A stretch of 64,000 nt of DNA from Crystallibacter permensis (GTDB lineage: Bacteria; Actinomycetota; Actinomycetes; Actinomycetales; Micrococcaceae), in contig NZ_JAODLR010000012.1 in assembly GCF_025960875.1 (NCBI RefSeq), forward strand, positions 62,001 through 126,000, in the 5' to 3' direction. Position 1 is the first letter of the stretch. Every line of letters begins with the position of its first letter. This document shows, in pieces, positions 1 through 64,000 of this stretch. Under the pieces are notes generated by a model. It ran no database searches. It saw only the letters and a program-made list of their open reading frames with translations, and was not told the DNA's origin. A program made the translations under genes and the position numbers.

Positions 1-1015
1 GCGCCGGCGCGGAATCACCGATCGGCGACCCCGTCGCCAGATTGCCGCCCAGGCTTGCCGTATTGCGGATCAGCGGGGAGGCGAACTGGGGGAAGAGCTG
101 GCTCAATAAAGGTACGCGGCCGGCGAGCCCGCGATCGATCTCGGTGAGGCTCAGTGCGGACCCAATGGTGATCCGATCGTTGCCGACCTCCAACATCCGC
201 AGCGGCTCCAGCCGGTCGATGGCAAGGGTCAGCGGAGGCCGCGTGTGCCGCAGGTTCACCTCCACCCCGAGATCCGTGGCGCCGGCGACCAGCTTGGCCT
301 CCGGATTCTGTTCGAGCAGGTCGAAGAGCTCCTCCATGGCCGCAGGCCTGACGAAGCGGGCGCCGTCGACAATTTTCTGGGTAGGACGAGCGGCAGGCGC
401 GGGTCCACCCTGCCGGACAAGCAGCGGGTCGGAGCCATCGGGGGAGCCGAGCGCGTACGCCGCGTCCCGGATGGGGCGGTAGCCGGTGCAGCGGCACAGA
501 TTACCGCTCAGAGCATGCAGGTCAAAGCCGTTGGGCCCGCTTTCATGGTCGGTCGCATGCTCCTCGCCGGCCACCGCAGTCCCGGTCTGCGCCGCACTGG
601 AGCGGGCAGCGTCCCGCTCCGGGCGGTAATACTCTGCGGCCATGGAACAGATGAACCCCGGCGTGCAGTAGCCGCACTGGGCTCCACCGCGGTCCGCCAT
701 CTCGCGCTGAACGGGGTGCAGAGCCTCCTCGGCGCAGGGACCCGGTGCGGTACCGAGGCCCTCTGCGGTCACGATTTCCTGGCCGTCGAACGCCAAGGCA
801 GGAGGCAGGCACGCGTTGATTGAGGTCCAGCGGCTTCGGTCGGCCCCGTCCGGGCGGGCCACGAGGACGGCGCACGCACCGCACTCACCCTCGGCGCAGC
901 CCTCCTTCGCCCCGGTCAAGCCCTCTGTTCTCAACCAGTCGAGCAACCGGGTGTGCGGACCAGCCCCGCCGCAATCGCGCAGTTGGCCGTTGACCGTTAT
1001 CTGGCTATCGTCCAT
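1..1015 (-). CDS. xdhA: Xanthine dehydrogenase small subunit (2Fe-2S and FAD domains), partial
   Basis: The ATG at 1015 opens a frame that runs off the left edge of the window, so about 338 residues of the N-terminal part are present. Two [2Fe-2S] clusters are visible: a plant-type ferredoxin motif (C40, C45, C48 in CAEGECGAC) and the alpha-helical domain motif with QCGYC (C114, C117) and NLCRCTGYR (C174, C176). The start of the FAD-binding domain follows, with SLGGNLATGSPIGD at the very edge. This order is that of the fused FeS/FAD subunit of bacterial xanthine dehydrogenase, which passes electrons from the molybdenum subunit to NAD. The XdhB-type molybdenum subunit should lie downstream, outside the window. 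A CO- or aldehyde-oxidase-like paralogue cannot be excluded. Confidence 0.9.
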   Translation of the reverse strand, partial: MDDSQITVNGQLRDCGGAGPHTRLLDWLRTEGLTGAKEGCAEGECGACAVLVARPDGADRSRWTSINACLPPALAFDGQEIVTAEGLGTAPGPCAEEALHPVQREMADRGGAQCGYCTPGFICSMAAEYYRPERDAARSSAAQTGTAVAGEEHATDHESGPNGFDLHALSGNLCRCTGYRPIRDAAYALGSPDGSDPLLVRQGGPAPAARPTQKIVDGARFVRPAAMEELFDLLEQNPEAKLVAGATDLGVEVNLRHTRPPLTLAIDRLEPLRMLEVGNDRITIGSALSLTEIDRGLAGRVPLLSQLFPQFASPLIRNTASLGGNLATGSPIGDSAPA

Positions 1016-1160
1016 GCCTCAATCTCCTCAGCGCCCTCGTTAGACGTGCCTTGAGAATCATCCTGTGACTCACACCATACTGCGCCACGCGTAGGTGTAA
1101 ACCCGTCGCGTAGCCTTCAGGCGAAGTTGTTTGGGCGGGGATGTTTGACGGGCACACCAC

Positions 1161-1174
1161 TGCTCATCTGAGCG
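1161..1174 (+). promoter_or_regulatory. Candidate SorC operator upstream of polyol dehydrogenase
   Basis: A perfect dyad GCTCA-TC-TGAGC lies about 60 bases before the start codon of the dehydrogenase at 1236. The same core, GCTCA-AA-TGAG, occurs at 6173-6183 between the SorC regulator and the ABC transporter. The match suggests that the SorC-type regulator also controls this gene. This is inferred from sequence similarity only. Confidence 0.5.
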
Positions 1175-1235
1175 ACAGTGGAGGGCTCATATGATAGATT
1201 GGCGGAAAAGTAACCCAGCTCACAAGGTGGTTCCA

Positions 1236-2720
1236 ATGTCATCGCTGAACGCGCGCACCCTCGCCGACCTTCCCCCGCAGCTAGCCAAGCCAACCTATGA
1301 CCGTTCCCAGTTGACGGCCGGCATCGTCCACTTCGGAGTCGGCGGCTTCCACCGGGCGCACCAAGCCATGTATCTGGACCGGCTGATGAACCAGGGCAAA
1401 GCCTTCGACTGGGCCATCTGCGGCGTCGGCGTCCTGCCCGGCGACGCGCTCATGAAGAAGGTCATGGATGACCAGGACTGCCTCTACACACTGGTGATCA
1501 AGAACCCGGACGGCACACGCGAGGGGCGGGTCATCGGATCTATTGTCGAGTACCTGTTTGCCCCGGAAGATCCGGAGGCAGTGATCGAAAAAATGGCCTC
1601 GGAGCAGGTCCGAATCGTCTCCTTGACCATCACCGAGGGCGGCTACAACCTCCACCATGTGACCGGGGAGTTCGACGCCGGAAACCCTGCCGTGGCAGCC
1701 GACCTGGCGCCGGGCGCAACACCGGCAACCACCTTCGGGTTGGTGACGGAAGCCTTGGCCCGGCGCCGTGAGCGCGGCCTGCCGCCGTTTACGATCATGT
1801 CCTGCGACAACATCCAAGGCAACGGCGACGTCGCGAAGAAGATGTTCACCGCCTACGCCAGCCTCAAGAACCCCGAGCTGGGTTCCTGGATGGAGGCGAA
1901 CATTGCCTTTCCCAACTCCATGGTGGACCGCATCACGCCCGTCACCACTGATGAGGACCGCGCCGCCATTGCCGAAGGGTTCGGCGTCGAAGATGCCTGG
2001 CCGGTGGTCTGCGAGGACTTCGAGCAGTGGGCGCTGGAAGACAACTTCCCGCAGGGCCGCCCGCCCTTTGAAGAGGCGGGCGTCCAGTTGGTCGACGACG
2101 TGGAGCCGTACGAACTGATGAAGCTCCGCCTGCTCAACGCGAGCCATCAGGGGCAGTGCTACTTCGGCTACCTCGCTGGCTACCGGTACGCCCACGAGGT
2201 GAGCCAGGACCCCGTTTTTGCGCAGTTCCTGCTGGACTACATGGATAAGGAAGCAACTCCCACGCTCCACCCGGTCCCCGGGATCGACTTGGACGCGTAC
2301 AAACACAAGCTGATCGCGCGATTCTCCAACGAACATGTCCGCGACACCCTGGCCCGCCTTTGCGCGGAGAGCTCGGATCGCATTCCGAAATGGCTGGTGC
2401 CGGTCATTCGGGAAAACCTGAAGAACGACGGCGAAATCCACCGTTCCGCTGCGATTGTCGCCAGCTGGGCGCGTTATGCGGAGGGAACGGATGAGGCCGG
2501 CGAGGCGTTCGTCGTCGTCGACCCTCTGAAGGAACCCCTGATGGCGGCTGCGGCCAGGAACCGCGAGGACAGGCTGGCCTTCATCTCCCAACGGGAACTT
2601 TTCGGCGATCTGGTCGACGAGCCCCGGTTTGTCGAGGCGTACGCGGCGGCGTTGGGTTCGCTGCAGACGCGCGGGGCGAAGGCTACGGTCGCCGCGCTGG
2701 TTGAGGGCGGAGCTTGGTAG
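1236..2720 (+). CDS. Mannitol 2-dehydrogenase / D-arabinitol 4-dehydrogenase family protein
   Basis: This 494-residue, NAD-dependent polyol oxidoreductase belongs to the long-chain mannitol dehydrogenase family, which also contains fructuronate reductases. It has the N-terminal Rossmann region (HFGVGGFHRAH), the family signature PNSMVDRITPVTT, and the catalytic segment KLRLLNASH with K296, N301 and H304. It oxidises a sugar alcohol to a ketose: mannitol to fructose, or arabinitol to xylulose, which the nearby xylulokinase could use. The frame opens at 1191 (ATG with GGAGGG before it), but the ATG at 1236 has AAGGTGG just upstream and matches the length (about 493) and N-terminus of the Pseudomonas fluorescens enzyme, so I prefer it. 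It stands alone, ahead of a strong hairpin terminator. Confidence 0.88.
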   Translation: MSSLNARTLADLPPQLAKPTYDRSQLTAGIVHFGVGGFHRAHQAMYLDRLMNQGKAFDWAICGVGVLPGDALMKKVMDDQDCLYTLVIKNPDGTREGRVIGSIVEYLFAPEDPEAVIEKMASEQVRIVSLTITEGGYNLHHVTGEFDAGNPAVAADLAPGATPATTFGLVTEALARRRERGLPPFTIMSCDNIQGNGDVAKKMFTAYASLKNPELGSWMEANIAFPNSMVDRITPVTTDEDRAAIAEGFGVEDAWPVVCEDFEQWALEDNFPQGRPPFEEAGVQLVDDVEPYELMKLRLLNASHQGQCYFGYLAGYRYAHEVSQDPVFAQFLLDYMDKEATPTLHPVPGIDLDAYKHKLIARFSNEHVRDTLARLCAESSDRIPKWLVPVIRENLKNDGEIHRSAAIVASWARYAEGTDEAGEAFVVVDPLKEPLMAAAARNREDRLAFISQRELFGDLVDEPRFVEAYAAALGSLQTRGAKATVAALVEGGAW

Positions 2721-2746
2721 TTGGGTCGACGGACCTGCTGCGCCGT

Positions 2747-2779
2747 GAAGGGAGTTCCTGCCGTTCAGGAACTCCCTTC
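2747..2779. terminator. Bidirectional hairpin terminator
   Basis: A perfect 14-bp inverted repeat (GAAGGGAGTTCCTG / CAGGAACTCCCTTC) with a 5-base loop lies between two convergent genes, the polyol dehydrogenase and the DoxX protein. It can serve both strands. Confidence 0.8.
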
Positions 2780-2792
2780 TGCGTCAGCGCAA

Positions 2793-3362
2793 TCAGCGCA
2801 ACCAGCGCAGGGACGGGGATGACATCAGGGCTGACCATTGGCGGCCCAGGCCAAAGGTGTTGCCGGCGCGGGTGGCGGCCAGCGCGATCATGGCCGCTGC
2901 GTATACGACGTGCTCGTCGATGACGGGATTGGATTTAAGCGGCAGCGAGGACAGCCACATCAGCACCATGAGTGCGGTGCCGCCGACAGCGGCCGCGCGG
3001 AGCGCGATGCCAAGAACCAGCGCCGTTCCGACGGCCAGCAGGCCGAGCATGAATGCCCAGTCCACGACCGGCGCACCAGCCAGCGGCTGGAACAGCCCGG
3101 CGAACGAACCCTTCATGCTGCCTAGGTAGCCGGCCGTGGGCGAGCCGCCGGCGATCCAGGCTTTTTCGGGGGTTGTGGCGAATCCAAGGCCAAAAGTCTT
3201 ATCCAGAAAGGCCCACAAAAAGACCGACCCCAGCAGAATCCGCAATATTGCCAGCGGTCGGGCATGCCTCTGGGGTGCTGCCGGGCGCGTTTGCGCGGAG
3301 TCTGCGGTGGGAGTCGACGCTGTCAAGGTGGGGGTGGCCGATGTTTCTTGTACGGTCTGCAT
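2793..3362 (-). CDS. DoxX family membrane protein
   Basis: About 189 residues. After a Pro/Thr/Ala-rich, low-complexity cytoplasmic N-terminus of about 35 residues come four hydrophobic segments: LAILRILLGSVFLWAFLDK, a central WAFMLGLLAVGTALVLGIA, GTALMVLMWLSSLPL, and a last one near HVVYAAAMIALAA. This is the DoxX/DoxD fold. Family members act in thiosulfate oxidation or redox detoxification, but the role of most actinobacterial members is unknown. The frame continues 26 codons further upstream to a GTG, but the ATG at 3362 has AGGAGA seven bases before it. It is a single gene with no functional link to its neighbours that I can see. Confidence 0.8.
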   Translation of the reverse strand: MQTVQETSATPTLTASTPTADSAQTRPAAPQRHARPLAILRILLGSVFLWAFLDKTFGLGFATTPEKAWIAGGSPTAGYLGSMKGSFAGLFQPLAGAPVVDWAFMLGLLAVGTALVLGIALRAAAVGGTALMVLMWLSSLPLKSNPVIDEHVVYAAAMIALAATRAGNTFGLGRQWSALMSSPSLRWLR

Positions 3363-3769
3363 GATGATTTCTCCTGGGGAGGGAGGGGATGTTGACTTTG
3401 GGTGGGAGCGTCTGCCCGGCCGGTGCGAACTGTCCTGCACGACGCCGCGGTACCCTGGCCAGCCGCGGATCCCGGCTCGAACGCCGGTCGATTTGGTCCA
3501 GGAGAAGTCATGGCGACTCCTGCTTGGGCTGGCTCGTTTGGAAACGTACCGTCAGAAATTCCAATTAGGCAAATGTTCGATGACGTATTTCCCCCAGTGA
3601 CACGCAGCAAAGTGTTTTTCCGCACGTTGTAGATGTGGCTTGTGCCAGTTCTGCATCCTGGAAAACCCAACGCTGAAGACATCACCGTGGGGCAGCGTTG
3701 GCTGAACCGCCGGCGACCTAAGCCAGGGATCGCTGTGTACCATGTGCGCTGCGGTCTCTCCCCGCGCGC
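3363..3769. other. Intergenic region, 407 bases, no gene supported
   Basis: This stretch lies upstream of the DoxX gene and downstream of the xylulokinase gene (both on the minus strand). The part from about 3540 to 3640 is A/T-richer than its surroundings and probably holds the DoxX promoter, but I could not pick a convincing -35/-10 pair. Several open frames cross it; all are short, compositionally odd and without a good ribosome site. The only structured element is the hairpin at 3667-3701. Confidence 0.5.
3667..3701 (-). terminator. Probable terminator after xylulokinase
   Basis: A 9-bp inverted repeat CCAACGCTG / CAGCGTTGG with a 17-base loop lies about 70 bases past the xylulokinase stop. 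Read on the minus strand it is followed by GGGTTTTCC, a short T-run. Confidence 0.45.
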
Positions 3770-5177
3770 TCAGAGTCCGTAGGCCGCCTGCCGGGCCTCG
3801 GCGTAACGTCCGCGCACCTCTGAACCCCAGCTGGAGTGCGCCTGCGGTTCAAAGGCTGCTTCAGTTACCGGCTTCCAGACCGGCAGCTCGCCGGTCACCG
3901 CCCATGCGGCCTGCCGCGCAGCCCCGAGCGCCACGTACTCACCTGCGGCCGGTACTTCCACCGGCACACCGAAGATGTTTGCAGCTGCCTGGCGCAAGGA
4001 GCGCGACTTCGATCCGCCGCCGATCAGGATCACTTTGTCCACCGGTCCGCCCATTGGCGCGCAGCAGTTCCTGGGCGTCGGCCAGCGAGTTCAGAACGGC
4101 GAGGACACCTGCCCGGGCGAGGTTCCCCGGCGTCATGTTCTCCCGCGTCATGCCGGTCAGGGTTCCGCGGGCATTTGGCAGGTTCGGTGTTCGCTCGCCG
4201 TCGAGATAGGGCAGCAGGGTCAGGCCGCCAGCGTCCGGCGCCGCGGCCAGCGCCAGCCGGTCCAGCTCGGGCAGGTCCACATTGAGCATCGCGGCAGTCG
4301 CCGTCATGACTCGGGCACAGTTGATCATGGCCAGCAGCGGCAGATGCTGGCCGGTTGCGTCCGCGAAACCGGCGACGGTGCCGCTGGGATCCCGGACCGG
4401 TTCCACCACAGAGGTGAACACCGTTCCGGAAGTGCCCACCGACACCACCACTTCACCGGGGTTGATGCCGAGTCCCAAGGCCGCGGCCGCGTTGTCACCG
4501 GCACCAGCGCCCGCTGCGGCCCGGTTAGTGCCCCACCGGTCCAGGAGATTGCCGCCGGTTTCGGCAGGACCAAGCACCGGTGGGAGTTCGGGAACGGCTC
4601 CGAAGAACTGCTCGAGCAGGTCTTTCCGGTATTCGCCGGTAATCGGGGAGTAGTAGGCCGTCCCGGACGCATCGCTGCGGTCCGTGAAATACTCCCCGGT
4701 AAGGCGGTGGTTGAGGTAATCATGCGGCAACACGACACGGGCAACCTTGGCCGCGAGCTCCGGTCGGTGCTGCGCGAGCCAGGCCAGCTTGGTCAGCGTA
4801 AAGGATGCGACGGGCACCAGATTGACGGCGTCGACCCAGGCCTCCGCTCCGAGCTCCGCCACCATCTGTCCGGCCGCGTCGGCACTGCGCGTATCGTTCC
4901 ACAGCAGGGCGTCGTGGACCGGCTGGCGCTCTGCATCCAGCGCCACCATGCCGTGCTGCTGGGCCGCCACGCTGACGCCCGAAACTTCCTGGCCAAAGGT
5001 CCGGATGTCGGCGTCGTTCCATGCCTGGTCCAATGCAGTAGCCCAATGCGCCGGGTTAATGGAGGTGCCGTCCGGATGCGGCGCGGAGGCCGACGATAGG
5101 ATCCTGCCGGTTTCGACGTCGACGGCGAGCACTTTGCAGGACTGGGTGGAGGAATCCACGCCGATAACAATGCTCAT
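3770..5177 (-). pseudogene. xylB: Xylulokinase, interrupted by a frameshift
   Basis: This FGGY-family kinase would phosphorylate D-xylulose to xylulose 5-phosphate for the pentose phosphate pathway. The N-terminal part (ATG 5177) has the family features, IGVDSSTQSCK, GAGDNAA with the probable catalytic Asp, and TSGTVF, and runs in frame to ...LADAQELLRANG. There the frame moves on to nonsense and a stop at 3939. The expected C-terminal part (GGPVDKVILIGGGSKS onward, to a stop at 3770) lies in the next frame. Removing one G from the GGG at 4050-4052 restores a continuous protein of about 468 residues, the normal family length. The C-terminal ATP-binding region is lost unless this is a sequencing error. 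The gene overlaps the SorC gene by 4 bases (ATGA). Confidence 0.85.
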
Positions 5178-6130
5178 GCGCTCGGCACCGGCTTCCGGTG
5201 GAGCGAGTCCTCAAGAGCCCACGCGAGTTCCTCGTCGATTATCAGCGTGCCTACAATTCCGGCCTGGATGGCTGCGTGGACCGCGTCGGCGCGCGCTGCT
5301 CCCTGGGCTACTACAACCACATGCGGGGTGTGCCGGAGCTGTTCGAGCGTAACCGCGATGACGCGCTCGTCCAGCTCCGTCCGGACCGCCTGGCCGTCGG
5401 CGCTGATCAGCCGTCCGGAGCACTCCGCGACTGCCCCCGCTTCGACACCTGCGAGCCGGGTGGCGTTGTCCACCCGGTCCCAGACGGTGGAAATGCCTGC
5501 CCTCCAGCCGCCCAAGGCAACCATGGCCAAGTCCAGGGAATCCGCCTTGACCAGCGCCTGCGAGATTTCGGGCTGCCGCTTCAGGCCCTCAGCCGTTGCG
5601 GCGTTCTCCACTACCAGTGGAGCCCAGATCGGCCAGGTCGTGCCCTGGGTGACTTCCCCCAAGGTCCGGATCAGGTCAATGGAGCTTCGGCTCCCGGGGA
5701 TGGGCAGGGCTCCGGCGAGTTGAACCAGGTCGCAGTCCGGGAGTTCGGTGATATGCCGGGCCGCAAGATCCAGGGTGCGGGACCACGAGATGCCGACCGT
5801 AGCGCCCTTGCTGGTCCGCTTCATGAGTTGCTCAGCCGCTGCTTCCGCCATCCGGTCGCGGGTCTGGTGGTCATCCGAGCCGGTCGGCGTCACGATCACG
5901 GATTCGACGCCGAGGTCCTGCTGGAGTGCCGACGCATCTGCCGCGGCAGTGGTATGGGGGAACACAACGTCAATCCTGACGATCCCTCTGGCGCGTGCTT
6001 CCTCCAGCAGCCTGGCCACTTGGAAGCGCGATACACCGTAGGTAGTGGCGATTTCGACCTTGGATTTGTTCTCCAGGTAATAGTCCCGGCCGATGTGGGC
6101 CAGGAGTTCGTCGTCGGAAGGCTGTGCCAC
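5174..6130 (-). CDS. SorC/DeoR-type sugar-binding transcriptional regulator
   Basis: About 318 residues. The N-terminal helix-turn-helix (SKVEIATTYGVSRFQVARLL, about residues 22-41) is followed by the SorC sugar-phosphate-binding domain (GISWSRTLDLAARHI, VVVVAQGAARADAVHAAI). SorC proteins control polyol and pentose genes in response to phosphorylated sugars. An upstream GTG at 6202 keeps the frame open, but the GTG at 6130 is preceded by a near-ideal AAAGGAGGT and gives the usual N-terminus. The gene is co-transcribed with xylulokinase and faces the ABC transporter operon. The intervening 118 bases hold several repeated GAG-containing elements, probably its operators. Confidence 0.88.
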   Translation of the reverse strand: MAQPSDDELLAHIGRDYYLENKSKVEIATTYGVSRFQVARLLEEARARGIVRIDVVFPHTTAAADASALQQDLGVESVIVTPTGSDDHQTRDRMAEAAAEQLMKRTSKGATVGISWSRTLDLAARHITELPDCDLVQLAGALPIPGSRSSIDLIRTLGEVTQGTTWPIWAPLVVENAATAEGLKRQPEISQALVKADSLDLAMVALGGWRAGISTVWDRVDNATRLAGVEAGAVAECSGRLISADGQAVRTELDERVIAVTLEQLRHTPHVVVVAQGAARADAVHAAIQAGIVGTLIIDEELAWALEDSLHRKPVPSA

Positions 6131-6150
6131 TCGAGAAGACCTCCTTTTGT

Positions 6151-6240
6151 AACGAATGAGCAATTCGCTCTTGCTCAAATGAGTATATATGACTAAAGTC
6201 ACTTAACAAATGAGCGAAGCAAGACTCTCAAACGAGCAAG
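6151..6240. promoter_or_regulatory. Divergent promoter region with repeated SorC operator candidates
   Basis: Between the sorC and transporter starts lie TGAGCAA-N7-TTGCTCA (6157-6177, perfect 7-bp arms), GCTCA-AA-TGAG (6173-6183), CAAATGAGCGA (6207-6217) and CTCA-AA-CGAGC (6227-6237). The RAAYGAG cores are offset by 23, 31 and 22 bases, close to two, three and two helical turns. A separate dyad TGACT-AA-AGTCA sits at 6190-6201. These are likely operators for the adjacent regulator, acting on both operons. Confidence 0.55.
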
Positions 6241-6248
6241 GGTAACTA

Positions 6249-7631
6249 ATGAAATTAGGACGTAAACCGGATTCCGGCGAGCGCAGCAAGGGCGGTCTGC
6301 TCGGGGCCGTTGCTGCTGCCTCCGCTGTGCTGCTGGCCCTGACCGGCTGCGGCGGGGCGCCAGCCGAAGGCAGGGAAGAGATTGTGGTGGCGATCGTCTC
6401 CAACCCCCAGATGCAGGACGCGATTTCCCTGCAGGAGAACTTCAGGGAACAACATCCGAATATCGATGTCCGCTTCGTTTCCCTGCCGGAGAATGAGGCT
6501 CGCGCGAAGATCACGGCTTCGGTAGCGACGGAAGGCGGGGAATTCGACGTCGTGATGATCTCCAATTACGAAACCCCGATGTGGGCGGAGAACGGTTGGC
6601 TGACTAACCTGCAGGAGTATGCGGAAACCACCGAAGGGTACAATCCGGACGATTTCGTGCCGACTATCCGCGAGGCACTGAGCTACGAAGGGGATCTGTA
6701 CTCGGTCCCGTTCTACGGCGAATCCTCCTTCCTGGCCTACCGGGCGGACCTGTTCGAGGAAGCCGGCCTGACCATGCCAGAGCAGCCCACGTGGGATGAC
6801 ATCCGCCGGTTCGCCAAGGAACTCCACGACCCTGCCAAAGATTTCTCCGGAGTATGCCTTCGCGGTTTGGCAGGCTGGGGAGAGGTGATGGCACCACTGA
6901 ACACGGTGATCAATACCTACGGCGGACGTTGGTTCGACATGGAGTGGAACGCCACCCTGGATTCCCCGGAAGTCGAAGCAGCGGTTACCGACTACGTGGA
7001 TCTGGTCCGCGACTACGGCCAGCCCGGAGCCGCCACCAGCGGGTACGGTGACTGCCTCACCCGGTACAGCCAGGGGAATGCGGCCATGTGGTACGACGCC
7101 ACGGCCATGGTCTCCAGCGTGGAAGATCCGGAATCCTCGCTGGTGGTCGGGAAAACGAAGTACGCGCCTGCGCCGGTGGAAGAGACCGAAGCCGCCGGAT
7201 GGCTCTACAGTTGGTCGCTGGCCATTCCGGAAGCGAGCGAGCACAAGGACGCGGCGTGGGACTTCATCTCCTGGATGACCAGCCCTGACTACATCAAATT
7301 GGTCGGCGAGGAGATCAGCTGGGAACGCGTACCACCCGGCAGCCGGTTGTCCACCTATGAGATTCCCGAATACGCCGAAGTGTCGGAGGCCTATGCGGAA
7401 CCCACTCTGGACGCCATGGCCGGCGCTTCGCAGGAATCCTCCATGGCCAAGCCGGTTCCCTACACGGGCCTGCAGTTCGTCGGCATTCCTGAGTTCCAGG
7501 ACCTGGGAACGCGCGTGGCGCAGCAAATATCGGCCGCCATCGCCGGCCAAAAGAGCGTTGAAGAAGCACTGCGGCAGTCACAGCGGTATGCCGAAACAGT
7601 GGCTGAGAGCTACAAGACAGGAGAACGCTGA
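6249..7631 (+). CDS. Sugar-alcohol ABC transporter substrate-binding lipoprotein
   Basis: This 460-residue family-1 extracellular solute-binding protein has a lipoprotein signal peptide: basic start, hydrophobic stretch, lipobox LALTGCG with the lipidated Cys near residue 34. The body shows the type-I sugar-binding pattern (FDVVMISNYETPMWAENGWL, YSVPFYGESSFLAYR, WMTSPDYIK). It resembles sorbitol/mannitol-binding proteins of the SmoE type. It is the first gene of a five-part operon with two permeases and a dehydrogenase; its TGA overlaps the next ATG by one base. No ATP-binding subunit is encoded here, so the importer presumably borrows a shared MsmK/UgpC-type ATPase, as many actinobacterial sugar importers do. 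The exact substrate is inferred from neighbours. Confidence 0.88.
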   Translation: MKLGRKPDSGERSKGGLLGAVAAASAVLLALTGCGGAPAEGREEIVVAIVSNPQMQDAISLQENFREQHPNIDVRFVSLPENEARAKITASVATEGGEFDVVMISNYETPMWAENGWLTNLQEYAETTEGYNPDDFVPTIREALSYEGDLYSVPFYGESSFLAYRADLFEEAGLTMPEQPTWDDIRRFAKELHDPAKDFSGVCLRGLAGWGEVMAPLNTVINTYGGRWFDMEWNATLDSPEVEAAVTDYVDLVRDYGQPGAATSGYGDCLTRYSQGNAAMWYDATAMVSSVEDPESSLVVGKTKYAPAPVEETEAAGWLYSWSLAIPEASEHKDAAWDFISWMTSPDYIKLVGEEISWERVPPGSRLSTYEIPEYAEVSEAYAEPTLDAMAGASQESSMAKPVPYTGLQFVGIPEFQDLGTRVAQQISAAIAGQKSVEEALRQSQRYAETVAESYKTGER

Positions 7632-8569
7632 TGTCTACGCTCGTTGAGAAGCAACAGCTGAAGCGGCATGAGCAAGACCGGGCCCGCGCCAAAGGAGCCA
7701 AGGCGGAGGGATGGCGCCGCCGGGGTCCCTTGCTGCCGGCGCTGATCTTCACGATCATCGTCACGCAACTGCCCTTCCTCTTTACCCTTTGGTACTCCCT
7801 GCAGAACTGGAATCTGCTGCGGCCCGACGGCGATGCTTTCGTCGGGCTGAGCAACTACATCGACATCTTCGCGGACTCGACCTTCCGCCAGGCCGCCCTT
7901 AACAGCATTATCTTCACGCTGGGGTGTGTCTTCGCGGCCATGGTCCTGGGCATCGTCTTTGCTTTGCTGCTGGACCGCAACTTCAAGGGCCGCGGCTTGG
8001 TCAGGACGCTGCTGATTACCCCGTTCCTGATCATGCCGGTCGCCAGCGCGGTGCTGTGGTCCGTCTCGATGCTCAACCCGAGCTACGGCCTGTTCAACTG
8101 GATCCTCGGACTGTTCGGGATTCCGGCGGTGGACTGGACGTCGTCGTTCCCGGTGATCTCGATCCTGATGGCACTGGTCTGGCAGTGGACACCGTTCATG
8201 ATGCTGCTGGTGCTCGCCGGGCTGCAGGCCCAGCCAAAAGACGTCCTCGAAGCCGCCCAGATGGATGGGGCCGGGTGGTGGAAAACGTTCGTTTCCATCA
8301 CGCTGCCGCAGCTGCGCCGCTACATCGAACTCGGTGTGCTGCTCGGTGCGATCTACGTGGTCAACACCTTCGACCAGATCTACCTGATGACGGCCGGTGG
8401 CCCGGGTACTGCCAGCGCCAACCTGCCGTTCTATATCTACCAGCGCGCGTTCCTTGGCTTCGATATTGGCCAGGCCGCCGCCATGGGCGTCATTGTCGTG
8501 ATCGCCACCATCATCATTGCTACCTTCGCGCTGCGCCTGATTTTCCGCAGCTTCGACGTAAAGGACTAG
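7631..8569 (+). CDS. ABC transporter permease (MalF/SmoF type)
   Basis: A 312-residue inner-membrane permease with six predicted membrane spans. The first is preceded by a charged cytoplasmic N-terminus of about 35 residues. The conserved EAA loop reads EAAQMDGAGWWKTFVSITLP (about residues 212-231), which contacts the ATPase. Together with the next gene it forms the heterodimeric channel of the polyol importer. The start codon overlaps the stop of the binding-protein gene, so the two are translationally coupled. Confidence 0.9.
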   Translation: MSTLVEKQQLKRHEQDRARAKGAKAEGWRRRGPLLPALIFTIIVTQLPFLFTLWYSLQNWNLLRPDGDAFVGLSNYIDIFADSTFRQAALNSIIFTLGCVFAAMVLGIVFALLLDRNFKGRGLVRTLLITPFLIMPVASAVLWSVSMLNPSYGLFNWILGLFGIPAVDWTSSFPVISILMALVWQWTPFMMLLVLAGLQAQPKDVLEAAQMDGAGWWKTFVSITLPQLRRYIELGVLLGAIYVVNTFDQIYLMTAGGPGTASANLPFYIYQRAFLGFDIGQAAAMGVIVVIATIIIATFALRLIFRSFDVKD

Positions 8570-8571
8570 AC

Positions 8572-9447
8572 GTGGCCATCGATACTGCTACCGCACCGGC
8601 TCCCGCCGCCGGCCGCTCCGAGAAAGCACCGAAACGAGGCGGCCGGCCGTCGTCGTTATTAACGGTTTTGACCTGGATCCTGGCCATCGGATTCTTCTCC
8701 CCGGTGATCTGGATGGTCATGACCTCCTTCAAACAGGAGTCCGCGGCGGCGTCCAATCCGCCGACCTTCTTCTTCGAACCCACCCTGGACCAGTACCGCG
8801 CGGTTCTGGAAGCCGGCGCAGGGTCCTACTTTCTGAACTCGCTGATCGCCACCGGCGTGTCCACGCTGCTGGTGATCGTGCTCGCGGTTCCGGCGTCCTA
8901 CGCGCTGAGTATCCGGCCAGTGAAGAAGACCCAGGATGTGCTGTTCTTCTTCATCTCCACCAAGATGCTCCCCGTGGTCGCCGTGATCATGCCGATCTAT
9001 GTCATCGCCGGGCAGCTGAAGGTGCTGGATAACATCTGGACCCTGGTGGTGCTCTACACGGCGATGAACCTGCCGATCGCTATCTGGATGATGCGCTCCT
9101 TCTTCGAAGAGGTGCCGGGAGAGGTGCTCGAAGCCGCCCAGATGGACGGTGCCGGACTGCTGAAAACGCTGCGCACCATCCTGATGCCCATGGTGGCACC
9201 GGGGCTGGCCGCGACGGCGCTGATCTGTGTGATCTTCGCCTGGAACGAGTTCTTCTTCGCGCTGAACCTCACCGCCGCCAAGGCGGCCACGACCCCGGTC
9301 TTCCTGGTCTCGCAAATGACCAGCGAGGGCCTGTTCCTGGCCAAACTTTCAGCGGCCTCGGTGCTGGCGTCCCTGCCGGTGGTGCTGGCCGGCTGGATCG
9401 CGCAGAAGCAGCTGGTCCGCGGCCTGTCCATGGGCGCGGTCAAATGA
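8572..9447 (+). CDS. ABC transporter permease (MalG/SmoG type)
   Basis: A 291-residue second permease of the importer. The start is the GTG at 8572, two bases after the stop of the first permease, with AAAGGAC before it; an out-of-frame earlier start would read through the first permease gene and is not credible. The protein has a 25-residue charged N-terminus, then six hydrophobic segments starting with LLTVLTWILAIGFFSPVIW. The EAA loop is EVLEAAQMDGAGLLKTL. Its last codons overlap the upstream frame of the dehydrogenase gene. Confidence 0.9.
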   Translation: MAIDTATAPAPAAGRSEKAPKRGGRPSSLLTVLTWILAIGFFSPVIWMVMTSFKQESAAASNPPTFFFEPTLDQYRAVLEAGAGSYFLNSLIATGVSTLLVIVLAVPASYALSIRPVKKTQDVLFFFISTKMLPVVAVIMPIYVIAGQLKVLDNIWTLVVLYTAMNLPIAIWMMRSFFEEVPGEVLEAAQMDGAGLLKTLRTILMPMVAPGLAATALICVIFAWNEFFFALNLTAAKAATTPVFLVSQMTSEGLFLAKLSAASVLASLPVVLAGWIAQKQLVRGLSMGAVK

Positions 9448-9467
9448 GCGAGCAAGGAGAGATAACT

Positions 9468-10478
9468 ATGCAGGTTTCGGTGCTGGACGGGCCGGGCAAA
9501 CTGCGGGTCGAAGAACGACCCGTGCCCACACCCGGTCCGGGAGAAGTGCTGGTTCGGATCAGTTCCGTTGGCGTCTGCGGCTCGGACACGCATTATTACC
9601 GCGAGGGCCGGATCGGACCGTACGTGGTTGAGGAGCCACTGGTCCTCGGGCACGAGCCGTCCGGCGAGATTGTGGAGCTGGGTCCCGGTGTTTCCAGCCG
9701 GTTGGTGGGCCAGCGGGTATCGCTTGAACCGGGAATTCCGGACCCGCTCTCGGCCGAAAGCCTGGCCGGCCACTACAATCTGGATCCGGCCGTGCGGTTC
9801 TTCGCCACCCCGCCGGTGGACGGTGTTTTCGCCGAATACGTGGTGCATCCCGCCGCGTTCTGCCATCCCGTACCGGACCATGTTTCCGACGACGCCGCCG
9901 CACTGCTGGAACCGCTAAGCGTGGCGTTGGCCGCGCGGTCCGCCGGGGACGTAGGCCTCGGATCGAAGGTGCTGGTGGCCGGCGCCGGGCCGATCGGACT
10001 GCTCATTTCGCAGGTCTGCCGCCTGGCCGGTGCCGCGGTGACCCTGACCGACGTCCGCGAGGAGCGCCTGGAACTCGGCCCGCGGTATGGCGCGGCACAG
10101 ACGTTTACGGCGGCGGAAATGCCCGCGTCCGGCGACGCGTATCCAGGCGGCGGTTATGACGTCTTCATCGATGCCACCGGCGCCGAGCCTGCCATCCTTT
10201 CCGGTCCGCAACGGCTGGCCCCGCGGGGCCGCTGCGTACTGGTCGGCATGGGAGCAGACAGTATTGCGCTGCCGGTCCCGCTGGTCCAGGGCCGGGAACT
10301 GACGATCACCGGAACATTCCGCTATGCGAATACCTGGCCCACCGCCGTCGAACTTGCGGCCCAAGGTCTGGTGGATCTCGACGGTCTGGTCACCTCGCAC
10401 CACACCCTCAAGGACGTGGAAGGTGCACTGACCGCTGGGGCAAAGCCTGGTGCGCTCAAGGCGGTGGTCCGTCCGTAG
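9468..10478 (+). CDS. Zinc-dependent polyol (sorbitol/xylitol) dehydrogenase
   Basis: A 336-residue medium-chain dehydrogenase, NAD-dependent. The catalytic zinc ligands are recognisable: the Cys in GVCGSDTHYY and the His-Glu of GHEPSGEI; the nucleotide-binding motif is VLVAGAGPIGLL. The four-cysteine structural-zinc loop is absent, as in the sorbitol dehydrogenase branch. The likely reaction is polyol to ketose, for example xylitol to D-xylulose or sorbitol to fructose, which fits the importer upstream and the xylulokinase next door. Two starts are possible: the ATG at 9444, overlapping the permease stop, and the ATG at 9468, which has AAGGAGA seven bases upstream; I prefer the latter. Confidence 0.87.
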   Translation: MQVSVLDGPGKLRVEERPVPTPGPGEVLVRISSVGVCGSDTHYYREGRIGPYVVEEPLVLGHEPSGEIVELGPGVSSRLVGQRVSLEPGIPDPLSAESLAGHYNLDPAVRFFATPPVDGVFAEYVVHPAAFCHPVPDHVSDDAAALLEPLSVALAARSAGDVGLGSKVLVAGAGPIGLLISQVCRLAGAAVTLTDVREERLELGPRYGAAQTFTAAEMPASGDAYPGGGYDVFIDATGAEPAILSGPQRLAPRGRCVLVGMGADSIALPVPLVQGRELTITGTFRYANTWPTAVELAAQGLVDLDGLVTSHHTLKDVEGALTAGAKPGALKAVVRP

Positions 10479-10555
10479 CACCGTTCCGGGGAGGGCCCTT
10501 GTACCAGCCGCTGTCCGCACATACGGTGGAACCAGACGACAACGGAGGGCCTGAG

Positions 10556-10759
10556 ATGACTGAGAAGAGCATTGAACAGTGGTGGCCGGAGCTGCACACG
10601 GCAACCAAGCAGTGGTTCCGGCAGAACCTGCGGGCCGAGAGCGTTGAGCCGGACGTTGCCCTCGAGGTTTATGACGCGGGCGGCCCGGATCTGAAAGACA
10701 CAACGCTCGCGCAGAAGGACTGGGATTTCATTGAGACGCAGTCCGAATTCGTAGACTAG
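10556..10759 (+). CDS. Small hypothetical protein
   Basis: 67 residues, acidic, with several Trp residues (EQWWPELH, KQWFRQNL, KDWDFIE). The ATG at 10556 has GGAGGG six bases upstream, and codon use looks like that of its neighbours. I do not recognise a family, and I see no signal peptide, membrane span or cysteine. It lies 78 bases after the dehydrogenase operon and is followed by a hairpin. Confidence 0.6.
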   Translation: MTEKSIEQWWPELHTATKQWFRQNLRAESVEPDVALEVYDAGGPDLKDTTLAQKDWDFIETQSEFVD

Positions 10760-10781
10760 GTCCGCGAAAAAACTGACGGCC

Positions 10782-10820
10782 GCAGAAGCGTCAACCGGAT
10801 TTCCGGTTGGCGCTTCCTGC
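10782..10820. terminator. Hairpin terminator
   Basis: A 15-bp stem (GAAGCGTCAACCGGA / TCCGGTTGGCGCTTC, one G-T pair) with a 2-base turn, extended by GCA/TGC outside. It ends transcription of the small gene before it. The only A/T run (AAAAAA at 10768-10773) is on the upstream side, so efficiency on the plus strand is uncertain. Confidence 0.55.
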
Positions 10821-10849
10821 CGTTCATGCGCGTGCCGCAGGATGGAAGC

Positions 10850-11686
10850 ATGACTCAGGGCTACAGCGCGGACTTCCTGCTGACCACCGTTGAACTTCCC
10901 CGTCCCGCAACCGCAGTGAAGGTGCTGGACTACACGCATTTCACGATCTGCCTCAACACACAACAACGGCTCGCGGAGCTGGCCGCAGTCAATATCGACG
11001 GCGACCAGCTTCAGGATTTGCCGTGGGAGGACAACTGGCGGCTGGATCCGAGGCTGACTGCGGACTTGCAGGCCGGTGAAGACCTGTACCGCGGCAATGA
11101 CCTGGACCGCGGGCATCTGGTGCGGCGGCTGGATCCGGTGTGGGGCAGCCGGGCCGACGCCGCCAAGGCCAACACGGAGACCTTTTTCTACACCAATGCC
11201 GCGCCGCAGGTGAACACCTTCAACCAGTCCAAGGAGCTGTGGCTGGGCCTGGAGGACTACCTGCTGGACCACGCGGACAATTACGACACCCGGCTCAGTG
11301 TCTTCACCGGTCCGGTCTTCGACAGTGCGGATCCGCAGTACCGGGGCTTTTCGATCCCACTGTTGTTCTGGAAAGTGGCAGCTTGGCGTGCGGCCGAAGG
11401 AATCGCGAGCACGGCCTACATCCTGGACCAGTCTCCCTTGCTGGATGAGATCGAACTGGAACGGCAGACCGCGGCCGCCACGGCAGCGGGCGAGATTCCG
11501 CCGCTCGGGCCGTACCGGACCTTCCAGGTTCCCGTGCGGGACGTCCAGTCCCTCACGGGACTCGGGCTGGAGCAGCTCGTTGAGGCCGATCGGTTCACCC
11601 CGCGGGGGCATGAGCGTGATGGACGCCCGCGCTGGCTCCTGTTGGAAAAGCCGGAGCAGATGCGCTTGAAGCCCTGGGCCGAATAG
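10850..11686 (+). CDS. DNA/RNA non-specific endonuclease family protein
   Basis: About 278 residues. The central region has the beta-beta-alpha metal nuclease signature DRGHLVRR (catalytic His) followed by TFFYTNAAPQ and, further on, FNQSKELW with the metal-ligand Asn. These are the hallmarks of the NUC1/Serratia nuclease family. I see no signal peptide, so the protein looks intracellular, unlike the secreted relatives; it could be a housekeeping nuclease, or exported by another route. The frame also has an ATG at 10826, but the one at 10850 follows GGATGGAAG and starts the conserved part. No immunity gene is evident next to it. Confidence 0.82.
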   Translation: MTQGYSADFLLTTVELPRPATAVKVLDYTHFTICLNTQQRLAELAAVNIDGDQLQDLPWEDNWRLDPRLTADLQAGEDLYRGNDLDRGHLVRRLDPVWGSRADAAKANTETFFYTNAAPQVNTFNQSKELWLGLEDYLLDHADNYDTRLSVFTGPVFDSADPQYRGFSIPLLFWKVAAWRAAEGIASTAYILDQSPLLDEIELERQTAAATAAGEIPPLGPYRTFQVPVRDVQSLTGLGLEQLVEADRFTPRGHERDGRPRWLLLEKPEQMRLKPWAE

Positions 11687-11701
11687 CGGACGGTCCGGGC
11701 G

Positions 11702-12622
11702 TTAGGCCAGCAGCCAGGCTGCGATGATGAGGGCCGGCACCGCCAGCGCGGAGGACAGTAGCACCACGTCGCGGGCCACGGTGATGCCGCGGCCGTAGCG
11801 GCTGGCGAAGAGGAAGACATTCTGCGCCGAGGGCAGGGCCGCCATGATGACCGCCCCGAACACCAGTTCCGCATCCAGCCGGAACAGGAACGTGGCCACC
11901 AGGTACGTGAGCAGCGGCATCACGGCTGACTTGAGGGCGGTGGCGACGATGACCTCGGTGCGGCCCTCGCTCACCTTCAGCGGCCGGCTGCCGCGCAGCG
12001 ACATACCGAAAGCCATCAGCACCAGCGGAACGGCCGCACCGCCCAGCAGCATCAGCGGCTCCCAGACCACTTCGGGAAGTTCGACGCCGGTCCAAGCCAC
12101 GGCAACGCCCAGAAACGACGCGATGATCATCGGATTGCGGAACGGCTGCGTCAGGATGTTTTTCAGCGACGGCTTGCGTCCGGAGGAGAGATCCAGAATG
12201 GTCAGGTACGCCGGCGCCAGCAACAGCAGCTGGATCAGCAGCACCGGCGCCACCGGCGTCGCGTTCCCTAGGGCATAGAGGGCGATCGGAATGCCGATGT
12301 TGTTCGCATTCACATACGAACTCGCCATCGCGCCGACGGCGGTTTCGGCGGCCGGACGGCGGAACCAGATCCGGCTCAGCAGCACATAAAGCCCCGCCGT
12401 TGCCAATGAGGTGATCAGGGCAATCGGCACGTAGGCGGAGAAGACCGCCTCCAGATCCGCCTGGGCGAGCACGGTAAACAGCAGCGCCGGGTTGGTGATG
12501 AAGAAGGCGGTCTGGGTCAGGGCCTGGGCGGCGTGTGGGCCGCCGATCTGGAAGCGTGCGGCAATGTAACCAACCACTATGACGGCGCCGACAATGGCGA
12601 AACCAATCAGGACGCCGACCAA
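11702..12622 (-). CDS. AEC (auxin efflux carrier) family transporter
   Basis: About 306 residues, very hydrophobic, with roughly ten membrane spans in two halves, as in AEC-family permeases for small organic acids. Conserved points include TNPALLFTVLA in the first half, SYVNANNIGIPIALYALG, and LPSAQNVFLFASRYG in the second half. The longest frame begins with a TTG at 12646, but GGAGG lies inside that extension and is correctly placed for the TTG at 12622 (six bases) or less well for the GTG at 12625. It lies just downstream of the glucarate dehydratase terminator, on the same strand. It may export or import a carboxylate; the substrate cannot be told from sequence. Confidence 0.82.
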   Translation of the reverse strand: MVGVLIGFAIVGAVIVVGYIAARFQIGGPHAAQALTQTAFFITNPALLFTVLAQADLEAVFSAYVPIALITSLATAGLYVLLSRIWFRRPAAETAVGAMASSYVNANNIGIPIALYALGNATPVAPVLLIQLLLLAPAYLTILDLSSGRKPSLKNILTQPFRNPMIIASFLGVAVAWTGVELPEVVWEPLMLLGGAAVPLVLMAFGMSLRGSRPLKVSEGRTEVIVATALKSAVMPLLTYLVATFLFRLDAELVFGAVIMAALPSAQNVFLFASRYGRGITVARDVVLLSSALAVPALIIAAWLLA

Positions 12623-12644
12623 CACATACCTCCGTATTCCAGGC

Positions 12645-12688
12645 AAAAAGGGTCCGGCCCCGCCGCCTGGGACAGCGGGGCCGGACCC
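12645..12688 (-). terminator. Intrinsic terminator of the glucarate operon
   Basis: A perfect 14-bp stem (GGGTCCGGCCCCGC / GCGGGGCCGGACCC) with an 11-base loop at 12650-12688. Read on the minus strand it is followed directly by TTTTT (12645-12649). It separates gudD from the AEC transporter gene. Confidence 0.88.
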
Positions 12689-12715
12689 TTCGACTTTACT
12701 AGTGGACCAGCTTGC

Positions 12716-14047
12716 CTAGCGCACCAGCGCCGGCCGCTTCGGGTTGAATTCCCAGCCGGGCACCAGGAACTGCATGGCGGCGGCATCGTCTCGCGCGCCA
12801 AGCCCATGTTCGAGGTAAAGCTGGTGCGCGGCCTCAAGCGCCTGCCGGTCCAGCTCGATGCCGAGGCCCGGGCGTGCCGGGACCTCAATGTAGCCGCCCT
12901 TGATCTGCAGCGGTTCCCTGGTCAGCCCCTGGCCGTCCTGCCAGATCCAGTGCGTGTCCAGGGCTGTGATCTTGCCCGGCGCCGCGGCGCCCACTTGAGT
13001 GAACATCGCCAGCGAGATGTCGAAGTGGTTGTTCGAGTGCGAACCCCAGGTCAGGCCGAAGTCGTTGCACAGCTGCGCCACCCGGACCGAGCCCTGCATG
13101 GTCCAGAAATGCGGATCCGCCAGCGGAATATCGACGGCGTTCGTCCGGATGGCGTGGGCCATCTGCCGCCAGTCTGTGGCAATCATGTTGGTGGCCGTCG
13201 GCAAGCCGGTGGCCCGCTTGAACTCGGCCATGGTCTCGCGGCCGGAGTACGTGCCCTCCGGGCCGCAGGGATCCTCGGCATAGGCCAGCACATCGCCCAG
13301 CCCGCTGCAGAGCTCAATCGCTTCCTGCATCAGCCAGCCGCCGTTGGGGTCAAGCGTGATCCGGGCTTCCGGAAAACGCTTGGCCAGCGCGGTGACAGCG
13401 GCAACTTCTTCCTTGCCCGAGAGCACGCCGCCCTTGAGCTTGAAGTCCTGGAACCCGTAGCGCTGCTGGGCGGCTTCGGCCAGGGCAACAATCGCCTCCG
13501 GCGTCATGGCCTCTTCGCGGCGCAGCCGTTCCCAATCGTCGGCCGGGTTTTCCTCGGCCAGGTACGGCAGGTCGGTCTTCTTGCGGTCCGCAACGTAGAA
13601 CAGGTAGCCCAGCATCTGGACCTTGTCCCGCTGCTGGCCTTCGCCGAGGAGCTCGGCCACCGGCACGCCCAGGTGCTGTCCCATCAGGTCCAGCAGTCCG
13701 GATTCCAGTGCCGTGACCGCGTGGATGGTGGTGCGCAGATCAAAGGTCTGGGCGCCGCGTCCGCCGGCGTCCCTGTCGGCGAAAGCGACGGAGACCTTTC
13801 GCAGCAGCTGCCGGTACAGCGAGATCGGCTGGCCGACCAGGATGCTGCCGGCTTCCTCGATGGTGCTGCGGATGGCTTCGCCGCCGGGTACCTCACCCAA
13901 ACCGGTATTGCCGTTGCTGTCGGTGATGATGGCGATGTTCCGCGTGAAGAACGGGCCGTGGGCGCCGCTGAGGTTCAGCAGCATGCTGTCGTGGCCGGCA
14001 ACCGGGACGGCTTCGACCGAGACGATCGTGGGGGTGGTGCTTGCCAT
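12716..14047 (-). CDS. gudD: Glucarate dehydratase
   Basis: A 443-residue enolase-superfamily enzyme that converts D-glucarate to 5-keto-4-deoxy-D-glucarate. Length and order match E. coli GudD (446). Visible landmarks: the DFKLKGG Lys pair that acts as base, the metal-ligand series [24 protein letters not shown], and the [13 protein letters not shown] segment with the catalytic His. It is the last gene of a three-gene operon (kdgD, semialdehyde dehydrogenase, gudD) with three bases between its start and the preceding stop. A plus-strand open frame covering the whole gene is a high-GC shadow. Confidence 0.93.
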
Positions 14048-14050
14048 GCG

Positions 14051-15637
14051 CTAGTCCTTCGGGTTTTCTACGCTGCCGTCGAGGCGGCGGCTCAGTTTCC
14101 ACGGGTTGTTGTTCTGCAGCGGCGCCGGCAGTAGCTCGTCCGGAACGTTCTGGTAGCTGACCGGGCGCTGGAAGCGGTGGATGGCCAGGCTGCCTACGGA
14201 GGTGGACCGGGAGTCGGACGTCGCCGGGAACGGCCCGCCATGGACCATGGCATGCCCAACCTCGACGCCGGTGGGCCAGCCGTTGAAGAGGATGCGGCCA
14301 ACCCTGCGCTCCAGCACGGGGAGCAGTTCACGGGCCGCTGCCTCGTCGCCCGGTGCGTAGTGGACGGTCGCGGTGAGCTGCCCCTGGATGTTCTCGGTAG
14401 CGGTGGCGAGTTCGGCAGCGTCCGAGTAGCGCACGAAGAGCCCGGCTGCGCCGAAGACTTCCTCCTGCAGCCGCGGGGAAGCAGCGAAGTTCTCCGCGCT
14501 GGTGCTGAACAGCCGCGGTGCCGGTGCATTCTCGGTGGTCCCTGCGGTGCCCTCGGCCACCTGCTCCACGCCGTCGGCCGCTGCCAGTTCCTTCACGCCA
14601 TCTTCCCAGGCGCCGGCAATGCCCGGAGTGAGCATGGTCTGGCCCGCGCAGGAACGCAGCGAGCCGGCCGCGGCGCTGATGAAGGCGTCGCCGGTTTTCC
14701 CTTCGGGGACAAAGACCAGGCCGGGGTTGGTGCAGAACTGGCCTGCCCCCATGGTCAGCGAGCCGACAAAGTCGCCGGCCAGGGCGGCCGCGTCTTCGGC
14801 AATGGCGCCGGGGAGGACAAACACCGGGTTGATGGAGGACATCTCCGCGTACACCGGGATCGGTTCCGGCCGTGCCGCCGCAGTCTTCATCAGGGCGATG
14901 CCGCCGGCCTGCGAGCCGGTGAAGCCCACGGCCTTGATGCGTGGATCCGCCACGAGGGCCTGTCCGACCGAGCGGCCGGCGCCGAAGAGCAGCGAGAAAA
15001 CGCCGTCGGGCAGGTCGCTGTCCTTGACCGCCTTCGCCACGGCTTGGCCTACGAGTTCGGCGGTGCCGGGGTGCGCGTTGTGCGCCTTGACGATCACTGG
15101 GCAGCCGGCAGCCAGTGCGGAGGTGGTGTCCCCGCCCGCAGTGGAGAACGCCAGCGGGAAGTTGCTGGCACCGAATACGGCCACGGGGCCCAGCGGGATG
15201 TGGCGCTGGCGGATGTCCAGGCGTGCTGCCGGTTTGCGGTCCGGCTGTGCCGGATCGATGCGGACCTGCAGGTGGTCACCCTGGCGGACCACTGCGGCGA
15301 ACATCCGCAGCTGGCCGATGGTGCGGCCGCGTTCGCCCTCCAGCCGCCCGGCGGGCAGGCCGGTTTCGGCGGTGCCGCGTTCGGTCAGTTCGGCGCCGAT
15401 GGCTTCGATGTTGTCGGCAATGCGCTCGAGGAACGCTGCGCGTACCTCGGGTGAGGTGGCGCGGTAGGTGTCGAACGCTGCTTCGGCTGCCTTGGTGGCG
15501 TCTTCGAGCTGCGCCACGCTGACCATGCCGAAGGCGGGCTCAAGCTTTTCGCCGGTGGCCGGGTTGATGGCATTGACTTCGCCGTCGGTCCCGTTGACCG
15601 GGGTGCCGGCGATGATGGAATTTCCTGTAATGGGCAC
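14051..15637 (-). CDS. 2-oxoglutarate semialdehyde (2,5-dioxovalerate) dehydrogenase
   Basis: A 528-residue aldehyde dehydrogenase of the branch that oxidises 2,5-dioxopentanoate to 2-oxoglutarate. It has the NAD(P)-contact segment VFGASNFPLAFSTAGGDT, the Glu region around PVYAEMSSINPVF, and the catalytic cysteine in GAGQFCTNPG. It completes aldarate degradation: KdgD makes its substrate, and the product enters the citric acid cycle. The GTG start at 15637 has TAGGAGATTCCCC upstream. It lies 10 bases after kdgD and 3 before gudD, so all three form one transcript. Confidence 0.92.
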   Translation of the reverse strand: MPITGNSIIAGTPVNGTDGEVNAINPATGEKLEPAFGMVSVAQLEDATKAAEAAFDTYRATSPEVRAAFLERIADNIEAIGAELTERGTAETGLPAGRLEGERGRTIGQLRMFAAVVRQGDHLQVRIDPAQPDRKPAARLDIRQRHIPLGPVAVFGASNFPLAFSTAGGDTTSALAAGCPVIVKAHNAHPGTAELVGQAVAKAVKDSDLPDGVFSLLFGAGRSVGQALVADPRIKAVGFTGSQAGGIALMKTAAARPEPIPVYAEMSSINPVFVLPGAIAEDAAALAGDFVGSLTMGAGQFCTNPGLVFVPEGKTGDAFISAAAGSLRSCAGQTMLTPGIAGAWEDGVKELAAADGVEQVAEGTAGTTENAPAPRLFSTSAENFAASPRLQEEVFGAAGLFVRYSDAAELATATENIQGQLTATVHYAPGDEAAARELLPVLERRVGRILFNGWPTGVEVGHAMVHGGPFPATSDSRSTSVGSLAIHRFQRPVSYQNVPDELLPAPLQNNNPWKLSRRLDGSVENPKD

Positions 15638-15647
15638 GGGGAATCTC

Positions 15648-16562
15648 CTAGCTGATTTTGTTGATCAGGGTGGTCAGTTCGTGCAGGTCGGACTCGGTGA
15701 GGTCCTGCAGCGGCGGGCGGACCTTGCCGCCGTCGCGGCCCACAGCGGTCAGGCCGGCCTTGACGATGGACACGCCGTAGCCCTTCACCCGGTCGCGGAT
15801 GTCGAGGTAGGGGATGACGAAGTCGTTGAGCTTCTGGTAGACCGCCGTGCGGTTTTCGGCGCGAACGTCCTTGTAGAAGTCGAGCGCGAATTCGGGCACG
15901 AAGTTGAACATTGCCGAGGAGTAGGTGCTCACGCCCAGCTGCAGCAGCGGCAATGCGAAGGTCTCCGCGGTCGGCAGTCCGCCGATGTAGGCGAGGCGCT
16001 CGCCGACCTTGGCGTAGATCCGGGTCATCTGCTCGATGTTGCCGATGCCGTCCTTGAAGCCGATCAGGTTCGGGTTGCGCTCGGCCAGGATGGCTACCGA
16101 CGTGTCCGTCAGGACGGCGTTCGCCCGGCTGTAGACGATGACGCCGAGGCTGGTGGCGCGGCAGACGGCGCTGACGTGTTCGATCAGGCCTTCCTGGTCC
16201 GCCTCGGTCAGGTACGGCGGCAGCAGCAGCAGGCCGTCCGCGCCGGCGGCCTCGGCAGACTTCGCCTGCTCGATGGCCTGGAAGGTGGGGCCGGTGGCGG
16301 AGGCCAGAACGGGGACCTTGCCGCCGATTTCATCCACCGCAACCCGGACCACGCGGTCCATTTCCGTGGTGGTGAGCGAGAAGCCTTCACCTGTGCCGCC
16401 GCCGGCGAAGAGGCCTGCGACGTCGTAGCCGGCCTGCCAGGCGAGGTGCTCGCGGTACCGGGCCTCGTCAAACTGCAGGTCCGCATCGAAGTGCGTTACC
16501 GGGAAAGAGAGCAGGCCGGATTTAATCTGGGTTGCCAATTCGGCCGGGTTCAGCTGTGCCAC
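15648..16562 (-). CDS. kdgD: 5-dehydro-4-deoxyglucarate dehydratase
   Basis: A 304-residue member of the DapA/N-acetylneuraminate lyase family of (beta/alpha)8 barrels. The Schiff-base lysine is in [10 protein letters not shown], the GTGE motif that binds the carboxylate is in [12 protein letters not shown], and the conserved Tyr is in [11 protein letters not shown]. It dehydrates and decarboxylates 5-keto-4-deoxyglucarate to 2-oxoglutarate semialdehyde. The GTG start at 16562 has TAAGGACAACAC upstream. It is the first gene of the gud operon, behind a promoter whose -35 and upstream element match those of the tct operon. Confidence 0.93.
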
Positions 16563-16629
16563 GTGTTGTCCTTAGATCGGCGGCGCCAGGTCCTTGCCGT
16601 AGCGCCGAAAGGGGGTTTGCATTGCTGCC

Positions 16630-16684
16630 AGCCTAGGAACACTTTCGATGCATGTCCAAGAGTGTTTTTGTATGGTTTGATACC
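16630..16684 (-). promoter_or_regulatory. gud operon promoter with LysR-type upstream element
   Basis: On the minus strand: GGTATCA (16684-16678), then 18 bases, TTGGAC (16659-16654), an 18-base spacer, and TAGGCT (16635-16630). The upstream element continues as GTAT-N6-ATAC, a short dyad. The same GGTATCA-N18-TTGGAC arrangement precedes tctC on the other strand at 17618. Confidence 0.65.
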
Positions 16685-16727
16685 TTCCCAGCATTACGAC
16701 GGCGACGCCAGCAGCGCCGCGGGTGAA

Positions 16728-17606
16728 TCAGGCCTGTTCGATCAAGTCCATCACCCGGAGCAGGGCGGGATTGCGGGCCTCCCGCTTCCAAATGGCATAC
16801 AGCTCAACCGGGTCCTCGCCGAAACCCTCCACCTGTGCGTACTCCACCCCGTCGATGCCCAGCACGCTGGACGACTGCGGGACCAGCGCAATGCCGCGCC
16901 CGGCGGCCACCAGTAGCACCATGGTCAGGATCTGGCTCACGGTGTGGACAAAGTTGGTGTTGGTCACCGGCAGGGTCCTAACCACCAGGTCGTAGAAGTA
17001 GCGGGCCTGGGTGGGGGAGTGCATGATCAGGTCTTCATTGCGCAGGTCCTCCCCGGTGATCGCGCGCCCCAGCCGTCCCAGCGGGTGTCCCGCGGGCAGA
17101 GCGGCCACCATCGGTTCCCGGTACAGCAGCCGCGAGTCGAACAGCTCCTCGTCAAAGGGCGGCCGGGCCAGGCCGATGTCGATCTCGCCCTTCACCAGGG
17201 CCGGGATCTGTTCGCGCGTCACCATCTCGGTGAGTTCGACGTCGATCTCCGGCAGGTGCGTCCCGATCTCGTTCAACAGCGCGCCCAGCAGCCCGTAGGT
17301 GGAGGCCGCGGTGAAGCCGATGCGGATGGTGCCCGCGGCACCGGCGGAGATCCGCCGGGCAAGACCCGGGGCACTGTCAGCCAGGGCGAGCAGTTTGCGC
17401 GCCTCGACGAGGAACGCTTCGCCGGCCGACGTGAGGGTCACCCGGCGGTTGTCCCGCTCAAAGAGTTGCACCTGGATGCCGCGCTCAAGTTTCTGGATTT
17501 GCCGGCTCAGGGGCGGCTGGGTCATATTAAGGCGTTCCGCGGCGCGGCCGAAGTGAAGTTCTTCGGCAACGGCCACGAAACCGCGAAGCTGGTCGAGTGA
17601 GTACAT
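16728..17606 (-). CDS. LysR-family transcriptional regulator of aldarate genes
   Basis: 292 residues with the standard layout: an N-terminal winged helix-turn-helix (FGRAAERLNMTQPPLSRQIQ, about residues 19-38) and a C-terminal effector-binding domain starting around RIGFTAAS. It lies between the gud operon (same strand, downstream) and the divergent tct transporter operon. Matching upstream elements in both promoters suggest that it activates both, probably with an aldarate or a dehydration product as inducer. The ATG at 17606 has only a weak ribosome site. Confidence 0.9.
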   Translation of the reverse strand: MYSLDQLRGFVAVAEELHFGRAAERLNMTQPPLSRQIQKLERGIQVQLFERDNRRVTLTSAGEAFLVEARKLLALADSAPGLARRISAGAAGTIRIGFTAASTYGLLGALLNEIGTHLPEIDVELTEMVTREQIPALVKGEIDIGLARPPFDEELFDSRLLYREPMVAALPAGHPLGRLGRAITGEDLRNEDLIMHSPTQARYFYDLVVRTLPVTNTNFVHTVSQILTMVLLVAAGRGIALVPQSSSVLGIDGVEYAQVEGFGEDPVELYAIWKREARNPALLRVMDLIEQA

Positions 17607-17617
17607 GATGCACAGAG

Positions 17618-17673
17618 GGTATCACTTCATGCCTTATTGGGCTTGGACAAGTATCATGAGCTGTCCCTAGGCT
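17618..17673 (+). promoter_or_regulatory. tct operon promoter with LysR-type upstream element
   Basis: GGTATCA (17618-17624), 18 bases, TTGGAC (17643-17648), a 19-base spacer and TAGGCT (17668-17673). The upstream part reads GGTAT-N6-ATGCC, an imperfect dyad, and lies only 12 bases before the divergent lysR start, so autoregulation is also possible. Confidence 0.65.
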
Positions 17674-17759
17674 TCCAGAAGCACCTTGCAGTGGTGATGG
17701 GCCTCACAACCGTTCACGGGTCCGCAGCCACACCCTGCACCATCCAAAAGGAGACTTAC

Positions 17760-18776
17760 ATGTTTGCATCCAAGCTGACCCGCCGCGGGGCCGTGTCCGC
17801 CAGTGCGGGCCTGGCGCTTGCCCTGAGCATGACTGCCTGCGGCGGCAACGTGGCCGACTCCGGGGCAGCCGCAGACGGCAGCGAGTTCCCGTCCGGTCCT
17901 GTGAGCCTGACCATTGGCCAGGATCCGGGCGGCAGCACCGACCGGATCGGCCGCGCACTGGCCGAGAACGCCGCAGACCCGCTGGGCGTGGCCATTCCCG
18001 TGGTCAACAAGCCCGGCGCCAACGGCGCCCTGGCCACCAAGGAAGTTGCCGGCATGGAGCCGGACGGCCAGAACCTGATTCTGCTCAATGCCTCCCTGAT
18101 CACCATCACCCCGCTGGCCGTCAGCGAAGAAGAAGCGGTCTCGCTGGATGATGTCGAGGTCATCACCGGCATCTCCCAAGACGACTACGTGCTGGTGGCC
18201 AACGCAGACTCCGGCCTGAAGACCATGGAGGACATCACCAGCGCCGACAAGAAGTTCAACTTCGCAACCACCGGCGTCGGCACCGGCAGCCAGCTGGCCC
18301 AGGCACTGCTGTTCAAGCAGGCCGAGGTTGAGGGAACCGACGTTCCGTTCGACGGCGGCTCCCCGGCCATGACCGCGCTGCTGGGCAACCAGGTGGACCT
18401 GGCGACCATCCAGCTGGGCGAGGCCATGCCGCAGATCGAGGCCGGCAAGCTGACCCCGATCGTGACCTTCTCCGAAGAGCGCAACCAGTACCTGCCGGAC
18501 ACGCCCACCGCCGTCGAGGCCGGTTACGACGTTCCGGTGTCCCAGTACCGCGCCGTTGCCGCACCGAAGGGCACCCCGGAGCCGGTCCTGGCCGAGCTGA
18601 AGGAAGCCTTCACCGCTGCGTTCGAGTCCGAGAAGTACAAGGAGTTCAACGAGCAGAACCTGTTCACTCCGACCCAGATTGACGGCGAGCAGCTGGCCGC
18701 AGACTGGAAGGGCTACGCCGAGAAGTACAAGGCCCTCACGGAGGAATACGGCGTCGATCTCGGAGGCGAGAAGTGA
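17760..18776 (+). CDS. tctC: Tripartite tricarboxylate transporter binding protein TctC
   Basis: A 338-residue Bug/TctC-family periplasmic-type binding protein made as a lipoprotein: basic MFASKLTRRGA start, hydrophobic core, lipobox ALSMTACGG. The mature part has the two TctC signatures, GGSTDRIGRALAE near the N-terminus and VVNKPGANGALATKEV. It captures the substrate, here probably glucarate or galactarate, for the TctBA membrane unit. The ATG at 17760 has AAAGGAGACTTAC before it; an upstream in-frame start at 17637 would precede the promoter elements and is rejected. The stop overlaps the GTG start of tctB. Confidence 0.9.
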   Translation: MFASKLTRRGAVSASAGLALALSMTACGGNVADSGAAADGSEFPSGPVSLTIGQDPGGSTDRIGRALAENAADPLGVAIPVVNKPGANGALATKEVAGMEPDGQNLILLNASLITITPLAVSEEEAVSLDDVEVITGISQDDYVLVANADSGLKTMEDITSADKKFNFATTGVGTGSQLAQALLFKQAEVEGTDVPFDGGSPAMTALLGNQVDLATIQLGEAMPQIEAGKLTPIVTFSEERNQYLPDTPTAVEAGYDVPVSQYRAVAAPKGTPEPVLAELKEAFTAAFESEKYKEFNEQNLFTPTQIDGEQLAADWKGYAEKYKALTEEYGVDLGGEK

Positions 18777-19342
18777 CATCACCCAACGGTGATGGTTCCA
18801 ACCTCGGCGGCAGCGACGTTCGCGCTGCCGCCGAGGCGGGCTCCGTGCTCGATGATCTGACGCCGGAGCAGCTCGCGGCCGAATGGGACGAGGACAAACC
18901 TCCGGCAGCAGGCCCGCTGGCCAACATCGCGGCGGCCGCCGTCGTCGTCGTTATTGGCATTGCCGGCATTTTCCTCTCCCTGGCCATGGGGCTGGGGACG
19001 CCGGAGGCGCCGGAGCCTGGCATGTGGCCGTTCATCATCAGTGTGGTGCTGGTTGTCCTGGCCACCGCGCTCGCGGTCTTCGGCCGGAACAGGCTGGACG
19101 CCGAGAAGTTCTCCACCTCGAGCTGGGCCGTGCTCGCCGGGGTTGGCACGCTGATCGGCTTCGTGCTGCTGGTGGGGACCGTCGGTTTCGAGATCCCGTC
19201 CCTGCTGCTGACGTTCGTATGGCTGAGGTTCCTGGGCAAGGAAACCTGGCGGATGTCCACGGTGCTCAGCTTCGCCGTTGTCGCCGCCTTCTACCTGATC
19301 TTCGTCGTGGCCCTCGGCGTGCCCGTCCCGCATTTGTTCTAG
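18773..19342 (+). CDS. tctB: Tripartite tricarboxylate transporter small membrane subunit TctB
   Basis: 189 residues with an unusually long charged cytoplasmic N-terminus (about 45 residues) before the first span (ANIAAAAVVVVIGIAGIF). The usual four TctB spans follow, including GMWPFIISVVLVVLATALAVF. TctB is the small integral subunit that works with TctA. It starts with GTG inside the tctC stop (GTGA overlap), which indicates coupling. Confidence 0.85.
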   Translation: MTSPNGDGSNLGGSDVRAAAEAGSVLDDLTPEQLAAEWDEDKPPAAGPLANIAAAAVVVVIGIAGIFLSLAMGLGTPEAPEPGMWPFIISVVLVVLATALAVFGRNRLDAEKFSTSSWAVLAGVGTLIGFVLLVGTVGFEIPSLLLTFVWLRFLGKETWRMSTVLSFAVVAAFYLIFVVALGVPVPHLF

Positions 19343-19351
19343 GGAAGACTC

Positions 19352-20893
19352 ATGGAATTTTTTGAACCGGTGATCAACGGTTTCGGCGTGGTGCTGGAAC
19401 CGATGAACCTGTTGTACTGCCTGCTCGGCGTCATGATCGGCATGCTGATCGGTGTGCTGCCGGGCCTCGGCCCCGCCGCTACCATCGCGATCCTGCTGCC
19501 GCTGACCTACGGCGTGGAGCCGGTCACCGCGATCATTATGCTGGCTGGCATCTTCTATGGTGCGCAGTACGGCGGCACCATCACATCCGTCCTGCTGCGG
19601 CTGCCGGGCGAGGCCTCCGCCGTTGTCACGGTGTTCGACGGCTACGCGCTGGCCAAACAGGGCAAGGCCGGAACGGCGCTGGGCATCGCGGCCATCGGCT
19701 CCTTTATCGGCGGCACCGTATCCATCATCGGCCTGACCCTGCTGGCCCCCATCGTGGCGAGCTTCGCGCTGGACTTCGGTCCGCCCGAATATACGGCCCT
19801 TGCACTGCTGGGCATCCTTCTGGTGGCCACGGTCAGCAACGGCGGCAAGCTCAAGTCCGTCATCGCCGCGGGCCTCGGACTGCTGCTGGCCACGGTGGGC
19901 CGCGACGGCTTCACCGGCGAATCCCGCTTCACCTTCGGCAGCCTCTCGCTGGCCGATGGTCTGGACTTCGTGCCGATCGCCATGGGTATCTTCGGGCTCG
20001 GCGAAATCCTCTACAACCTGGAGCAGCGCCACAACAAGGTGCAGGCTCCCGCGAAGGTAGCCAACGTCTGGCCCTCGCGCCAGGACCTCAAGCAGTCCTC
20101 CGGTGCCATTGGCCGCGGCTCCGTCCTGGGCTTCTTCCTGGGCATCCTGCCCGGCGGCGGCGCCACGCTCTCCTCGCTGGCCGCGTACGCCATGGAGAAG
20201 AAGCGTGCCAAGAACCCCGAGCGCTTCGGCCGCGGCGCAGTGGAAGGCGTTGCCGCACCGGAATCGGCCAACAACGCGGCGGCAACGTCGTCGTTCATCC
20301 CGCTGCTGACCCTGGGCATCCCCGCCAACGCCACCATGGCGATCATTTTCGGCGCACTGCTGATCCAGGGTGTCACGCCCGGCCCGCAGCTGGTGGCCAA
20401 CGACCCGGAACTCTTCTGGGGCGTGGTGAACTCGATGTACATCGGCAACATCCTGCTGCTGATCATGTCCATCCCGCTGGTGGGCATATTCGTCAAGATC
20501 CTGCGTGTGCGGGCCGCCATCCTGGCCCCGATCACCGTGCTGATCACCCTGATCGGCGTCTACACCATCCGCAACAGCGTCTTCGACATCTGGCTGGTCA
20601 TCTTCTTCGGCGTGATCGGCTACCTGATGAAGAAGTTCGGCTTCGAGCCTGGGCCGCTGGTGCTGGCCTTCGTGCTCGGCGCCCTGCTGGAAGAGAACCT
20701 GCGCCGTTCGCTGCTGGTCTTCGGCGGCGACGCGGCGGGCTTCGTCACCCGTCCGATTTCGGGCGTGCTGCTGCTGGTCTTCCTGATGGTGATCTTCCTG
20801 CCGCTGATCCAGTCTCTGTTCAAGAAAGCCCGCGCCAAAAAGGCCACCAACACCGACGATCCGTCGCGGAAGAATGAAAAGGAATCAGTATGA
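19352..20893 (+). CDS. tctA: Tripartite tricarboxylate transporter large permease TctA
   Basis: A 513-residue permease with about twelve membrane spans. The TctA signature regions are present: GVLPGLGPAATIAILLPLTY near the N-terminus, FYGAQYGGTITSVLLRLPGE, and in the second half GILPGGGATLSSLAAYAMEK and PLLTLGIPANATMAII. It is the channel of the sodium- or proton-driven importer. It lies between tctB and a universal stress protein gene that starts within its last codons. Confidence 0.93.
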   Translation: MEFFEPVINGFGVVLEPMNLLYCLLGVMIGMLIGVLPGLGPAATIAILLPLTYGVEPVTAIIMLAGIFYGAQYGGTITSVLLRLPGEASAVVTVFDGYALAKQGKAGTALGIAAIGSFIGGTVSIIGLTLLAPIVASFALDFGPPEYTALALLGILLVATVSNGGKLKSVIAAGLGLLLATVGRDGFTGESRFTFGSLSLADGLDFVPIAMGIFGLGEILYNLEQRHNKVQAPAKVANVWPSRQDLKQSSGAIGRGSVLGFFLGILPGGGATLSSLAAYAMEKKRAKNPERFGRGAVEGVAAPESANNAAATSSFIPLLTLGIPANATMAIIFGALLIQGVTPGPQLVANDPELFWGVVNSMYIGNILLLIMSIPLVGIFVKILRVRAAILAPITVLITLIGVYTIRNSVFDIWLVIFFGVIGYLMKKFGFEPGPLVLAFVLGALLEENLRRSLLVFGGDAAGFVTRPISGVLLLVFLMVIFLPLIQSLFKKARAKKATNTDDPSRKNEKESV

Positions 20894-21291
20894 GTATCCT
20901 GGTCGGCTACCTGCCCACCCCCGAAGGCGAAGCCGCGCTCACCGCCGGCATTGCCGAAGCCAAGCTGCGCGGGCTGGACATGGTGATCCTCAATTCCCCG
21001 CGCAAGGGCGCCCCGGTGGATGCCGCGCTGGTCTCGCCCGAGCAGGTTGCCGAACTGGTGCAGCGGGCCGCGGACGCGGGTATCACCGCCACCGTGCGCC
21101 AGCCCGGCCACACCGATGACCTGACCGACGAGTTCATGGACGTGGCGGACGCTGTCAACGCCTCCCTGATCGTCATCGGCCTGCGCAAGCGCTCCCAGGT
21201 GGGCAAGTTCATCATGGGCAGCCAGGCCCAGCGGATCCTGCTCCAGGCGGACCGCCCGGTGCTCGCGGTCAAGGCGCCGGACGGCTTCTAA
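20890..21291 (+). CDS. Universal stress protein family protein
   Basis: A 133-residue single UspA domain (Rossmann-like alpha/beta). The ATP-binding pattern near the C-terminus is present as GLRKRSQVGKFIMGS followed by RPVLAVKAP, so it is probably of the nucleotide-binding type. Its ATG overlaps the tctA stop, and it ends the tct operon before a very strong terminator. Usp domains often accompany secondary transporters and may tune their activity; that role is inferred from position. Confidence 0.85.
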   Translation: MSILVGYLPTPEGEAALTAGIAEAKLRGLDMVILNSPRKGAPVDAALVSPEQVAELVQRAADAGITATVRQPGHTDDLTDEFMDVADAVNASLIVIGLRKRSQVGKFIMGSQAQRILLQADRPVLAVKAPDGF

Positions 21292-21300
21292 ATACCGCGT

Positions 21301-21351
21301 ACGACGGCGGCTGCCGGCCTTTTCATTCGAAAGGCCGGCAGCCGCCGTCGT
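21301..21351. terminator. Strong hairpin terminator after tct-usp operon
   Basis: A perfect 22-bp inverted repeat (21301-21322 with 21330-21351) and a 7-base loop. The arms end in AAAGG/CCTTT next to the loop. It lies between the plus-strand tct-usp operon and the minus-strand regulator gene and can serve both. Confidence 0.85.
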
Positions 21352-21421
21352 GCTGTTGGCAGAATTGCAGGGCGCTGAACGGCCTGGTTTGTGCGGGTTT
21401 TGTGTGGCCAGGCCGAGCGAG

Positions 21422-22144
21422 CTAGCCGGGGCGGCGAGCCAAGCGCGCGCGGGAGTTGGCCAGATGTGTGCGCATGGCGGCGGCGGCTGATTGCGCGTCC
21501 TGCCGGCCGATGGCGTCGAAGACCGTCTCGTGTTCGAAGGCCACGCGGGAGAAGTGCGTCTCCTCGCCGTCGTCGTTGTTCGCCAGCAGCCGGGTCTGGG
21601 GCATGGCGATCATCGCGGGACCCAGCGAGGCGAGCAGATCCACGTAGAACCGGTTGTTGGTGGCCACGGCGACGGCCCGGTGGAACCGGAAGTCCGCCTC
21701 CACCGCCTCGCTGGGCTTGTTCCGGGCGGAGCGGAAGTCTGTCAACGCCGCGCCGATCTTGGCCAGCTGGGTGGGGGTCCGGCGCAGCGCGGCCAATGCT
21801 GAGGCCTCCACCTCCAGCCCGAGCCGGAAGTCGAGCAGCTGCAGCCGGTCCTCGGGGGTGCGGATCTGCTCCGGCCCCGCGGTGAAGGACTCCTCGCTGG
21901 GCCGCGTCAGGACGTAGGTGCCCTTGCCTCGGTAGGTTTCGACCAGTCCGGCCGCCTGCAGTCTTGAGATCGCCTCGCGGATGACGGTGCGGCTGACGGC
22001 GAAGTGCGCCATGAGCGCGCTTTCGGCCGGCAGCTTGTCGCCCGGGCCGATGCCGCCGTCGACAATGCTGCTCCTGATCTGCTCCACCACGGACTGGGTG
22101 AGGCTGCGGGAGGAACCGCGGTCGACGGCGGCGGGCTCAGCCAT
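21422..22144 (-). CDS. FadR-subfamily GntR transcriptional regulator
   Basis: 240 residues. The N-terminal winged helix has the GntR pattern KLPAESALMAHFAVSRTVIR (about residues 38-57), and the C-terminal part is the all-helical FCD effector domain with likely metal-binding His/Asp residues (DFRFHRAVA, FEHETVFDAI). It is transcribed after the galactarate/talarate-type dehydratase gene, 37 bases downstream. A FadR-type palindrome sits in front of that gene, so this protein probably represses its own operon and responds to an aldarate or its product. Confidence 0.9.
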   Translation of the reverse strand: MAEPAAVDRGSSRSLTQSVVEQIRSSIVDGGIGPGDKLPAESALMAHFAVSRTVIREAISRLQAAGLVETYRGKGTYVLTRPSEESFTAGPEQIRTPEDRLQLLDFRLGLEVEASALAALRRTPTQLAKIGAALTDFRSARNKPSEAVEADFRFHRAVAVATNNRFYVDLLASLGPAMIAMPQTRLLANNDDGEETHFSRVAFEHETVFDAIGRQDAQSAAAAMRTHLANSRARLARRPG

Positions 22145-22181
22145 GATGGTCCTTGTTGTTCTCGGCGGGTTGTTCGGCGGG

Positions 22182-23360
22182 CTACTTCGTGCCGAACTCT
22201 ATCGTGTCCGTGGTCCAGGCATGGGCCTGCTCGCTGAGCGTGAAGCCCAGGCCGGGCCGGTTGGGGACGATCATGCGGCCGTCACGGGTTTCCAAGCGCT
22301 CGTTGAACAGCGGGTTGAGCCACTCGAAGTGCTCCACCCACGGCTCGCGCGGATAGGCGGCGGCCAGGTGCAGGTGGATCTCCATGGCGAAATGCGGCGC
22401 CAGCTGAAGTCCTGCCTGGTCCGCCAGGGCCGCCAGGCGGAGGAAGGGGGTGATGCCGCCGATCCGCGGGGCATCCGGCTGGATGATGTCGACGCTGCGG
22501 TTGTTGATCAGGCTGATGTGCTCGGTGACGCTGGAGAGCATCTCGCCGGTAGCGATCGAAGTGTCCAGGGCGTTGGCCAGCTGGGCGTGGCCTTCGGCGT
22601 CGTACGCATCCAGGGGTTCCTCGATCCAGACCAGATTGAACTGCTCCAGCACGCGTCCGAAGCGCATGGCCGTGGGCCGGTCCCACTGCTGGTTGGCATC
22701 CACCATCAGCGGCACATCGTCTCCGAGGTGCTCGCGGACGGCGGTGACACGGGCCAGATCAAGCTTGGTGTCAGGCTGGCCCACCTTGATCTTGATGCCG
22801 CCGATCCCCGCGGCGAGCGAGGCGCTGGCGCGCTCCTTGACCTCCTCGATGGGAGCCTGCAGGAAGCCGCCGGAGGTGTTGTAGGTCTGCACGGAATCGC
22901 GGTAGGCGCCGAGCAGTTTGGCCAGCGGGAGGTTCGCCCGCTTGGCCTTGAGGTCGTAGAGCGCGATGTCGAGTGCGGCGATGGCCTGGGTGGCGACGCC
23001 GCTGCGGCCCACCGAGGCGCCGGCCCAGAGCAGCTTCTGGTAGACCCGGCCGATGTCATTGGGGTCCTCGCCTATTAGGTTGTCCGCGACCTCCTTGGCG
23101 TGTGCGTATTGGGCGGGGCCGCCGGCGCGCTTGGAGTAGCTGAAGCCAATGCCGTGGTGGCCGTCCTGCGTGGTGATCTCGGCGAAGAGGAACACGATCT
23201 CGGTCATCGGCTTCTGCCGGCCGGTCAGGACTTTGGCATCGCTGATCGGCGTCTGCAGCGGGAGTGTCAGCGTGGAGAGCTTCACATGCCGGATGCGGTC
23301 AGTGGTGGCTTCACCGCCCGAGATGGCGGCGAGTGGATTGGCGAAGGTAGTGGCAGTCAT
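22182..23360 (-). CDS. Galactarate / L-talarate dehydratase (enolase superfamily)
   Basis: A 392-residue enzyme of the mandelate-racemase group. The Lys-X-Lys base (GIKIKVGQP), metal ligands (LMVDANQQW, WIEEPLDAYD, ATGEMLSS) and the catalytic His region (LQLAPHFAMEIHLHL) are all in order and match the talarate/galactarate dehydratase subgroup, not GudD. It would give 5-keto-4-deoxyglucarate, the same intermediate as GudD, and so feed KdgD. The ATG at 23360 has AAGGACCCCG upstream. Assignment to galactarate versus another acid sugar is probable, not certain. Confidence 0.85.
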   Translation of the reverse strand: MTATTFANPLAAISGGEATTDRIRHVKLSTLTLPLQTPISDAKVLTGRQKPMTEIVFLFAEITTQDGHHGIGFSYSKRAGGPAQYAHAKEVADNLIGEDPNDIGRVYQKLLWAGASVGRSGVATQAIAALDIALYDLKAKRANLPLAKLLGAYRDSVQTYNTSGGFLQAPIEEVKERASASLAAGIGGIKIKVGQPDTKLDLARVTAVREHLGDDVPLMVDANQQWDRPTAMRFGRVLEQFNLVWIEEPLDAYDAEGHAQLANALDTSIATGEMLSSVTEHISLINNRSVDIIQPDAPRIGGITPFLRLAALADQAGLQLAPHFAMEIHLHLAAAYPREPWVEHFEWLNPLFNERLETRDGRMIVPNRPGLGFTLSEQAHAWTTDTIEFGTK

Positions 23361-23392
23361 CGGGGTCCTTAATCGGGTGGCAATACTTTAAA

Positions 23393-23420
23393 TAGTACAA
23401 GTGCGTGACTTGTACTACAA
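23393..23420. promoter_or_regulatory. FadR-type operator in the divergent dehydratase/usp promoter
   Basis: Two overlapping dyads: TAGTACAAG-N7-CTTGTACTA (23393-23417) and ACTTGTA-C-TACAAGT around 23416. The core TTGTACTACAA (23410-23420) fits the FadR-subfamily consensus TNGTNNNACNA exactly. The likely ligand is the adjacent GntR/FadR regulator. Confidence 0.65.
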
Positions 23421-23514
23421 GTACTTTCTGCGGCAGGCATCGCGGGAACGCATGTATGTTGGTTTCAAGCCGCCCCGGAGCGGTCCCGATGACATTCTCG
23501 AAGAGGAGACCCCG

Positions 23515-23940
23515 ATGGCCGGAATCATCATTGTTGGAGTGGATGGCAGCGAAACTTCGATGAAGGCTGCCCGAACTGCCGCACAGCTTGCCGCCGGACT
23601 GTCGGCGGAGCTAAGGGTGGTCACCGCCCATGCGACCGACAACGCCGAGGTGGTGCGCATCGGGAACGACAAGTGGTACCTGTCGGACTCGGCAACGGCC
23701 GAAAAGGTGGCGAAGAAGGCAGCCGAGGATCTCGCCACGGAAGGGCTGGCCACCAGCTATGCCGCACTCCACGGCAAGCCCCAGGACGCCCTGATCAACG
23801 AGGCCGAGCGCGTGGACGCGCAGCTGATCGTGGTCGGAAATGTGGGGATGAAGGGGCTGGGCCGGGTGCTCGGGAGCGTGGCAACGTCCGTGGCGCAGCG
23901 CGCGTCCTGCGACGTGTACATCGCCAAGACCGACTCCTGA
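23515..23940 (+). CDS. Universal stress protein family protein
   Basis: A 141-residue single UspA domain. The N-terminal IIIVGVDGSETS and the C-terminal GNVGMKGLGRVLGSVATSVA carry the Walker-like ATP-binding residues. The frame is open further upstream, but the ATG at 23515 has GAGGAGACCCCG before it and starts the conserved domain. It is divergent from the dehydratase operon across the FadR-type operator and is followed 13 bases later by an aminotransferase gene, so the two are probably co-transcribed. Confidence 0.88.
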   Translation: MAGIIIVGVDGSETSMKAARTAAQLAAGLSAELRVVTAHATDNAEVVRIGNDKWYLSDSATAEKVAKKAAEDLATEGLATSYAALHGKPQDALINEAERVDAQLIVVGNVGMKGLGRVLGSVATSVAQRASCDVYIAKTDS

Positions 23941-23953
23941 GAGCGGGCACTGG

Positions 23954-25168
23954 TTGAACCCGCTGAAGGTGGCCGACCGCGCCCTCGTTCCGCACTTCGA
24001 AGTCATGAAGATCCTGCACCGGGTCGCCCAGATGCGGGCGGCGGGGCGGGACGTGATCTCGCTGTGCGCCGGCGAACCCTCCGGCGGAGCGCCTCGGGGA
24101 GTGTCGGCGAAGGCTGCGGAGGTTCACGCATCCGGCATGCCCTTGACGTACACCAGCGCCCTGGGTATCAGCGAATTGCGCGAAGCCGTGGCGGGACACT
24201 ACCGCCGCTGGTACGGGCTCGAAGTCGAAGCCGACGACGTGGCCATCACCACCGGCTCCTCGGGCGCGTTCATGCTCACGTTCCTGGCCGCCTTCAACCC
24301 GGGGGACCGGGTGGCGCTGGCCCGGCCCGGGTACCCCGCCTACCGGAACATCCTCAGTTCGCTGGGCTGCGAAGTGGTGGAGATCGACTGCGGTCCGGCC
24401 GAACGCTACCAGCCGACGCCGGCCCTGCTAGATGTTGCAGCCGCCGCCCACGGTCCGCTGGCCGGACTGGTCCTCGCCTCGCCGGCGAACCCCACGGGGA
24501 CGATGGTCTCCCGTACGGAGCTTGCGGCGCTGACGCAGTGGTGTGCGGCCAACGGGGTGCGGCTGGTCAGCGACGAAATCTACCACGGCATCACTTACCC
24601 CTTCGGCCCCCAGGCGCCCGACGCCCGGGGCGTGTGTGCCTGGGAACTGGACCGGACCGGCGTCGTTATTTCCTCGTTTTCAAAGTACTGGGGGATGACC
24701 GGCTGGCGGCTGGGCTGGGCGCTGATGCCGCGGGATCTGGCGCCGGCCATGGATGCGCTCGCCGGCAACGTGGCGCTGTGTCCGCCTGCGCCCGCACAGC
24801 TGGCTGCAGTCGAGGCCTTCAGTGAGGACTCCTACAACCAGGCGGAGGCTGCCGTGGCCGAGTTCGCCGCGATCCGGCGGATCCTGCTGGACAACCTCGG
24901 CCGGCTGCAGTGGGGGACGGCCGCGCCGGCGGACGGGGCGTTCTATCTTTACGCCGAGCTGGGGGACCAGCTGGCCGGGTTCGCGGACTCCGGCGAGTAC
25001 TGCCGGGCGTTGCTGGAACAGGAAGGCGTCGCGCTGGTGCCAGGCTCCGATTTCGACGCCGTTCGCGGCCGCCGGTCCGTCAGGCTCTCTTTTGCCGCGG
25101 GTCGGGAGGCCGTGGCCGAAGCCGTGGAGCGGATCATCCGGTTCCAGGAGAGCCGCAGCCAGTCCTGA
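23954..25168 (+). CDS. Class I/II PLP-dependent aminotransferase
   Basis: 404 residues of fold type I. The expected elements are visible: SLCAGEPSGG (substrate loop), ITTGSSGAFMLTFLA, SPANPTGTMVS, the phosphate-binding SDEIYHGI, and the PLP lysine in SSFSKYWGMTGWRLGWA. It resembles aspartate/valine-pyruvate type aminotransferases; the amino donor is not clear. The start is uncertain: a TTG at 23954 gives the full conserved N-terminus, while the GTG at 23969 is an alternative. It lies 13 bases after the usp gene. Confidence 0.85.
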   Translation: MNPLKVADRALVPHFEVMKILHRVAQMRAAGRDVISLCAGEPSGGAPRGVSAKAAEVHASGMPLTYTSALGISELREAVAGHYRRWYGLEVEADDVAITTGSSGAFMLTFLAAFNPGDRVALARPGYPAYRNILSSLGCEVVEIDCGPAERYQPTPALLDVAAAAHGPLAGLVLASPANPTGTMVSRTELAALTQWCAANGVRLVSDEIYHGITYPFGPQAPDARGVCAWELDRTGVVISSFSKYWGMTGWRLGWALMPRDLAPAMDALAGNVALCPPAPAQLAAVEAFSEDSYNQAEAAVAEFAAIRRILLDNLGRLQWGTAAPADGAFYLYAELGDQLAGFADSGEYCRALLEQEGVALVPGSDFDAVRGRRSVRLSFAAGREAVAEAVERIIRFQESRSQS

Positions 25169-25187
25169 AGTCGGGAAAGCGGTCTTG

Positions 25188-25223
25188 GCCTGCGGCCTGC
25201 TGCACGTGCGGCAGGCCGCAGGC
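25188..25223 (+). terminator. Hairpin after the aminotransferase gene
   Basis: A perfect 13-bp stem GCCTGCGGCCTGC / GCAGGCCGCAGGC with a 10-base loop, 20 bases past the stop. No T-run follows, so termination may need Rho. Confidence 0.6.
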
Positions 25224-25335
25224 ACTCCCTCCACAGCTCCGCTATGGCGGCTCTTGACCCACATTCGGGCCAGTGCCCCTGTCGCGTCTCCGGCTGCTCA
25301 ATGAAGCATTGGGGATATGAACAGGCAGAAGCACC

Positions 25336-26550
25336 ATGGATGATGCCCGGTATGCGCTGGCGGGTGGTGGACGTATCGAGCTGGAAGGGCCCGTCGTCGG
25401 TCGGTGGATGAGCTCGGTTTGGGATATGACGGCCAGGAAAGGCCGGGTTGGAGCCGAAGCGGTCTGCGCCGTGGACGAGGATGAAGCCGTCGCAGTGGCC
25501 GAAGCCTTGAGCCTGGTGCCCAGTGGGCAGACCGCCACCGACCTCGGCCATTCATTGGGGGCTGAACTGCAGGCTGTCTCGGTCGGATTGGGCTGGCAGG
25601 TCCTGCTCGGGAAGCGTCCTCCCTATCGACGGCAGACCTTCAACGGGGTGGCGGTCTTGGTCTCGGGCAAATTCGATTTCGACTTATACAACACGGCCTC
25701 CTCCCTCAAGTCGGAACTGCAGGTGTGGCGGACCCCCGAAGTCATCGTCGCCAAGGCCCGGTTGAAGGGAGGGGAGCTCGGCCCCTACATTTGCAAAGTC
25801 AGCCGGCCGGCTGTCCTGATGGTCCGGAACGGCGACCGCCGTTCCATCATCGTCCGTCCGGAAATGACAAAAGGCCCGTTCCTCCAAGTGGGATACCGGA
25901 ACCTTGACTGGACCTGGGCGCAGGCAACGTTGCCACCCCACGACACGGCCAGCCCCGAGGTAGACCGGCTGCGGAAGCTCACGGCCTGCCGTGGCATGGC
26001 CCTTGAGGACCTTCTTGCCGACGGAATGCCCGTGGATGCTGCCGAACAGTATCTGGAGATCCTGGCGTTGCCGCAGGGACGGGGTGCCCTGCATGCGATG
26101 GGCGCGCTGCTCGCCGCGCCCCTCGCGGCGGCCCAACTAGTCGAGCAGCCTGCTTCCGCGGCGAACCTTGATCCGCCAAGAACCATTCAATTGCTCAGCC
26201 CCCGGAACGCCATGGGCATGCGTTTGTATGAGCAGGGTGAATTCAATGGCTTGGGTCCCTGGCTGTGGGAGCACCCGTGGCGGACGCTGCTGATCGGCAT
26301 CTTTGGTACGGCCGCGGGAGTCTGGCTGACGTTCTTCCGCCATACCCTGCAAGGCTCAGTGAGCCAGACCAGCGTAGTGGGCTTGCTGGGGCTCATTGCT
26401 GCAGTCGGCGGGGTGTGCTGCCTGGGTTTCTGGTTTCTCATACGGCCCGGTCCCGAGGACAAAGAACTCTCGTTCCGACCGGAGGACGATCCTGCTCCGA
26501 AGAGTTTTCCCGCCGGGCAGATCGCGACGGGGAGCGAACAGCAGGACTGA
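25336..26550 (+). CDS. Hypothetical membrane protein with large soluble N-terminal part
   Basis: 404 residues. I recognise no family. The first 300 residues look soluble and mixed alpha/beta (LFDLYNTAS-like beta segments, several Trp, a repeated GxxLG pattern). Two membrane spans follow near the C-terminus (TLLIGIFGTAAGVWLTFF and VVGLLGLIAAVGGVCCLGFW), then an acidic tail of about 35 residues. There is no signal peptide, so the large part is probably cytoplasmic. The ATG at 25336 has only a weak AGAAG upstream. It is a single gene with its own terminator, next to tRNA-fMet. Codon use looks native. Confidence 0.65.
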   Translation: MDDARYALAGGGRIELEGPVVGRWMSSVWDMTARKGRVGAEAVCAVDEDEAVAVAEALSLVPSGQTATDLGHSLGAELQAVSVGLGWQVLLGKRPPYRRQTFNGVAVLVSGKFDFDLYNTASSLKSELQVWRTPEVIVAKARLKGGELGPYICKVSRPAVLMVRNGDRRSIIVRPEMTKGPFLQVGYRNLDWTWAQATLPPHDTASPEVDRLRKLTACRGMALEDLLADGMPVDAAEQYLEILALPQGRGALHAMGALLAAPLAAAQLVEQPASAANLDPPRTIQLLSPRNAMGMRLYEQGEFNGLGPWLWEHPWRTLLIGIFGTAAGVWLTFFRHTLQGSVSQTSVVGLLGLIAAVGGVCCLGFWFLIRPGPEDKELSFRPEDDPAPKSFPAGQIATGSEQQD

Positions 26551-26566
26551 GCGGCCGATGGAAGCA

Positions 26567-26610
26567 GAAAGGCCGCCAACCCGCAATGCGGACTGACGGC
26601 CTTTCCTTTT
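26567..26610 (+). terminator. Intrinsic terminator
   Basis: Stem GAAAGGCCG / CGGCCTTTC (26567-26575 with 26597-26605) followed by CTTTT, 16 bases past the stop of the membrane-protein gene. It also lies just past the 3' end of the minus-strand tRNA gene. Confidence 0.8.
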
Positions 26611-26612
26611 CG

Positions 26613-26686
<74 letters not shown>

Positions 26687-26691
26687 GCGTA

Positions 26692-26720
26692 GTTATGACT
26701 CTAGACCCCTTAGCGTCCAA
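26692..26720 (-). promoter_or_regulatory. Promoter of tRNA-fMet
   Basis: On the minus strand TTGGAC (26720-26715), a 17-base spacer and CATAAC (26697-26692). The -10 hexamer ends only five bases before the first tRNA nucleotide, so the transcript would begin at or within a base or two of tRNA position 1. Confidence 0.6.
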
Positions 26721-26736
26721 ACGACGAATTTGGTGA

Positions 26737-26781
26737 GCTGCCTCACGAATCCGCGCCCGCCGGCCTGATTCGTGAGGCAGC
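26737..26781. terminator. Hairpin between phosphoesterase and tRNA-fMet genes
   Basis: A perfect 15-bp stem (GCTGCCTCACGAATC / GATTCGTGAGGCAGC) with a 15-base loop. It lies 33 bases past the phosphoesterase stop and just upstream of the tRNA promoter, on the same strand, so it probably stops read-through into the tRNA. No T-run follows. Confidence 0.6.
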
Positions 26782-26813
26782 GTGCCGCCACGCCAAGCTG
26801 ATTCCGGAACGGC

Positions 26814-27989
26814 CTACGGCAGCGGGAGCGGTTCGTCCAGCGGCTGGCTCTTCGGGTCCATATCGATGCCAAGGTCCTTCGCGAACACGGTCCTGGTCGC
26901 GGTGTAGACCTGCTCTTTGCGCTCGTCGAGTTCGAACAAGCGGGCACCGCGCAGATGGTGTTCCTTGGCGCCGCCAAGTCCGTAGGTGCCGAAGCCCGTG
27001 CCTGGGCCGTAGCCCAGCTCGATTCCGAAGTAATTGCCCGAGTAGGTATTGATGTGGTCATGGCCCACAAAGACACCGCGGACGTCGCCGCGCTCCTGCA
27101 GGGCGCTGAAAAGGCCGGAGTTGAAGGCCCCCGTGTAGACACTTTCGTTCTTGACGCCGACGATGCTGTGCTTGGTCACGGCAGCGGCGTGGTCGGCGTC
27201 GTCGGAGCTGAATTGGGAACCGAACCACATGTGGTGGTGTTCGAAGAGCGGGATGTGGAAGAACATCAGCGAAGGGATCTTTCCGTGCTGCCTTTCGGCG
27301 GCCTCGGACGCTTCCCGGTACCACTGGATCTGGCTGGGGCGGATCCAGTCGTAGCCCATGAGGCCTTCGAAGTCCTGGCCGCCGAGGTTCTCGGGTGCAT
27401 ACCGGCCGGAGTCGAGCAGCCAGATGCCGAAGGCAGGCTTGTTGCCGCTGGCAGAGCGGATGAGCAGCTGCGCATTGGACGAGCCGTCGACGCCCTTCTC
27501 CGGCCGGACGTTGACGTTGTGCTGGTAGGCGCGGACGAACTCCAGCATCTTGGCCTCGGTCATGCCGGTGCCGTTCGCCATCGAGTCCTCGTCGTGGTTG
27601 CCGAACGTGACGGCCCACTGGATGCCGCGCGATTCCATCGGCTGCACCACGTTGTTGATGGACTGGCGCACTTCCTCGGCCGTCTTGGGCGATCCGTTGA
27701 TCACGTCGCCGTTGATCAACGCGAAGCCGGGTTTCTCGGCGTCGAGGACCTTGCCCATGAACTCGACGGTGCGCCGGTCGGTGCGCGGCCCATCCTGTGT
27801 GTCATTGAACTGGACCACGCGGAACTTGCCGTCGGGACCGAACGCCAGCGGCATCTTCGCGTTGCCCTTCGACTTGGCGGGGACTGCGGCGTTGGCACCT
27901 GGGGCCGCGGCCAGCATGCCGGCCAGGATGGCGCCGGTGCCGCCGGCGATCAATCCGCGGCGTCCGAGATTGGGGGAGTTCGTGCTCAT
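26814..27989 (-). CDS. Tat-exported metallophosphoesterase
   Basis: About 391 residues. A twin-arginine signal (NLGRRGLIAGG, hydrophobic core, GANAA cleavage region) directs folded export. The calcineurin-like motifs follow: FNDTQDG, LINGDVING, FGNHDE, FFHIPLFEHHH and GVFVGHDHIN. The first motif is D-T-Q and not the usual D-X-H, as in the plant/fungal purple-acid-phosphatase-29 type branch. It probably releases phosphate from an extracellular ester. The frame opens five codons earlier (28004), but the ATG at 27989 has AAAGG upstream and gives a normal Tat n-region. Monocistronic. Confidence 0.85.
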   Translation of the reverse strand: MSTNSPNLGRRGLIAGGTGAILAGMLAAAPGANAAVPAKSKGNAKMPLAFGPDGKFRVVQFNDTQDGPRTDRRTVEFMGKVLDAEKPGFALINGDVINGSPKTAEEVRQSINNVVQPMESRGIQWAVTFGNHDEDSMANGTGMTEAKMLEFVRAYQHNVNVRPEKGVDGSSNAQLLIRSASGNKPAFGIWLLDSGRYAPENLGGQDFEGLMGYDWIRPSQIQWYREASEAAERQHGKIPSLMFFHIPLFEHHHMWFGSQFSSDDADHAAAVTKHSIVGVKNESVYTGAFNSGLFSALQERGDVRGVFVGHDHINTYSGNYFGIELGYGPGTGFGTYGLGGAKEHHLRGARLFELDERKEQVYTATRTVFAKDLGIDMDPKSQPLDEPLPLP

Positions 27990-28125
27990 TTTCGTGCCTT
28001 TCATGGATCCCGACTGCAGAGGCAGCTCGGTGGCCGGCCCGGGGGAGGGCGGGCAAGTCGGGATTGCGACTTTAGGCAGGGGAAATGACCGGCAGGTTGC
28101 CGGCGGGTGGAGCGCTTCCCAACGC

Positions 28126-28160
28126 AGTACGACGCCGGAATTAAGCTCCGGCGTCGTACT
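28126..28160. terminator. Hairpin downstream of purB
   Basis: A 14-bp perfect stem AGTACGACGCCGGA / TCCGGCGTCGTACT with a 7-base loop, 15 bases past the purB stop. There is no T-run on the minus strand. Confidence 0.65.
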
Positions 28161-28174
28161 TACGGCTGTTCGGG

Positions 28175-29587
28175 CTACTTGAGATGGTCCACCAGCTGGT
28201 TAGCAATCCCGGTGTAGCTCCCCGGAGTCAACGCCAGCAGGCGGGCTTCAGCCTCGGCTGACAGTCCCAAACCGGAGACGAATTCCTTCATGCGTTCGGC
28301 ATCCACGCGGTGTCCGCGGGTGAGATCCTTCAGCCGTTCGTAGGGGTTGTCCATACCCTCGACACCGGCGATGGCTTCGGCGCGCATAACCATCTGGATC
28401 GCTTCGCCGAGCACCTCCCAGTTCTGGTCCAGGTCCGCGGCCAGCACCTCGGCCGGCACATCGAGGCGCTCCAGGCCCTTCGCGACGTTCGAGATGGCCA
28501 GTATCGAGTGCCCGAAGGCCACGCCGATATTGCGCTGCGAGGAGGAATCGGTCAGGTCGCGCTGCCAGCGGGAGGTAACCAAGGTGGCGGCCAGGGTGTC
28601 CAGCAGGCCGTTGGAGATCTCCAGGTTGGCCTCGGCGTTCTCGAACCGGATGGGGTTGACCTTATGCGGCATGGTGGAGGAACCGGTGGCGCCTTCTACC
28701 GGAATCTGGGCGAAATAGCCGATGGAGATGTAGCTCCAGATGTCCGTGCACACGTTGTGCAGGATCCGGTTGAACCGGGCGATGTCCGCGTACAGCTCGG
28801 CCTGCCAGTCATGCGACTCGATCTGCGTGGTCAGCGGGTTCCACGTCAGGCCCAGGCCTTCGACGAAGCCCTTGGAAACGGCCTGCCAGTCGGCGCCGGG
28901 GACGGAAGCGTAGTGGGCGGCATAGGTGCCGGTGGCGCCGTTGATCTTGCCCAGGTACTCGGTCCGGGCGATCCGCTCGAGCTGGCGGGTCAGCCGGTGC
29001 GCGGTGACCGCCAGTTCCTTGCCCAGCGTGGTGGGCGTCGCCGGCTGGCCATGGGTGCGCGAGAGCATCGGGACATCCCGGTTGGCCTCCGCCATGTCGC
29101 TGATCTGCGCCACGAGCGAGCGGGCGGCCGGCAGCCAGGCTTGCTCCACGGCACCCTTGATGCCGACGGCGTAGGAGAGATTGTTGATGTCTTCGGAGGT
29201 ACAACCGAAATGCACCATGGCCTTGAGGTGATCGATACCGATGTCCTCCAGCCGGCGGCCGATGTAGTATTCCACGGCCTTCACATCGTGGACCGTGACG
29301 GCCTCGATTTCGGCCAGCTCGCGGACGGAGTTGCCGTCGAAATCGGTGACGATCTTGCGCAGCGCGGCCTGCTGCTCGGCGCTGAGCGGTCCGGCCCCCG
29401 GCAGGACGGACTGGCTGGTGAGATGGATCAACCACTCGACTTCCACGTGGACGCGGTCGCGGTTCAGTGCCGCCTCGGAGAGATAGTCGACCAACGGCGC
29501 GACGGCGGAGCGGTAGCGGCCGTCAAGGGGGCCAAGGGCGATTGCGGGAGTGACGTCTGCCAAGGAGACGCGGGGAGTTTCAGCCAT
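28175..29587 (-). CDS. purB: Adenylosuccinate lyase
   Basis: A 470-residue fumarase-superfamily lyase. It splits SAICAR and adenylosuccinate, releasing fumarate, in purine synthesis. The superfamily signature with the flexible catalytic loop is GATGSSTMPHKVNPIRFENA; other landmarks are FGCTSEDINN and MLSRTHGQPATPTTLGKEL with the catalytic His. The minus-strand frame stays open for hundreds of codons further upstream through another gene; the real start is the ATG at 29587 (GGGGTCC before it) or nine bases earlier. Housekeeping gene, monocistronic. Confidence 0.95.
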   Translation of the reverse strand: MAETPRVSLADVTPAIALGPLDGRYRSAVAPLVDYLSEAALNRDRVHVEVEWLIHLTSQSVLPGAGPLSAEQQAALRKIVTDFDGNSVRELAEIEAVTVHDVKAVEYYIGRRLEDIGIDHLKAMVHFGCTSEDINNLSYAVGIKGAVEQAWLPAARSLVAQISDMAEANRDVPMLSRTHGQPATPTTLGKELAVTAHRLTRQLERIARTEYLGKINGATGTYAAHYASVPGADWQAVSKGFVEGLGLTWNPLTTQIESHDWQAELYADIARFNRILHNVCTDIWSYISIGYFAQIPVEGATGSSTMPHKVNPIRFENAEANLEISNGLLDTLAATLVTSRWQRDLTDSSSQRNIGVAFGHSILAISNVAKGLERLDVPAEVLAADLDQNWEVLGEAIQMVMRAEAIAGVEGMDNPYERLKDLTRGHRVDAERMKEFVSGLGLSAEAEARLLALTPGSYTGIANQLVDHLK

Positions 29588-29792
29588 GGACCCCATTCTT
29601 TCAAGAGTCGGGCACGATTCCCTAACCTGTTCCCCAACTTTCACCGCACCGGTTTCTTGGCTGGCGGCCGCTGTGTGCCGGAGGACACGATCTCCACAGC
29701 ACAGCCGGAGCTGCCTTTGCGCACATACCTGAACTGGCCTGCACGCCACCCTGGGCCGCGGCCTTAGCGTCGATGCAAGGGAAGGAAGAGTG

Positions 29793-30098
29793 ATGGTCAG
29801 TTCGTTGCAGAGTACGACGTCGGGTCTTGCGGTCGGGGCGACGGGAGCCGACGATCTGCGGCTGGCTGCGCACCGGCTGTACGCCTGCGAGACCGCATTG
29901 CTGGAGCTCAATGGCCGGCTGGCGGGACTGGAGCTGGCGGCCTGGGTGTCGCCAGCCGGACAAGCCTTCCGCCGCAGCCTGGTGGAACGGCAGCTGCGGA
30001 TGGACAATGCGGCAACAGACGTCAGGGAGGCGGCCGTGGCCGTCAATGCCTTCGGTGTAGCGGTTGAAGCGGCAGACCTGATCCAGCCGGGCCCATGA
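29793..30098 (+). CDS. WXG100-like small helical protein
   Basis: 101 residues, almost entirely helical, without signal peptide or cysteine except one. The mid-point motif AAWVSPAGQAFRRSL has the W-x-S-P-A-G-x-x-F pattern that forms the turn between the two helices in actinobacterial WXG100-like (ESX-related) proteins. The ATG at 29793 has GGAAGGAAGAGTG upstream; a GTG sits directly before it. Its stop overlaps the ATG of the next gene (ATGA), so the two products are made together. Type VII secretion is a possibility suggested by this pattern, not shown. Confidence 0.6.
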   Translation: MVSSLQSTTSGLAVGATGADDLRLAAHRLYACETALLELNGRLAGLELAAWVSPAGQAFRRSLVERQLRMDNAATDVREAAVAVNAFGVAVEAADLIQPGP

Positions 30099-31558
30099 CA
30101 GGCCATCCGGAGTGGCTGCCCGCCCCCACCCGGCTGGACGGGAGCTCCGGCGACCTGGGCGGCTTCCGTGTGACGGGCGGGGTCGGCGGCGCGGCCTTCC
30201 AATGGGAGGAACTTGAGGACGCTGCGGTCCGGCTGGGATCCGTGGCCGCGGATGCGGATCGAATTTATTTCGACATCTATGCACTGCAGCTGACCATTCT
30301 GGACAGCCGCATCTTCATGGTGCCCGGGCGGGTGGCGGCGCAGGAGGCCGTGCGGCGGGCGTTGGAGGCTGTTCAGGCGTCGGCCGACGACGTGCGCGAA
30401 ATAGCGGACCAGGTGACCAGGGCGAAGGAAGCCTACGGGCGGGCCGAGGCTGCCGCCAACGGTGCCCTGAACGGCCTGGCGCAAGGAACCTGGTGGCTGA
30501 GTACACCCTTGGGCGCGATGGGAAACGAGCTGCGGCCTACGCTGAGAGGCACGGAGCGGCTGATCAACCACGGAACCCGCGGCCTGCTGGCGCTGCCGCC
30601 GATACCCGGACCACCGGATGATCCCCGCTACCCTGGCTCCGGACCGGCATCGACCACTGAGCGTCTCGTCCCAAACCTCGTCGAGACCGCGAATGGGCTG
30701 GGCCTGCTGCAGCCGGCTCCCATTTCGGTAACGCGGCGCGCCGATACCGAAAGCGGACCCGGCGGAGAGCCGGCGGCAGGGGCGCTGCGCCTGGAGGCCA
30801 CACCTGCAGGGCTGCTCGCACGTGCCGGCGCCGCGGCAGCTGCCGGACCGGGAACTATCGAAATTCTGGAAACGGTAGCCGCCGCCGGCAAGACCTGGGT
30901 TGTCGCGTTGCCGGGAACGCAGTCCCAGGGGCCGGAGGCAACGGCCAATCCTTTCGATGAGACGGGGGTAGCCGAAGCGCTTGCCTATGACAGCCAGCAT
31001 GTCTCGGCCGCGGTTTCCGCTGCGCTGGAGGAAGCCGGCGCCGAAGCAGCGGACCAGGTGGTGCTGGTCGGCTATAGCCAAGGCGGCATCCACGCCATGA
31101 ATATGGCCGCAGACAAGGCATTCCTGGCGGAGCACAACGTTGCCTACGTGCTTACGGCCGGCTCGCCGGTAGGTGCCGTCGATCTGCCGGAAGGACTCAG
31201 AAGCCTGCATCTGGAACATGTCCAGGACTGGGTACCCGGAGCGGACGGACTCCCCAGCCCTGATACCAGGGACCGGGTCACCGTGACCCTGACCAATGAG
31301 GTGGGGACTCCTGAGGGTGAAGACGGCGGCCTCGGTCCCGGGCATGATTTCGGGAACTACATGGCCGGAGCGCAGCTACTGCAGGACAGCACGGACGTCT
31401 CGGTTGCAGATTCCGGATTGGCGCTCGGCGCCGCTGTAGGCGGAGGCCTGGCAAGCCGGCACTTGTTCACCCTTACCCGCCAGGTACCTGCCCGCGAACC
31501 CTTGCCACCGCATAAGCGGGCATCGTACTCATTGCGGAACCGCCCGCACGGCTACTGA
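30095..31558 (+). CDS. Alpha/beta hydrolase with helical N-terminal domain (possible T7SS-linked)
   Basis: 487 residues. The first 170 are helical and resemble a WXG/LXG-type targeting region (LEDAAVRLGSVAADADRIYF, VRRALEAVQASADDVREIAD). A Pro/Gly-rich linker follows, then an alpha/beta hydrolase domain with the nucleophile elbow VVLVGYSQGGIHA (Ser), an Asp candidate around HVQDWVPGADG and a His in GPGHDFGNYM. It resembles actinobacterial lipase/esterase-like proteins of the PE-PPE-hydrolase type. The start overlaps the stop of the small WXG-like gene; the C-terminus overlaps the convergent nitrate-reductase gene by 30 bases. Confidence 0.7.
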   Translation: MTGHPEWLPAPTRLDGSSGDLGGFRVTGGVGGAAFQWEELEDAAVRLGSVAADADRIYFDIYALQLTILDSRIFMVPGRVAAQEAVRRALEAVQASADDVREIADQVTRAKEAYGRAEAAANGALNGLAQGTWWLSTPLGAMGNELRPTLRGTERLINHGTRGLLALPPIPGPPDDPRYPGSGPASTTERLVPNLVETANGLGLLQPAPISVTRRADTESGPGGEPAAGALRLEATPAGLLARAGAAAAAGPGTIEILETVAAAGKTWVVALPGTQSQGPEATANPFDETGVAEALAYDSQHVSAAVSAALEEAGAEAADQVVLVGYSQGGIHAMNMAADKAFLAEHNVAYVLTAGSPVGAVDLPEGLRSLHLEHVQDWVPGADGLPSPDTRDRVTVTLTNEVGTPEGEDGGLGPGHDFGNYMAGAQLLQDSTDVSVADSGLALGAAVGGGLASRHLFTLTRQVPAREPLPPHKRASYSLRNRPHGY

Positions 31559-33172
31559 CGCATACGCCTCGATCAATTCCCCAATGCGCGATTTGCAACC
31601 GCCGCAGCCGGTGCCGGCCCGGGTGCAGGCGGAAACCTCTTCGACGCTGCTGCAGCCGACGGCTATCGCGTTCTCCACCCCGCCGAGCGTTGCACCGCTG
31701 CAGCGGCACAAAGTGGAGTCCGGATCGGCAGGTGCCGGCCCGTCATCCTGCTGCTCGACCGAATCCAACCGGAACAGGGCGGTGCGGTCCGCCGGCAGTT
31801 CAGCCCCGCGCTCATACAGCAGCACCAGTTCGGCCGCAGTCCGGGGCATGCCGACGCAGACCAGTCCTTCAAGCACTCCGGCGCGAGTCACCATTTTGGC
31901 ATACCGACCATGTTCCGGGTCGGCCCACTGGGCTACCTGGATGGGCGGGCAACCCGGCGGACTCCCGCCACTATCCCGTTCCTGCCGCCAGGCGTCCCAG
32001 AGCTCGGCGGAGATGTTCCCGGCCGAGGCCAGGTCCAGTCCTCGCGCCTTGAGCAGCATGACACCGGGCCGTTCCGGTGCCAGCGGCGCCGCCTGGGTCT
32101 GCGCCGTTGTCCCACTTACGACGGCCACCTGCCGCCGTGGCGCGAGTTCCAGTAAACGCCGGGCAACGTATTCCGCCTGGCGCCAGCCCGGGCCGATCAG
32201 GCCGGGAGGTCCCGCACTACTGCCTGAACAGCCTGTGCAGCCGCCATCGCCGCACGCCACCTGGGCGCAGTCGCCGACGGCGAATACGCGCCCTTCCACA
32301 TCGGCTTCAAGCCTGTGGTTCACCAGAATGCCCTTGTCCACACCCAGTCCGCAGCCGGCAGCCAGTTCGGTCCTCGCCCGCACCCCGCAGGACAGGAGCA
32401 GAAGATCGCCGGGAAGCTCCGTGCCGTCCTCCAGCACCAGCGCGCGGAACTGGTGGCGGCCTCCCACTCGTGGACGGAAAGCAACTGCGGTGGAACGGAC
32501 ATCGGACGCCAGCCCGATTTCGCTGGCGTGCAGCGCGGCGGCCAACATCCGTCCGCCGCCGGGATCGAGGTTGCGGCCCAGCGGGTGCGGTCCGTGATGG
32601 ACCACGGTGACATCGGCTCCTTCCTCGACCGCGGCCAGCGCCGCTTCGATGCCGAGAATCCCGCCGCCAAGAACGACGATCCGGCCGCCGGAACCGACAA
32701 CGGCACGCAACTTTGCCGCATCCTCCAGATCCCGCAGGGCTGTCACGCCCGGCGGCAACAAATGCAGGGCGGCCGGGTCCGGATTGAGGCCGGCCAGCGT
32801 AGGGACCACGGACTGCGCCCCGGTGGCGAGCACCAGCCGGTCGAAGGGCTCCTGTGTTCCGTCATCCAGCAGCACGGTCCTGCGCGCCCGGTCGATCCGC
32901 CGGACGGTGCGCCCCAGCAGCACCGTGGCACCGTCGCCGCGGAGCTGGGCGGCATCGGCCAGCCCGATGGCCTCGCCGGTAGTTCGCCCCGTACCGACGT
33001 CGGCAACCAGGACACGGTTGTAGGCCGCCACACCTTCGGCACCGATGACCGTCAGGTCCAGCCGGCCCTCGCGGACCGCGGGGAGGATCTCGTCAACAAG
33101 GCGGGCTGCCACCGGACCGAAGCCGACAATGACAACGCGTTCGACAATTTCTTCAAACTTCTGCCCGCTCAT
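31529..33172 (-). CDS. Assimilatory nitrate reductase electron-transfer subunit (FAD, BFD-type 2Fe-2S)
   Basis: 547 residues. An N-terminal pyridine-nucleotide-disulfide oxidoreductase unit has two Rossmann motifs (VVIVGFGPVAARL and IVVLGGGILGIEAALAA) and the FAD signature VFAVGDCAQ. A C-terminal BFD-like domain carries CRCSG and CTRAGTGCGGCK, ligands for a [2Fe-2S] cluster. This matches the NirB-like/NasB electron-transfer protein that feeds the catalytic subunit from NAD(P)H. Its ATG overlaps the stop of that subunit gene by 4 bases. An extra Cys cluster, ACGDGGCTGCSG, sits in the middle. The 3' end overlaps the convergent hydrolase gene. Confidence 0.88.
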   Translation of the reverse strand: MSGQKFEEIVERVVIVGFGPVAARLVDEILPAVREGRLDLTVIGAEGVAAYNRVLVADVGTGRTTGEAIGLADAAQLRGDGATVLLGRTVRRIDRARRTVLLDDGTQEPFDRLVLATGAQSVVPTLAGLNPDPAALHLLPPGVTALRDLEDAAKLRAVVGSGGRIVVLGGGILGIEAALAAVEEGADVTVVHHGPHPLGRNLDPGGGRMLAAALHASEIGLASDVRSTAVAFRPRVGGRHQFRALVLEDGTELPGDLLLLSCGVRARTELAAGCGLGVDKGILVNHRLEADVEGRVFAVGDCAQVACGDGGCTGCSGSSAGPPGLIGPGWRQAEYVARRLLELAPRRQVAVVSGTTAQTQAAPLAPERPGVMLLKARGLDLASAGNISAELWDAWRQERDSGGSPPGCPPIQVAQWADPEHGRYAKMVTRAGVLEGLVCVGMPRTAAELVLLYERGAELPADRTALFRLDSVEQQDDGPAPADPDSTLCRCSGATLGGVENAIAVGCSSVEEVSACTRAGTGCGGCKSRIGELIEAYASVAVRAVPQ

Positions 33173-35346
33173 AGGGCCCCTGCTTTCGCCAGCACGCGGA
33201 CCCGTACGGCGGTGGATTTGAATTCGGGCATGCCGGAAATGGGATCCGTGGCCGCGGACGTGAGGATGTTGGCCGACTGCTCCTCGGGGAAATGGAAGGG
33301 CAGGAAGACCGTATCCGGCCTGATCCCGATCGTCACATCGGCCCTGACCCGGACCGAGCCGCGGTCGCCACTGACTTCCATCAGGTCTCCATCGACGACA
33401 CCCAGGCCCTGCGCCGTTACGGGATGCAGCTGCAGGCGTGCTTCGGGCTGTGCAGCGGCAAGCTCGGTAACCCGACGCGTCTGGGCGCCGGATTGGTAAT
33501 GCTCCAGCAGCCTGCCGGTCACCAGCGTGAGGCTGCCCGGTCCATTGAGGGCTTCAGCCGGTGCCGTGGGCGAGACAGTCACCAGTCTGGCCCGGCCGTC
33601 GTCGTGCGCAAAGCGGTCCAGAAACAACCGCGGCGTACCCGCGGACCCGGTCGGGTACGGCCAATAGGCCTCCGCGCCGGCGTCGAGCATGTCATAGCTG
33701 ATGCCCGAATAATCGGCCGGACCGCCGGCAGAAGCCTGCCGGAGTTCCTCAAAGACGGTTGCGGCGTCAGCGCTGAAGCTCGACGGTGCGTTCAGCCGCC
33801 GAGCCAGTTCGGTCATGATCCAGAGCTCGGAGCGTGCCCCTGCTGGCGGATCGATGGAACGGCGCCGCCGCAGCACACGCCCCTCAAGGTTGGTCATCGT
33901 CCCTTCTTCCTCCGCCCATTGCAGGACGGGCAGCACGAGGTCCGCTTCGGCCGCGGTCTCGGACAGGAAGAAGTCGGAGACCATCAGGAAGTCGAGATTG
34001 CGCAGCCCGCGGATGACGGCACCGGCATCAGGGGCAGAAACCGCCACGTTGGACCCGTGCACCAGCAGGCAGCGCACTCCGCCGGGCCGGCCAAGGCCCA
34101 TGAGCATTTCGACGGCGGGAACACCGGGCCCGGGGATCTGCTCGGGACGGACACCCCAGACACCGGCCACATGCTCCCGGGCGGCCGGATCAGTAATCTT
34201 GCGGTAGCCAGGCAGCTGGTCGGCCTTCTGTCCGTGCTCGCGGGCGCCTTGCCCGTTGCCCTGCCCGGTGAGCGTGCCATAGCCGCCGTGGCTGCTGCCC
34301 GGAAGGCCCAGCAGGAGGCTCAAGTTGATCGCCGCGGTCGTGGTGTCCGTGCCATCGACATGCTGCTCAACACCGCGGCCCGTGAGGATATAGGTCCCGC
34401 CGGTCGCCTGTCCGGCCGCATCAGGCCGTGCCGCGGATGCCAATCGGTGCGCCGTCTCGCGGATCAGTTCCGCCGGAACACCGGTCACGGCTTGGACCCG
34501 TGCCGGCCACCAGTGGTTCAGGCTCCGCAGCAGTGCCTCAAAGCCTGTGGTGCGGTCTCGGATAAAGGACTGGTCGGCGAGTCCCTCATGGACGACGACG
34601 TGGGCGATCCCCAGCAGGAGCGCCAGGTCCGTCGCCGGTGTCGGCTGGAGGTGCAGCCCGGCGCCGGCCTCCGTCAGCGCGGCCGTGGCAGTACGGCGCG
34701 GGTCCACCACGATAAGGCCGCCCGCAGCCCGGGCGCCCTGCAGATGCTGGACAAACGGCGGCATGGTGTCCGCGACGTTGGAGCCCAGGAGCAGGACGGT
34801 GTGGGCCTGGTCCAGGTCGGCCAGCGGAAACGGCAGCCCCCGGTCCATGCCGAACGCCCGGTTCCCCGCCGCTGCGGCGGAGGACATGCAGAACCGGCCG
34901 TTGTAGTCGATCCGGGACGTGCCCACGGCCAGCCGCGCGAATTTGCCCAGCTGGTATGCCTTTTCGTTGGTCAAGCCGCCGCTGCCGAAGACCCCTACCG
35001 AGTCCGGTCCGTGCAACGAGCGGGAGCTGCGGATGGCCTCCGCCGCCAGATCGAGGGCTTCTTCCCAGTCGATGGGGCGGAAGCTTCCGTCGCCGTCGCG
35101 CAGCAGCGGTTCGGTCAGCCGTTCCGGCGAGTCCAGCAGTGCCGGCGAGGTCCAGCCCTTCCGGCACAAACCTCCGCGGTTCGTGGGAAAGTCCCGGCCG
35201 GCTGCTTCCAGCTGCGTCCCGTCAGCCGGGAGCTGCGCGCTGCCGTCGTCGTGATTTGGTTTCGCGGTCGCGGGGGCTGCTTCCTTGGGCGCCAACCGCA
35301 TTGCGCATTGCAGGGCGCAGTAGGGGCAGTGTGTATCCACGGCCAT
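33169..35346 (-). CDS. Assimilatory nitrate reductase catalytic subunit (molybdopterin, 4Fe-4S)
   Basis: A 725-residue molybdopterin-guanine-dinucleotide enzyme of the NarB/NasA/NapA group. The N-terminal [4Fe-4S] motif is CPYCALQC with a final Cys in GGLCRKG. Cofactor contacts include YNGRFCMSSAAAAGNRAFG, where the Cys is the candidate Mo ligand, LLLGSNVADTMPP and DPRRT. The C-terminal domain ends with LPFHFPEEQSANILTS. No Tat signal is present, so it is cytoplasmic and assimilatory. The ATG at 35346 shares a base with the stop of the NarK gene (TGATG); the longer upstream frame is antisense overlap. Part of a narK - reductase - electron-transfer operon. Nitrite reductase is not in the window. 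Confidence 0.92.
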   Translation of the reverse strand: MAVDTHCPYCALQCAMRLAPKEAAPATAKPNHDDGSAQLPADGTQLEAAGRDFPTNRGGLCRKGWTSPALLDSPERLTEPLLRDGDGSFRPIDWEEALDLAAEAIRSSRSLHGPDSVGVFGSGGLTNEKAYQLGKFARLAVGTSRIDYNGRFCMSSAAAAGNRAFGMDRGLPFPLADLDQAHTVLLLGSNVADTMPPFVQHLQGARAAGGLIVVDPRRTATAALTEAGAGLHLQPTPATDLALLLGIAHVVVHEGLADQSFIRDRTTGFEALLRSLNHWWPARVQAVTGVPAELIRETAHRLASAARPDAAGQATGGTYILTGRGVEQHVDGTDTTTAAINLSLLLGLPGSSHGGYGTLTGQGNGQGAREHGQKADQLPGYRKITDPAAREHVAGVWGVRPEQIPGPGVPAVEMLMGLGRPGGVRCLLVHGSNVAVSAPDAGAVIRGLRNLDFLMVSDFFLSETAAEADLVLPVLQWAEEEGTMTNLEGRVLRRRRSIDPPAGARSELWIMTELARRLNAPSSFSADAATVFEELRQASAGGPADYSGISYDMLDAGAEAYWPYPTGSAGTPRLFLDRFAHDDGRARLVTVSPTAPAEALNGPGSLTLVTGRLLEHYQSGAQTRRVTELAAAQPEARLQLHPVTAQGLGVVDGDLMEVSGDRGSVRVRADVTIGIRPDTVFLPFHFPEEQSANILTSAATDPISGMPEFKSTAVRVRVLAKAGAL

Positions 35347-36764
35347 CAGACACCGCCCCGGGCCATCGCGGAACCGGGCCGCAGGTAGCAGAACCAGGCC
35401 ACCACCAGCATCACCGCGTAGGCCGCCACGAAACCGTAGAACGCGCCGGTATAACCGCCGGTAGCAGTGTTGGAAGCGTTGAGAACCTGCGGAATCAGGA
35501 AACCGCCGTACGCGCCGATCGCGGAAACCAGTCCGAGCGCTGCAGCCGCCTTGCGCTCGCTGCCGACGTCCCCTCGGGTGCCGGTCGTCCCGGCCGCAGC
35601 CCCCAGGCCGCGGATGGCGAAGATGCGCGGGATCATCCGGTAGGTAGCGCCGTTGCCGAAGCCGCTCGCGGTGAACAGTGCCAGGAACAGCAGCAGAAAG
35701 AGCCAGAAGTTCCCCAGCGGCAGCGTCCACACAACCGCCAGCGCAACCAGCGCCATGGCGCCGAAGGCGGCAACCGTCATACGTGCCCCGCCGAAGCGGT
35801 CGGCCAGCTTGCCTCCCAGCGGCCGGGCCAGCGACCCCACCAGCGGACCCAGGAACGCCAGCGAGAGAGCAGCCGAGCCCACCTCAAAGGAGGAGAACGC
35901 GGGAAAGACATCGTGGATGAGTTTCGGGAAGACCCCGGAGAAACCGATGAAGGATCCGAAGGTGCCGATGTAGAGCAGCGCCATGATCCATAGATGCGGC
36001 TCGCGCAAAGCTGCCACGGAGCCAGCCGCGTCCCCCTTCGCATGCGAGAGGTTGTGCATGTACTTCCGGGCACCCCAGGCGGCGAGCAGGATCAGCGGCA
36101 CCCAGATCAGTCCGCCAAGCGGGAGGTTGAGCGAAGCGGCCGCGCCGAGCGTGATAACCACGGGCACCACTAATTGCGCGACGGCGGCGCCAAGATTTCC
36201 GCCGGCGGCGTTCAGCCCCAGCGCGTAGCCCTTTTCGGCCGCAGGATAGAAGTAGGTGATGTTGGCCATCGAGCTGGCAAAGTTCCCGCCGCCGAGGCCG
36301 GCCAGACCCGCCACCAGCAGCATCACGCCGAAGGGCGTCTCCGGGTTGGCCACGCACACGGCCAGCCCGATCGACGGCGCCAGGAGCAGCAGCGCGGAGA
36401 TCACGGTCCAGTTCCGGCCCCCGAATTTCGGCACCATGAAGGTGTACGGGATCCGCAGGGTGGCCCCGACCAGGCTCGGAATCGAGATCAGCCAGAAGAT
36501 CTGCGAATTGCTGAAGCCGAACCCGGCCGCGGGCAGTTGGACGGCCATGATGGACCACAGCTGCCAGACGACAAAGCCCAAGAACTCGCAGAAGATGGAC
36601 CAGTTCAGGTTGGTCCGCGCGATCGGCCGGCCTTCGGTTTCCCAGAAGTCCTTGTCTTCCGGATCCCAGCCGTCCACCCACCGGCCCGAACGTACACGAA
36701 GCCGGGAACCTGTCCCATCGTCGGCGCGCGCGGTGCCTGTGGTCCTGATCTGTTCAACACTCAT
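35346..36764 (-). CDS. narK: Nitrate/nitrite transporter, MFS NNP family
   Basis: A 472-residue, twelve-span major facilitator protein. The nitrate signature is clear: GLGGGNFASSMANITYFYP in TM5 and a second glycine-rich copy around ASGFGNGATYRMIP in TM11. A 45-residue cytoplasmic N-terminus precedes the first span. It imports nitrate for the reductase encoded just downstream, with overlapping stop/start. The ATG at 36764 has TTTGGAGGACTGA before it. The 5' region should hold the operon promoter and a nitrogen-control site, but I could not identify one. Confidence 0.92.
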   Translation of the reverse strand: MSVEQIRTTGTARADDGTGSRLRVRSGRWVDGWDPEDKDFWETEGRPIARTNLNWSIFCEFLGFVVWQLWSIMAVQLPAAGFGFSNSQIFWLISIPSLVGATLRIPYTFMVPKFGGRNWTVISALLLLAPSIGLAVCVANPETPFGVMLLVAGLAGLGGGNFASSMANITYFYPAAEKGYALGLNAAGGNLGAAVAQLVVPVVITLGAAASLNLPLGGLIWVPLILLAAWGARKYMHNLSHAKGDAAGSVAALREPHLWIMALLYIGTFGSFIGFSGVFPKLIHDVFPAFSSFEVGSAALSLAFLGPLVGSLARPLGGKLADRFGGARMTVAAFGAMALVALAVVWTLPLGNFWLFLLLFLALFTASGFGNGATYRMIPRIFAIRGLGAAAGTTGTRGDVGSERKAAAALGLVSAIGAYGGFLIPQVLNASNTATGGYTGAFYGFVAAYAVMLVVAWFCYLRPGSAMARGGV

Positions 36765-36863
36765 TCAGTCCTCCAAAAGGGGAGCGGTTTCACCCTGTTG
36801 GTAAGACTGTAGGAACGGCGTGTTTCGGCAGCGATGGCCGCACGTTACGGGCGGATCAAAAGT

Positions 36864-36894
36864 GCCTCACCGCGCCGCCGGCCGCCGGTGAGGC
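36864..36894 (-). terminator. Terminator after holin-family gene
   Basis: Stem GCCTCACCG / CGGTGAGGC (9 bp) with a 13-base C/G loop, followed on the minus strand by ACTTTTGA. It lies between the small membrane-protein gene and narK, both on the minus strand. Confidence 0.6.
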
Positions 36895-36904
36895 CAACCC
36901 GGAA

Positions 36905-37309
36905 CTACCGGGTCCGCGTGATCGATCCGGCGATCAGGGACACGAGGCTGATGATCAGCGAGCCGAGCACCGCGGTCCAGAAGAAGGAATCCACCACAAA
37001 GTTCACCGGCGTGTAGGAAGAGAGCCACGCCGTTAGCATCAGCATGAGCGCGTTGATGATGATGGTGAACAGGCCCAATGTCAGGATCGTGACCGGCAGC
37101 GACAGGAAGCTGACGATCGGCCGCACGATCGCGTTGACCAGGCCGAAAATGAGCCCGATAAAGAGGAACGCAAGTACGACGCCGGCCGTAGAGTTTCCCT
37201 GCGCAACTTCCGTTGCGGCGGTGCTTTCCACCGTGATGCCCGGCAGGATCCAGCTTGCTATCCACAGCGCCAGGCCGTTGATCAGAACACGCACAATGAA
37301 CTTTCCCAT
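36905..37309 (-). CDS. Phage-holin-family (PF04020-like) small membrane protein
   Basis: 134 residues with four membrane spans (FIVRVLINGLALWIASWIL, VVLAFLFIGLIFGLVNAIV, VTILTLGLFTIIINALMLML, FFWTAVLGSLIISLVSLIAG). The signature GLVNAIVRPIVSFLSLPVTILTLGLF is typical of the chromosomal four-span 'phage holin family' proteins common in Micrococcaceae; they are not linked to prophages and their function is unknown. Monocistronic, divergent from the aminotransferase gene at 37393. Confidence 0.85.
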   Translation of the reverse strand: MGKFIVRVLINGLALWIASWILPGITVESTAATEVAQGNSTAGVVLAFLFIGLIFGLVNAIVRPIVSFLSLPVTILTLGLFTIIINALMLMLTAWLSSYTPVNFVVDSFFWTAVLGSLIISLVSLIAGSITRTR

Positions 37310-37392
37310 GGCTTCATGCTGTCATACCGCCGATCAGGAGGCACAGGATCGGCGTGACAAACCCCTCGTTGCATCACCGTATTCTTTAACCC

Positions 37393-38544
37393 ATGACTTC
37401 TAGCCAGAACCCCACCAATGTAGCTGCGGTTCAGACGGCCGCTCAGGACCGTCAGATCCGCCCCCGCCCGGTTATGGACCGGCTGCCCAAATACGCGGCG
37501 GGCAAACCACCGGCCGTTATTGAAGGGCTGCAGCCGTACAAGCTCTCCTCCAACGAGAACCCGCTTCCGCCCATCCCTGAGGTGTTGGCGTCCATCCAGT
37601 CCCAGCACAACATCATGCGCTACCCTGATCCGCTGTCCACGGCCTTGCGCACCGAGCTGAGCCGTTTCCTCGATGTACCCGCAGAGGACATTGTCACGGG
37701 TGCCGGCAGTCTGGGCGCATTGGTCCAGATCCTGCAGACCTTCTCCGGCCAGAGCGAGGACGGCACGGCGGATGAGGTCATCTACGCCTGGCGCTCCTTC
37801 GAGGCCTACCCGATCATGATCGGCCTTTCCGGCGCAGCAAGCGTGCAGATCCCCAACCAGGCTGACGGCTCGCACGATCTAGAAGCCATGGCAGCCGCCA
37901 TCAGCGACCGGACCAAAGTCATCCTGCTGTGCACCCCGAACAACCCGACCGGCCCGGCCCTCACCACCTCCCAGGTGGAGGACTTCCTGGCCAAGGTCCC
38001 ACAAGACGTGGTGGTGGTCATCGACGAGGCCTATACCGAGTTCGTCCGGGATCCGGAAGTGGTGGACGGCATCAAGGTATACAAGAAGCACCCCAACGTG
38101 ATCGTCCTGCGGACCTTCTCCAAAGCCCACGGCCTGGCCAATCTGCGTGTCGGATACTCGGTCGCGAACCCGGAACTCACCCAGCACCTGCGGGTCGCTG
38201 CGACGCCCTTCGCGGTCTCCAGCTTGGCAGAGGACGCGGCCATTGCCTCGCTGAAGCACTACGACAAGGTTGTGGAAAGGGTACAAAGCCTCGTGGACGA
38301 ACGCGAACGAGTCGTGGCCGGCCTGAGCGATCTTGGCTGGAAGATCCCGGAGTCCCAGGGCAACTTTGTATGGCTTCCGCTAGGTGAGAATGCCCAGGAC
38401 TTTGCGGCCTACGCGGGGGAACAGGCTCTCTCTGTCCGGGCCTTCCCCAACGAAGGGGTCCGGGTCAGCATCGGCGAGGTGGAGGCCAATACCCGTTTCC
38501 TCTCTCTGTGTGCGAACTATACAAAAGGCCCCGGCGTTTCCTGA
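37393..38544 (+). CDS. Histidinol-phosphate / aromatic aminotransferase family protein
   Basis: A 383-residue fold-type I PLP enzyme of the HisC family. Landmarks: KLSSNENPLPP (N-terminal substrate arm), CTPNNPTGPALT, VIDEAYTEFV, and the PLP Lys in RTFSKAHGLANLRVGY. It is not in a his operon; the next genes encode a 2-oxoacid dehydrogenase complex. It may therefore act as an aromatic or general amino-acid aminotransferase (Pat type). A second annotation, histidinol-phosphate transaminase, is equally allowed by the motifs. Confidence 0.82.
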   Translation: MTSSQNPTNVAAVQTAAQDRQIRPRPVMDRLPKYAAGKPPAVIEGLQPYKLSSNENPLPPIPEVLASIQSQHNIMRYPDPLSTALRTELSRFLDVPAEDIVTGAGSLGALVQILQTFSGQSEDGTADEVIYAWRSFEAYPIMIGLSGAASVQIPNQADGSHDLEAMAAAISDRTKVILLCTPNNPTGPALTTSQVEDFLAKVPQDVVVVIDEAYTEFVRDPEVVDGIKVYKKHPNVIVLRTFSKAHGLANLRVGYSVANPELTQHLRVAATPFAVSSLAEDAAIASLKHYDKVVERVQSLVDERERVVAGLSDLGWKIPESQGNFVWLPLGENAQDFAAYAGEQALSVRAFPNEGVRVSIGEVEANTRFLSLCANYTKGPGVS

Positions 38545-38595
38545 CCGTAACAACAGCGGGGCCCAGGCCCGGTATCGTTAGGCTGGAACAGAAAA

Positions 38596-38644
38596 TTGAC
38601 CCATATATGCCTTGCCGGTAATGCATTCCCGGCAAGGCATATAT
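38596..38644 (+). promoter_or_regulatory. Hairpin and promoter-like elements before the 2-oxoacid dehydrogenase operon
   Basis: A perfect 16-bp inverted repeat (38603-38618 with 38629-38644, starting ATATATGCC) has a 10-base loop. TTGACC (38596-38601) and TAATGC (38619-38624, in the loop) are 17 bases apart and could be -35 and -10. The element may be the terminator of the aminotransferase gene, an operator, or both. There is no T-run. Confidence 0.45.
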
Positions 38645-38693
38645 CAGCAGCTAAGGTAACCGTCGACGGGCGGCATGCCGGCGAGGAGTTCGT

Positions 38694-39866
38694 ATGGGCG
38701 CTGAACACCTGCCCACCTCTGAATTCGACATTGAGGAACTTGAGCAGTCCATGACCTCCAGCGACCCTGCAGACGCCCCGGAAATGGTCCAGCTACTTGC
38801 CTCGGACGGAACACTGCGCGAGGACGTCCAGTACGGGCCCTACGCCGCGCATCTGGACGGCGAGGCCCTGCGCGGGCTGTACCGGGACATGTTCTTGATC
38901 AGGCGCTTCGACCAGGAAGCCGTGGCTCTGCAGCGCCAGGGGCAGCTGGTGATGTGGCCGCCATTGCTAGGGCAGGAGGCCGCCCAAATCGGTTCCGGGA
39001 CCGCGCTGCAGGCGAATGACTACGTCTTCCCGACCTACCGGGAGCACGGTGTGGCGCTGACCCGGGGGCTCGAACTGTCCGCCTTGCTGAAGCTCTTCCG
39101 CGGTGTTTCCAGCGGCGGGTGGGATCCCCGGGAAAAGAACTTCCATCTCTACACGCTGGTCCTCGCCGCCCAGACCCTGCATGCCGTCGGCTACGCCATG
39201 GGCCTGCAGCGGGACGGCGAGGACGGCGTCAGTGTCGCCTACTTCGGTGACGGGGCCAGCTCCGAGGGCGACGTCCATGAGTCGATGGTCTTCGCCGCCT
39301 CGAACCAGTCTCCGGTGGTCTTCTTCTGCCAGAACAACCACTGGGCCATCTCCGTGCCTACCGAAGTGCAGTCGCGGATCCCGCTGTCGAACCGTGCAAG
39401 CGGCTACGGTTTCCCGGGGATTCGGGTCGACGGCAATGACGTAGTCGCCGTCCACGCCGTCACGCGCTGGGCGTTGGAGCATGCCCGTTCCGGCCGGGGC
39501 CCTGTGCTCATCGAGGCGTTCACCTACCGGATGAGCGCCCACACCACCGCGGACGACCCCACCAAGTACCGGCTCTCCGCAGAGGAGGACGCGTGGAGGG
39601 ACAAGGACCCGCTCAAGCGCCTGGAACGGTATCTGCGCTCCAGCAACACCGCGGAGGACTCCTTCTTCGAGGAGGTCGCGGTCCAGGGCGATGAGCTGGC
39701 AGCCAAGGTCCGTGCCGAGGTCCTGGCCATGACCGGTCCGGAGATGGTGCAGAGCTTCAACAACGTCTACGCCGATCCGCACCCGCTGGTCGCCGAGGAA
39801 CTCGCCTGGCACCGCGAGTATGAGGCAGGTTTCGCGGACACCGATGAGGCAGGGGAGGGCAACTAG
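38694..39866 (+). CDS. 2-oxoacid dehydrogenase E1 component, alpha subunit
   Basis: 390 residues. The thiamin-diphosphate motif GDGASSEGDVHESMVFAA...NN and the substrate-loop segment YRMSAHTTADDPTKYR identify the alpha chain of a heterotetrameric E1, of branched-chain 2-oxoacid or pyruvate dehydrogenase type. The first 55 residues are acidic and probably disordered. The ATG at 38694 has GAGGAGTTCGT before it. The gene leads an E1a-E1b-E2 operon; the GTG of E1b overlaps its stop by one base. Branched-chain substrate is favoured by similarity to actinobacterial Bkd; E3 is not in the window. Confidence 0.9.
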   Translation: MGAEHLPTSEFDIEELEQSMTSSDPADAPEMVQLLASDGTLREDVQYGPYAAHLDGEALRGLYRDMFLIRRFDQEAVALQRQGQLVMWPPLLGQEAAQIGSGTALQANDYVFPTYREHGVALTRGLELSALLKLFRGVSSGGWDPREKNFHLYTLVLAAQTLHAVGYAMGLQRDGEDGVSVAYFGDGASSEGDVHESMVFAASNQSPVVFFCQNNHWAISVPTEVQSRIPLSNRASGYGFPGIRVDGNDVVAVHAVTRWALEHARSGRGPVLIEAFTYRMSAHTTADDPTKYRLSAEEDAWRDKDPLKRLERYLRSSNTAEDSFFEEVAVQGDELAAKVRAEVLAMTGPEMVQSFNNVYADPHPLVAEELAWHREYEAGFADTDEAGEGN

Positions 39867-40840
39867 TGGCCAACATGACCATCGCCAAGGCCATTACCGC
39901 CGGCCTGCGCGAAACGATGAAGAACAACCCGAAGACCATGCTCATGGGCGAGGATATCGGCGCTTTGGGCGGTGTCTACCGCGTGACCGAAGGCCTGCAG
40001 GCCGAGTTCGGCAAGACCCGCGTGGTCGACACTCCGCTGGCCGAATCCGGCATCATCGGCACGGCGATCGGCCTCGCGTTCCGCGGCTACCGGCCGGTCT
40101 GCGAAATCCAGTTCGACGGCTTCGTGTTCCCGGGCTTCAACCAGATCACCACCCAACTGGCGAAAATCCACGCCCGCAGCTCCGGCGATCTCAGTGCGCC
40201 CGTCGTCATCCGCATTCCCTACGGCGGCGGCATCGGCTCCATCGAGCACCACTCGGAGTCGCCGGAGGCGCTCTTTGCGCATACCGCGGGGCTGCGCATC
40301 ATTACCCCGTCCAATCCCCACGATGCCTACTGGATGATCCAGCAAGCCGTCGAATCGAACGACCCGGTCATCGTGTTCGAGCCCAAGCGCCGCTATTGGC
40401 TCAAGGGCGAAGTGGACACGGACAATCCCGGTCAGGACGCATTCAGCGCCAAGGTGGTCCGCGAGGGAACGGACGCCACCATCGTCGCCTACGGCCCGCT
40501 TGTGCCGGTCGCACTGGCGGCAGCGCAGGCCGCCGAGGAGGACGGCAACAGCGTGGAGGTGATCGACTTACGCTCCATCTCGCCGATCGACTTCGACACC
40601 ATCACGACGTCGGTGCACAAGACCGGGCACCTGATCGTCACCCACGAGGCACCCACTTTCGGCGGCGTCGGCGGGGAGATCGCCGCGCGCATCTCCGAAC
40701 GCGCCTTCCTCAGCCTCGAGGCCCCGGTCCTGCGGGTAGGCGGTTTCCACATGCCCTACCCCGTGGCCAAGGTGGAAGAGCATTATCTTCCGGACATCGA
40801 CCGGCTGCTTGAGGCCCTCGACCGTTCCCTCGCCTACTGA
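39866..40840 (+). CDS. 2-oxoacid dehydrogenase E1 component, beta subunit
   Basis: A 324-residue transketolase-like beta chain. Typical segments: LMGEDIGALGGVYRVTEGL, DTPLAESGIIGTAIGLAFRG, EIQFDGFVFPGFNQI, and the C-terminal VVTHEAP-like HLIVTHEAPTFGG. It pairs with the alpha chain and contacts E2. The start is the GTG at 39866, seven bases after GGAGG and sharing one base with the alpha-chain stop; the ATG nine bases later lacks this spacing. Confidence 0.92.
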   Translation: MANMTIAKAITAGLRETMKNNPKTMLMGEDIGALGGVYRVTEGLQAEFGKTRVVDTPLAESGIIGTAIGLAFRGYRPVCEIQFDGFVFPGFNQITTQLAKIHARSSGDLSAPVVIRIPYGGGIGSIEHHSESPEALFAHTAGLRIITPSNPHDAYWMIQQAVESNDPVIVFEPKRRYWLKGEVDTDNPGQDAFSAKVVREGTDATIVAYGPLVPVALAAAQAAEEDGNSVEVIDLRSISPIDFDTITTSVHKTGHLIVTHEAPTFGGVGGEIAARISERAFLSLEAPVLRVGGFHMPYPVAKVEEHYLPDIDRLLEALDRSLAY

Positions 40841-40855
40841 CGCATCGGAGTTTCC

Positions 40856-42334
40856 ATGTCGAATATCGAATCATTCAACCTTCCCGACGTTGGCGAAGGC
40901 CTGGTCGAAGCCGAAATCGTTTCCTGGAAGGTCAAGCCCGGGGACACCGTCGCCGTCAATGACGTGATCGTGGAGATCGAAACGGCCAAGTCCCTGGTGG
41001 AGCTGCCCAGCCCGTACGCGGGCGTCGTGGCGGAACTGCTCGTGCCGGAGGGGCAGACCATCGAGGTGGGCACGCCGATCATCTCCGTGAACGTCGGCGG
41101 CGCCGGCCAGCCAGCGCCGGTGAAGGACGCCGGGGACGCGCTCCAGGCCCCCGCGCGTCCGGACAGCGGTGCGCTGCCACAGGACGCGCCCGCGAAGACT
41201 GAGGGCGATCCGCTGGCTGGCGCAGTCGAGGCAACGCCGCCAGCAGCTGAGCCCGGCCCAGGAAGCGGGTCGCTGGTCGGATCCGGACCGAAGGCAGATG
41301 CGGTCAAGCGCCGCCCTCGCCGCTCGTCCAGCCCCGTGCCGCCGGTTCCCTCGGCAGCGTCCCCTGACTCCGCCGTCGAAAGCGAGATAACCCGGGACGG
41401 CACCAAGGGCCAGCAGCGCGGCGAGACCGTGCAGGCCGCAGTGAACCGCTTGCTGACCCGAGTGTTGGCGAAGCCGCCTGTGCGCAAGGCTGCCAAGGAT
41501 CTGGGGATCGATCTGGCGGACATCACTCCGACGGGCCGCGGTGGAGAGGTCACGAAGGCGGACCTGCTGAGCTACCAGGCGCAGCGCGACGCCGAGCTGG
41601 ACCAGGCCGAGACCTTCTGGGCACCGAGCAAGAAGCCGCAGAACCAGCGCATCGAGCGGGTCAAGGTCAAGGGTGTCCGCAAGGCCACGGCTAAGGCCAT
41701 GGTCGAATCGGCCTTCTCCGCTCCGCACGTAAGCATCTTCGTTGATGTGGACGCCTCCCGGACCATGGAGTTCGTGAAGCGGCTTAAGGTCAGCCGCGAC
41801 TTCGAGGGCATCAAGATTTCACCGTTGCTGATCCTGGCCAAAGCGGTCATCTGGGCGGCAGCGCGGAACCCCTCCGTTAATGCCACTTGGACCGATGACG
41901 AGATCCTGATCAAGCACTTCATGAATCTCGGGATCGCCGCCGCCACGCCGCGCGGACTCATGGTGCCGAACATCAAGGACGCACAGGATCTGTCACTGAA
42001 GGAACTGGCCATCGCCCTCAACGAACTCGCTACCAAGGCGCGCGCGGGTAAGACCCAACCGGCCGAAATGCAAGGCGGCACGTTGACCATCACCAACGTC
42101 GGAGCGCTGGGCATCGACACCGGAACACCCATCATCAACCCGGGCGAAGTCGCGATCGTGGCCTTCGGCACCATCAAGCAGAAGCCGTGGGTGCTGGACG
42201 GGGAGGTCATTCCGCGCTGGATCACTACCCTTGGCGGCTCCTTCGACCATCGGGTGGTGGACGGCGATCTTTCCGCCCGTTTCATGGCCGACGTTGCCGC
42301 GATCATGGAAGAACCCGCGCTTCTGCTCGATTAG
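40856..42334 (+). CDS. Dihydrolipoamide acyltransferase E2 component
   Basis: 492 residues. One lipoyl domain (about residues 5-80) with the modified Lys in [10 protein letters not shown], then a long Ala/Pro/Asp linker of about 100 residues, a peripheral-subunit-binding domain ([15 protein letters not shown], about 205-240) and the C-terminal catalytic trimer domain ending with the active-site motif [15 protein letters not shown]. It transfers the acyl group made by E1 to CoA. It is 15 bases after the E1 beta gene. Confidence 0.92.
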
Positions 42335-42444
42335 TACCGAGGAATGGCGTAGTCGTCGAAGGCGTTTGCGCCGGCAGGAAGGCCTGGCTCCCTTCTGGCT
42401 TGGGCTATGATCGAGCGCATGTGGCGAAAAGGAGACCATTCCCG

Positions 42445-42933
42445 ATGACCAGCACTGATCTTTCCGGTTTTGTTTCCACCGCGGACCTGTATGACGAGCG
42501 AGGCGAGGACCTCCAGTCGGTGTCGCTGCAGTTCCAGGATCTGGGCGGCAACGTGGCATTCAGCGGCCCCATTCGTACCATCCGCTGCCATGAAGACAAC
42601 GGATTGGTTAAATCCGTTCTGAATTCACCCGGCGGAGGCGCGGTTCTCGTCGTGGACGGCGGCGGCTCGCTCAAGACCGCCCTGATGGGCGACATGATCG
42701 CAGCAGCGGCGGTGGAAAACGGCTGGGCTGGCGTCATCATCAACGGACCCATCCGTGACCGCACCGCCATTGCGCAGCTGTCACTGGGGGTCAAAGCGCT
42801 GGGCAGCAACCCGCGCAAGAGCGCCAAAGACTCTCTAGGCGAGGTGGATGTGCGCGTCGAGATCGCTGGTGTAGCATTCCGGCCAGGTGCCATGGTTTAT
42901 GCCGATGCAGACGGCGTCCTGGTCGAGCGCTGA
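42445..42933 (+). CDS. RraA-family protein (RNase E inhibitor / HMG aldolase type)
   Basis: 162 residues with the RraA fold signature GDMIAAAAVENGWAGVIINGPIRD. Family members bind and inhibit RNase E, or act as metal-dependent 4-hydroxy-4-methyl-2-oxoglutarate aldolases. The ATG at 42445 follows AAAAGGAGACC; a GTG at 42421 is upstream of that ribosome site and is rejected. Single gene downstream of the E2 gene with a 110-base gap. Confidence 0.88.
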   Translation: MTSTDLSGFVSTADLYDERGEDLQSVSLQFQDLGGNVAFSGPIRTIRCHEDNGLVKSVLNSPGGGAVLVVDGGGSLKTALMGDMIAAAAVENGWAGVIINGPIRDRTAIAQLSLGVKALGSNPRKSAKDSLGEVDVRVEIAGVAFRPGAMVYADADGVLVER

Positions 42934-42978
42934 GCAGTCGAAAACAGGGACCGCCTGCGCCTGTGATTGACTTGGGCC

Positions 42979-43194
42979 ATGAGCAACAACCGACCTTCAG
43001 GGTCCGGCAACCGTCCCGACGTGCCCAAGATCGACTGGCGGCGCACCCTCTGGGGCATGGCCGTCATATTCCTGCTGAGCTACATATTCATATTTCTGTT
43101 CCCGGGCATGAACGGAATTCTACGCATCATTCTGGTCCTGGGCCTCTACTTTGGCGGCCGCTATGTCTACTACAAGTACCTCAAGAAGCGCTGA
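42979..43194 (+). CDS. Small hypothetical membrane protein
   Basis: 71 residues: a polar 25-residue N-terminus ending DWRRTLWG, then two short hydrophobic stretches (MAVIFLLSYIFIFLFPG and GILRIILVLGLYFGGRY) and a basic end YYKYLKKR. I do not recognise a family. The ATG at 42979 is preferred to a TTG twelve bases earlier. It ends 7 bases before the convergent aminotransferase stop. Confidence 0.65.
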   Translation: MSNNRPSGSGNRPDVPKIDWRRTLWGMAVIFLLSYIFIFLFPGMNGILRIILVLGLYFGGRYVYYKYLKKR

Positions 43195-43200
43195 TAGCTG

Positions 43201-44487
43201 CTACCGGACATCCATAGCTTCCTGCAACACAGGAGCCAGCCGTCGTACGCCCTCGCGTATGTTCTCGCTGGACACGGCACTGAATGCCAGCCTGAGCTTG
43301 CTGGAGGGATCGTCCGATGGGGTGAATGCTGCGCCGGGAATGAAGATGACGCCGGCGTCGATCGCCTTGTACAGCAGCGGGTAGGTATCGATTCCCTCCG
43401 GCAGGCTCACCCAGATAAAGAAACCGCCCTGCGGCCGCGTCCAGCTGACGCCCTCCGGCATGAAGTCCTCGAGCGCCTGGAGCATGGCTGTGCAGCGCTC
43501 GGAATAGAGGCTGCGGTAGGTGGTAATCTGCCCGCGCCAGTCGTGGCCATCCAGGTACTCCGAGATGAGCATCTGGTTCAGCGTGGGCGGGCAGAGCGTG
43601 ACTGCCTCACTGGCCAGGTAGAAACGCCGCTGCAGATGCGCCGGCACCAAGGCCCAGCCGATCCTCAGGCCGGGCGCGAGAATCTTGGAGAACGAACCCA
43701 TGTAGATCACGTCGTCCGGGTGGCCCGCGCGCAGCGGGGCGATCGGGTGGCCATCGAAGCGCAGCAAGCCGTACGGGTTGTCCTCGATGATCAGGATGTT
43801 CGCGTCCTGGCAGATCTCCACGACGCGCTGCCGGCGCTCTGCGGCGAGCGTGATGCCCGACGGGTTGTTGAAGTTGGGGATGGTGTAAAGGAACTTGATG
43901 TTGCCGCCGGCAGAGCGGACCTCATCAATGCGCCGCTGCAGATCGTCGGGAACGAGGCCGAGCTCATCCATGGCCACGGTCTCCACCGTAACCTCATAAG
44001 CCTCGAAAGTGTTCAGGGCACCCACATAAGTTGGGTCTTCACAGAGCACAACGTCGCCGGGGTTGCAGAAGACCTTGCAGGCGACGTCCTGGGCGGACTG
44101 GGAACCGGTGGTGATCACCACGTTCGCCGGGTCGGCGTCCTCAATGCCTTCCTCGGCCATGACTTCACAGGCCTGGGTGCGAAGCCGTTCGGTTCCCTGG
44201 CCGCCGCCGTACTGGAGGGCTGTCATGCCCTGCTCGGCGATGAGCCTGTAGGCCATTCCCGCGAGCTTCTCCAAGGGCAGGGACTGCAGGAACGGGTTTC
44301 CTCCGGCGAGCGAGACGAGGCCGGGGCGTAGCGAAATATCGAAGACATCGCGAACGGCGGATTGCTTGATTTTGGCTGCGCGGTCCGAGTACAGACTGTG
44401 GTGCCGATGCGAAGTAACCGCGCGTTCAAGCGCTACTTCGGTTTCGGTTGGCATGTCGGCAGAAGTGGAAGATTCCTGTGTTCTCAC
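43201..44487 (-). CDS. PLP-dependent aminotransferase (LysN / MocR-catalytic-domain type)
   Basis: 428 residues. It resembles 2-aminoadipate aminotransferases: SLAGGNPF, LQYGGGQGTERLR, TTGSQSAQDVACKVF, IPNFNNPSGIT, IIEDNPYGLLRF and the PLP Lys in MGSFSKILAPGLRIGW. There is no N-terminal winged helix, so it is an enzyme and not a MocR regulator. GTG start at 44487 with no clear ribosome site; an in-frame ATG lies 11 codons in. It probably acts on branched-chain, aromatic or aminoadipate substrates. Confidence 0.85.
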   Translation of the reverse strand: MRTQESSTSADMPTETEVALERAVTSHRHHSLYSDRAAKIKQSAVRDVFDISLRPGLVSLAGGNPFLQSLPLEKLAGMAYRLIAEQGMTALQYGGGQGTERLRTQACEVMAEEGIEDADPANVVITTGSQSAQDVACKVFCNPGDVVLCEDPTYVGALNTFEAYEVTVETVAMDELGLVPDDLQRRIDEVRSAGGNIKFLYTIPNFNNPSGITLAAERRQRVVEICQDANILIIEDNPYGLLRFDGHPIAPLRAGHPDDVIYMGSFSKILAPGLRIGWALVPAHLQRRFYLASEAVTLCPPTLNQMLISEYLDGHDWRGQITTYRSLYSERCTAMLQALEDFMPEGVSWTRPQGGFFIWVSLPEGIDTYPLLYKAIDAGVIFIPGAAFTPSDDPSSKLRLAFSAVSSENIREGVRRLAPVLQEAMDVR

Positions 44488-44565
44488 TCACACAGGATAA
44501 CCCGAACAGTTGCCCCGAAGGCAACAGCTGTTTTCTATTTGTGCAATCGGTTTCTTGCGTCCCGA

Positions 44566-45540
44566 CTACAGCCAGCCTGCTTCTTTGGCCTTGAGTGCCG
44601 CCTGGAAGCGGCTTTCGGCGCCCAGTTCTTCAAGCATCCATGCGATATGCCGGCGGCAGGTGCGCACACTGATGTCAAGCCTCCGTGCAATCACTTCGTC
44701 GGAGTAACCGGCGGCCATCCCACGGAGGACGGATCGTTGAATGCTGTTGAGGTCAGCAGGGTTTCGGCTTTCGGTCTCCCAGCCGTATGGGGTTGCAACT
44801 TCCCATGCCACATTGAATAGCTGTGTGAATACATGGATTAGATTGACGTCACGCACTACCAGAGCTGCTCGATCATCGGCGTCCAGTTGGCGGGCTACGA
44901 GCGCCAAGGACTGGTCGAAGATCAGGACTTTCAGTGGCACGTAGGGCAATGTCCGATATTCCAGGCCAGCGGGGGCCGTGGCGGCGACCGCCTTCCGAGT
45001 AGGCACATGATCCAGGGTGCTGGCATTGTAGAGATTTTTTCTGACTATGCCGCGTTCCAGGAGTTCCAAGTCCTTCTGGATGCCCTCTTCATGGACCTCC
45101 GCCGTAGACCCTGAGCCAGGCTGGCTGATCAGGACCTGTTCTGTGACATCCCGTCCGTAGTCCATCAGGAGCTTTCGAATTACCCCAGGGTCTTCGAGTA
45201 TTTCAATGGATGAATCGAGAGCGATTTGCTTTCGTGCCGCAAGGTATGTGGGGACGAGCGAAGCCATGTCGCTCCGGTGCCCGCTGATTTTGCCGCGTAG
45301 ATCGATAAGCAGACGTTCATCGGCCTCGACTAGCTGCGCCAGGGCCACGTCGGGAGAGATGGCAGTAAAGCAGTCCACGTCTGGCGCCGGCTGTTGGAAC
45401 AGGCGGCGTCCGGTGAGCTCAGTAATGGCGCTATTGAGATCCCGAATGGTGTAGCCGAGCGCAGTCGACGCGGACTCCTTGGTCCAGTCCGGGTGAGTTA
45501 CCGCGTATTCATAGAGCTCAAAGGCTGTCCCACTCAACAT
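44566..45540 (-). CDS. TrmB/LuxR-like helix-turn-helix transcriptional regulator
   Basis: About 324 residues. The C-terminal 65 residues are a LuxR/NarL helix-turn-helix (SIQRSVLRGMAAGYSDEVIA followed by RRLDISVRTCRRHIAWMLEELG). The N-terminal region has a winged-helix look (MLSGTAFELYEYAVTHPDWT, LGYTIRDLNSAITELTGRRL), as in TrmB-like regulators. The middle resembles a phospholipase-D-like sensor region, with no receiver domain. Such regulators are common beside peptide natural-product genes in actinobacteria. The ATG at 45540 has GAGGGGGCACCGG upstream; the TTG at 45555 precedes that site. It is divergent from the exported-peptide gene, with 299 bases between. Confidence 0.82.
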   Translation of the reverse strand: MLSGTAFELYEYAVTHPDWTKESASTALGYTIRDLNSAITELTGRRLFQQPAPDVDCFTAISPDVALAQLVEADERLLIDLRGKISGHRSDMASLVPTYLAARKQIALDSSIEILEDPGVIRKLLMDYGRDVTEQVLISQPGSGSTAEVHEEGIQKDLELLERGIVRKNLYNASTLDHVPTRKAVAATAPAGLEYRTLPYVPLKVLIFDQSLALVARQLDADDRAALVVRDVNLIHVFTQLFNVAWEVATPYGWETESRNPADLNSIQRSVLRGMAAGYSDEVIARRLDISVRTCRRHIAWMLEELGAESRFQAALKAKEAGWL

Positions 45541-45839
45541 CCGGTGCCCCCTCAAGCATGATTCGTGGCATGTAACTATCTGCCATGTCCGGTATATGCC
45601 ACCTAACTGTAGTGGTCATACTCAAATCATACTCATGTTGGAAAATCCTTGAATCACGCGGGAATCCGCGGTTATGGCCAAGTGTCAGAACGTTCATGGA
45701 TGCCCTGATTCGTCCCGATAAGGGCATGTCATGATGTTGCCCCTATATTGACTGGACAGCATGCCCGGTGACGCGGAACTCTTGAAGAGTCGGGGGAACG
45801 ATACTCGATGGATTGCCACTCACATCGAAGGGGAATGAC
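45541..45839. promoter_or_regulatory. Divergent control region of the peptide locus
   Basis: 299 bases, clearly A/T-richer than the surroundings. It contains a direct repeat TCATACTCA at 45616-45624 and 45627-45635 (11-base period), an inverted repeat GTGGCAT / ATGCCAC (45565-45571 and 45596-45602) and another, GGGCATG / CATGCCC (45722-45728 and 45760-45766). The recurring GGCATG half-site is a candidate target of the adjacent regulator. TTGACT at 45748 could be a -35, but no good -10 follows at 17 bases. Confidence 0.5.
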
Positions 45840-45974
45840 ATGTTCAAGAAGATCGCCGGCATTACGGCAGGTCTACTGCTTGCTGTAGGCGCGGTCTCCG
45901 CGGCCACTCCTGCAGTGGCAGCCGACCAGAGCCAACAGTCCAACGCAATCGTTACGGCTGCCTGGGACTGGTAA
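45840..45974 (+). CDS. Short exported peptide, candidate RiPP or signal precursor
   Basis: 44 residues. It starts MFKKIAGITAGLLLAVGAVS, a textbook Sec n- and h-region, followed by AATPAVAAD with AVA-A as a likely signal-peptidase site. The remaining part is DQSQQSNAIVTAAWDW. The ATG has GAAGGGGAATGAC before it, an excellent ribosome site. It is the first gene downstream of the divergent control region and precedes the Thiopep_ocin-like gene by 99 bases. The C-terminal AAWDW recalls the AAWADHAWQ end of the second small peptide in the locus. It could be a scaffold for the modifying protein or a secreted signal; both are inference. Confidence 0.72.
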   Translation: MFKKIAGITAGLLLAVGAVSAATPAVAADQSQQSNAIVTAAWDW

Positions 45975-46073
45975 AAAGCTGCCCCACCGCAACAGCATAC
46001 CCGCTGATCCTGTAATCAGGACGGCAACGGCTATCCCTCCCCAACCACCAGCGAGCAGATCTAGGAGAAGCGC

Positions 46074-47045
46074 ATGAGCCAGCTGACAGCCGTACGCTCT
46101 TCGGAAAAGCTCAGTCTCAAACGCTACTGGTGGGTCCTGTCTATTTACACGGGTAGACAAGACGTAGCCGAAACCGTCATAGGAGAACTGATTACACCAC
46201 TGGTGGCCCACGCTCGCCGCGAAGGCGTGGGCCGCTGGTACTTCAGCCACCATGTTGATGAGGTGGGGCCTCACCTAAAGGTCCGGTTCCTGGGCCACCG
46301 CTCAGCCCTTGATAGCCTCCAAAGGTTTGAGCAGGCGGCCCGGAACCGGCTCCTTGAAATCCTGCCAACAGTTCGAGTCCAGCAGCACTACGTCGTGTCG
46401 CCGGACAGCATGGATCTAATCGGCACCCTGGGAACGGATACTGTCGCCTTGGTGCAGGAATCGGATCTGGACAGATTTGGCGGGCTCGAAGGGCTCGAAC
46501 TTGCCGAAGAGGTCTTTGAGCTGTCTTCTGAACTTGGTAGCTGGGCAGCGCAACGGTTCAACAAGTCGCAGGGCCGGACGGCCCTCGGCGCGCTGTTGCT
46601 CTCCGACGCGGCTTGGGCCATGCTCAACGGGCCGAAGGCTCCGCAGTGGCCGGACCGCCGCCGACTCTCCTGGGATTACTGCTGGGACAACCACCTCCGC
46701 GTTTCGACAATGGAACTTGGACGCGGCGCTGCTAAAGCCCGGCTCGGTTTGACTGCCACCTTGGCGCCGAAAACCGCACCGATGCACCGCCTGATGGCCG
46801 CCACGGCAGCCGAAGGAAGCGTGCAAAACTGGCGTCGCCGCTGGAAGCGGGCTATTGACGCCTACCTGTACCGGGCAGATAAATCGAGGGTCAGCCGCGG
46901 TGCGCAGAATCTGACTTTCAGCCAGTCACATCTGATGATGAACCGCTTGGGCTTCACACTGTGGGAAGAGGCGGCTTTGGGAATTTACGCCCGCGCCTGG
47001 ACCCCGGAAACTGAATCCGCTCTGTTGGAGAAGAGAAGACGATGA
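46074..47045 (+). CDS. Stand-alone SpaB_C / thiopeptide-type biosynthesis protein (PEARL-like)
   Basis: 323 residues, matching the length of stand-alone small LanB-type proteins. The N-terminal pattern YWWVLSIYTGRQDVAETVIG, then WYFSHHVDEVGPHLKVRFLG, corresponds to the W-[YF]-[FI]-R-Y-x-D-x-G-P-H-L-x-[LV]-R-F motif of the Thiopep_ocin family. Known members either form the pyridine ring of thiopeptides or eliminate glutamate in dehydration, and a further group, the PEARLs, add an amino acid from aminoacyl-tRNA to the C-terminus of a peptide. No LanB glutamylation domain, LanC, YcaO or protease gene is present in the locus. AGGAGAAGCGC precedes the ATG. The stop overlaps the start of the 62-residue peptide gene. 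Confidence 0.82.
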   Translation: MSQLTAVRSSEKLSLKRYWWVLSIYTGRQDVAETVIGELITPLVAHARREGVGRWYFSHHVDEVGPHLKVRFLGHRSALDSLQRFEQAARNRLLEILPTVRVQQHYVVSPDSMDLIGTLGTDTVALVQESDLDRFGGLEGLELAEEVFELSSELGSWAAQRFNKSQGRTALGALLLSDAAWAMLNGPKAPQWPDRRRLSWDYCWDNHLRVSTMELGRGAAKARLGLTATLAPKTAPMHRLMAATAAEGSVQNWRRRWKRAIDAYLYRADKSRVSRGAQNLTFSQSHLMMNRLGFTLWEEAALGIYARAWTPETESALLEKRRR

Positions 47046-47230
47046 CTCCCTATGGCATCACATCGGCGCCCGTGGGCCCACTGGCCCCCGGCAACGCAGA
47101 ACAAGGCCCGGCTTCAGCACTCGACCAGATCGGAGTCGTGGGAGCCCACGGCCAAGATGGCGATCTGTGGAACTTGAGTGGGAGCGATTACTCGCGGGAC
47201 GCAGCTTGGGCAGACCATGCCTGGCAGTAA
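47042..47230 (+). CDS. Short peptide coupled to the SpaB_C-like gene, candidate precursor
   Basis: 62 residues without cysteine or signal peptide. It starts MTPYGITSAPVGPLAPG and ends SGSDYSRDAAWADHAWQ. The ATG lies in the stop of the modifying-protein gene (ATGA overlap) with GGAGAAGAG upstream, so it is made in step with that protein, as expected for a substrate. Length, Gly/Ser/Ala content and the lack of cysteine fit a ribosomal precursor. It is immediately followed by three stem-loops. No known precursor family is recognised. Confidence 0.7.
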   Translation: MTPYGITSAPVGPLAPGNAEQGPASALDQIGVVGAHGQDGDLWNLSGSDYSRDAAWADHAWQ

Positions 47231-47255
47231 ATCCCGCACGATAACCCCATAAACC

Positions 47256-47393
47256 ACTGGCCGGAGCTTCCCCCAACGGCTCCGGCCAGTCCCCCCAAAA
47301 AAATAAACTACTGGCCGGAACTTCCCCCCAACGGTTCCGGCCAGTTCCCCCAAGGCTTACTGGTCGGAACTGCCCCCAACGGTTCCGGCCAGT
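47256..47393. repeat. Three tandem stem-loops with C-rich loops
   Basis: Stem-loop 1: ACTGGCCGGAGC / GCTCCGGCCAGT (47256-47290). Stem-loop 2: ACTGGCCGGAAC / GTTCCGGCCAGT (47310-47345). Stem-loop 3: ACTGGTCGGAAC / GTTCCGGCCAGT (47359-47393, one G-T pair). Each has 12 bp and an 11-12 base loop of the form TTCCCCCAACG. Units start 54 and 49 bases apart, with linkers also containing CCCCC(C)AA. Read on the minus strand, stem-loop 2 is followed by a T7 run, so it can terminate the lipoprotein gene. Three copies exceed what a terminator needs. Confidence 0.85.
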
Positions 47394-47444
47394 CGGCTGT
47401 TCGGGTCAAATCTGCACCACCCGGCTACCCACGCTGACCGATGG

Positions 47445-48581
47445 CTACTTCACCGCGACGAGTTTTTCAATGGGGATGCCGTTGACCAGTACTACCGCTT
47501 CGGCAACGCCGGCGGCTGTGGCGGCAGTCTGTTCCAACTGCGCTTCAATGCGCGGACCATCACAAGTTCCACGGACCGTGACACTGCCGGACAGATTAAC
47601 TGTCACGGTCTCGCCGTCCTGGGTGCTGCCCTGATAGGACAATGCTGAGGAGTTCAGCGCGTTATAGAGGCCTGACTCGCCTAGAAACTCCTGCTTGTTT
47701 GCCAACAAATGGGTGATGCTCGCCTCAAGCTGATCGGTGGACGTTACAGGCTGTGTAAGGGTGGCAACGACGCTGTCGCCGCACCCTATACCGCCGCCTG
47801 AAGTCTCCTCGCCGGCGAGCCCGATGTAATAGACGGTCAAGGGAACTGTAATGGGGGCCTGTGCAGCAGGCGCCGGTGCTTCGGGAACAGCGGGGCCGCG
47901 TCCGCTGAGGTAATCCTCAATCCGAATCCCGTTGATCAGGATGATGGCCTCCCCGACTCCGGCGGCAGTGGCTGCGGTTTGTCTCAGCTGCCATTCAATG
48001 CGCGGGTCATCGCACGAGCCTCCGGATTTTAGCTCCCCGGAAAGGTGGACGGTGACGGTGTCGCCATCGATCCTGGCGCGTTGGTACGTCAGTGCGGATT
48101 CGTGGAGGGCGTTGTACAGTCCGGATGATCCGTGCAATCTGTCCCCGTCGGCGAGCAGGCGTTCCATGCTGGCCTTCACATGATCCTGAGTCTTGACAGG
48201 CTCCGTGTAAGTGGCGACGAGGCTGTCCCTGCAGCCGATCTCCGCGCCAGAGACCCCGCCGTCTTCTACTCCGATGTAATACATCGTCAAGGGAACTCCT
48301 GCCCCGTTCTCTGACCTCACCGAAACTTCCGACTGGGCGACTGGCGCTGCAGCTGTTTCCTCGGTCGGCGCGGAGGCCGTAGCAGGTGGGACCGACGCCA
48401 CTGGCGGAGCCGATGGGTCGGGAGCCGGATTTGTGGGTGGGGTAATCCCCTGCGGTTCGGCTACGGAGGTGGCCGGTGGATTTGCTGTTGGTGACTGGCC
48501 TTGACCGGCCGGAGGGCTGCACGCTGTCAGAGCCAGCAGCAGGGCTGCTGATGCGGTCCCCAGAACGCGTTGCTTGCTCAT
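47445..48581 (-). CDS. Lipoprotein with two tandem GerMN-like domains
   Basis: 378 residues. Lipoprotein signal: MSKQRVLGTASAALLLALTA followed by the lipobox Cys. Then comes a Pro/Ala/Thr-rich linker of about 80 residues and two clearly duplicated domains of about 115 residues. Both contain VPLT[MV]YYIG, an IGC..DS(L/V)VAT motif, SGLYNAL, SAL[TS]YQ, and the end AATAAGV(G/A)EA(I/V)(I/V)L(I/V)NGI. The pattern is that of GerMN domains, seen in spore germination and in actinobacterial cell-envelope lipoproteins. Each domain has two cysteines that may form a disulfide outside the cell. The ATG at 48581 has AGGGGGTCAAC upstream; the longer frame is rejected. Confidence 0.8.
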   Translation of the reverse strand: MSKQRVLGTASAALLLALTACSPPAGQGQSPTANPPATSVAEPQGITPPTNPAPDPSAPPVASVPPATASAPTEETAAAPVAQSEVSVRSENGAGVPLTMYYIGVEDGGVSGAEIGCRDSLVATYTEPVKTQDHVKASMERLLADGDRLHGSSGLYNALHESALTYQRARIDGDTVTVHLSGELKSGGSCDDPRIEWQLRQTAATAAGVGEAIILINGIRIEDYLSGRGPAVPEAPAPAAQAPITVPLTVYYIGLAGEETSGGGIGCGDSVVATLTQPVTSTDQLEASITHLLANKQEFLGESGLYNALNSSALSYQGSTQDGETVTVNLSGSVTVRGTCDGPRIEAQLEQTAATAAGVAEAVVLVNGIPIEKLVAVK

Positions 48582-48983
48582 GTTGACCCCCTGTAAACGT
48601 GATGCCGCCGGGACGAGGATGCTCAAACATCCGCTCAGGGGCCGGTGGCCTGTGGTTATCACTCACGATACGCGCGAAAGAACCAGCCACAAACGGATTT
48701 CCGGTCACCATCCCGTTGCAGGTTTGTCACGTCCAGGACTCGCCGGATGGGCCAGTCCCGGCACCGGAGGGTAATGGGTTCCGGTTTGCAATCTCGCTTC
48801 ACAATTCGTTGAAAACTTCAATTCAATACCGACTAGGTGCGTCACCGAGTATCGTGTCTATAACGATGAAGTGATGTGTTTGACGTCACAATAGGAGTCG
48901 CGCAGACTGATGGGTGAACATTTGTTCGTTGCGCGAACATTCAGGTTTTCCCGGGTCTCTCAGGGATCACTAAGGAGTAGAAA
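48582..48983. other. Intergenic region, 402 bases, divergent promoters
   Basis: This region holds the promoters of the GerMN lipoprotein gene (minus) and the ABC importer (plus). No gene is supported in it. It contains the MarR-type box at 48809-48821, the palindrome TGACGTCA at 48881-48888, and TGTTCG-N5-CGAACA with an overlapping GAACA-TT-TGTTC around 48917-48940. The importer start has AAGGAGTAGAAA before it. Confidence 0.55.
48809..48821. promoter_or_regulatory. MarR box upstream of the ABC importer
   Basis: TTGAAAACTTCAA, a match to TTGA-N4-TTCAA, the same 13-base pattern that occurs twice between the marR and SDR genes at 53021-53051. It lies about 163 bases before the first importer gene. 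Confidence 0.55.
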
Positions 48984-49958
48984 ATGAAACGCAGACTGAC
49001 CGCGCTCGTGGCCGCAGTTTCAGTGCTCGCCCTCTCTGCCTGTGGCAGTGGCTCCCCGAGCGGCGGCGGATCCGAAGCGCCCGCCGGTAGCGGCGGACTG
49101 ACCAAGATCTCCGTCGGGGTAATCCCCATTGTAGATACGGCGCCCATCTGGCTCGGTGACGAGAAGGGCTTCTTTGCCGAAGAAGGTCTTGAGCTGGATC
49201 TGCAGACCGCTACCGGCGGAGCCGCAATCGTTCCCGGCGTGGTCAGCGGCAGTTTTGACTTCGCTTTCTCCAACCTGATCTCGGTCATGGTCGCGAATGA
49301 CAAAGGGCTGGACCTGCAGTTCGTTGCCAATGGCGCCTCCACCACCGGTGAGGAAGGAGCGGGCTTCGGCGCCGTAGTCGTTCCTAAGGATTCCGACATC
49401 CAGTCCGCAGCGGATCTCGAAGGCAAGACCGTTTCGGTCAACAACCTCTCCAATATCGGCGATACGACCATCAAGCACGTCGTCGAGCAGGACGGCGGCA
49501 ATCCGGACAACATCGACTTCGTGGAAGTCGCTTTCCCCGATGCTCCCGCCGCGCTCCAAAATGGGCAGGTTGATGCCGCGTGGATCCTGGATCCGTTCCT
49601 AACCCAGGCGCGGTCCGAGGGAGCGCGTGTGGTGTCATGGAACTTCACGGAAATGCACCCGGAGCTCGACATTGCCGGCTACTTTACAACTTCCGAAAAG
49701 GTTCAGAGCGAGCCGGAGCTGGTGGAGAAGTTCACCAGGGCCATGAATAAGTCCCTTGAATACGCGCAGGAGAACCCGCAGGAAGTCCGCGACATTGTCG
49801 GAACCTACACCGAAATCGATGCTGAAACCCTCGCGGAACTGACCTTGCCAGAGTACCGCCCGGAGTTCAGCCGCGAAGCGGCCCAGGCGCTCGGCGAAGC
49901 GGCCGCAAAGTACGGCACGTTGAGCGAGGCCCCGAACCTGGATGAGCTGCTGCCATGA
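48984..49958 (+). CDS. ABC transporter substrate-binding lipoprotein (NMT1/SsuA-like)
   Basis: 324 residues. Lipobox LALSACGSG with lipidated Cys near residue 20. The mature protein has the NMT1/TauA/SsuA pattern: VGVIPIVDTAPIWLGDEKGF, FAFSNLISVM, DLEGKTVSVNNL, and GQVDAAWILDPFL. This group binds sulfonates, thiamin precursors, or aromatic and other small acids. It opens a four-gene importer operon with coupled starts. A paralogue with a nearly identical N-terminal linker lies at 56749, after the catabolic genes. Confidence 0.88.
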   Translation: MKRRLTALVAAVSVLALSACGSGSPSGGGSEAPAGSGGLTKISVGVIPIVDTAPIWLGDEKGFFAEEGLELDLQTATGGAAIVPGVVSGSFDFAFSNLISVMVANDKGLDLQFVANGASTTGEEGAGFGAVVVPKDSDIQSAADLEGKTVSVNNLSNIGDTTIKHVVEQDGGNPDNIDFVEVAFPDAPAALQNGQVDAAWILDPFLTQARSEGARVVSWNFTEMHPELDIAGYFTTSEKVQSEPELVEKFTRAMNKSLEYAQENPQEVRDIVGTYTEIDAETLAELTLPEYRPEFSREAAQALGEAAAKYGTLSEAPNLDELLP

Positions 49959-50797
49959 CCCAAGAAGCCGTAACAACCAATAGTGCTGCGCCCATCCCAC
50001 GGGCCAGAAAGCAGCCAGCAAAGAAGCTGCCGTCAAAACAGTTGCTCGGGATAGCGGGCATTATCGGGTTCCTGCTGCTGTGGGAGCTGATTCCACGCGT
50101 GGGCATCGTTGAGCCGCGGTTCCTGCCGCCGGCCAGTGAGGTCATCGCGGCACTGATCACCGATTTCGGTTTGACGGCGTTCTGGGTAGCGGTCGGCGAA
50201 ACCATGCTGGCCTGGGCGATCGGCCTGGTGATGTCGATCGTGCTGGCCGTGGTGCTGGGCTTCATCATCGGTTCGTCGATGTTCCTGCGGAAGTTCACCA
50301 ACTCGACCGTGGAGTTCCTCCGCCCGATCCCTTCGGTGGCGCTGATCCCGCTGGCCGTGCTGCTGTTCGGCGTGAAGATCGAATCAACCCTGATGCTGGT
50401 GGTTTACGCGTCGTTCTGGCAGGTCTTCATCCAGGTGCTCTACGGGGTCGCAGATGTGGACAACGTGGCGATGCAGACCGCTAAGTCCTACGGACTGGGC
50501 GCCATGGCCCGGGTCCGCCACGTCGTGTTCCCGACGGCGCTGCCGTACCTGATGACCGGCATCCGCCTGGCCGCTTCCGTGGCGCTGATCCTGGCGATCA
50601 CCGCCGAACTGGTGATCGGTTCCCCGGGACTGGGCCGCGAGATTGCCCTGGCCCAGTCCGGTGGCGCGATCTCGGGGATGTACGCGCTGGTACTCGCGAC
50701 GGGCCTGATCGGCGTCGTCATCAATCTGGTCATGCGTTTCATTGAACGCAAGACCCTGTCCTGGCATTCCTCGATCCGTTCGGAGGTGATCGTATGA
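49955..50797 (+). CDS. ABC transporter permease (SsuC/TauC type)
   Basis: 280 residues. A 35-residue Lys/Pro-rich cytoplasmic start, then six spans. The binding-protein-dependent EAA-like loop is VADVDNVAMQTAKSYGLGAM. It is typical of the NitT/TauT importer class. ATGA overlap with the binding-protein gene, and its own stop overlaps the next permease ATG. Two different permease genes in one operon suggest a heterodimer. Confidence 0.9.
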   Translation: MTQEAVTTNSAAPIPRARKQPAKKLPSKQLLGIAGIIGFLLLWELIPRVGIVEPRFLPPASEVIAALITDFGLTAFWVAVGETMLAWAIGLVMSIVLAVVLGFIIGSSMFLRKFTNSTVEFLRPIPSVALIPLAVLLFGVKIESTLMLVVYASFWQVFIQVLYGVADVDNVAMQTAKSYGLGAMARVRHVVFPTALPYLMTGIRLAASVALILAITAELVIGSPGLGREIALAQSGGAISGMYALVLATGLIGVVINLVMRFIERKTLSWHSSIRSEVIV

Positions 50798-51567
50798 GGT
50801 TCCTGAAGACTCTCGGATACCTGCTGGCGCTGCCTCTGATCCTGGTGGCAATCTGGTGGGCCTCGACGCTGGGGGAGACGAACTTCTTCGTTCCGACCCC
50901 GGCGCTGCTGGCCGAGGCTTTCGCCGAGACGTGGTTCGGGGAGCGGATCTTCTCGGACGTGCTGCCCAGTATCGGGCGGTTGGTCGTCGGGGTTGCCTCG
51001 GCAATCATCATCGGCATTGTCGCGGGCCTGTTGATCGGTTCGGTCAAGTGGCTGCGGGACCTGACGGAACCGGTGCTCGAATTCTTCCGCGCCATTCCGC
51101 CGCCGGTCCTGGTGCCGGTGCTGATGCTGCTGATGGGCATCACGGACGGCATGAAGGTCGCGGTGATCATTTCCGGCTGCGTATGGCCGGTGCTGCTGAA
51201 CACCATCGAAGGTGTCCGTGCCATCGACGGAGTGCTCTCCGACTCGGCCCACACCTACGGCATCCATGGCTGGGCGCGGATCAAGTACCTGGTGCTTCCC
51301 TCGGCCGGGCCGCAGATCATGGCCGGTATCCGCCAGTGCCTGTCCATCGGTTTGATCCTGATGGTCATTTCCGAAATGTTCGCCTCGTCCTCGGGGCTGG
51401 GCTTCACGATCGTGCAGTTCCAGCGGTCCTTCGCGATTCCGGAAATGTGGTCCGGCATTGTGGTTCTGGGCCTGATCGGTGTCGCCTTGTCATTTATCTT
51501 CCAGTGGACCGAGCGGCGTGTGCTGCGCTGGTACCACGGCCTGCGAGAGGTAGAAAATGCAGTCTGA
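50794..51567 (+). CDS. ABC transporter permease (SsuC/TauC type), second
   Basis: 257 residues, six spans, with the loop GVRAIDGVLSDSAHTYGIHG facing the ATPase. It is related to the preceding permease but clearly different. ATGA overlap with the preceding gene, and its last 11 bases overlap the ATPase gene. Confidence 0.9.
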   Translation: MRFLKTLGYLLALPLILVAIWWASTLGETNFFVPTPALLAEAFAETWFGERIFSDVLPSIGRLVVGVASAIIIGIVAGLLIGSVKWLRDLTEPVLEFFRAIPPPVLVPVLMLLMGITDGMKVAVIISGCVWPVLLNTIEGVRAIDGVLSDSAHTYGIHGWARIKYLVLPSAGPQIMAGIRQCLSIGLILMVISEMFASSSGLGFTIVQFQRSFAIPEMWSGIVVLGLIGVALSFIFQWTERRVLRWYHGLREVENAV

Positions 51568-52447
51568 AACAACTCCCGGAACCACCCCGGCCCCGGCCGG
51601 CAAGACCCTGCCGGGGAACGAGGCTATGCTCTCGGTCCGCAACCTGAAGAAGGTTTACAAGACCGACGGCGGCGACATCGAGGCCGTCCGGAACCTGACC
51701 TTCGACCTGAAGGCCGGCGAGCTGGCCTGCCTGGTCGGCCCGTCCGGCTCCGGCAAGACCACGCTCCTGAAGTGCATCTCGGGCCTGATGGCCCCGACCG
51801 AGGGTGAAGTGCTGCTGAACGGCACGCCCGTCTCCGGGCCGCCGAAGAAGATGGCCGTCGTGTTCCAGGAATACGGCCGCTCCCTCTTCCCCTGGATGCG
51901 GGTGCGCGAGAACGTCGAGCTGCCGCTGAAGAACCAGGGCGTGCCTCGGGCCGAGCGGGACAAGCTCGTCGATGACGCGCTGGAAGCAGTCGGGCTATCC
52001 CACGTGCCGCAGTCCTACCCGTGGCAGCTGTCCGGCGGTATGCAGCAGCGCGTGGCGATCGCCCGCGCCGTGGCGTACCAGCCCGAGGTGCTGCTCATGG
52101 ACGAGCCGTTCGCGGCCGTGGATGCGCAGACCCGTGCGGATCTGGAAGACCTGATCCGCACCGTCTGGCGCAAACTCGGCGTCACCGTCCTGTTCGTCAC
52201 CCACGATATCGACGAGTCCGTCTACCTCGGTGAACGGGTGATCATCCTATCCAGTTCGCCGACAGTCATCCAGGAAGACCTGACCATCGACCTGCCGGAC
52301 GAGCGCGATCAGCTGAACACCCGCTCGCTGCCGCGCTTTACCGAACTGCGCCACCACGTGTACGAACAGATCCAGCTCGCCAAGCAGGGCCACCGGCCCG
52401 CCGCTGCGGTCCAGACTGATTCCAGCGCAGGTTCTGGCGCGGCCTGA
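51557..52447 (+). CDS. ABC transporter ATP-binding protein (SsuB/TauB type)
   Basis: 296 residues. Walker A LVGPSGSGKTTLLK, Q-loop VVFQEYGRSLFPWM, signature LSGGMQQRVAIARAV, Walker B VLLMDEPFAAVDA and the switch His in FVTHDIDESVYLG. It powers the two permeases upstream. The ATG at 51557 overlaps the permease stop by 11 bases. The last 20 residues are polar and not conserved. A bidirectional terminator follows. Confidence 0.94.
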   Translation: MQSETTPGTTPAPAGKTLPGNEAMLSVRNLKKVYKTDGGDIEAVRNLTFDLKAGELACLVGPSGSGKTTLLKCISGLMAPTEGEVLLNGTPVSGPPKKMAVVFQEYGRSLFPWMRVRENVELPLKNQGVPRAERDKLVDDALEAVGLSHVPQSYPWQLSGGMQQRVAIARAVAYQPEVLLMDEPFAAVDAQTRADLEDLIRTVWRKLGVTVLFVTHDIDESVYLGERVIILSSSPTVIQEDLTIDLPDERDQLNTRSLPRFTELRHHVYEQIQLAKQGHRPAAAVQTDSSAGSGAA

Positions 52448-52462
52448 TACGCCCGTCCACAA

Positions 52463-52505
52463 CAGAAAGCGCCGGCCATCCCGATGGGGAGGCCGGCGCT
52501 TTCTG
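52463..52505. terminator. Bidirectional terminator
   Basis: A perfect 15-bp stem (CAGAAAGCGCCGGCC / GGCCGGCGCTTTCTG) with a 13-base loop between the convergent ATPase and marR genes. Confidence 0.8.
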
Positions 52506-52518
52506 GAGGTAGAACTGC

Positions 52519-53007
52519 CTAGAACGCGATGCGCTTGAGCAGATCGCGGAGGGTTTCGCGTTCTTGCAGCGACAGCGTTGACAGGGACTGGTCCTCCGAG
52601 CGGCGGACGATCGCTTCGGCCCGCTTGTAGAGGTTCCGGCCCGCTGTTGTGGCCACGATGACCTTGGAGCGACGGTCGCGCGGGTCCGTTTCGCGGGCGA
52701 CTGCACCGCGCTGCTCAAGCTGGTCCACCAGGGCGACGATCTGGCTGGGATCCAGGCTCAGGAAGTCCGCCAGTTCGCGCTGCGAAGGATTCTGGCCGCT
52801 GCACGCGAGGGAGAGGACCGAATAGGAGCGGACCTTCAAATCCAGCTCCGCGAGCATATTGTTGGCCCGGCCTGACCCCAGGGACCGGGCCCGGGCCGTG
52901 AGGAACTCGATCTCGTTGGCCAGCTCGGTGGTGTGGAGACGCTGGGCCCCGTTTGCGTTCTCGGCCAGGTCGGCGTCGTTGCCTCTGGTCGTCGTTTGTG
53001 CGGACAT
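52519..53007 (-). CDS. MarR-family transcriptional regulator
   Basis: A 162-residue winged-helix protein: the recognition region is NPSQRELADFLSLDPSQIVA and the wing VARETDPRDRRSKVIVATTA with the typical D-x-R-[D/S]-x-R. MarR proteins usually repress degradation genes and respond to a phenolic or CoA-linked ligand. It is divergent from the SDR catabolic operon, with two TTGA-N4-TTCAA boxes in between, and convergent with the importer operon, whose upstream region carries a third box. It is probably the shared repressor of uptake and catabolism. Confidence 0.9.
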   Translation of the reverse strand: MSAQTTTRGNDADLAENANGAQRLHTTELANEIEFLTARARSLGSGRANNMLAELDLKVRSYSVLSLACSGQNPSQRELADFLSLDPSQIVALVDQLEQRGAVARETDPRDRRSKVIVATTAGRNLYKRAEAIVRRSEDQSLSTLSLQERETLRDLLKRIAF

Positions 53008-53020
53008 CGTTCCTCATCCG

Positions 53021-53051
53021 TTGATTGGTTCAATACTGTTGACTTTTTCAA
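53021..53051. promoter_or_regulatory. Pair of MarR boxes in the marR/SDR promoter
   Basis: TTGATTGGTTCAA (53021-53033) and TTGACTTTTTCAA (53039-53051), both fitting TTGA-N4-TTCAA, with centres 18 bases apart. They lie in the divergent control region and are near-palindromic, as expected for MarR dimers. Confidence 0.65.
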
Positions 53052-53131
53052 TGATATACGTTGTCATTGGTCTTAGTTCAGGATAACCCCGAAACACCGG
53101 TCTAAGGCCGGTGGAAGCGAAGGAGCTTTAG

Positions 53132-54067
53132 ATGTCACTGGCAGGAAAAGTAGCCATTGTTACCGGTAGCGGTCGCGGACTGGGTCTAGCCTATGCTCAG
53201 GAGCTCGCCCGCCAGGGGGCCGCCGTCGTTATTAATGATGTTGACGAGCAGGTAGCCGGCGAGGCCGTCGAGTGCATCACCGGTGCCGGCGGCAAGGCCG
53301 TGGCCGTTGTCGCTCCCGTCGGTTCCACCGAGACCGCGCAGCAGTTGGTCAATACCGCCGTCGAGTCCTTCGGCGGGCTGGACATCCTGGTCACAAACGC
53401 CGGCGTGCTGCGGGATAAGTCCCTGCTGAAGATGACCGATGAAGACTTCGACCTGGTCATCAACGTGCATCTGCGCGGGACCTTCACCTGCGTCCGCGAG
53501 GCCTACGCCTATTTCAAGGCAAACAACGTCGCCGGCCGCATCATCACCATCGGGTCCCCGACCGGGCAGCGCGGAAACTTCGGCCAGACCAACTACGCCG
53601 CCGCGAAGGCCGGCATTGTCGGTATGGTCCGCACGTGGGCGCTGGAAATGAAGAAGGCGGGCGTCACCGCCAACGCGATCATTCCGGTGGCGGCGACGGC
53701 CATGACCAAGACCGTGCCGTTCTTCCAGAAGGCTGTGGAGGCCGACGAGCGCGGCGAGGCCATGCCGGACTTCTTCCGTAAGGACCTGGGCTTTGGAACG
53801 GCCGACGACGTTGCCGGCCTGGTTGCTTTCCTCGCCTCCGACGCCGCGGCCAAGGTAACCGGCCAGGCGATCGGGATCGGCGGCGACCGCCTGCAGCTGT
53901 GGTCGCACCCGGAAGCCGTAGCCACCGAGTACAAGGACGGCGGCTGGAGCTACGAGGAACTGGTCGAGCGGTTCGACGATCTCTTCGGCGAGCGGCTGCA
54001 GAGCGTAGGCGAGACCTTCCCGGAACTGCCCGCCGACCTGCAGCCCGAGGCAGCGGGAGCGAAGTAA
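53132..54067 (+). CDS. SDR-family (hydroxyacyl-CoA dehydrogenase-like) oxidoreductase
   Basis: 311 residues. Classical short-chain dehydrogenase: cofactor motif TGSGRGLGLAYAQELA, VTNAGVLRDKSL, and the catalytic YAAAK with the Tyr preceded by Ser in IGSPTGQRG. It resembles the multifunctional-enzyme-2 type (3R)-hydroxyacyl-CoA dehydrogenases, with a C-terminal extension of about 50 residues. Together with the MaoC hydratase and acyl-CoA dehydrogenase downstream it would form a beta-oxidation-like set. GAAGGAGCTTTAG precedes the ATG. Confidence 0.87.
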   Translation: MSLAGKVAIVTGSGRGLGLAYAQELARQGAAVVINDVDEQVAGEAVECITGAGGKAVAVVAPVGSTETAQQLVNTAVESFGGLDILVTNAGVLRDKSLLKMTDEDFDLVINVHLRGTFTCVREAYAYFKANNVAGRIITIGSPTGQRGNFGQTNYAAAKAGIVGMVRTWALEMKKAGVTANAIIPVAATAMTKTVPFFQKAVEADERGEAMPDFFRKDLGFGTADDVAGLVAFLASDAAAKVTGQAIGIGGDRLQLWSHPEAVATEYKDGGWSYEELVERFDDLFGERLQSVGETFPELPADLQPEAAGAK

Positions 54068-54069
54068 AC

Positions 54070-54975
54070 ATGGCAGCGACGGCATACGAACTCGGGATCG
54101 ACGCCTCGGCAATCGAAGCGGTCGATATGCACGTGCATGTGGAGATCGACAACTGCGGCCATGTGTCCCTGCCTCCGGTGCTGAACGACGCGTCGAGCAA
54201 GTACTTCAAGGCCGAGGAGCGCACGCCGTCCCTTGACAGCATCGCGGAAACCTACCGCGGGCTGAACATGGCCGCCGTCGTCTTCACCGTCGACGCGCGG
54301 ACCAAGCTCAAGCGCGAGCCCAACAGCATCGAGGACATTGTCGAGGGCGCGGCGCGGAACAACGACGTGCTGATCCCGTTCGGCTCCGTCGACCCGCTGA
54401 CCGGTGCGGATGCGATCGACCGGGCCAAGCGGCTCGCCGGCGACTACGGCGTGCGCGGCTTCAAGTTCCACCCCAGCCTGCAGGGCTTCGACCCAAGCGA
54501 TGAGCGGTACTACCCGCTCTGGGAGGCGTTGCAGGAGATCGGTCTGCCGGCAATCTTCCACACCGGCCAGAACGGCATGGGCGCCGGACTGCCCGGCGGC
54601 TACGGGATCAAGCTGGCCTATTCCAACCCGCTGCTGCTCGACGCCGTCGCAGCGGACTTCCCGGAGTTCCAGATCATCATGGCCCACCCCTCGGTGCCTT
54701 GGCAGGACGAGGCGAACTCGATTGCCACGCATAAGGCAAACGTGTTCATCGACCTTTCCGGCTGGTCCCCGAAGTATTTCCCGGAGTCGCTGGTCAAGAT
54801 GTCCAACTCGGTACTGCAGGACAAGGTACTCTTCGGCACCGACTACCCGCTGATCACCCCGCAGAAATGGCTCAGCGCGTTCGCCGACCTGCCGCTGAAG
54901 GACGAAGTCCGGCCGAAGATCCTGAAGGCCAACGCCGTGAAGCTGCTCGGCCTCAAGGCCGGGAAAAAGGCATGA
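54070..54975 (+). CDS. Amidohydrolase-2 family metal-dependent hydrolase/decarboxylase
   Basis: A 301-residue TIM-barrel protein. Metal-binding landmarks: DMHVHVEID near the N-terminus, GFKFHPSLQGF, IFHTGQNG, MAHPSVPWQDE and FGTDYPLI with the last Asp. The pattern matches the ACMSD/gamma-resorcylate-decarboxylase group, which decarboxylates or hydrolyses cyclic acids. It lies two bases after the SDR gene, and its stop overlaps the acyl-CoA dehydrogenase ATG. An in-frame upstream extension would run inside the SDR gene and is rejected. The substrate is unknown. Confidence 0.86.
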   Translation: MAATAYELGIDASAIEAVDMHVHVEIDNCGHVSLPPVLNDASSKYFKAEERTPSLDSIAETYRGLNMAAVVFTVDARTKLKREPNSIEDIVEGAARNNDVLIPFGSVDPLTGADAIDRAKRLAGDYGVRGFKFHPSLQGFDPSDERYYPLWEALQEIGLPAIFHTGQNGMGAGLPGGYGIKLAYSNPLLLDAVAADFPEFQIIMAHPSVPWQDEANSIATHKANVFIDLSGWSPKYFPESLVKMSNSVLQDKVLFGTDYPLITPQKWLSAFADLPLKDEVRPKILKANAVKLLGLKAGKKA

Positions 54976-56183
54976 GCGTGGCTGCGGACGTACGGACCGG
55001 AGCCGCGGCGGGACGCTTCTACCCGTCGGACCAGTACGGCTTCTCGTCCCTGCTTACCGAGAATGAACTGGCGGTGCTGGGACGGCTGCGCAAGGTGCTG
55101 GACGAGCAGGTCCACCCGCTGCTGGCCGAGTATTGGGAAGCGGGAGAGTTTCCGTATCAGATTGCGCAGCCGCTGTTCGATCTGAACCTGATGGAGCCCT
55201 CGCAGCCCGGCGACGGCGGTGCGGCCGCCAGCGGACTCTATGCGGGCTTCCGAAACTTCGAGCTGGCCCGCACGGATGCTTCCGTGGCCACGTTCTACAA
55301 CGCGCAGTCCGGCCTGTTCCGCACCGCTATCAATCTCGGCGGCAGCGCCGAGCAGGCCGCGGAGCTGGACCCGAAGATCCGCTCCTTTGAGTACAAAGGC
55401 GTCTTCGCGCTGACCGAACCGGACCACGGCTCGGATATCGCCGGCGGGCTGGAAACCAGTGCCCGGCGGGACGGGGACAACTGGACCATCAACGGCGCCA
55501 AACGCTGGATCGGGGGAGCCGCCTCCGCCGACGTGCTGGCAGTTTTTGCCCGCGACGAGGCAGACCAGCAGGTCAAGGCCTTCCTGGTTCCCACCGACGC
55601 GCCGGGCGTGACCATCTCCAAGATCCACCGGAAGACCTCGCTGCGGCTGATGCAGAATGCCGATATCGACTTCCGGGATGTCACCGTGCCGGAGTCTGCG
55701 CGGTTACAGAACGTCAACTCCTTTGCCGACGTCGCCGCAATGCTGCGGAACATGCGCTCGGACGTGGCCTGGATTGCCGCGGGGCTGCAGGCCGGGGCCT
55801 ATGAGGCAGCAGTGCGCTACGTAAAGCAGCGCGAGCAGTTCGGCAAGAGCATCGGCAGCTTCCAGTTGGTCCAGGAGAAGCTGGCCACCATGCTGGGCAA
55901 CGTTACCGCTTCCCTGGGCATGGTGGTGCGGCTGACCCAGCAGCAGGAACAGGGCATCTATGCGGATGAGAATTCCGCGTTGTCCAAGATGTTCTGCTGC
56001 GCCCGGATGCGGGAAACCGTCGCCCTGGCCCGCGAAGTGGTCGGCGGCAACGGGATCACGCTGGACACCGACGTCGCACGTTTCCATGCCGATGCCGAAG
56101 CCGTCTATTCCTACGAAGGCACGCATGAGATCAATGCGCTGATCGTCGGGCGGGCAATCACGGGCAAGGGCGCTTTCCGCTAG
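54972..56183 (+). CDS. Acyl-CoA dehydrogenase (glutaryl-CoA dehydrogenase-like)
   Basis: A 403-residue flavoprotein. FAD/substrate motifs: FALTEPDHGSDIAGGL, WTINGAKRWIGGA, and the C-terminal catalytic-Glu motif YEGTHEINALIVGRAITG, which is the hallmark of the glutaryl-CoA dehydrogenase branch. Some members of this branch only dehydrogenate and do not decarboxylate. It oxidises an acyl-CoA in the pathway of this operon. ATGA overlap with the amidohydrolase gene; a longer frame upstream is not credible. Confidence 0.9.
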   Translation: MSVAADVRTGAAAGRFYPSDQYGFSSLLTENELAVLGRLRKVLDEQVHPLLAEYWEAGEFPYQIAQPLFDLNLMEPSQPGDGGAAASGLYAGFRNFELARTDASVATFYNAQSGLFRTAINLGGSAEQAAELDPKIRSFEYKGVFALTEPDHGSDIAGGLETSARRDGDNWTINGAKRWIGGAASADVLAVFARDEADQQVKAFLVPTDAPGVTISKIHRKTSLRLMQNADIDFRDVTVPESARLQNVNSFADVAAMLRNMRSDVAWIAAGLQAGAYEAAVRYVKQREQFGKSIGSFQLVQEKLATMLGNVTASLGMVVRLTQQQEQGIYADENSALSKMFCCARMRETVALAREVVGGNGITLDTDVARFHADAEAVYSYEGTHEINALIVGRAITGKGAFR

Positions 56184-56226
56184 ATATTCGTCAATACCGT
56201 AAACATCTACTTTTCAGGAGCATCTT

Positions 56227-56682
56227 ATGAGCAACCTCGTTGTCACTTTCGAAGAACTGTCCGGACTGGTTGGCAAGGACCTCGGCTACACCGATTACCT
56301 GGAGATCACCCAGGACCAGATCAATACCTTCGCGGACGCCACCAACGACCACCAGTGGATCCACACCGACCCGGAGAAGGCCAAGGACGGTCCCTTCGGC
56401 GCCCCGATCGCTCACGGCTTCCTAAGCCTGTCGCTCATCATCCCGCTGTGGAGCGAGCTGTTCGACGTCGAGGGCGTCAAGACCAAGGTCAACTATGGGC
56501 TGGACCGCGTCCGCTTCACCAATCCGGTCAAGGTCGGTGCCAAGGTCCGGCTGCACTCCGTCATTGCCGAAGTCACCGAGGTCAAGGGCGGCGTGCAGAT
56601 CAAGACCAGCAACACCATCGAGATTGAAGGCGAAGAACGCCCCGCCGTCGTCGCGGAATTCCTCGCCCGCTTCTACGCCTAA
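56227..56682 (+). CDS. MaoC-family (R)-specific enoyl-CoA hydratase
   Basis: A 151-residue hot-dog fold hydratase. The hydratase-2 motif is visible as FADATNDHQWIHTDPEKAKDG, with Asp and His as catalytic pair, followed by APIAHGFLSLSL. It hydrates an enoyl-CoA, the step between the acyl-CoA dehydrogenase and the SDR dehydrogenase of the same operon. CAGGAGCATCTT precedes the ATG. Confidence 0.9.
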   Translation: MSNLVVTFEELSGLVGKDLGYTDYLEITQDQINTFADATNDHQWIHTDPEKAKDGPFGAPIAHGFLSLSLIIPLWSELFDVEGVKTKVNYGLDRVRFTNPVKVGAKVRLHSVIAEVTEVKGGVQIKTSNTIEIEGEERPAVVAEFLARFYA

Positions 56683-56748
56683 CCCCACGCCAGGACAAGT
56701 CAGCGTCCGGGCGAAGTCACACTACCCACCTCAAGGAAGAGGCTCGTT

Positions 56749-57738
56749 ATGAAAAGGCATTTCTCCAAAGTTCTTGCCGGCGGCGCCATTATCGCCCTGG
56801 CCCTGACCGGTTGCGGCTCGGGTTCACCTTCAGGATCAGAGGCGCCGGAAGGTAGCGCTGGCGCCAGCGGCGGTCTGCAGGACGTCACCGTCGGAGTCCT
56901 CACGATTGCCCCCTCCGCCGCGATGCAGTACGGCATCGATGAGGGGATTTTCGAGAAGTACGGACTGAATGTGGAGCTGCAGACGGGCCAGGGCGGCGCA
57001 GCGATGCTGCCGGCCGTCTCCACCGGAACAATGAACTTCGCGGTGGGCAACCCACTGTCGGTGATGACCGCCGTCAACAAGGGCCTGGACATGAAGATCG
57101 TCTCCGGTTACAGCAACTCCAAAGCTGAAGGCGAAGACATCAACGCCGTGGTGACCAAGGCGGACTCAGGCATCGAAGATTTTGCGGATCTGGAAGGCAA
57201 GACCACCGCCGTCAACACACTCAAGACGCAGGGCGACCTGACGATCATGGAGAGCGCGGCAATCGACGGCGGAGATCCGTCAGCGCTGAAGTTCAGTGAG
57301 ATGCCTTTCCCTGATATGGAAGCGCAGCTGGAACGCGGCAACGTTGACGCCATCTGGATCCCGGAGCCATTCCAGTCACGGGCGCTGGCCAACGAGAACT
57401 ACAAGCTGGTGGGCTACCCGAACCAGAAGGCCCTGCCCGGCCTGCCGACCATGGTGACGTTCACCAGCGGCAGCTACGCGGAGGAGAACCCGGAAATTGT
57501 GGCGGACTTCAAGGCTGCAGTGACCGAGACTCTGGCCGCGGCGGAGGCGGATCCGGAAGGCGTGCGGGCCGTGCTGCCGAAGTTTATGGGCATGGACGAG
57601 GCCGTGGCCAAGGACCTGAAGATGGAAACGTTCGACGGCGAAGTGCCCACACAGGTGCTGAGTGACATGGGCGAACTGATGGTCAAGTACGAGTACGTGG
57701 ACAGCGCGCCCGACGTGGATGCCATGACCGTGCAGTAG
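56749..57738 (+). CDS. Second NMT1-type substrate-binding lipoprotein, no own permease
   Basis: 329 residues. Lipobox LALTGCGSG. The linker after the Cys (GSGSPSGSEAPEGSAG) is almost the same as that of the binding protein at 48984, and the body is paralogous (VGVLTIAPSAAMQYGIDEG, GNVDAIWIPEPFQ). It is the last gene of the catabolic operon; no permease or ATPase follows. It probably delivers a related substrate to the importer at 49955-52447. A bidirectional hairpin follows. Confidence 0.87.
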   Translation: MKRHFSKVLAGGAIIALALTGCGSGSPSGSEAPEGSAGASGGLQDVTVGVLTIAPSAAMQYGIDEGIFEKYGLNVELQTGQGGAAMLPAVSTGTMNFAVGNPLSVMTAVNKGLDMKIVSGYSNSKAEGEDINAVVTKADSGIEDFADLEGKTTAVNTLKTQGDLTIMESAAIDGGDPSALKFSEMPFPDMEAQLERGNVDAIWIPEPFQSRALANENYKLVGYPNQKALPGLPTMVTFTSGSYAEENPEIVADFKAAVTETLAAAEADPEGVRAVLPKFMGMDEAVAKDLKMETFDGEVPTQVLSDMGELMVKYEYVDSAPDVDAMTVQ

Positions 57739-57756
57739 CAGCCGGCACATCGCCAA

Positions 57757-57794
57757 CAGCTGGGCGGTTCCCTACGCGGGGAGCCGCCCAGCTG
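57757..57794. terminator. Bidirectional terminator
   Basis: A 16-bp stem (CAGCTGGGCGGTTCCC / GGGAGCCGCCCAGCTG, one G-T pair) with a 6-base loop between convergent genes. Confidence 0.8.
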
Positions 57795-57807
57795 TGTGTC
57801 CGGTCGC

Positions 57808-58641
57808 CTAGTGGCCGAACCTGTCGGCGTCGAGAATTTCCTCGTCGCCGGTGTCCATGGCGCTGATCCGGCGCAGCTCGTCACCGGTGAGGACAAAGTC
57901 GAAGATGCTGAAGTTCTCTGCCAGCCGCTGCGGATTCGACGACTTGGGGATGACGACGTGCCCCAGCAGGGTGTGCCAGCGCAGCACGATCTGGGCCGGT
58001 GTCTTCTGGTACTTTTCGGCCAGCTCCGTGATGACCGGCTCCTTGAGCAGGGCGCCGCCGCGGCCGATGGGGCTCCAGGCCTGGGTGGCGATGCCGCGCT
58101 CCTGGTGGATGGCGACGATGTCCTGCCGGGTGTGCCGCGGGTCCAGCTGGATCTGGTTGACCTCCGGCACCAGGCCAGAATCGAAAAGGTGCTGCAGATG
58201 GGCCGGCTTGAAATTCGACGTGCCGATGGCCCGGACCCGGCCGTCCGACAGCAGCTTTGTCATGCCCGCGAAAGCATCAACGTACCGGTCCTGGGCGGGA
58301 TTGGGCCAGTGGATGAGCAGCAGGTCGATGTACTCGACGCCCAGCCGGCGGGCACTGGCGTCGAAAGCCTGCTCAACGCCGTCGTAACTGTGCCATTCCT
58401 TGTTGAACTTGCTGGTCAGGAAGACGTCGCTGCGGTCCAGCCCGCTGCGCCGCAGGCCGTCGCCGACTCCTTGTTCGTTGCCGTAGTTCTCGGCGGTATC
58501 GATCATCCGGTAACCGATTTTCAGGGCAGCCTCTACCGCATCGGCCGTTTCGGAATTGTCCATGGGCCAGGTGCCAAGGCCTAGAAACGGCAGCTTGGCG
58601 CCGTTCCGCAACTCAATGATCGGAGCAAGTTCTACGCTCAC
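57808..58641 (-). CDS. Aldo/keto reductase
   Basis: A 277-residue NADPH-dependent (beta/alpha)8 reductase. The catalytic tetrad is recognisable: Asp and Tyr in DTAENYGNE, Lys in FLTSKFNKEW, His in DLLLIHWPNP. The coenzyme-binding end reads VIPKSSNPQRLAENFSIFDF. It resembles 2,5-diketo-gluconate reductase-type bacterial enzymes. The GTG at 58641 has ACAGGAGGTCCC upstream. Monocistronic; the true substrate is not evident. Confidence 0.92.
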   Translation of the reverse strand: MSVELAPIIELRNGAKLPFLGLGTWPMDNSETADAVEAALKIGYRMIDTAENYGNEQGVGDGLRRSGLDRSDVFLTSKFNKEWHSYDGVEQAFDASARRLGVEYIDLLLIHWPNPAQDRYVDAFAGMTKLLSDGRVRAIGTSNFKPAHLQHLFDSGLVPEVNQIQLDPRHTRQDIVAIHQERGIATQAWSPIGRGGALLKEPVITELAEKYQKTPAQIVLRWHTLLGHVVIPKSSNPQRLAENFSIFDFVLTGDELRRISAMDTGDEEILDADRFGH

Positions 58642-58733
58642 GGGACCTCCTGTGATCGTTTCTGAAGCGTTGGTGGTATTGCCAGACCCTCAGCCTAAGG
58701 GCTCCCGCGCCTGTGCAGAACCCGGAAAGCAAA

Positions 58734-58782
58734 AGCGGAGAGCCGCCGCACTGGCTGGTGCCAACTGCGGCGGCTCTCCGCT
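58734..58782 (-). terminator. Terminator after FMN reductase gene
   Basis: A perfect 17-bp stem AGCGGAGAGCCGCCGCA / TGCGGCGGCTCTCCGCT with a 15-base loop; TTTTGCTTT follows on the minus strand. Confidence 0.82.
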
Positions 58783-58801
58783 CGGTGCCTCGTGACGATG
58801 C

Positions 58802-59362
58802 TTACGCGTTGACCAGTTCCACCGCGCCGGCCAGGGCGGAGACGACGCCGGCGATCTCGGCGGCCGATTCGGCGTGGTCCTTGGGATGGGTCGTGGCGAA
58901 GACCTCGAAGCGGGCGCCGATGGAAAGCTTGGCGTCCTCGAGCACCTTGGCCTGGGCGATGCCCAGCGCCTTGCGGGCGTCGTCGTGCGCCCACTGCGCA
59001 CCGTAGGGCGAGGGGGAGGTGCCGATGACGGCCGCCGGCATGCCGTTCAGAGCGCCGGCGCCGAACGGGCGGGACAGCCAGTCGATGGCGTTGTTCAGCA
59101 CGGCCGGGGTTGTGCCGTTGTATTCGGGGGAGACCAGCAGCACGGCGTCGGCTTCCTTGGCGGCCTCGCGCAGTGCCTCGGCCGCTGCCGGAACAGAACC
59201 TTCAACGTCCAGGTCCTCGTTATAGAACGGGATGTTCTCGAGGCCGTCGTAGATCCGTACGTCGGTACCTTCCGGGGCAACCGTTGCGGCGGTTTCGGCC
59301 AGCTGGCGGTTGATGGAATCGCTGCGAAGGCTGCCGACGAGGGTCAGGACCTTGATGCTCAT
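58802..59362 (-). CDS. NADPH-dependent FMN reductase / azoreductase family protein
   Basis: A 186-residue flavodoxin-like fold. FMN phosphate-binding loop LVGSLRSDSINRQL, and the second FMN loop VSPEYNGTTPAVLNNAIDWL, typical of the SsuE/YieF/ArsH group. It reduces FMN, quinones or chromate-like acceptors. TAGGAGATTTTC precedes the ATG. Monocistronic. Confidence 0.9.
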   Translation of the reverse strand: MSIKVLTLVGSLRSDSINRQLAETAATVAPEGTDVRIYDGLENIPFYNEDLDVEGSVPAAAEALREAAKEADAVLLVSPEYNGTTPAVLNNAIDWLSRPFGAGALNGMPAAVIGTSPSPYGAQWAHDDARKALGIAQAKVLEDAKLSIGARFEVFATTHPKDHAESAAEIAGVVSALAGAVELVNA

Positions 59363-59486
59363 GAAAATCTCCTAGCAAAGTAGTACGTGCACCGTGGATA
59401 ACCACGTACTTCCCCGCGACCATTCCCCACAACGGCCGTCTCGCCCTGTGTTTCCCCTCACGTGAGGCTGGGAATGCGCCGTTCGC

Positions 59487-59867
59487 TCAGCCCTGCGGCT
59501 GTTTCTGCTCACGGGTTGCGAGCCAGGCAAGCACATCGCGCAGCCGGATGCGCCGATGCGTGCCGCGGTATTCCACTGGGATAGTCCCGGCATCGGTCAG
59601 CCGCCGCATGTAAGTGAGCGAAACGCCGGCGACTTCGGCCGCCTGCGAGGTGTTGAGCAGATCCTCGGCCGAACTGACCATGACCGCGTCGCCCTGGGCA
59701 AAGCGCTGCAAAACATCGACGACGGCGTTGCGCGCCTGGGCGGGAAGCTTCACCGTGGTGCCGTTGACGAAAACGGTCACATCATCGCTGTCCGCCAGGG
59801 CCCGGGCCAGCCGCTTGGTCTCGGCGTCGGACAAAGCGTCGGTGGTGCGGGGTTTCAACTGCGCCAT
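59487..59867 (-). CDS. Excisionase-type helix-turn-helix protein, antitoxin-like
   Basis: 126 residues. The C-terminal 55 residues are a MerR-like/excisionase winged helix (LLNTSQAAEVAGVSLTYMRR, then VEYRGTHRRIRLRDVLAWL). The N-terminal part resembles the short beta-strand domain of actinobacterial excisionase-family antitoxins that pair with PIN-domain toxins. No toxin gene lies next to it: the 124 bases downstream are empty. It may be an orphan antitoxin or a stand-alone regulator. The ATG at 59867 has AAGGTGTGACT upstream. Confidence 0.78.
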   Translation of the reverse strand: MAQLKPRTTDALSDAETKRLARALADSDDVTVFVNGTTVKLPAQARNAVVDVLQRFAQGDAVMVSSAEDLLNTSQAAEVAGVSLTYMRRLTDAGTIPVEYRGTHRRIRLRDVLAWLATREQKQPQG

Positions 59868-60007
59868 AGTCACACCTTAAGCCACAGCTGCTACGCAGAC
59901 CGGGCGCCGGGCGGTGGGCACCCCAAACCGCGTGGATCGCGTGATGTTGACCGCATTCTTCACTCAGGATGTTAGCCGGTTGCGCCCGCGTTAAGTAGGC
60001 TCTAGGT

Positions 60008-60853
60008 ATGCCCACGTTCAGAAACAGCCGCGCCGCAGCACTGCCTGCAAAACTTTCCCGCTCCTGGCTCCTCGCCTCGGCCGCCGACGAAGGCAATTTC
60101 GCTCCGGCGTTGGCGTCGGAAGCCGATTCGGTGATCTTCGACATGGAAGACGCAGTGCCGGCGCCAGGCAAGGCTGAAGCGCGCGAACGCGTGGTGGAAG
60201 CGCTGTCCACCGGCATGACGGCCTGGGTCCGGGTCAACGGCATCGATACCGAGTACTGGGCCGATGACCTCGCCGCGCTGTCCAAGGCTCCGGGTTTGCG
60301 CGGTGTCATGCTGGCCATGACCGAGCGCCCGGACCAGGTCACCCACACCGCCATGCGGCTGCAGGCCGGCACACCGGTGCTCGCGCTCATCGAATCGGCC
60401 ATCGGCGTTGAGAACGCCACCGACATTGCGTGCGCTCCAGGCACCTTCCGGCTGGCCTTCGGCGTGGGCGACTTCCGCAAAGACACCGGCGCCAGCGACG
60501 ATCCGATGGCGCTGGCCTACGCACGCTCCCGCCTGGTGATCGCGTCCCGCGTGGGGCAGCTGCCCGGCCCGATCGACGGCCCCACCGTGGGCGCGCTGGG
60601 CGATGACCTGAAGCAGGCCTGCAAGGTCACGGCGTCCATGGGCATGACCGGCAAGCTGTGCCTGCTGCTGGATGCCGCTGACACGATCAACAAGTCGCTT
60701 TCGCCGAGCGAGTCCGAAATCCGCTGGGCGCACGAACTTCTGGAGGCACATGCCGCCGGCGCCGTGGTGGGCGACGGCTCCTACCTGCCGCGACTGGCCC
60801 GCGCCGAAAAGATCTCCTCGCTGGCCGACTCCTACGGACTCTGGAACGCGTAG
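60008..60853 (+). CDS. HpcH/HpaI-CitE family lyase/aldolase
   Basis: A 281-residue TIM barrel of the citrate-lyase-beta/malyl-CoA-lyase-like family. Landmarks: DSVIFDMEDAVPAPGKAEAR with metal-binding Glu/Asp, AWVRVNG, VLALIESAIGVENA, and FGVGDFRKD. Members cleave or condense short 2-oxo or CoA substrates. No partner genes (CoA transferase, dehydratase) are adjacent, so the substrate is open. It ends 19 bases from the convergent oxidoreductase gene. Confidence 0.88.
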   Translation: MPTFRNSRAAALPAKLSRSWLLASAADEGNFAPALASEADSVIFDMEDAVPAPGKAEARERVVEALSTGMTAWVRVNGIDTEYWADDLAALSKAPGLRGVMLAMTERPDQVTHTAMRLQAGTPVLALIESAIGVENATDIACAPGTFRLAFGVGDFRKDTGASDDPMALAYARSRLVIASRVGQLPGPIDGPTVGALGDDLKQACKVTASMGMTGKLCLLLDAADTINKSLSPSESEIRWAHELLEAHAAGAVVGDGSYLPRLARAEKISSLADSYGLWNA

Positions 60854-60872
60854 GTTTCCCGGGGAGCGGGAC

Positions 60873-61736
60873 CTACTGGGTAAGCAGGTCCCGGAGGCTC
60901 AGCGGCGGACGGCCGGTGAGCAGCTCGACGTCGTTGGTTGTCTTGTCCAGCTCGCCGTTGGCGATCGCCGTGTAGGTGCTTACCCACGCGTCCAGCTGCC
61001 AGCCCGGCGCGCCGTAGTGCGCCCGGGAGGCATACGCTTCCTCCACCGTTTCATTGAGGAACGACGTCGGCCGGCCCGTTGCGTCGGCAATGATGGCTGC
61101 CGCTTCGGTCAGGTTTATTGATTCCGGCCCGGTGAGCTCGTATACGAAACCGGCGTGTGCCACAGGCTGCTGCAGGATCGCCGCTGCGGCGCGGGCAACA
61201 TCCTCGCGGGCCACGAAGCCGGCCTTGCCGTCACCGGCCGGGCCGCGGATGACGCCGTTCTCGTCGGCGAAGTGCGGCAGGATGTCGGCGTAGAAGTTGT
61301 TCCGCAGCAGCGTGTGCTTGCGGCCCGTTTCCCGCAGTTTCTGTTCGGTGGCGTAGTGGGTCCGGGCCAGGGTGAAGGTGGCCTCCGGCCCGGCACCGAA
61401 GAACGAGGTGTAGACAATGTGCTCCACGCCGGCCTCGACGGCGGCGTCGATGAATGTGGAGTGCTGCTCAAGGCGGTCCTCGGACTCGGACGCGGAGACC
61501 ATGAAGAGCGTCTTGATGCCTTCCAAAGCACGGCGGGAGGCGGCCTTGTCGCCAAAGTCGGCCTGCGCCGTCGTCGTTCCTTGAAGTTTCGGGGTCTTGG
61601 CCTCATCCCGCACGATCAGTCGTGCCGGAACTCCCGCCTCGGAGAGCAGCCGGGCAACCATGCCGCCCAGGGAGCCGGTCGCTCCGGTGATAGCAGTTTC
61701 GGCGGAAGCAGACACGGTAGTGGAATCAGCGCTCAT
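60873..61736 (-). CDS. NmrA-like / NAD(P)-binding oxidoreductase
   Basis: 287 residues. N-terminal Rossmann motif AITGATGSLGGMVARLL with the atypical SDR pattern of NmrA/QorB-type proteins, which bind NAD(P) and often reduce quinones or act as redox sensors. Lys and Tyr of a classical SDR triad are not clearly placed. Monocistronic. Confidence 0.85.
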   Translation of the reverse strand: MSADSTTVSASAETAITGATGSLGGMVARLLSEAGVPARLIVRDEAKTPKLQGTTTAQADFGDKAASRRALEGIKTLFMVSASESEDRLEQHSTFIDAAVEAGVEHIVYTSFFGAGPEATFTLARTHYATEQKLRETGRKHTLLRNNFYADILPHFADENGVIRGPAGDGKAGFVAREDVARAAAAILQQPVAHAGFVYELTGPESINLTEAAAIIADATGRPTSFLNETVEEAYASRAHYGAPGWQLDAWVSTYTAIANGELDKTTNDVELLTGRPPLSLRDLLTQ

Positions 61737-61824
61737 GGTTACAGCATATTCCGCTCCGCCTTGGGGCGCGGAAGTTCACCCGGTGTTTGCCCGGCCGTTG
61801 CCGTGCGCGGCTAGCGTGGGGCGC

Positions 61825-62631
61825 GTGCCAGGTCTATTTGTAGCGCTCGGGGATAGTTTCACGGAGGGTGTGGGGGACCGCAACGCCAAGTTCCCCAACG
61901 GGGTGCGCGGCTGGGCGGACCGGGTGGCGAAGCAGTTGGGCAAGCAGGATCCGGAGTTCCGCTACGCCAACCTCGCGGTGCGCAGCAAGCGGCTGCACCA
62001 GATCGTAGCGGACCAGATCGAGCCCGCCGTGGCGATGAAGCCGACGCTGGTTTCCTTTTACGCCGGCGGCAACGACATCCTGGAACTGCGCAAGGACATG
62101 GATGCCCTGCTGCAGCAGTACGAAAATGCCGTGGCGCGGCTGGCCTCCACCGGCGCGCAGCTGCTGCTGTTCACCGGGTTCGACGTGATGCTGCCGCCGG
62201 TGCTCGAGCCGATGCGGCGCCGCAACTGGCTGTACAACGAGGCGGTGCGCGATATTGCCCGCCGGTACGATGCGCTGCTGGTTGACCACTGGGCGTTCGA
62301 GATCTACCAGGACCCGCGGATGTGGGACACCGACAAGCTGCACATGTCTCCGGTGGGGCACAAATACATGGCCGCGCAGGTGCTCTCGGCGCTCGGCGTG
62401 CTGCACACCCTCAAGCTCAAGCAATTGGAGCCGCTGGAGCGGGCCGGCTGGCGAGAGCTGGCGCGGGCGGAACGGGCCTGGCTGCGGGATTGGGTGGTGC
62501 CGATGTTCGGGCGCAAGCTCAAAGGCGTCACGCTGGGGGACAACCTGCCGCCGCGCTGGCCGGAGCCGGTGCAGGTCTCGGTGGGGCTGAAGAAGCTCGC
62601 TAAACAATCCGGCCGCGCGCCGGTCGGCTGA
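61825..62631 (+). CDS. SGNH/GDSL hydrolase
   Basis: A 268-residue esterase-fold protein without signal peptide. Block I FVALGDSFTEGVGD contains the nucleophile Ser, block III YAGGNDIL the oxyanion Asn, and block V DTDKLHMSPVGH the Asp-His pair. An additional C-terminal helical part of about 70 residues is rich in Arg/Leu. The frame is open far upstream in a shadow of the preceding gene; the GTG at 61825, which begins the conserved motif, is preferred. It probably hydrolyses a small ester; the substrate is unknown. Confidence 0.87.
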   Translation: MPGLFVALGDSFTEGVGDRNAKFPNGVRGWADRVAKQLGKQDPEFRYANLAVRSKRLHQIVADQIEPAVAMKPTLVSFYAGGNDILELRKDMDALLQQYENAVARLASTGAQLLLFTGFDVMLPPVLEPMRRRNWLYNEAVRDIARRYDALLVDHWAFEIYQDPRMWDTDKLHMSPVGHKYMAAQVLSALGVLHTLKLKQLEPLERAGWRELARAERAWLRDWVVPMFGRKLKGVTLGDNLPPRWPEPVQVSVGLKKLAKQSGRAPVG

Positions 62632-62656
62632 CCGCGGGGCCTAAACTGGTTCCATC

Positions 62657-62761
62657 ATGAAGACTATGCGCAGATTCAAAACACCCTTCGTCTGGCTCGT
62701 CGTTGTGGCCATGGTGGCCACGATCGGGGCGGGCTTCATCACGCAGTTCGCCGGGCAGTAA
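62657..62761 (+). CDS. Very small single-span membrane protein
   Basis: 34 residues: a basic start MKTMRRFKTP, one membrane span FVWLVVVAMVATIGAGFI, and the end TQFAGQ. The charge pattern suggests the N-terminus inside. It lies between the SGNH hydrolase gene and an MFS transporter gene that begins 15 bases later, so it is probably co-transcribed with the transporter. It may assist the transporter or be independent. The ribosome site (CTGGTTCC) is weak, which lowers confidence. Confidence 0.5.
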   Translation: MKTMRRFKTPFVWLVVVAMVATIGAGFITQFAGQ

Positions 62762-62776
62762 GGGGCGCAGCGAGCG

Positions 62777-64000
62777 GTGGCAATCCAGGATCCGGGCGAG
62801 ACCGGGCAGGCCTTTCCTGCGGCCCCGGACGTTTACAGCGAACCCACCCGGAAAGTTGGTCCGGGCTGGATCACCGCCATCCTGCTGACCAATCTGGGCA
62901 TCAACGCGGTCCTCTTTGCCTCGCTGCAGGTGCTGCTGGCCCAGCAGTCGCAAAGTTTCGACGCCGCCAACAAGGAAGCCGTGCTGGCACTGGCCACCGG
63001 GTTCGGTGCGGCCGTATCGCTGGTGGCCAACCCAATTGCCGGGGCGCTCAGCGACCGCACCACCTCGCGCCTGGGCCGCCGCGTCCCGTGGGTCCTCGGC
63101 GGGACCATCCTTGCCTTCGCCGCCCTGCTCATGCTCTCCGGGGCACCGAACATCGCCGTCATGGTGATCGGCTGGTGTCTGGTCCAGGCCGGCTGCAACG
63201 GGGCGTACGCCGCGGTGACCGCCACCATTCCGGACAAGGTGCCCACCCTGCAGCGCGGGCAGGTGGGCGGTCTGGCCGCCATGGGCCAGACCGTGGGCAT
63301 CGTCTTCGGTGTGGTGCTGGCCAATCTCGCCGGCGGCTTTGTCCTCGGCTACCTCTACTGCGCGGTCTTCCTGGGCGTAAGCATCATCGCGTTCCTGGTC
63401 AAGGGCCGGGACACACCGCTGGATCCGGCCCTCCGCCCGCCGTTTGTGTGGGGCCGGTTCCTGAAGAGCTTCTACATCTCCCCGGCCAAATACCCCGACT
63501 TCGGATGGGCGTGGCTGACGCGGTTCCTGGTCAACCTGGGCAACAACCTCTTCACGCTCTACCTGTTCTTCTTCCTGCAGGACGCCGTGGGCCACGCCGA
63601 TCCGGCCGTTGGCGTGCTGATCCTGACCGGCATCTACGCGATTATGGTGATGATTACCGCCGTCATCGGCGGACCGTGGAGCGACCGGCTGGGCAGGCGG
63701 AAGCCGTTCGTGATCGCCTCCGCGGTGACCATTGCGACGGCATCCATCCTGGTCGCGTTCTGGCCCAGCTGGCCCATGGCGCTCGTGGCGGCGGCGGTGC
63801 TTGGCGCCGGTTTCGGCATGTTCCTGGCGGTCGACTTCGCCCTGCTGACCCAGGTGCTGCCCAGCGCGGCGGACCGGGGCAAGGACCTGGGCGTGATCAA
63901 CGTGGCGAACTCGCTGCCGCAGGTTTTCGCTCCGCTGGTGGCGGCCCCCGTGGTGCTTTATCTGGGCGGCTACACCGCGCTGTTTGTGCTCGCCGCCGTG
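62777..64000 (+). CDS. MFS transporter (partial, runs off the window)
   Basis: 408 residues are present. It starts at GTG 62777 with a 30-residue polar N-terminus and has at least ten spans visible. The MFS loop 2-3 motif is present as GALSDRTTSRLGRRVPWVLGG, with its second copy GGPWSDRLGRRKPFVI. It resembles sugar/glycoside-type transporters of the SLC45-like branch in actinobacteria. The C-terminal end is outside the window. Confidence 0.85.
   Translation, partial: MAIQDPGETGQAFPAAPDVYSEPTRKVGPGWITAILLTNLGINAVLFASLQVLLAQQSQSFDAANKEAVLALATGFGAAVSLVANPIAGALSDRTTSRLGRRVPWVLGGTILAFAALLMLSGAPNIAVMVIGWCLVQAGCNGAYAAVTATIPDKVPTLQRGQVGGLAAMGQTVGIVFGVVLANLAGGFVLGYLYCAVFLGVSIIAFLVKGRDTPLDPALRPPFVWGRFLKSFYISPAKYPDFGWAWLTRFLVNLGNNLFTLYLFFFLQDAVGHADPAVGVLILTGIYAIMVMITAVIGGPWSDRLGRRKPFVIASAVTIATASILVAFWPSWPMALVAAAVLGAGFGMFLAVDFALLTQVLPSAADRGKDLGVINVANSLPQVFAPLVAAPVVLYLGGYTALFVLAAV

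Follow-up and report, generated by a model that had tools for sequence, protein, structure and literature searches.

Four genes lie within positions 44566 to 47230 of the window, the whole stretch of 64,000 nucleotides that was analysed, and together they are a real conserved unit of Micrococcaceae, a family of soil bacteria. The regulator gene REG (44566-45540, minus strand) is separated by a gap of 299 bases (45541-45839) from three genes on the plus strand: PEPA (45840-45974), encoding a peptide of 44 aa; THI (46074-47045), encoding an orphan LanB elimination-domain protein of 323 aa; and PEPB (47042-47230), encoding a peptide of 62 aa whose ATG overlaps the THI stop codon. All parts listed in the original prediction were found where it had placed them, including the cysteine-free second peptide and the divergent region with repeats, which correspond to two operator-like boxes. 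Its view that this compact set matches no described class also holds here, and searches of open-licence PMC papers found no account of the gene set. Downstream of PEPB, three tandem copies of a hairpin with a 12-bp stem (47256-47394, plus strand) likely mark the operon end. A gapless genome scan allowing up to 3 mismatches, which misses the middle copy, matched only the array itself; the relatives L002 and L005 carry one hairpin each, compared with three in the window.

THI was found in all 10 genomes of the genus, that of the window included, and in 88 of 395 genomes of the family. Among 84 THI entries with partners, a divergent REG is present in 78, PEPB in 81 and the [W/Y]-x-W pattern of PEPA in 81, with three more PEPA genes recognised by eye (L055, L087 and L115); the loci in these family counts are related and hence non-independent. 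Some THI copies are interrupted, such as L119 and L096, and a gene of this kind may count as two entries (L119 within the 84). REG, PEPA and PEPB all accompany THI in 75 of the 84 entries, and in none is the PEPA pattern the lone partner. The PEPB count takes a profile match anywhere in the DNA retrieved for a locus, position being checked separately, and some of the loci scanned had also served to build the profile; no PEPB was found in L055, L087 or L115, the last of which stops at a contig end. REG was not found in 6 entries (5 loci of genus g32) that retain PEPA and PEPB, with just 1.5 kb available upstream in L028-L030 and more in L046 and L119. Purifying selection on PEPA, PEPB and THI can be seen in species pairs, dN being below dS (PEPA 0.207/0.839, window against L005; PEPB 0.254/3.06, window against L002, with dS saturated). 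The retention of THI in genus and family, together with dN below dS in the peptides, indicates that the locus is far from chance, and the neighbourhood survey found both of the short ORFs noted earlier to be co-conserved with THI in relatives. No match to THI was found on plasmids. In PADLOC, THI, PEPA and PEPB were without match, the lone weak one being the HTH of REG (E 0.0022), and a defence system was therefore rejected.

REG comprises 324 aa from the ATG at which most homologues begin aligning, or 329 aa from an alternative TTG at 45555. Pfam and NCBIfam searches agree with its earlier description as a TrmB/LuxR-like regulator: in Pfam, the LuxR-type HTH (GerE) scores 35.9 bits, above the cut-off, and the TrmB-like middle region 21.6 bits, slightly below the cut-off of 22.2. 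Within the divergent region, one operator-like box, op1 (TGCCATGTCCGGTATATGCCA, 45581-45601), adjoins REG, and a second, op2 (GGGCATGTCATGATGTTGCCC, 45722-45742), lies nearer PEPA at 141 bp from op1, neither being assigned to a strand. The family consensus of op1 is TGMCATGKCNNNTTAATGMCA. The strict op1 pattern, defined from 16 loci (10 from g31 and 6 from the genus of the window) and then counted on all 74 distinct divergent regions, occurs in 55 of them, against a mean of 0.05 in 20 first-order shuffles. With op2 taken as the top-scoring CATG[T/A]C anchor lying between 95 and 175 bp from op1, all 72 scored loci have a spacing of 108-109, 118-120, 129-131, 140-143 or 151-152 bp; the count excludes L018, with a spacing of 108 and an op1 score of 12, and L019, which has no op2. 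When all CATG[T/A]C[C/A] anchors 60-220 bp away are taken unscored, two more appear, off-phase, at 65 and 80 bp. The op1-op2 spacings are whole helical turns, and five random class centres match one helical period equally well in 10 of 20,000 draws. A wider op1 regulon was rejected, since the genome of the window holds 2 matches to the op1 pattern, the same as the reversed control. By eye, the second of these falls within an apparent coding gene.

The 44-residue peptide described earlier as exported is confirmed as an ORF; its N-terminus is Sec-like by eye and it ends in AAWDW, the W-D-W codons lying at 45963-45971 (plus strand). The original prediction did not mention the W-x-W motif with its repeated and leaderless versions, the PEPB tail or the phasing of the boxes. 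Across the family, PEPA varies between Sec-type precursors carrying 1-6 copies of the motif, some as tandem W-x-W repeats (x2 to x6) beneath a Sec-like start, and leaderless 7-mers (MKSWDWF), and the heptapeptide gene is retained by many genomes of one genus. The motif lies at or near the stop codon, and 76-148 nt separate this stop from THI in loci with an intact THI start. By a hydrophobicity test, a Sec-like start is present in 52 of the 81 pattern-found PEPAs and lacking in 29, and the latter disfavour a simple secreted pheromone.

Relatives of REG in other Actinomycetes (28-35% identity), surveyed at 28 loci from outside the family, often face a short ORF with a hydrophobic start and a Trp close to its end; tandem DTGWG x3 and DLPWT x2 are examples. 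Trp-type ORFs account for 12 of 15 candidates in the divergent position against 6 of 18 across the remaining three positions; as a control, downstream same-strand ORFs contained Trp in 3 of 4. No THI was present in the DNA stretches examined around the peptides facing these relatives. Boxes of the op1/op2 type were seen in only 2 of the 28 loci, and the idea that distant REG loci share the same boxes was rejected. Known peptide quorum-sensing pairs include RRNPP and Rgg/SHP, and yeast alpha-factor is a multi-copy pheromone precursor. Like these, the cassette places a regulator beside a short, sometimes multi-copy peptide that in many loci may be exported; the conserved phased boxes are candidates for the promoter sites through which such a regulator would act. 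The proposed receptor is a LuxR/TrmB-type protein instead of a TPR protein, and the cassette further differs in its W-x-W peptide and its orphan eliminase.

The second peptide, PEPB, has the C-terminus DYxRDAAWAxxxWx, which in the window forms the near-invariant tail DYSRDAAWADHAWQ (47186-47227, plus strand). Its six invariant positions all lie in the last 14 residues, and the N-terminal part diverges. The structure is predicted, weakly, to be helix-turn-helix-like (pLDDT 70); the model gave no PDB match below E 0.001, and the sequence none better than E 0.36. A known small domain was rejected for PEPB on the basis of just sub-threshold matches, HTH-like and other.

THI is the stand-alone SpaB_C/Thiopep_ocin protein that had been predicted, with PF14028 as its sole Pfam match (86.6 bits, cut-off 24.4) and 49.8 bits against TIGR03891 (cut-off 48.45). 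With its AlphaFold2 model (pLDDT 90.2, pTM 0.87), all 18 Foldseek matches at E<=0.001 were LanB dehydratases (MibB, MadB, NisB), pyridine synthases/aza-cyclases or TsrL. The VIA-align Z is 20.7 for MibB and 19.7 for TbtD, a near tie, and the fold alone therefore cannot separate an eliminase from a pyridine synthase. TbtD, rather than the TbtC named in the original prediction, is the solved pyridine synthase according to PDB titles. TbtD and PbtD share the fold and standalone size of THI, but THI retains the His corresponding to NisB H961, the genome of the window has no YcaO match and the window peptides are free of Cys. Of 31 cassette THIs sampled, 29 have this His, H286, whose equivalence is drawn from motif spacing, and 18 of 19 cassette-less paralogs have lost it; at the site corresponding to NisB R786, just 14 of the 31 carry Arg. 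In the tree, which omits L115 and shows L055 and L056 as long branches, a 100/99 branch separates eight split-LanB-type eliminases from 31 orphan THIs. Split LanB eliminases from class I lanthipeptide-type clusters (L056, L057 and L114 within the family, L179-L183 from a different one) lie on the neighbouring side, have the same PF14028 fold, and share YGG/FGG and H-x-x-x-NR motifs with most cassette THIs. A PF04738 match adjoins L056, L057 and L114, and another lies next door to L179, the one examined among L179-L183, whereas cassette genomes have none.

None of the 29 cassette genomes searched gave a match to PF04738, the glutamylation domain, at E<=0.001. The domain was found in 3 of 3 relatives with the THI homologue in a split LanB (2 of them above the cut-off) and in 0 of 14 named control genomes; real split glutamylases score weakly, at 21.7 bits in G030, and a very diverged one could escape detection. 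LanC (PF05147) and the azoline synthase YcaO (PF02624) were also unmatched in the genome of the window, with matches in 1 and 5 of the 14 controls, respectively, in keeping with the earlier statement that YcaO, LanC and a glutamylating LanB domain are missing nearby. A LanB partner elsewhere in the genome was rejected because PF04738 was undetected there, and a thiopeptide route, in which YcaO is the azoline synthase, because of the absent YcaO match; a SpaB_C-fold pyridine synthase characterises thiopeptides and pyritides alike. Class I lanthipeptide systems combine PF04738 (fused or split), a LanC cyclase, Cys with Ser/Thr in the core and an elimination-domain protein with a catalytic His; the last is found here in the form of THI, and PEPA and PEPB of the window contain no Cys.

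The reading we prefer, at a probability of roughly 0.45, is a self-regulating peptide-regulator circuit around a repurposed, orphaned LanB eliminase. REG would bind op1 and op2 on the same helix face, probably as bridged oligomers, and would control both itself and the divergent PEPA-THI-PEPB operon, as the boxes, orientation and phasing suggest. PEPA would be made as a W-x-W peptide, in most lineages as a Sec precursor with 1-6 motif copies and elsewhere in bare form, at a length between seven and a few dozen residues. Our best guess for the ligand that switches REG is the W-x-W unit itself, with or without modification. THI would descend from a split-LanB eliminase whose glutamylase was lost; with fold and likely catalytic His retained, it would bind or modify PEPA or PEPB, the latter being a putative accessory partner or second substrate. 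As the substrate of THI, PEPA is slightly favoured over PEPB, because THI with its His persists in L055, where PEPB was not found.

Alternatively, and with lower probability, the cassette could be a minimal RiPP system, in which PEPB would be the precursor (with a leader spanning roughly residues 1-45 and the tail as core), THI the sole modifier through non-elimination chemistry and PEPA a separate inducer or immunity peptide. PEPB accompanies THI in 81 of the 84 partnered entries, starts across the THI stop codon in the window and confines its invariant positions to the last 14 residues, and a passage of PMC7268733 suggests other, non-elimination chemistry as a possibility for extra elimination-domain proteins in class I clusters. 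However, protease and exporter are absent from the four-gene set, THI persists in L055 and L087 where PEPB was not found, and the predicted shape of PEPB is, weakly, helix-turn-helix-like rather than leader-like. Typical RiPP cores diversify, whereas the PEPB tail is near constant across genera, and this reading is considered unlikely. It is more doubtful still that PEPA acts as a leader ORF, regulating translation or transcription of THI-PEPB through its Trp codons or its nascent chain. A short Trp-rich ORF ending 76-148 nt upstream of intact THI starts, W-x-W at or close to its stop codon and the persistence of leaderless 7-codon forms would fit this role, but 25 of 26 PEPA-THI spacers have no terminator-like hairpin, spacer folding gives a mean z of -0.66 with 2 of 26 below -2, the Asp codons separating the Trps show synonymous variation, and exchanges between Asp and Glu are seen. 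Whole-unit tandem repeats, Sec-like starts and similar peptides facing THI-less REG relatives would also be left unexplained. Trp attenuation was rejected, with a terminator in 1 of 26 spacers and no clear excess structure.

That the locus is what remains of a decayed lanthipeptide or thiopeptide cluster is very improbable: the sister position of THI to split-LanB-type eliminases and the interruption of certain copies (e.g. L119, L096) point that way, but PEPA, PEPB and THI are under purifying selection, all 10 genomes of the genus retain THI and the operator-like boxes are conserved. The original prediction, a pearlin-type RiPP with THI as a PEARL adding an amino acid from aminoacyl-tRNA to the C-terminus of PEPA or PEPB, is hardly credible. 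Pearlin systems (TglB, BhaB, AmmB2) likewise have a short scaffold peptide beside a LanB-superfamily gene, and the C-terminal Trp of the peptide recalls Trp-adding PEARLs. However, passages of PMC11962472 and PMC11212132 describe PEARLs as a different, PF04738-like LanB domain, typically without PF14028, whereas THI has PF14028 alone, PF04738 was undetected in the 29 cassette genomes, and the 18 Foldseek matches all belong to the LanB dehydratase, pyridine synthase/aza-cyclase or TsrL types. The PEARL reading was therefore rejected on domain grounds.

For the preferred circuit, the heptapeptide gene and the helically phased boxes provide unusually clean experimental handles, and the cassette is a small testable system for the role of lone LanB elimination-domain proteins without a glutamylase. 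It also bears on whether Actinobacteria use short peptide signals, a subject introduced by the title of a 2016 review, 'Quorum Sensing: An Under-Explored Phenomenon in the Phylum Actinobacteria' (PMC4748050). More broadly, and more tentatively than the circuit itself, a new class of actinobacterial signalling may exist, in which Trp-motif micropeptides, down to 7 codons or as tandem repeats under a Sec signal, would be paired with LuxR/TrmB receptors across Actinomycetes. The pair in Micrococcaceae would then have captured a LanB eliminase lacking its glutamylase, which may carry out a new kind of modification on the W-x-W peptide or PEPB.

Throughout much of the Micrococcaceae, a small cassette is kept together that comprises a partnerless eliminase-derived protein, a regulator accompanied by phased boxes, a peptide with a Trp motif and a small peptide with a frozen tail. 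Searches of open PMC papers gave no description of this gene set. All parts listed in the original prediction are present in the window: REG, a LuxR-type regulator on the minus strand; a divergent gap of 299 bases between REG and PEPA; PEPA, a peptide of 44 aa with a Sec-like start and the C-terminal end AAWDW; THI, a protein of 323 aa (PF14028, 86.6 bits); and PEPB, a peptide of 62 aa whose ATG overlaps the THI stop. A MocR-like aminotransferase-fold protein (43201-44487, minus strand) adjoins REG and was also seen in 10 of 11 REG-bearing loci among 20 fetched loci; therefore, this flank is syntenic. A protein in which two Germane-domain stretches resemble each other (47445-48662, minus strand) adjoins the cassette in the window, is found in some relatives' loci and is missing from others. 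Three tandem near-identical hairpins lie 3' of PEPB (47256-47394), and no ungapped copy was found elsewhere in the same genome at up to 3 mismatches; the loci of the relatives L002 and L005 carry one hairpin only at this position. The nearest named relatives of the genome are Arthrobacter sp. SF27, A. crystallopoietes, A. mangrovi, A. mobilis, A. hankyongi and A. sp. CAU 1506.

THI was found in all 10 genomes of the genus, in 88/395 genomes of the family and in 14/396 genomes of the order, where nine in-family matches are strong and five out-of-family matches are weak. From 121 fetched matches, 114 entries remained without duplicates, and 84 of these had a cassette partner. REG accompanies 78 of the 84, PEPA 81 by pattern and 3 by eye, PEPB 81, and all three 75; the PEPA pattern was the sole partner in no entry. 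REG was not found in L028, L029, L030, L033 (identical to L046) and L119 (two entries). These REG-less cassettes form one VWDW[I/L] group in which PEPA and PEPB are retained, and in L119 the THI gene itself is interrupted. PEPB was not found in L055, L087 and L115, the last of which stops at a contig end. Within the genus, dN is well below dS for PEPA (pairs involving L002 or L003 left out), PEPB (dS often saturated) and THI.

The sole Pfam family matched by THI is PF14028, the LanB elimination domain. This is the wrong domain for a PEARL, and the pearlin-type RiPP originally proposed is rejected on this ground. The AlphaFold2 model of THI is confident (pLDDT 90.2). Foldseek gave 18 matches at E<=0.001, each of them a LanB dehydratase (MibB, MadB, NisB), a pyridine synthase/aza-cyclase or TsrL. 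Similarity to the MibB elimination domain and to TbtD is nearly equal (VIA-align Z 20.7 and 19.7). Using the NisB residue numbers R786, R826 and H961 (PMC4341554) and their MadB equivalents (PMC12241602), we infer from motif spacing that R71, R134 and H286 of THI correspond to these residues. H286 is kept in 29/31 sampled cassette THIs versus 1/19 cassette-less paralogs, and position R71 is Arg in only 14 of the 31. A function of THI that requires the His, whether in activity or in binding, has therefore probably been kept; it need not be glutamate elimination. In the tree, a branch with support 100/99 separates eight split-LanB-type eliminases from 31 orphan THIs, and extra THI copies cluster with the cassette THIs of one genus, g32 (95/95). 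These g32 paralogs (L043-L050, L101-L113, L116, L117) stand apart from the cassette, with no REG, PEPA or PEPB beside them, and in most of them the His is gone; their genomes hold up to at least five THI matches each, five being the most that the scan scored.

PF04738, the LanB glutamylation domain, was not detected in any of 29 cassette genomes, including all ten of the genus and those of the variant loci L055 (G016) and L115 (G073). Since 14 named control genomes also gave no match, G014, G313 and G030, where a PF04738 match adjoins the THI relative, serve as the positive control. The G030 match falls below the family cut-off (21.7 versus 28 bits), and therefore a very diverged glutamylase could escape detection in cassette genomes. 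The closest out-of-family relatives are five genomes of another family, each with a THI-like eliminase; unlike in the cassette, a PF04738 gene lies directly upstream in the one locus examined (L179). The cassette THI thus appears to have lost its glutamylase partner.

Aligning the divergent regions of the genus and of g31, another genus of the family, revealed two shared operator-like boxes, op1 beside REG and op2 nearer PEPA. The strict op1 pattern occurs in 55/74 distinct divergent regions, whereas the mean over 20 first-order shuffles was 0.05; across the window's own genome it gave no hits beyond the reversed control. In 72 scored loci the boxes are separated by 108-109 bp (2), 118-120 (10), 129-131 (13), 140-143 (42) or 151-152 (5). 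A single period of 10-11.2 bp describes these classes, and five random class centres fit equally well in 10 of 20,000 draws. Two off-phase distances, 65 and 80, were added when all anchors were accepted unscored. It can be seen that length changes between the boxes are kept almost only as whole turns; this suggests contact between proteins on op1 and op2. REG, whose gene adjoins op1, is the natural candidate to bind these putative sites.

The constant feature of PEPA is [W/Y]-[D/E/G/A]-W near the peptide end. Members from the genus combine a signal-like N-terminus with ...WDW; those of g31 carry (S/N)W(D/E)WPK in 1-3 copies, those of g25 VWDWPQQ in four and six copies, and g32 has bare forms (for example MKSWDWF, MTKVWDWI and ...SIKSWEWF). 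L051 has three motif copies and lacks the signal's hydrophobic core, and the variants of L055 and L115 read GGIYDWPTVA and IWAWPESW. By our own hydrophobicity test, a Sec-like start is present in 52/81 PEPAs and absent in 29/81. As judged from these sequences, the conserved property is the motif rather than export. Several lineages lack the Sec signal, and this is the chief argument against a simple secreted pheromone.

REG relatives (E<=1e-20) occur in 99/394 genomes of the class, and 28 fetched loci outside the family (L122-L149) were inspected. With our own filters and small numbers, Trp was found in the last 18 residues of 12/15 short hydrophobic-start ORFs in divergent position, versus 1/8, 3/4 and 2/6 in the other three positions. 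Among the motifs are tandem ones (DTGWG x3 in L136 and L146, DLPWT x2 in L138 and L143, GDSGWG x2 in L132) and single ones (TTDSLWD in L141, SGDNIWM in L135, GDSAWG in L148); the L149 peptide (...EGSWGWD) lies downstream of the REG relative on the same strand. Neither THI nor a convincing PEPB turned up nearby in the 28 loci up to ~4 kb or in 18 loci of 6-11.5 kb. As a lead rather than proof, REG-like LuxR/TrmB genes and facing Sec-like Trp-motif ORFs possibly form a broad peptide-regulator family in Actinomycetes.

In 51 aligned PEPB sequences, R52, D53, A54, W56, A57 and W61 (window numbering) are invariant; within the genus the N-terminal part has diverged and the tail is retained. Some PEPB C-termini, for instance ADSLWH, are similar to the end of the distant L141 peptide (D-x-x-W-x-stop), possibly by coincidence. 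Outside the genus, the N-terminal part resembles a small helix-turn-helix; the likeness is weak because HTH_17 touches 3/33 members (best E 0.0064), the model reaches pLDDT 70 and pTM 0.44, and no PDB match fell under E 0.001. The strongest rival explanation takes PEPB for a RiPP precursor on which THI performs new chemistry. The reading to which we commit is that the cassette constitutes a peptide circuit that regulates itself; THI would act on one of the two peptides.
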